NCBI GenBank assembly: GCA_947466165.1
Contig: CANIDW010000020.1
Span: 1 to 11,756, forward strand
From: Comamonadaceae bacterium
GTDB taxonomy: Bacteria > Pseudomonadota > Gammaproteobacteria > Burkholderiales > Burkholderiaceae_C
DNA: 11,756 bases
Direction: 5' to 3'
In this document: positions 1-11,756 of the stretch, piece by piece
Position numbering within the stretch: position 1 is the first letter of the stretch
How the letters are laid out: the number at the start of each line of letters is the position of its first letter
Made by a program: the position numbers and the translations under genes
The notes under the pieces: generated by a model
The model's database searches: none
Seen by the model: the letters and a program-made list of their open reading frames with translations, nothing else
Told to the model about the DNA's origin: nothing

Positions 1-1
1 C

Positions 2-85
2 CCGCCCAACCGCCTGCCAATGACCAATACCACCCCGGCCAACACCAGACAGGTGACGCCGGCCAGCCCCGCTGCCAAACCTTGA
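2..85 (+). CDS. C-terminal end of an unidentified protein (partial)
   Basis: One forward frame is open from the window edge to a TGA at 83-85 and would encode the last 27 residues of a protein. The residues are rich in Pro, Ala, Thr and Asn and end in PAAKP, which looks like a disordered C-terminal tail. The stop lies only 10 nt before the first possible ppiA start, so it probably belongs to the same transcription unit. No domain is visible and I cannot name the gene. The other two forward frames either stop early or run on into ppiA, so this is the most likely coding frame, but 84 nt is little evidence. Confidence 0.4.
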   Translation, partial: PPNRLPMTNTTPANTRQVTPASPAAKP

Positions 86-149
86 GATTCTTCCCATGGC
101 CTTGCACCCTGCCCCGGCGCTTTTGACTTTACCCGGCTTGTCCAAACCA

Positions 150-824
150 ATGCCCCGGCTCTGGCCCGCCCTGATGGCGCTGGCCCTGTTGGCGGCCGGT
201 GGCGCTGCTTTAGCGCAAAGTCAGACAGCGCCGCGTGTGAAATTTGTCACCAGCGAAGGCGAGTTTGTGGTGGAGGTCTATCCAGACAAAGCACCCAAGA
301 CAGTTGCCAACTTTTTGCAGTACGTCAATGACAAGCACTACGACGGCACGGTGTTTCACCGGGTGATCAGCAACTTCATGGTGCAAGGTGGCGGCTTTGA
401 CGCGCGCTACAACCAAAAGCCCACCCGGGCACCCGTGCTGCACGAAGGTCGCGAAGCGCTGGCCAAAGGCGGCGACAAAAATACCGTCGGCACGCTGGCC
501 ATGGCCCGTACCAATGACCCGCAATCCGCCACAGCGCAGTTTTTCATCAACGTCAAAGACAACGACTTTCTCAACCCCACGCCGATACCGCCGGGTGACC
601 CGGTGCCGCGCTTCGAGTACCAGGGCCGTGTCTATGAAAACACACCTCGCGCCCAACTGCTCAACGCAGCGCAATTGTTCGGCTACACCGTCTTTGGCAA
701 AGTCGTCAGCGGCATGGAGGTGGTCAATAAAATCAAGTCTGTGCCCACCGGCGCAGGTGGCCCATTCCCCAGCGACGTGCCCAAGACGCCCGTTCTTATA
801 ATCAGTGCTTCCCTGAACAAATGA
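150..824 (+). CDS. ppiA: Periplasmic peptidyl-prolyl cis-trans isomerase (cyclophilin type, PpiA-like)
   Basis: This is a cyclophilin that catalyses cis-trans isomerisation of X-Pro bonds during protein folding in the periplasm. The frame is open from ATG 96, but I place the start at ATG 150 because a normal signal peptide begins there: Arg, then a hydrophobic run ending in AALA before Gln. The 18 preceding residues would only lengthen it. Neither ATG has a good Shine-Dalgarno sequence. Counted from ATG 96, the core FHRV (87-90), MVQGGG (95-100), AMART (135-139) and QFFIN (148-152) are intact, with the catalytic Arg89, Phe94 and Gln97. Between NDFL and FGYTVFGKV about 35 residues (161-195) are inserted that the neighbouring PpiB lacks. 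The next gene overlaps its stop codon by 4 nt. The family assignment is secure; the periplasmic location rests on the signal peptide. Confidence 0.93.
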   Translation: MPRLWPALMALALLAAGGAALAQSQTAPRVKFVTSEGEFVVEVYPDKAPKTVANFLQYVNDKHYDGTVFHRVISNFMVQGGGFDARYNQKPTRAPVLHEGREALAKGGDKNTVGTLAMARTNDPQSATAQFFINVKDNDFLNPTPIPPGDPVPRFEYQGRVYENTPRAQLLNAAQLFGYTVFGKVVSGMEVVNKIKSVPTGAGGPFPSDVPKTPVLIISASLNK

Positions 825-1342
825 GCAAGCCCATGACCAATCCCAAAGTTGAACTCCACATTGCCTCTCACGGCGTGATCACCCTTGAACTTGAGCAGGA
901 CAAAGCGCCTAAATCAGTGGCCAATTTCCTGAGCTATGTCAGCAAGGGCCATTACGACAACACCGTTTTTCACCGCGTGATTGCTGACTTCATGGTTCAA
1001 GGCGGCGGCTTTGCTGTGGGCATGAAGCAAAAGCCCACCCATGGCGAGATCGAAAACGAGGCCAACAACGGCCTGAAAAACCTGCACTACACGGTCGCCA
1101 TGGCGCGCACCAACCAACCCCACTCGGCCAGCTCGCAGTTTTTCATCAACGTCTCGGACAACGACTTTCTGGACCATTCCGCTCCGACAACGTCGGGCTG
1201 GGGTTACGCGGTGTTTGCCAAAGTGATTGGCGGCACAGAGATTGTGGACAAGATTGCCGGCTGCAAAACCGGCCGCAAAGGCCTTCATGAAGACGTGCCA
1301 CTGGTTGATGTGATCATCGAAAAAGCCGTCTTGCTGGCCTGA
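821..1342 (+). CDS. ppiB: Cytoplasmic peptidyl-prolyl cis-trans isomerase (cyclophilin type, PpiB-like)
   Basis: This is a second cyclophilin of 173 residues with no signal peptide, so it is expected to act in the cytoplasm. It carries the full catalytic signature: FHRVIADFMVQGGG with Arg52, Phe57 and Gln60, AMART at 94-98, QFFIN at 106-110, and Trp127 in GWGYAVF, the position that contacts cyclosporin in eukaryotic cyclophilins. The ATG at 821 overlaps the ppiA TGA as ATGA, which argues for translational coupling. An in-frame ATG at 833 is an alternative start, and neither has a clear Shine-Dalgarno. The close similarity to ppiA suggests that the pair arose by tandem duplication followed by gain of a signal peptide, although side-by-side periplasmic and cytoplasmic copies also occur in related bacteria. 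Confidence 0.95.
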   Translation: MSKPMTNPKVELHIASHGVITLELEQDKAPKSVANFLSYVSKGHYDNTVFHRVIADFMVQGGGFAVGMKQKPTHGEIENEANNGLKNLHYTVAMARTNQPHSASSQFFINVSDNDFLDHSAPTTSGWGYAVFAKVIGGTEIVDKIAGCKTGRKGLHEDVPLVDVIIEKAVLLA

Positions 1343-1385
1343 AGACAAGGCCGCGCTGTCAGGGCCTGCGCCCTGCTCTGCGGCC

Positions 1386-2180
1386 ATGGCCCCGCCCATG
1401 AAAGTGCCCACCATGGCCACGCTGCAAGCGCCTGCTTCATGGGCCGTGGTGGACTTTATTTCCGACCTGCACCTGCGCGCGCAAGAGCCCGCCAACTTTG
1501 ACGCCTGGGCGCGCTACCTCAAGAGCACACCGGCTGACGCCGTCTTCATGCTTGGTGATGTGTTTGAAGTCTGGGTAGGTGACGACGTGATTGATGCAGA
1601 AAGTGGGCTGAGCCGGCGCTTTGAAGCACTTTGCGCAGACGAAATGAGCGCCGCCGGAGAGCGTCTTGCACTTTTTTTCATGCATGGCAACCGCGATTTT
1701 CTGCTTGGCCAAACCCTGATGAAACGCTGTCATGCCACTTTGCTGGCAGACCCGACTGTGCTGCAGTTTGCCGGACAAAACTGGCTGCTGTCGCATGGTG
1801 ACGCGCTGTGCCTGGCCGATACCGAGTACCTGGCGTTCAGGCAGCAAGTGCAGCAAGCCCCCTGGCAGCAGGCTTTTTTGGCGCGCCCGCTGGCCGAGCG
1901 TGAAGCCATTGCCCTGGCGCTGCGGGCGCAAAGTCAGGCGCGCCACAAAGAGGGTGTCGCCTACGCCGAGGTTGACAGCACTGCCGCCGTCCAATGGTTG
2001 CAGGCTGCCGGTGCTAAGACGCTGATTCACGGTCATACACACCGCCCGGGCACCCACGACCTGGGCCAGGGCTTGCAGCGCGTGGTGCTCAGCGACTGGG
2101 ATGCCGCCGCCCGTCCGCCAAGAGCCGAGGTGCTGCGCCTGAGTGCCTCCGGGCTGCAGCGGCTGGCGCTGCCCGTTTAA
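1386..2180 (+). CDS. lpxH: UDP-2,3-diacylglucosamine pyrophosphohydrolase LpxH
   Basis: LpxH hydrolyses UDP-2,3-diacylglucosamine to lipid X and UMP, the fourth step of lipid A synthesis, on the inner face of the cytoplasmic membrane. The calcineurin-type metallophosphoesterase motifs appear in order: SDLHL with Asp27 and His29, LGDVFEVWVGDD with Asp58, HGNRDFLLG with Asn102, LSHGD with His137, and HGHTHRP with His215 and His217. At 264 residues it is slightly longer than the E. coli enzyme because of its N-terminus. Starts at 1386, 1398 and 1413 are all possible; none has a good ribosome binding site, and the conserved part begins after MATLQAPASW (start 1413). It follows ppiB by 43 nt and precedes mtfA by about 10 nt, so it is probably in one operon. 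Confidence 0.95.
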   Translation: MAPPMKVPTMATLQAPASWAVVDFISDLHLRAQEPANFDAWARYLKSTPADAVFMLGDVFEVWVGDDVIDAESGLSRRFEALCADEMSAAGERLALFFMHGNRDFLLGQTLMKRCHATLLADPTVLQFAGQNWLLSHGDALCLADTEYLAFRQQVQQAPWQQAFLARPLAEREAIALALRAQSQARHKEGVAYAEVDSTAAVQWLQAAGAKTLIHGHTHRPGTHDLGQGLQRVVLSDWDAAARPPRAEVLRLSASGLQRLALPV

Positions 2181-2190
2181 GCTGCGCGCC

Positions 2191-2976
2191 GTGCTCAAGC
2201 GATTGTTAGGCTGGCTGCCCAGGGGTTTGCGCCCTGCCCGCCAGCGGGCCGTCGATATTCCTGAGGCGCTTTGGCAGCGCACTTTGCAAGACTTTCCTTT
2301 TTTGCCCGCAGCCCCAGCCGCGCTGACCGACCGCCTGCGCGCTATGACCGGTGAGTTTCTGGCCGACAAGGAATTTTCCGGCGCGCATGGCTTGCAAGTG
2401 ACGGATGCAATGGCCGTGGCGATTGCCGCGCAGGCCTGCCTGCCGGTGCTGCACCTGGGCCTGCATTGGTACGACGACTTCAAGGGCATCGTGGTCCACC
2501 CCGGCGCCATGCTGGCGCGCCGCGAAGTGACCGACGAGGCTGGCGTGGTGCACCGTTACACCGAAGAGCTCAGCGGCGAGGCCATGGAAATGGGGCCGGT
2601 GACGCTGAGTTGGGCCGACGTGGCCGCGTCGGGCGAGTCGGCGCCTGAGGGCTACAACGTGGTGATTCACGAGTTCGTTCACAAGCTCGACATGCGAAAT
2701 GGCCAGGCCGATGGCTGCCCGCCCCTGCCCACGCGCGCACTGCGCCAGCTCTGGCAAAGCACCATGCAAGAGAGTTACGCCAGGTTTTGCACCCAAGTGA
2801 GCATGGCCGATCGCTTCGGTGCGCCAGCGCCCTGGCTCGACGCTTATGCCGCCAGCGCACCGGCGGAGTTTTTTGCGGTGGCCAGCGAGGCTTATTTCGT
2901 CAACCCCGGGCGCTTTGCAGAGAGTTTTCCAGAGCTGCTACCTCTGCTCAACGGTTTTTTCAAACCAGAGACTTGA
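2191..2976 (+). CDS. mtfA: MtfA-family zinc-dependent peptidase
   Basis: This encodes about 261 residues related to MtfA (YeeI), a cytosolic zinc metallopeptidase that in E. coli binds the glucose repressor Mlc and so affects the glucose phosphotransferase system. The gluzincin motif is clear: HEFVH at residues 160-164 followed by KLDMRNG, and a downstream DAYAASAPAEFFA segment whose Glu226 is the expected third zinc ligand. The N-terminal half has the family's CLPVLHLGLHWYDDF and VVHPGAM stretches. I chose GTG 2191, 10 nt after the lpxH stop, because it gives the start MLKRLLGWLPRG; an upstream GTG at 2143 would overlap lpxH by 38 nt and add an unconvincing Cys-rich leader. The Mlc link is known only for the E. 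coli protein, so the target in this organism is open. It converges with the DUF349 gene, with 19 bp between the stop codons. Confidence 0.92.
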   Translation: MLKRLLGWLPRGLRPARQRAVDIPEALWQRTLQDFPFLPAAPAALTDRLRAMTGEFLADKEFSGAHGLQVTDAMAVAIAAQACLPVLHLGLHWYDDFKGIVVHPGAMLARREVTDEAGVVHRYTEELSGEAMEMGPVTLSWADVAASGESAPEGYNVVIHEFVHKLDMRNGQADGCPPLPTRALRQLWQSTMQESYARFCTQVSMADRFGAPAPWLDAYAASAPAEFFAVASEAYFVNPGRFAESFPELLPLLNGFFKPET

Positions 2977-2995
2977 GCGAAACCGCCTGTGCAGC

Positions 2996-5803
2996 TCAGC
3001 GCTTGAGCAAGGCCTTGAGAATGTTTTGCACACGCCGGCTTTGCGCGGCGTCAAAGGCGCTGCCAAACACCTGGGCCATGTCGTCTGCCGTGGTTTCATG
3101 CGGCGCAGGCGCGTTGCGGCGGGTGAGCAATTGCAGCTGCAACATACGGCGCGCGCTGATGTGCTCGGCCGGCGTGGGCAGCTCGGTAGCAATCTCCAGG
3201 CGCAGCAAGGCTTCGGCGGCGTCGCCCTTGGCTGGCGCAGACAAAGACTGCGCCCAACGCGTCCGCGTGGCCGCCGGCACGGGCTTGCCCAGGTCTTGCG
3301 CCGAAGGCAATTGCGCAGGGTCACGCTTTTCCCAGGCTGACAGCAAATGGGTGAGCACTTCGCCATGGGCTTGCTCATGGAGTTTTTGCAGGGCCTGGTT
3401 GGCAATCTCGAAGGCTTCACGCTGAGCGCGGAAAGCGGCATCACCCAGTCGTGGGCCACGCTCTTCAAAAGCGGGGCGCTCGCTGCGAATGCCGCGTTCC
3501 GGGCGCTCGTCGCGGCGCGGTTCAAACTTGTTTTCCATGCCGGTGCGCGGGCGGGCGTCGGGCTTGCTGCCGGGTCGCGCGTCTTTGCGGTCACCGAACT
3601 TGCCGCCGCGGCCAGCGGGTGCGGGCTCGGCCTTGCGCATGCCGGGGCGGTCGTCGCCGCGCATGGCGACCACAGGCTTGGGTGCGGGCTTGGCCGGCGC
3701 GGGTGCCGGGGTGGGCTCGGCTTCGGCCACAGCTTCTTCGGCGGCGGGGGCGGCGTCTTCGCTTGCCGCAGCGGTGTCGGGTGCGGCTTCAGGTGCAGCT
3801 ACAGCGGCGCTTTCGGCCACAACAACTGCTGCATCAGCTTGCTCAGCGACGGGCGCAGCGGCTTCGGCTGGCGCAGCTGCGGCGGCTGGCGCTGCAGGAG
3901 CCGCCGGCGGTAACTGGCCGCGCACCACGGCTTCCAGAGCTTTGGCCGCAGCGTGAATTTTTTGCGCGTCGCCACTGGCTGTGGCTGCGGCCACAGCCTT
4001 GGAGGCTTCCAGCACCATGCGGTCAAACTCGCCCAGTGCACCGGCGGCTTTTTCTCGCTCGGCGGTTTTGCGCTGGAAAGCGTCGTCAATCGGCTTGCGA
4101 AAAGCGTCCCACAGCTTTTGCTCTTGCTTGCGCTCGATCGGCACCTGCTGGGCTTCGTGCTGCCAGCGTTGCTGCACGGTCTTGACGGCGTCTATGCGCA
4201 GTTGCGACTCTGCGCCCAGGGCTTGCGCCTCTTCGATCATGGCGCGGCGGCGCGCCAGGCTGTCGTTGCGGGCCGCGGTCAGCGGCGCATCAGCGGCGTC
4301 CATGGCAGCTTTCCACTGGGGCTGGATCTCCGCAAAGGCTTTTTCGCTCAGGTGGCCGGCTTCGCGCCACTTGCTCACAAAGCCGTTGAGGCTGCGGATA
4401 TGGTGCTTCCAGTCTGTGTTGGTCTTGTGGGCTTCGGCCCAGGCCAGCACTTCGTCAATCAGCACGCGCCGCTGGGCCTTGGTGGCCTCGGTCTGTTCCT
4501 TGGTTTTTTCCAGCCAGGCCTCGACCACTTTGTGAGACGCGCTACAGGCGTCGTCAAAGCGTTTCCACAGCGCGTGGTTGGGCGTGCCGCCCTGGTCGCT
4601 GGTTTTCCACTGCTCGCGCATGGCGCGCAGCGCTTCTTGCTGCTTGCGCCCGCCCAGCGGCTTGGCCAGCAGCGCTTCAGCTTTTTCCACCAGGTCTTCA
4701 CGGATCTGATCGGCGCGCCAGCGCTGCCAGCCTTCGAGTTCACCGGCGGTGGTCAGGGCCGCATGGGCGGCAGTTTCCAGCGTGTTCGGGATGTTGCGCA
4801 CATGCACTTTCAGGGCGGCGCGCAAGTCGGCGGCGGCCTTGGGGGTGGCTTTGCCGTGGCCTTCGGCGACTTCGGCTTCAAGCTTGGTGAGCGCGGCCTG
4901 CACAACTTCGCTGGCCTTGGCGCGGAGTTCGGCCAAGACTGCGGGGTCCAGCTTGACCTTAGGTGCGCGGGCCGGTTTGTCGCCGGCGACAGCGCCCGCC
5001 TCGGCATTCTGGCCACGCGCGCTGCGCAGCTCGTCGGCCCACACCGGCACGGCCGGCAATGGGGCGCCGGCATCTTCAGAGGCCGCCACCGCCATTGCCA
5101 GAGCGGCTTGAAAAGCCTCCCAGACGGCGAGCAGCTGGGCGCGCGAATTCTCAATCAGCGGTAAAAACTTGGCATCCACACTGGCCCAGACCGGGTCCTG
5201 AGTCAGTTCTGAGGCCTGGGACTGCCAGTGCGCGACGTCGGCGCGCAAGGCCTCCCATATCGCCTGCGCTTCTCGCCAGGGCTTGGTGGAGAGCACTTCC
5301 GTGCGTTGTGTGATCAGTACAGCAGCCTCGCGCTGAACCTGAGCGCGGTGTTGCAAGTCTTCGATGGTCTTGACGCGCTCAGCCAGTTGCACTTTCAGCC
5401 CGGCCAGCGGCTCGCGCGACAGCGGCGCCCCGGCTTTGGCCGCATCACGCTGCCAGGCCAAGGCATCGGCCAGATTGAGCTTGGGCAAGGCCAGCAGAGC
5501 CCGGGCCTTGTCAGCCCACTCGGCGGCGACAGCTTCCTGTCCTTTGGCGCGCTTGATGTCGTCTAATTTTTCCTTCACCAGCTTGGCAGCGCCCTTGTCC
5601 CGGTTGGCCAGGTCTTTGAACACCTCCGACATCTGCTCGGCACTCGGGTTGTGGGACAACCATTCGCGGATGCGGCTGACCCGCTCACCCGATGTGGCCG
5701 CCGTCAGAGCACCGCCGGTCAAAGCGTCCATGGGATGCGCGTCGGCCCCCCTGGCCTGGGATGGTTTGGTGTTGGAGGGGTCGACTTTGGCGGAATTGGA
5801 CAT
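2996..5803 (-). CDS. Large DUF349-repeat protein with Ala/Pro linker and Arg/Gly-rich tail
   Basis: This is a 935-residue soluble protein with no signal peptide or membrane segment. Residues 40-600 are mostly charged, Trp-containing alpha-helical sequence. Three related segments of the DUF349 type are visible: about 386-440 (EQWK, LWKRFDDAC), 465-515 (VSKWREAG, IQPQWKAAMD) and 535-585 (VQQRWQHEA, KLWDAFRKPID). Residues 630-711 are almost entirely Ala, Pro, Glu and Val. Residues 712-785 form a disordered, strongly charged stretch rich in Arg, Asp, Gly and Pro (GRGGKFGDRKD, RPERGIRSERP). The C-terminal 150 residues are helical again. DUF349 has no established biochemical role, and I do not assign one. 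The Arg/Gly tail resembles RNA-binding tails of RNA helicases, which is only a compositional analogy. The ATG at 5803 has no clear Shine-Dalgarno. It is a lone gene, convergent with mtfA, preceded by an unusual hairpin-rich leader. Confidence 0.9.
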   Translation of the reverse strand: MSNSAKVDPSNTKPSQARGADAHPMDALTGGALTAATSGERVSRIREWLSHNPSAEQMSEVFKDLANRDKGAAKLVKEKLDDIKRAKGQEAVAAEWADKARALLALPKLNLADALAWQRDAAKAGAPLSREPLAGLKVQLAERVKTIEDLQHRAQVQREAAVLITQRTEVLSTKPWREAQAIWEALRADVAHWQSQASELTQDPVWASVDAKFLPLIENSRAQLLAVWEAFQAALAMAVAASEDAGAPLPAVPVWADELRSARGQNAEAGAVAGDKPARAPKVKLDPAVLAELRAKASEVVQAALTKLEAEVAEGHGKATPKAAADLRAALKVHVRNIPNTLETAAHAALTTAGELEGWQRWRADQIREDLVEKAEALLAKPLGGRKQQEALRAMREQWKTSDQGGTPNHALWKRFDDACSASHKVVEAWLEKTKEQTEATKAQRRVLIDEVLAWAEAHKTNTDWKHHIRSLNGFVSKWREAGHLSEKAFAEIQPQWKAAMDAADAPLTAARNDSLARRRAMIEEAQALGAESQLRIDAVKTVQQRWQHEAQQVPIERKQEQKLWDAFRKPIDDAFQRKTAEREKAAGALGEFDRMVLEASKAVAAATASGDAQKIHAAAKALEAVVRGQLPPAAPAAPAAAAAPAEAAAPVAEQADAAVVVAESAAVAAPEAAPDTAAASEDAAPAAEEAVAEAEPTPAPAPAKPAPKPVVAMRGDDRPGMRKAEPAPAGRGGKFGDRKDARPGSKPDARPRTGMENKFEPRRDERPERGIRSERPAFEERGPRLGDAAFRAQREAFEIANQALQKLHEQAHGEVLTHLLSAWEKRDPAQLPSAQDLGKPVPAATRTRWAQSLSAPAKGDAAEALLRLEIATELPTPAEHISARRMLQLQLLTRRNAPAPHETTADDMAQVFGSAFDAAQSRRVQNILKALLKR

Positions 5804-5820
5804 GTTGGCTAGCTAGATAG

Positions 5821-5851
5821 AAAGAAAAAGTGCGCAGATTGACGCATCTGC
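5821..5851 (-). terminator. Terminator-like hairpin, proximal copy, before the DUF349 gene
   Basis: Read on the - strand, GCAGAT (5851-5846) and ATCTGC (5839-5834) form a perfect 6-bp stem with a 6-nt loop. Three bases later comes the U-rich run CTTTTTCTTT (5830-5821). It lies only 18 nt before the DUF349 start codon, inside its presumed leader. The stem is short, so its efficiency as a terminator is doubtful. Confidence 0.4.
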
Positions 5852-5852
5852 A

Positions 5853-5900
5853 AAAAGGCTGGCCCGAAAGCCACGACCGGGCTTTAAGGGCCAGGTTTTC
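5853..5900 (-). terminator. Intrinsic-terminator-like hairpin, possibly bidirectional
   Basis: CTGGCCC (5859-5865) pairs with GGGCCAG (5888-5894), and inside it AAAGCC (5867-5872) pairs with GGCTTT (5880-5885), giving a 13-bp stem with one small internal loop and a 7-nt loop. On the - strand it is followed after CC by five T residues (5857-5853); on the + strand it is followed by G and TTTT. The form is that of an intrinsic terminator readable in both directions. It is oddly placed, about 50 nt upstream of the DUF349 start codon, where it would stop transcription coming from further upstream. Confidence 0.55.
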
Positions 5901-6130
5901 TACATCAGTGGTCGCAGGCGGAGCGCCCGGGCAGCTGTTGGAGATAAAGGCAAAGCCGCTATTTTCGCTGGTTTTTAAGCCTTGTCAGCAAAACAAGCGC
6001 AGCCAGGTCAAGACGCCGGCTAAAGTAAGGCACGACACCCTGACCAAGTTGCAGGCCATTTGGGAGCCAAGCAGGCTAACCCGCCGCACCAATCCTTGCC
6101 CCTCAAGCTGACAAAGCCAACCACGAGAGG

Positions 6131-6159
6131 CTTATGAAATGCCTATAAATGAATATCAA
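6131..6159 (-). promoter_or_regulatory. Possible leftward sigma70 promoter
   Basis: On the - strand TTGATA (6159-6154, five of six matches to TTGACA) is followed after 17 nt by CATAAG (6136-6131, four of six matches to TATAAT). The start point would be near 6124, giving a leader of about 320 nt before the DUF349 ATG, or a separate small RNA ending at the terminator-like hairpins. The -10 element is weak. Confidence 0.3.
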
Positions 6160-6174
6160 ATACAATTGATATTC
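6151..6174. repeat. 24-bp interrupted palindrome, candidate operator
   Basis: GAATATCAA (6151-6159) and TTGATATTC (6166-6174) are perfect 9-bp inverted repeats separated by 6 bp. The right arm directly abuts the TTGACG -35 element of the rightward promoter, and the left arm contains the -35 element of the possible leftward promoter. In a GC-rich neighbourhood such an AT-rich palindrome between two promoters is what a regulator binding site would look like. I do not recognise the regulator. Confidence 0.5.
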
Positions 6175-6204
6175 TTGACGGGCTATCTTTAAGCCTTTTA
6201 GAAT
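6175..6204 (+). promoter_or_regulatory. Rightward sigma70-type promoter (upstream)
   Basis: TTGACG (6175-6180) and TAGAAT (6199-6204) each match the sigma70 consensus at five of six positions and are 18 bp apart. Transcription would start near 6211, far upstream of the transglycosylase ATG at 6555, and would run through the NrdR boxes. It is the best consensus promoter in the intergenic region. Confidence 0.5.
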
Positions 6205-6313
6205 TTCTTCAGGCATGTAGAACCATCAGGGACTACCCGAAGTGGCCAGCCTGGGACTCAATGCACCTATTTGGTGCAAAAATCAAGGCCTAAAATTCCC
6301 AATTAGGGGCTAA

Positions 6314-6360
6314 ACACTACCGGTAGTGCTTGTAAAAGGCGCAAGCACTATATATAGTGC
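6314..6360. promoter_or_regulatory. Tandem NrdR boxes (operator)
   Basis: Two 16-bp palindromic sites share the form CACTA-N4-TAGTG. Box 1 is 6314-6329 (core CACTACCGGTAGTG) and box 2 is 6345-6360 (GCACTATATATAGTGC, a perfect palindrome). The gap between them is 15 bp and the offset is 31 bp, about three helical turns, so both lie on the same DNA face. This agrees with the known NrdR operator: paired 16-bp boxes resembling ACACTATATATAGTGT, 15-16 bp apart, at ribonucleotide reductase promoters. Box 2 matches that pattern at 14 of 16 positions; box 1 keeps both arms but has CCGG at its centre. Box 2 covers the -10 element of the promoter at 6330-6358. The nrdR gene is at 8891-9340, but the gene downstream of the boxes is a lytic transglycosylase. 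Confidence 0.85.
6330..6358 (+). promoter_or_regulatory. NrdR-overlapped promoter of the transglycosylase gene
   Basis: TTGTAA (6330-6335) and TATAGT (6353-6358) are 17 bp apart and match the sigma70 consensus at four and five positions. The -35 lies in the gap between the two NrdR boxes and the -10 inside box 2, so bound NrdR would block RNA polymerase. The predicted start is near 6365, leaving a 190-nt leader. Confidence 0.55.
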
Positions 6361-6368
6361 CCCCACGT

Positions 6369-6390
6369 CCTTGGAGTAATCGCTCCAAGG
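6369..6390 (+). other. Stem-loop at the predicted 5' end of the transglycosylase mRNA
   Basis: CCTTGGAG (6369-6376) and CTCCAAGG (6383-6390) form a perfect 8-bp stem with a 6-nt loop, starting about 4 nt after the predicted transcription start. A hairpin at a 5' end commonly protects mRNA from decay. It has no following T run, so it is not a terminator. Confidence 0.45.
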
Positions 6391-6554
6391 CATTGAACGG
6401 CTTGTGATTTGAACGATCCCGAGCCGCCCCGTTTCAAAACGACCGGCCCACACATTGCCGCCCCCGAATTTCACGAAAGCTCACACTGAAAAAACTCATG
6501 CCCACCAGCTGGCCGGCTTTAAAGCTGCAAGCTGGAAGCGACGAAAGGAGTTAC

Positions 6555-7415
6555 ATGTCAACGACTTTGAATTTAAGCCTGCACAAGTGCATGGCAGACT
6601 TCCGCAGCAGCGCCCGGAATGTTTTTAACGATATTGCAGCCGGTTTCCTTCAAATCAGCCACAACGGCTTTGCCATGCTGGGCCTGGCCCTGGTGTTTGT
6701 GATGATCACCCTGACCGCCCGCCCCGACCTGCGCGAAGCCGGCGAAATCCGCCTGATGGCGCTGCTTCTGGCGCGCCAGGAAGCCAGCATCGGCTTCACC
6801 GAACCGGGTGCAGTAGACCGCGCCACGGCCGCCAACCCCAAGGATTTGCCCAGCAAACAAGCGGCGGTGGCTTTCTGGTTGAGTAAAAAATACGCTGTCG
6901 CCCCCGAACCGCTGAGCGCGCTGGTGGCCCACGCCTTTGCGATCGGTGAAAAGTCCAAACTCGACCCGACCCTGATACTGGCCATCATGGCGATCGAATC
7001 CGGTTTCAACCCCTTCGCCCAAAGCCCCGTCGGCGCCCAAGGCCTGATGCAGGTCATGACCGGTGTGCACCACGACAAATATGCGCACTTCGGCGGACGC
7101 ATGGCGGCTTTTGACCCGGTGACCAACCTGCGTGTGGGCGTTAAGGTCTTGCAAGAATGTATTTCCCGGGCCGGCTCGATTGAAGGCGGTCTGAAGTTTT
7201 ACGTAGGCGCAGCCAATCTGGACGATGACGGCGGCTATGCCAGCAAAGTCCTGGCCGAACACGGGCGTTTACAGGCTGTTTTTGCCGGGAAGCGGCAGCC
7301 TTTTGACACCCTGGCCGAGCCCATGCCAATACCAGCGTCATACCAGACTCCGGCCCCGGCTGAGAGCCCGCTCAAGTCTGAGCCGGTGGCCAAAGTCGCG
7401 CTGCTGGGCAACTAG
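6555..7415 (+). CDS. Membrane-anchored lytic transglycosylase (SLT domain, GH23 type)
   Basis: This encodes 286 residues predicted to cleave the MurNAc-GlcNAc bond of peptidoglycan with formation of 1,6-anhydroMurNAc. One hydrophobic segment (residues 38-54, ending before TARPD) should anchor it in the inner membrane with the catalytic domain in the periplasm. The SLT domain spans about 120-245: AIMAIESGFNPFA with catalytic Glu148, then SPVGAQGLMQVM (157-168) and FDPVTNLRVGVKVL (186-199). The C-terminal 40 residues are Pro/Ala-rich. I chose ATG 6555 because AAAGGAG (6544-6550) lies just upstream; the in-frame ATG at 6498 has no such site. It stands alone behind the NrdR-box promoter, 217 bp before glyA. 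Which cell-wall process it serves cannot be read from the sequence. Confidence 0.9.
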   Translation: MSTTLNLSLHKCMADFRSSARNVFNDIAAGFLQISHNGFAMLGLALVFVMITLTARPDLREAGEIRLMALLLARQEASIGFTEPGAVDRATAANPKDLPSKQAAVAFWLSKKYAVAPEPLSALVAHAFAIGEKSKLDPTLILAIMAIESGFNPFAQSPVGAQGLMQVMTGVHHDKYAHFGGRMAAFDPVTNLRVGVKVLQECISRAGSIEGGLKFYVGAANLDDDGGYASKVLAEHGRLQAVFAGKRQPFDTLAEPMPIPASYQTPAPAESPLKSEPVAKVALLGN

Positions 7416-7445
7416 GCCGATAAGGCCTGTCAGCTACACTTTAAG

Positions 7446-7567
7446 GGTGCGCGACTGGCGATAGGTATGGGCGGTTGAAAAACAGCGCATGCTGACGTGG
7501 GACACCACTTGGAAGCGCACCGCTTGCGGGCTATCTAGCCCAAAGCGATCAGCCGTTCGCCTGGGCA
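7446..7567 (+). promoter_or_regulatory. ZTP/ZMP riboswitch (pfl motif) in the glyA leader
   Basis: The leader contains the conserved elements of the pfl RNA, which binds ZTP or ZMP (AICAR phosphates), signals of 10-formyl-THF shortage. Stem P1 is GGTGCGC (7446-7452) with GCGCACC (7515-7521). It encloses GACTGGCG (7453-7460) and the hairpin GTGG-GACA-CCAC (7497-7508), and ends with GGAAGC (7511-7516). A linker hairpin (GGGCT 7528-7532 with AGCCC 7537-7541) leads to the 3' domain CCGTTCGCCTGGGCA (7553-7567). CGCC (7558-7561) can pair with GGCG (7457-7460) as the family's pseudoknot. An extra hairpin with an A5 loop (7471-7488) is inserted in the 5' domain. The gene controlled, glyA, belongs to folate one-carbon metabolism, a usual target of this riboswitch. 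Confidence 0.92.
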
Positions 7568-7632
7568 GCCCTTGCTTCTCTTCCTTACTATATGGACACT
7601 GAGGACAAGGAACACCGTCTTTAAGGACTGCC
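7564..7632 (+). promoter_or_regulatory. Riboswitch expression platform hiding the glyA ribosome binding site
   Basis: GGCAGCCCTT (7564-7573) can pair with AAGGACTGCC (7623-7632) at nine of ten positions, with a single C-A mismatch. The second segment contains the AAGGA Shine-Dalgarno and runs up to the glyA ATG. Nested inside, TTCCTT (7581-7586) pairs perfectly with AAGGAA (7607-7612). The first segment starts within the conserved TGGGCA of the aptamer, so aptamer folding and ribosome-site sequestration should exclude each other. Ligand binding would then free glyA translation. No intrinsic terminator is present. Confidence 0.65.
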
Positions 7633-8877
7633 ATGTACGACCGCCACCATCTGATTGAGCAAACCGACCCGGAACTATGGGCTGCCATCAAGGCTGAGAA
7701 CGCCCGCCAAGAGCACCACATTGAGCTGATTGCCAGCGAAAACTACGCCTCGCCCGCCGTCATGGCCGCGCAGGGCTCGCAACTCACCAACAAATACGCC
7801 GAAGGCTACCCGGGTCGCCGCTATTACGGTGGCTGCGAGCACGTGGACGTGGCCGAGCAACTGGCGATTGACCGCGTCAAGCTGATTTTTGGTGCCGATG
7901 CCGCCAACGTGCAGCCGCATTGCGGCGCCTCGGCCAACATGGCCGTGTTTCTGGCATTCCTCAAGCCAAGAGACACCATCATGGGCATGAGCCTGGCCGA
8001 AGGCGGCCACCTGACGCACGGCATGGCGCTGAACATGAGCGGCAAATGGTTCAACGTAGTCAGCTACGGCCTGAACGCCAAGGAAGAAATCGACTACGAC
8101 GCCATGGAACGCAAGGCGCACGAATCCAAACCCAAACTGATCATCGCCGGCGCTTCAGCTTATTCGCTGGGTATCGACTTTGCACGTTTTGCCAAGGTGG
8201 CCAAAGACGTGGGCGCCATTTTTCTGGTGGACATGGCGCATTACGCCGGCCTGATCGCCGCAGGCGTGTATCCCAACCCGGTGCCGCACGCCGACGTGGT
8301 GACATCAACCACCCACAAGAGCTTGCGCGGCCCGCGCGGCGGCATTATTTTGATGAAATCCGTGCACGAAAAAGCCATCAACAGCGCCATCTTCCCCGGC
8401 CTGCAGGGCGGCCCCCTGATGCACGTGATTGCCGCCAAGGCAGTGGCTTTCAAAGAAGCGCTGGAGCCCGGCTTCAAGATTTACCAGCAGCAAGTCATCA
8501 AGAACGCGCAGATCGTTGCCGAGACCCTGATCTCACGCGGCCTGCGCATTGTCAGCGGCCGCACCGAAAGCCATGTCATGCTGGTGGATCTGCGCGCCAA
8601 AGGCATCACCGGCAAGGAAGCCGAATCCGTGCTGGGCAGCGCCCACATGACGATCAACAAGAACGCTATTCCTAACGACCCTGAAAAACCGATGGTCACC
8701 AGCGGCGTGCGCATCGGCACCCCCGCCATGACCACACGCGGCTTCAAGGACGAAGAAGCGCGCATGACGGCGCACCTGATCGCCGACGTGCTGGACAACC
8801 CGCGCGACACGGCCAACATTGACGCCGTGCGCGCCAAGGTGCACGCCCTGACCAGCCGCTTCCCCGTCTACAAATAA
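7633..8877 (+). CDS. glyA: Serine hydroxymethyltransferase
   Basis: GlyA is a cytoplasmic PLP enzyme that converts serine and tetrahydrofolate to glycine and 5,10-methylene-THF, the main source of one-carbon units for purine, thymidylate and methionine synthesis. The 414-residue product is colinear with the E. coli enzyme (417 residues). Recognisable blocks are [10 protein letters not shown] (31-40), [10 protein letters not shown] (58-67), the cofactor-binding VDMAHYAGL (199-207) and [12 protein letters not shown] (226-237) with the Schiff-base Lys229. The ATG at 7633 is preceded by AAGGA with 5 nt spacing. Translation is probably controlled by the ZTP riboswitch upstream. nrdR follows after 13 nt, so the two are almost certainly co-transcribed. 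A weak TACACT -10 element at 7435-7440 would start transcription at the base of riboswitch stem P1. Confidence 0.98.
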
Positions 8878-8890
8878 TGGCCCTTGACCG

Positions 8891-9340
8891 ATGAAGTGTC
8901 CTTTTTGCGGCAACCTCGAAACCCAGGTCGTCGAGACCCGGATTTCCGAGGATGCAGACTTCATCCGGCGCCGCCGCCAGTGCAGCGCCTGTGAAAAGCG
9001 CTTCACCACCTATGAACGGCCTGACGTCAACTTTCCGGCCATCGTCAAAAAAGACGGCCGGCGCATTGAGTACAAGCGCAGCAAGATTCTCGAATCCATG
9101 AACCTGGCCTTGCGCAAACGCCCGGTCAGCACCGAGCAGGTGGACTCGGCCATTGAACGGATAGAAGAAAAACTGCTCAACCTGGGTTTGCGCGAAGTGC
9201 CTTCAACGCGCCTTGGCGAGCTGGTCATGCGCGAGCTCAAGAAACTCGACAAAGTGGCCTACGTGCGCTTTGCCAGCGTGTACCGCAGCTTTGAAGACAT
9301 CGACGACTTCAAAAATCTGGTCGACGAGGTCAGGCGCTAA
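8891..9340 (+). CDS. nrdR: Transcriptional repressor NrdR
   Basis: NrdR is a nucleotide-dependent repressor of ribonucleotide reductase genes; its ATP-cone senses ATP against dATP and changes oligomer state and DNA binding. The 149-residue product has the N-terminal zinc ribbon with Cys3, Cys6, Cys31 and Cys34 and the DNA-contacting basic run RRRR (26-29), followed by the ATP-cone from about residue 49 ([19 protein letters not shown]). The length is typical of the family. It lies 13 nt after glyA without its own obvious ribosome binding site, so it depends on the glyA transcript and perhaps on coupling. The matching operator pair is at 6314-6360. It is convergent with pilE, with 33 bp between the stops. 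Confidence 0.98.
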
Positions 9341-9381
9341 GGCACTTTAGTTACTGGGCACTGCGATGGCCGCCTAGCGCC
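9333..9381. repeat. Inverted repeat spanning the convergent nrdR and pilE ends
   Basis: GGCGCTA (9333-9339) and TAGCGCC (9375-9381) are perfect inverted repeats, and each contains one of the two convergent stop codons. The 35-bp interval shows no T-rich run, so an intrinsic terminator is not evident. The repeat may simply reflect similar stop contexts. Confidence 0.25.
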
Positions 9382-9835
9382 AGCATTCAGCCACGCTCCA
9401 CGTGCTGTTCAAGACGCCCCGCAGACCGGTCTGGTTGATCGTCAGACTGCCGCAAACATCGCCGGCCATGCTGCCTTCAGGCACCGCCTGCACAAGGTAG
9501 CTGTTCACACTGGCTTCACGCACGCTCAGACGGTAGTGCACAGAACCTTGCGTGGGGACCTGTTGCAGACGCTGCGGCAAGACGGGGGCAGCATTTGACG
9601 GACTCAGGTACTGGCCATTGGCACTGTAATAACGCTCCATGTAGTGCTGCGCCTCAAGCAAGGCGGCCATGGCTTCAGTGCGATGGCCTCTTTGCACATA
9701 GCGCGTGTAAGCGGGCAGCGCGACCGCGGAAAGCACACCCATGATCACCAGCACCACCAGCAATTCGACCAAAGAAAAACCGGCGAGCCGGAACTGCCGC
9801 CCTAAGTGTGCGCTTTGAAACACTTGAGCTTTCAT
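9374..9835 (-). CDS. pilE: Type IV pilin-like minor pilin PilE
   Basis: This 153-residue prepilin has a 19-residue basic leader ending in Gly19, then FSLVELLVVLVIMG, with Phe20 as the first mature residue and Glu24 at mature position 5. That is the prepilin peptidase (PilD) motif and the hydrophobic helix that packs in the pilus core. Cys127 and Cys151 near the C-terminus are placed to form the pilin disulphide loop. The frame stays open far upstream, but the prepilin motif and an ATGA overlap with the pilX stop fix the start at 9835. No Shine-Dalgarno is visible, so translation is probably coupled to pilX. Position at the end of the pilV-pilW-pilX run suggests the minor pilin PilE that primes pilus assembly rather than the major pilin. 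Confidence 0.92.
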   Translation of the reverse strand: MKAQVFQSAHLGRQFRLAGFSLVELLVVLVIMGVLSAVALPAYTRYVQRGHRTEAMAALLEAQHYMERYYSANGQYLSPSNAAPVLPQRLQQVPTQGSVHYRLSVREASVNSYLVQAVPEGSMAGDVCGSLTINQTGLRGVLNSTWSVAECWR

Positions 9836-10473
9836 GATGCAGGCGGATTGATGATGCGCATCCAGACGCGGTCTGCCAGCGTGCCGGCATCGCCGGGTGC
9901 AGCGCGTTGAACAGACAGGCGGCACTGCAGCCAGACCACCGCACCGCTGCGCAGACCCGGCCGGATTTCGCGGTAGTCCGGGCTGAAACCACGCGCCGTG
10001 ATTACGTAGACGTCTGCGTTGCCCACGGCGGCACCGTTTTGCAGCAAGGGCAGCGCCTGCCGCTCCACCACGCACTGCGGCAGCATCTGCGGCGCAAAAG
10101 CGCTGTCCAAAGATTCGACAAAGGCTTGTGCCACGCTGGTCAGCGATGCGAATGCACCACCTGAACCCGACCAGGTTTGCGGATTGGCCCAGCCGGGTAC
10201 GGCCGTAGCGTTGATGGGTATCAACACAGACTCTTGCAAGCTGCTGACCCGTTGAGCGTCTGCCAGCAAGAGTTGGCTCTGGCAATAGCGCAAAGCGGCC
10301 TCGGCATACTGCTCGGCCAGCCAATGCATACGAACGTTATGGCTGACACGCTCATTGGAGCTGGCCTTGCGCAAGCTGGCCGCAGACGTCAAGCCGATGA
10401 CCACCAGCAAGACCAGCACGATGATGAGTGAAGCGCCTTGCCCGCGCGCCAGATACATGCGACGCCGGCTCAT
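9832..10473 (-). CDS. pilX: Minor type IV pilus assembly protein PilX
   Basis: This 213-residue protein has a short basic N-terminus, then GQGASLIIVLVLLVVIGLTSAASLRKASSNE, a PilX-type prepilin helix. It lacks the Glu at mature position 5, as is usual for PilX and the related GspK proteins at the tip of the pseudopilus. The rest (VSHNVRMHWLAEQYAEAALRYCQSQ and a globular C-terminal domain) fits PilX. Its ATG overlaps the pilW stop as TGATG and its stop overlaps the pilE ATG, so the genes form a translationally coupled operon. An internal ATG at 10458 is an alternative start. Function in priming pilus assembly is inferred from the family. Confidence 0.88.
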   Translation of the reverse strand: MSRRRMYLARGQGASLIIVLVLLVVIGLTSAASLRKASSNERVSHNVRMHWLAEQYAEAALRYCQSQLLLADAQRVSSLQESVLIPINATAVPGWANPQTWSGSGGAFASLTSVAQAFVESLDSAFAPQMLPQCVVERQALPLLQNGAAVGNADVYVITARGFSPDYREIRPGLRSGAVVWLQCRLSVQRAAPGDAGTLADRVWMRIINPPAS

Positions 10474-11297
10474 CAGGGTGTCTTGCTGCGCAAGGCGATG
10501 GTGCTGAAATAAACGCGCCTCAAACGCCCGTCGGCAGCAGTCCGGAGAACCCCGTCACAGTCGAGGTAGGACTGCCAGGCGGCGTCTTCTGCTTTGGCCG
10601 GTGCCTCACTGCTGCGCATCAGCAAGCACACCCGCACACTCATGACGCGGCTGAAATCGGCGCTGCTGGCTTGTGTGTAGCGAATCAGCTGAGGCGAAGC
10701 GCCCCCGTCAGATTGACCGTACCAAAACTGCAAACGCTCGACGTTGTCCACCAGCGGTATGGTGCTGCTGCCACTGCTGCATCGCAGCTCGCTGCGCCCC
10801 GGGCTGCTGCTGCCGACGCCGTAGCGGTTGAAGGTGATCCCGTTTTGACTGGCAGGCAAAGCCTCGCCAGCGCAATCGGTCCCCTTGCCCTTAGACACCA
10901 CCGAGTTGTAGAGATCAACTTCGTAAGCAATTTCAATGGAGGGTGTTCCCCCGCTGATGGCGCAAGTCGAAGGGTTGGCGGAAGGCGCTGCGCTAAACCC
11001 TTTGTCGCAGCCAAACACTGCGCGTCCTTCATAGCTTTGGTTAAACACCCGCGTGTCCGCGTTCATGCTGGTGGGCAGTGCATAACCGGCCATGAGCAGT
11101 TCGCGCGTCAGAATGCGCAAGCCGATTTGTGCGTCCTCGTCCATCTGCGCTACGGCCGATTGCAAACGACCCGTTTGAGCATTGCTCAGGTAAGAGGCCA
11201 GCACCGCACCCACCACCACCAGCCCGATACCCAGCGCCACCAGTATTTCTATCAGGGCAAAGCCTGTGCTGTCAGAGGGCATGGGCCACCGTTTCAT
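10473..11297 (-). CDS. pilW: Minor type IV pilus assembly protein PilW
   Basis: This 274-residue protein starts with a prepilin leader ending in Gly12 followed by FALIEILVALGIGLVVVGAVL, with Glu17 at mature position 5. The long globular domain after the helix, with QSAVAQMDEDAQIGLRILTRELLMAGY and several Cys residues (for example in FGCDKGF, STCAIS and ELRCSS), is typical of PilW. It lies between pilV and pilX with a 4-nt and a 1-nt overlap. It should sit in the inner membrane before assembly and join the tip complex of the pilus. The start at 11297 is fixed by the ATGA overlap with pilV. Confidence 0.92.
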   Translation of the reverse strand: MKRWPMPSDSTGFALIEILVALGIGLVVVGAVLASYLSNAQTGRLQSAVAQMDEDAQIGLRILTRELLMAGYALPTSMNADTRVFNQSYEGRAVFGCDKGFSAAPSANPSTCAISGGTPSIEIAYEVDLYNSVVSKGKGTDCAGEALPASQNGITFNRYGVGSSSPGRSELRCSSGSSTIPLVDNVERLQFWYGQSDGGASPQLIRYTQASSADFSRVMSVRVCLLMRSSEAPAKAEDAAWQSYLDCDGVLRTAADGRLRRVYFSTIALRSKTP

Positions 11298-11756
11298 GGA
11301 TGAACCCGGAAATAGCTACAGCGAATGCTGCTGTCGCCCACAGCCAGTCCTGCGGGGCACTCCTTGACCAGCGCTGTCGTTTCATCGGCATTGGCCAGCA
11401 GCGGGTCACGCCAGGCCAGCCACACATCGGCAGCGGCGAAGGCAGCCTGCCTTTGCACAAACACAGAGCCTTGCGGAAGCGCTGCACGCGCCAAGACCCG
11501 CCACTGCGCCAGGTCCAAAGCCGCAAGCTCAAGGGCGCTGCAAACGCTATTCGGTTCGTTGCAAAGCTGCGCCGGCAGATCCAGGTTGCCTGATTGGGCG
11601 GCAAAACTGACCTTGTAGTCATAGGCCTGCGCCGCAAAGCCAGCCGGGTTGGCCCGCATGCGCTCGCTGATCTCCACAGCCAAGGTCAAAGCCTGGGCGC
11701 GGTATTGGCTCATTTTGGTATAGCGCAAAGCGGCCGCATTGGCGCTGGCCAAAGCC
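11294..11756 (-). CDS. pilV: Minor type IV pilus protein PilV, C-terminal part (cut by the window edge)
   Basis: The frame is open from the window edge to a TGA at 11296-11294, giving about 154 residues. The visible N-terminal part (ASANAAALRYTKMSQYRAQALTLAVEISERMRANP) matches the helical region that follows the membrane helix in PilV proteins, especially the A-L-A-E/V-ERMRANP pattern. The prepilin leader and first helix lie outside the window. The only start-like codon in view, TTG 11752, is internal. A Cys pair (LCNEPNSVC) and a C-terminal Cys (IRCSYF) could form disulphides. It overlaps pilW by 4 nt. Confidence 0.85.
   Translation of the reverse strand, partial: ALASANAAALRYTKMSQYRAQALTLAVEISERMRANPAGFAAQAYDYKVSFAAQSGNLDLPAQLCNEPNSVCSALELAALDLAQWRVLARAALPQGSVFVQRQAAFAAADVWLAWRDPLLANADETTALVKECPAGLAVGDSSIRCSYFRVHP

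Follow-up and report, generated by a model that had tools for sequence, protein, structure and literature searches.

NrdR is regarded as a repressor specific to ribonucleotide reductase (RNR) genes. Together with dATP plus ATP or ADP, it is described as binding paired boxes approximately three turns apart (PMC12051234, PMC12176259), and boxes separated by a gap of 15–17 bp are reported to repress an in vivo reporter efficiently (PMC12051234). In a passage of PMC5894146, NrdR and lytic transglycosylase are named as distinct genes that belong to different groups of viruses. Here, we describe a predicted NrdR operator, real and complete, at a target that is new, restricted to one lineage and not an RNR gene: the gene of an SLT-domain lytic transglycosylase.

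The window, i.e. the whole stretch of DNA analysed, comprised 11,756 nt, and features are given on its plus strand unless indicated otherwise. Direct reading identified two perfect CACTA-N4-TAGTG palindromes, ACACTACCGGTAGTGC (NrdR box 1, 6314–6329) and GCACTATATATAGTGC (NrdR box 2, 6345–6360), which were 31 bp apart from start to start and from centre to centre, with 15 bp between the 16-mers. Both boxes were also recovered with a genome pattern search and a position weight matrix (PWM), and box 2 was unchanged in the sister genome (G030). The box pair enclosed a sigma-70-type promoter, TTGTAA-17-TATAGT, whose −35 element was located at 6330–6335 (TTGTCA in the sister) and whose −10 element fell within box 2 (6353–6358). 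A promoter scan of 6100–7700 returned only two sigma-70-like promoters, this one and one at 6175–6204 (mean of shuffled sequences 0.9). The arrangement of −35, 17-bp spacer and −10 matched that of the nrdA promoter of the same genome. An earlier note on this DNA had claimed this geometry, with box 2 overlapping the −10 of a 17-bp-spaced promoter, and had recognised the NrdR architecture in it. Both claims held, the latter on the basis of sequence, spacing, promoter overlap, likeness to the genome's own nrdA operator and the presence of nrdR, which was encoded 2.5 kb downstream of the operator. The 15-bp gap lies within the 15–17 bp range, which counts for a functional NrdR operator-promoter. 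With paired boxes, a gap in this range, promoter overlap and an nrdR gene in the genome all found, we regard the site as a genuine predicted NrdR operator-promoter and not as a chance occurrence. A hairpin directly after the operator (6369–6390) was strong in the window (z −2.35) and lost in the sister (z +0.83), and a small-RNA or attenuator reading was rejected because of this absence.

The genome to which the window belongs (1.98 Mb, 343 contigs, 74% complete) was searched with the tandem pattern, allowing up to three mismatches over 20 fixed positions. This partial genome yielded two sites, both exact: the operator upstream of the SLT gene (20/20 fixed positions) and a site at C65:7177–7221. 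The latter preceded an ORF that encodes two ATP-cones and the beginning of an RNR all-alpha domain, i.e. a class I NrdA. At up to three mismatches, the reversed control pattern had no match in the same genome and had matches in 8 of 87 same-genus genomes; sites with three mismatches are therefore doubtful, exact sites are not. The comparison with nrdA promoters proposed in the earlier note was made with a PWM built from 24 distinct nrdA operators, which were themselves scored leave-one-out. The SLT operator reached 40.3 bits, within but at the low end of the range of the nrdA operators (32.9–71.9 bits, median 62.0). It exceeded only one of the 24, or four of the 24 when the boxes alone were scored. 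The best background score was −7.0 in 318,620 bases, 47 bits lower; this background was pre-filtered for positions starting with CA or with CT at 3–4, and loci with known operators were excluded. The SLT operator is thus a low-scoring yet clear member of the nrdA-operator set. The sister operator, which had one mismatch in box 1, had a full PWM score of 31.0 bits, below the lowest nrdA operator. That a palindrome-binding regulator other than NrdR is at work, or that two palindromes were paired by chance, is very improbable, given this distance from the background and an exact pair at NrdR spacing that occurred in its own genome only here and before nrdA.

The gene next after the operator (6555–7415) encodes an SLT-domain (GH23-like) lytic transglycosylase of 286 aa, as indicated by its match to PF01464 (1.5e-17; 63.7 bits against a cut-off of 21.3). 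Its matches to Slt70 and MltC structures were weak and partial, and it scored under the NCBIfam equivalog cut-offs. The start codon is very probably at 6555 and not at 6498, because position 6555 is preceded by the ribosome-binding site GAAAGGAG and because the sister has an in-frame TAA within the extension that begins at 6498. With this start, the operator lies approximately 195 bp ahead of the gene. The SLT gene was followed by glyA (serine hydroxymethyltransferase, PF00464; 7633–8877) and nrdR (8891–9340), in the gene order that had been claimed. The nrdR gene was intact by its profile matches (TIGR00244 equivalog, 179.1 bits against a cut-off of 124.65; PF22811 and PF03477), and its product is the presumed repressor at this operator.

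The distribution of the operator was determined in 61 SLT loci of the genus, distributed over 59 genomes: every listed genome with an SLT orthologue was included, and G020 and G037 each contributed a second copy. The scan covered up to 1,100 nt upstream of SLT, and less in L028 (471 nt), L138 (217 nt), L140 (313 nt), L149 (271 nt) and L150 (543 nt). The operator was found in two of the 61 loci, the window and the sister, whose SLT is 94% identical to that of the window. It was absent ahead of SLT in the remaining 59, where the next best tandem score was 13/20. G057 and G058 had no operator in their SLT upstream DNA. A second set, which overlaps with the same-genus set, comprised 33 named-genome loci (with Rhodoferax, Polaromonas, Ramlibacter, Variovorax and Ideonella among the titles); it contained the operator once and lacked it ahead of SLT in 32 loci. 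The single positive locus, L087 from a Rhodoferax MAG, had the same operator as G030 and was taken as the sister. The expected conservation upstream of orthologous transglycosylases was therefore not borne out beyond the nearest relative, and with the operator not kept before orthologues, SLT is not a conserved member of the NrdR regulon. As the operator was seen in two separate MAGs, an assembly error is unlikely. The link between NrdR and SLT is probably lineage-specific and fairly recently gained. As one part of the explanation that we regard, taken whole, as fairly probable, the operator arose in one sub-lineage of this Rhodoferax-like genus, between the old SLT promoter and the gene.

This old promoter corresponds to the second hit of the promoter scan, TTGACG-18-TAGAAT at 6175–6204 (10/12), which we assign as the ancestral (native) SLT promoter. 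The motif TTGAC...TA[AG][AG]AT was found ahead of SLT in 56 of the 61 same-genus loci, including the window and the sister; it had been listed first for 21 of 28 other loci of the genus and then for the 61 loci of 59 genomes. The common form in most relatives was TTGACAGGTTATT...TAGAAT with an imperfect inverted repeat ahead, and L145, L146 and L156 matched in diverged form. Five loci had no native promoter by this motif, namely L138 and L149 (upstream DNA of only 217 and 271 nt, respectively), L144, L147 and L157, the second SLT copy in G037. The distance from the native promoter to the start codon was 166–282 nt in 54 loci, compared with 380 and 385 nt in the window and the sister, respectively. 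Since the native promoter is still present at 6175–6204, the predicted NrdR promoter is an additional, second promoter. Across the genus, an inverted repeat resembling ATAAAGAA..TTCTTTAT was seen by eye before the native SLT promoter, which suggests a regulator of the SLT transglycosylase. Its counterpart in the window, GAATATCAA-N6-TTGATATTC (6151–6174), was located directly upstream of the native promoter in the sequence and was compared with the relatives by eye.

The DNA at 6205–6534, which bears the NrdR promoter, is extra or replaced leader DNA. It made the leader approximately 100–200 nt longer than in relatives and, leaving aside matches of operator length, had a counterpart only in the sister. 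A 371-bp leader region was present in a single copy in its own genome and had no match among plasmids. Compared with the 87 genus genomes, five matched among the candidates scored (eight per genome in many): its own genome, the sister, G018, G027 and G010. Matches of approximately 50 bp were located at the sister nrdA operator, in G010, and at listed NrdR operators of G018 and G027. An origin from a mobile element or repeat was rejected, as the leader was single-copy, had no plasmid match and had genus matches of only approximately 50 bp beyond the sister; no source was found.

We favour, with moderate confidence, a gained dNTP-responsive NrdR operator-promoter that serves as the second promoter of the SLT gene and has the transglycosylase as its main target. 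At high dATP, NrdR with ATP and dATP would occupy both boxes, covering the −10 element and the DNA directly upstream of the −35 element, and the second SLT promoter would be closed. A fall in dNTPs would release NrdR, and the second promoter would then add to the basal output of the native promoter. In its bound state, NrdR may also block polymerase that started at the native promoter, 110 bp further upstream, and some read-through into glyA–nrdR would be possible. NrdR could thereby couple peptidoglycan cleavage to dNTP status; we infer binding, repression, the direction of the response and its physiological value at this operator from the DNA sequence.

Alternatively, the operator could serve the whole SLT–glyA–nrdR unit. 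Read-through would render both nrdR and glyA, a supplier of one-carbon units for dTMP and purines, responsive to dNTPs, and a negative autoregulatory loop would have been gained, with the transglycosylase partly a passenger. The gene order agrees with such a unit: SLT–glyA–nrdR was found in 32 of the 33 named-genome loci, the exception being L089, a contig ending inside glyA, and the gap between glyA and nrdR was 13 bp. No terminator-like site was found in 6100–7700 (mean of shuffled sequences 2.0), so none was recognised between SLT and the start of glyA and read-through from the NrdR promoter is possible. However, a separate start for glyA–nrdR would be supplied by a −10-like TACACT (7435–7440, by eye) next to a ZMP/ZTP riboswitch aptamer (RF01750, 7441–7573; 51.9 bits, gathering 39). 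ZTP riboswitches preceded glyA in nine of ten related loci searched. The aptamer motif was detected in 31 of the 33 loci, and in each of these, as in the window, TA[AC]A[AC]T was seen by eye ahead of the riboswitch; it immediately preceded the riboswitch in 28 loci, whereas in L114, L118 and L119 it stood a little further upstream. Given this conservation, glyA–nrdR very probably has its own transcription start, and the operator could control nrdR only by read-through. The earlier suggestion of read-through into the nrdR operon is thus weakened by this conserved −10, although no terminator-like site was recognised in 6100–7700. With regard to autoregulation, PMC5343134, in which 186 NrdR regulons of Proteobacteria were compared, reports that autoregulation of NrdR was never encountered, whereas according to PMC9110341, NrdR in bacteria at large often regulates its own gene. 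Overall, we consider it unlikely that the operator serves the unit as a whole.

The riboswitch, for which no terminator was recognised up to 7700, possibly acts on translation. Residue 15 of NrdR was Glu in the protein from the window and in all 11 relatives printed (of 32 with nrdR); D15 is named in PMC9110341 as a specificity residue of Streptomyces coelicolor NrdR. Downstream of nrdR, the minus strand of 9374–11756 carried a run of ORFs resembling type IV pilus minor-pilin genes, partly judged by eye, with PilW (PF16074) at 10473–11297 and a PilX N-terminal match under the cut-off at 9832–10473, both on the minus strand.

Tandem sites with up to three mismatches were present in 68 of the 87 genus genomes, with at least one in each. 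Among the matches listed, 50 loci were examined (30 from the genus scan and 20 fetched, partly the same places), and the operator was directly before nrdA in 34 of them and elsewhere in 16. These 16 included the nrdD operator of G026:C37 (twice; PF13597), the sister SLT locus, six places with three mismatches and the unclassified L051 and L081. The remainder were a few exact or near-exact sites, in G026:C33, G040:C36, G036 and G038:C64. Identity to the nrdA operator of the respective genome was 43/45 for G026:C33 (L071), 42/45 for G040:C36 (L077) and 40/45 for G036:C1 (L067, present twice); G038:C64 (L074) had an operator with two mismatches ahead of a DUF3892 gene. The flanks of these orphan operators differed from the nrdA locus. 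NrdR operators at non-RNR places thus appear to recur in the genus, judging by these matches. In L077, the exact operator (1816–1860) was located between genes for a tyrosine integrase and AlpA / PriCT_2-AAA primase, i.e. in an integrative element; the G040 MAG is listed with 7% contamination. In L071, L067, L074 and L076 (G017:C109; three mismatches), the tandem operators contained a promoter and were not at RNR genes, and a hairpin often followed at a short distance. Operator-terminator modules were considered and rejected: hairpins near orphan operators were terminator-like by eye, and scans showed no terminators ending the NrdR transcript. A strict pattern of the operator plus AAGCC/GGCTT had no match in 399 family genomes, which included six of the genus, the window's own genome among them, and none with an orphan operator.

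In view of the recurrence of non-RNR operators, the SLT case is less unusual, and it becomes more probable that it, too, is an orphan: an operator of the nrdA kind, arisen by chance or by copying, to which NrdR binds with little or no physiological role. The near-identity of several same-genus sites to nrdA operators points to recurrent spread, and the restriction of the SLT operator to two genomes suits a young site. The operator itself, however, shared 35 of 45 positions with the nrdA operator of its own genome and no clear common flank (10–12 of 30), so it is no fresh copy. A recent copy of that promoter was accordingly rejected as its origin; an old copy, or convergence, is possible. Moreover, the boxes, their spacing and the −35 and −10 elements persisted although the flanks of window and sister differed at approximately 11–23% of aligned positions. 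Identity between the two was 44/47 in the operator, 85/110 in the stretch directly upstream, 161/180 in the leader downstream and 792/861 in the SLT coding region. This suggests selection on the NrdR boxes, if weakly, because the downstream leader was almost as conserved as the operator. We therefore consider a site with little or no role rather unlikely and retain the second SLT promoter as the preferred reading.

A more far-reaching interpretation, which we consider doubtful, is that a single lineage-specific gain placed a peptidoglycan-cleaving enzyme, one-carbon supply and NrdR itself under dNTP control. It would include an autoregulatory loop of the kind reported absent from Proteobacteria and would be part of a wider spread of NrdR operators to non-RNR genes in the genus, including an integrative element. 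If functional, the operator would connect remodelling of the cell wall, and possibly the expression of nrdR, with the supply of DNA precursors. A tandem operator that is complete and overlaps a promoter, placed before a cell-wall gene, would represent a clear expansion of the NrdR regulon, and close relatives that retain the same gene and native promoter without the operator provide a natural comparison.

Like the NrdR operators of proteobacterial RNR operons (nrdAB, nrdHIEF, nrdDG, nrdJ), the SLT site is a pair of 16-bp palindromes with a 15-bp gap and promoter overlap. Unlike them, it precedes an SLT-domain transglycosylase gene, as an added promoter downstream of the native one. It resembles the orphan operators L067, L071, L074 and L077 in its tandem boxes with an embedded promoter at a non-RNR locus; these differ in their loci and neighbours, with only a few bases of the flanks in common. 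The NrdR box of Pseudomonas aeruginosa topA is likewise described as an NrdR site at a non-RNR gene (PMC4409342). That site is reported as a single box at which NrdR acts as an activator, a mechanism doubted in PMC12051234, where two boxes are stated to be needed. The one non-RNR target in the papers considered is thus itself in dispute. At the SLT gene, in contrast to topA, both boxes lie over a promoter, as would be expected for repression.
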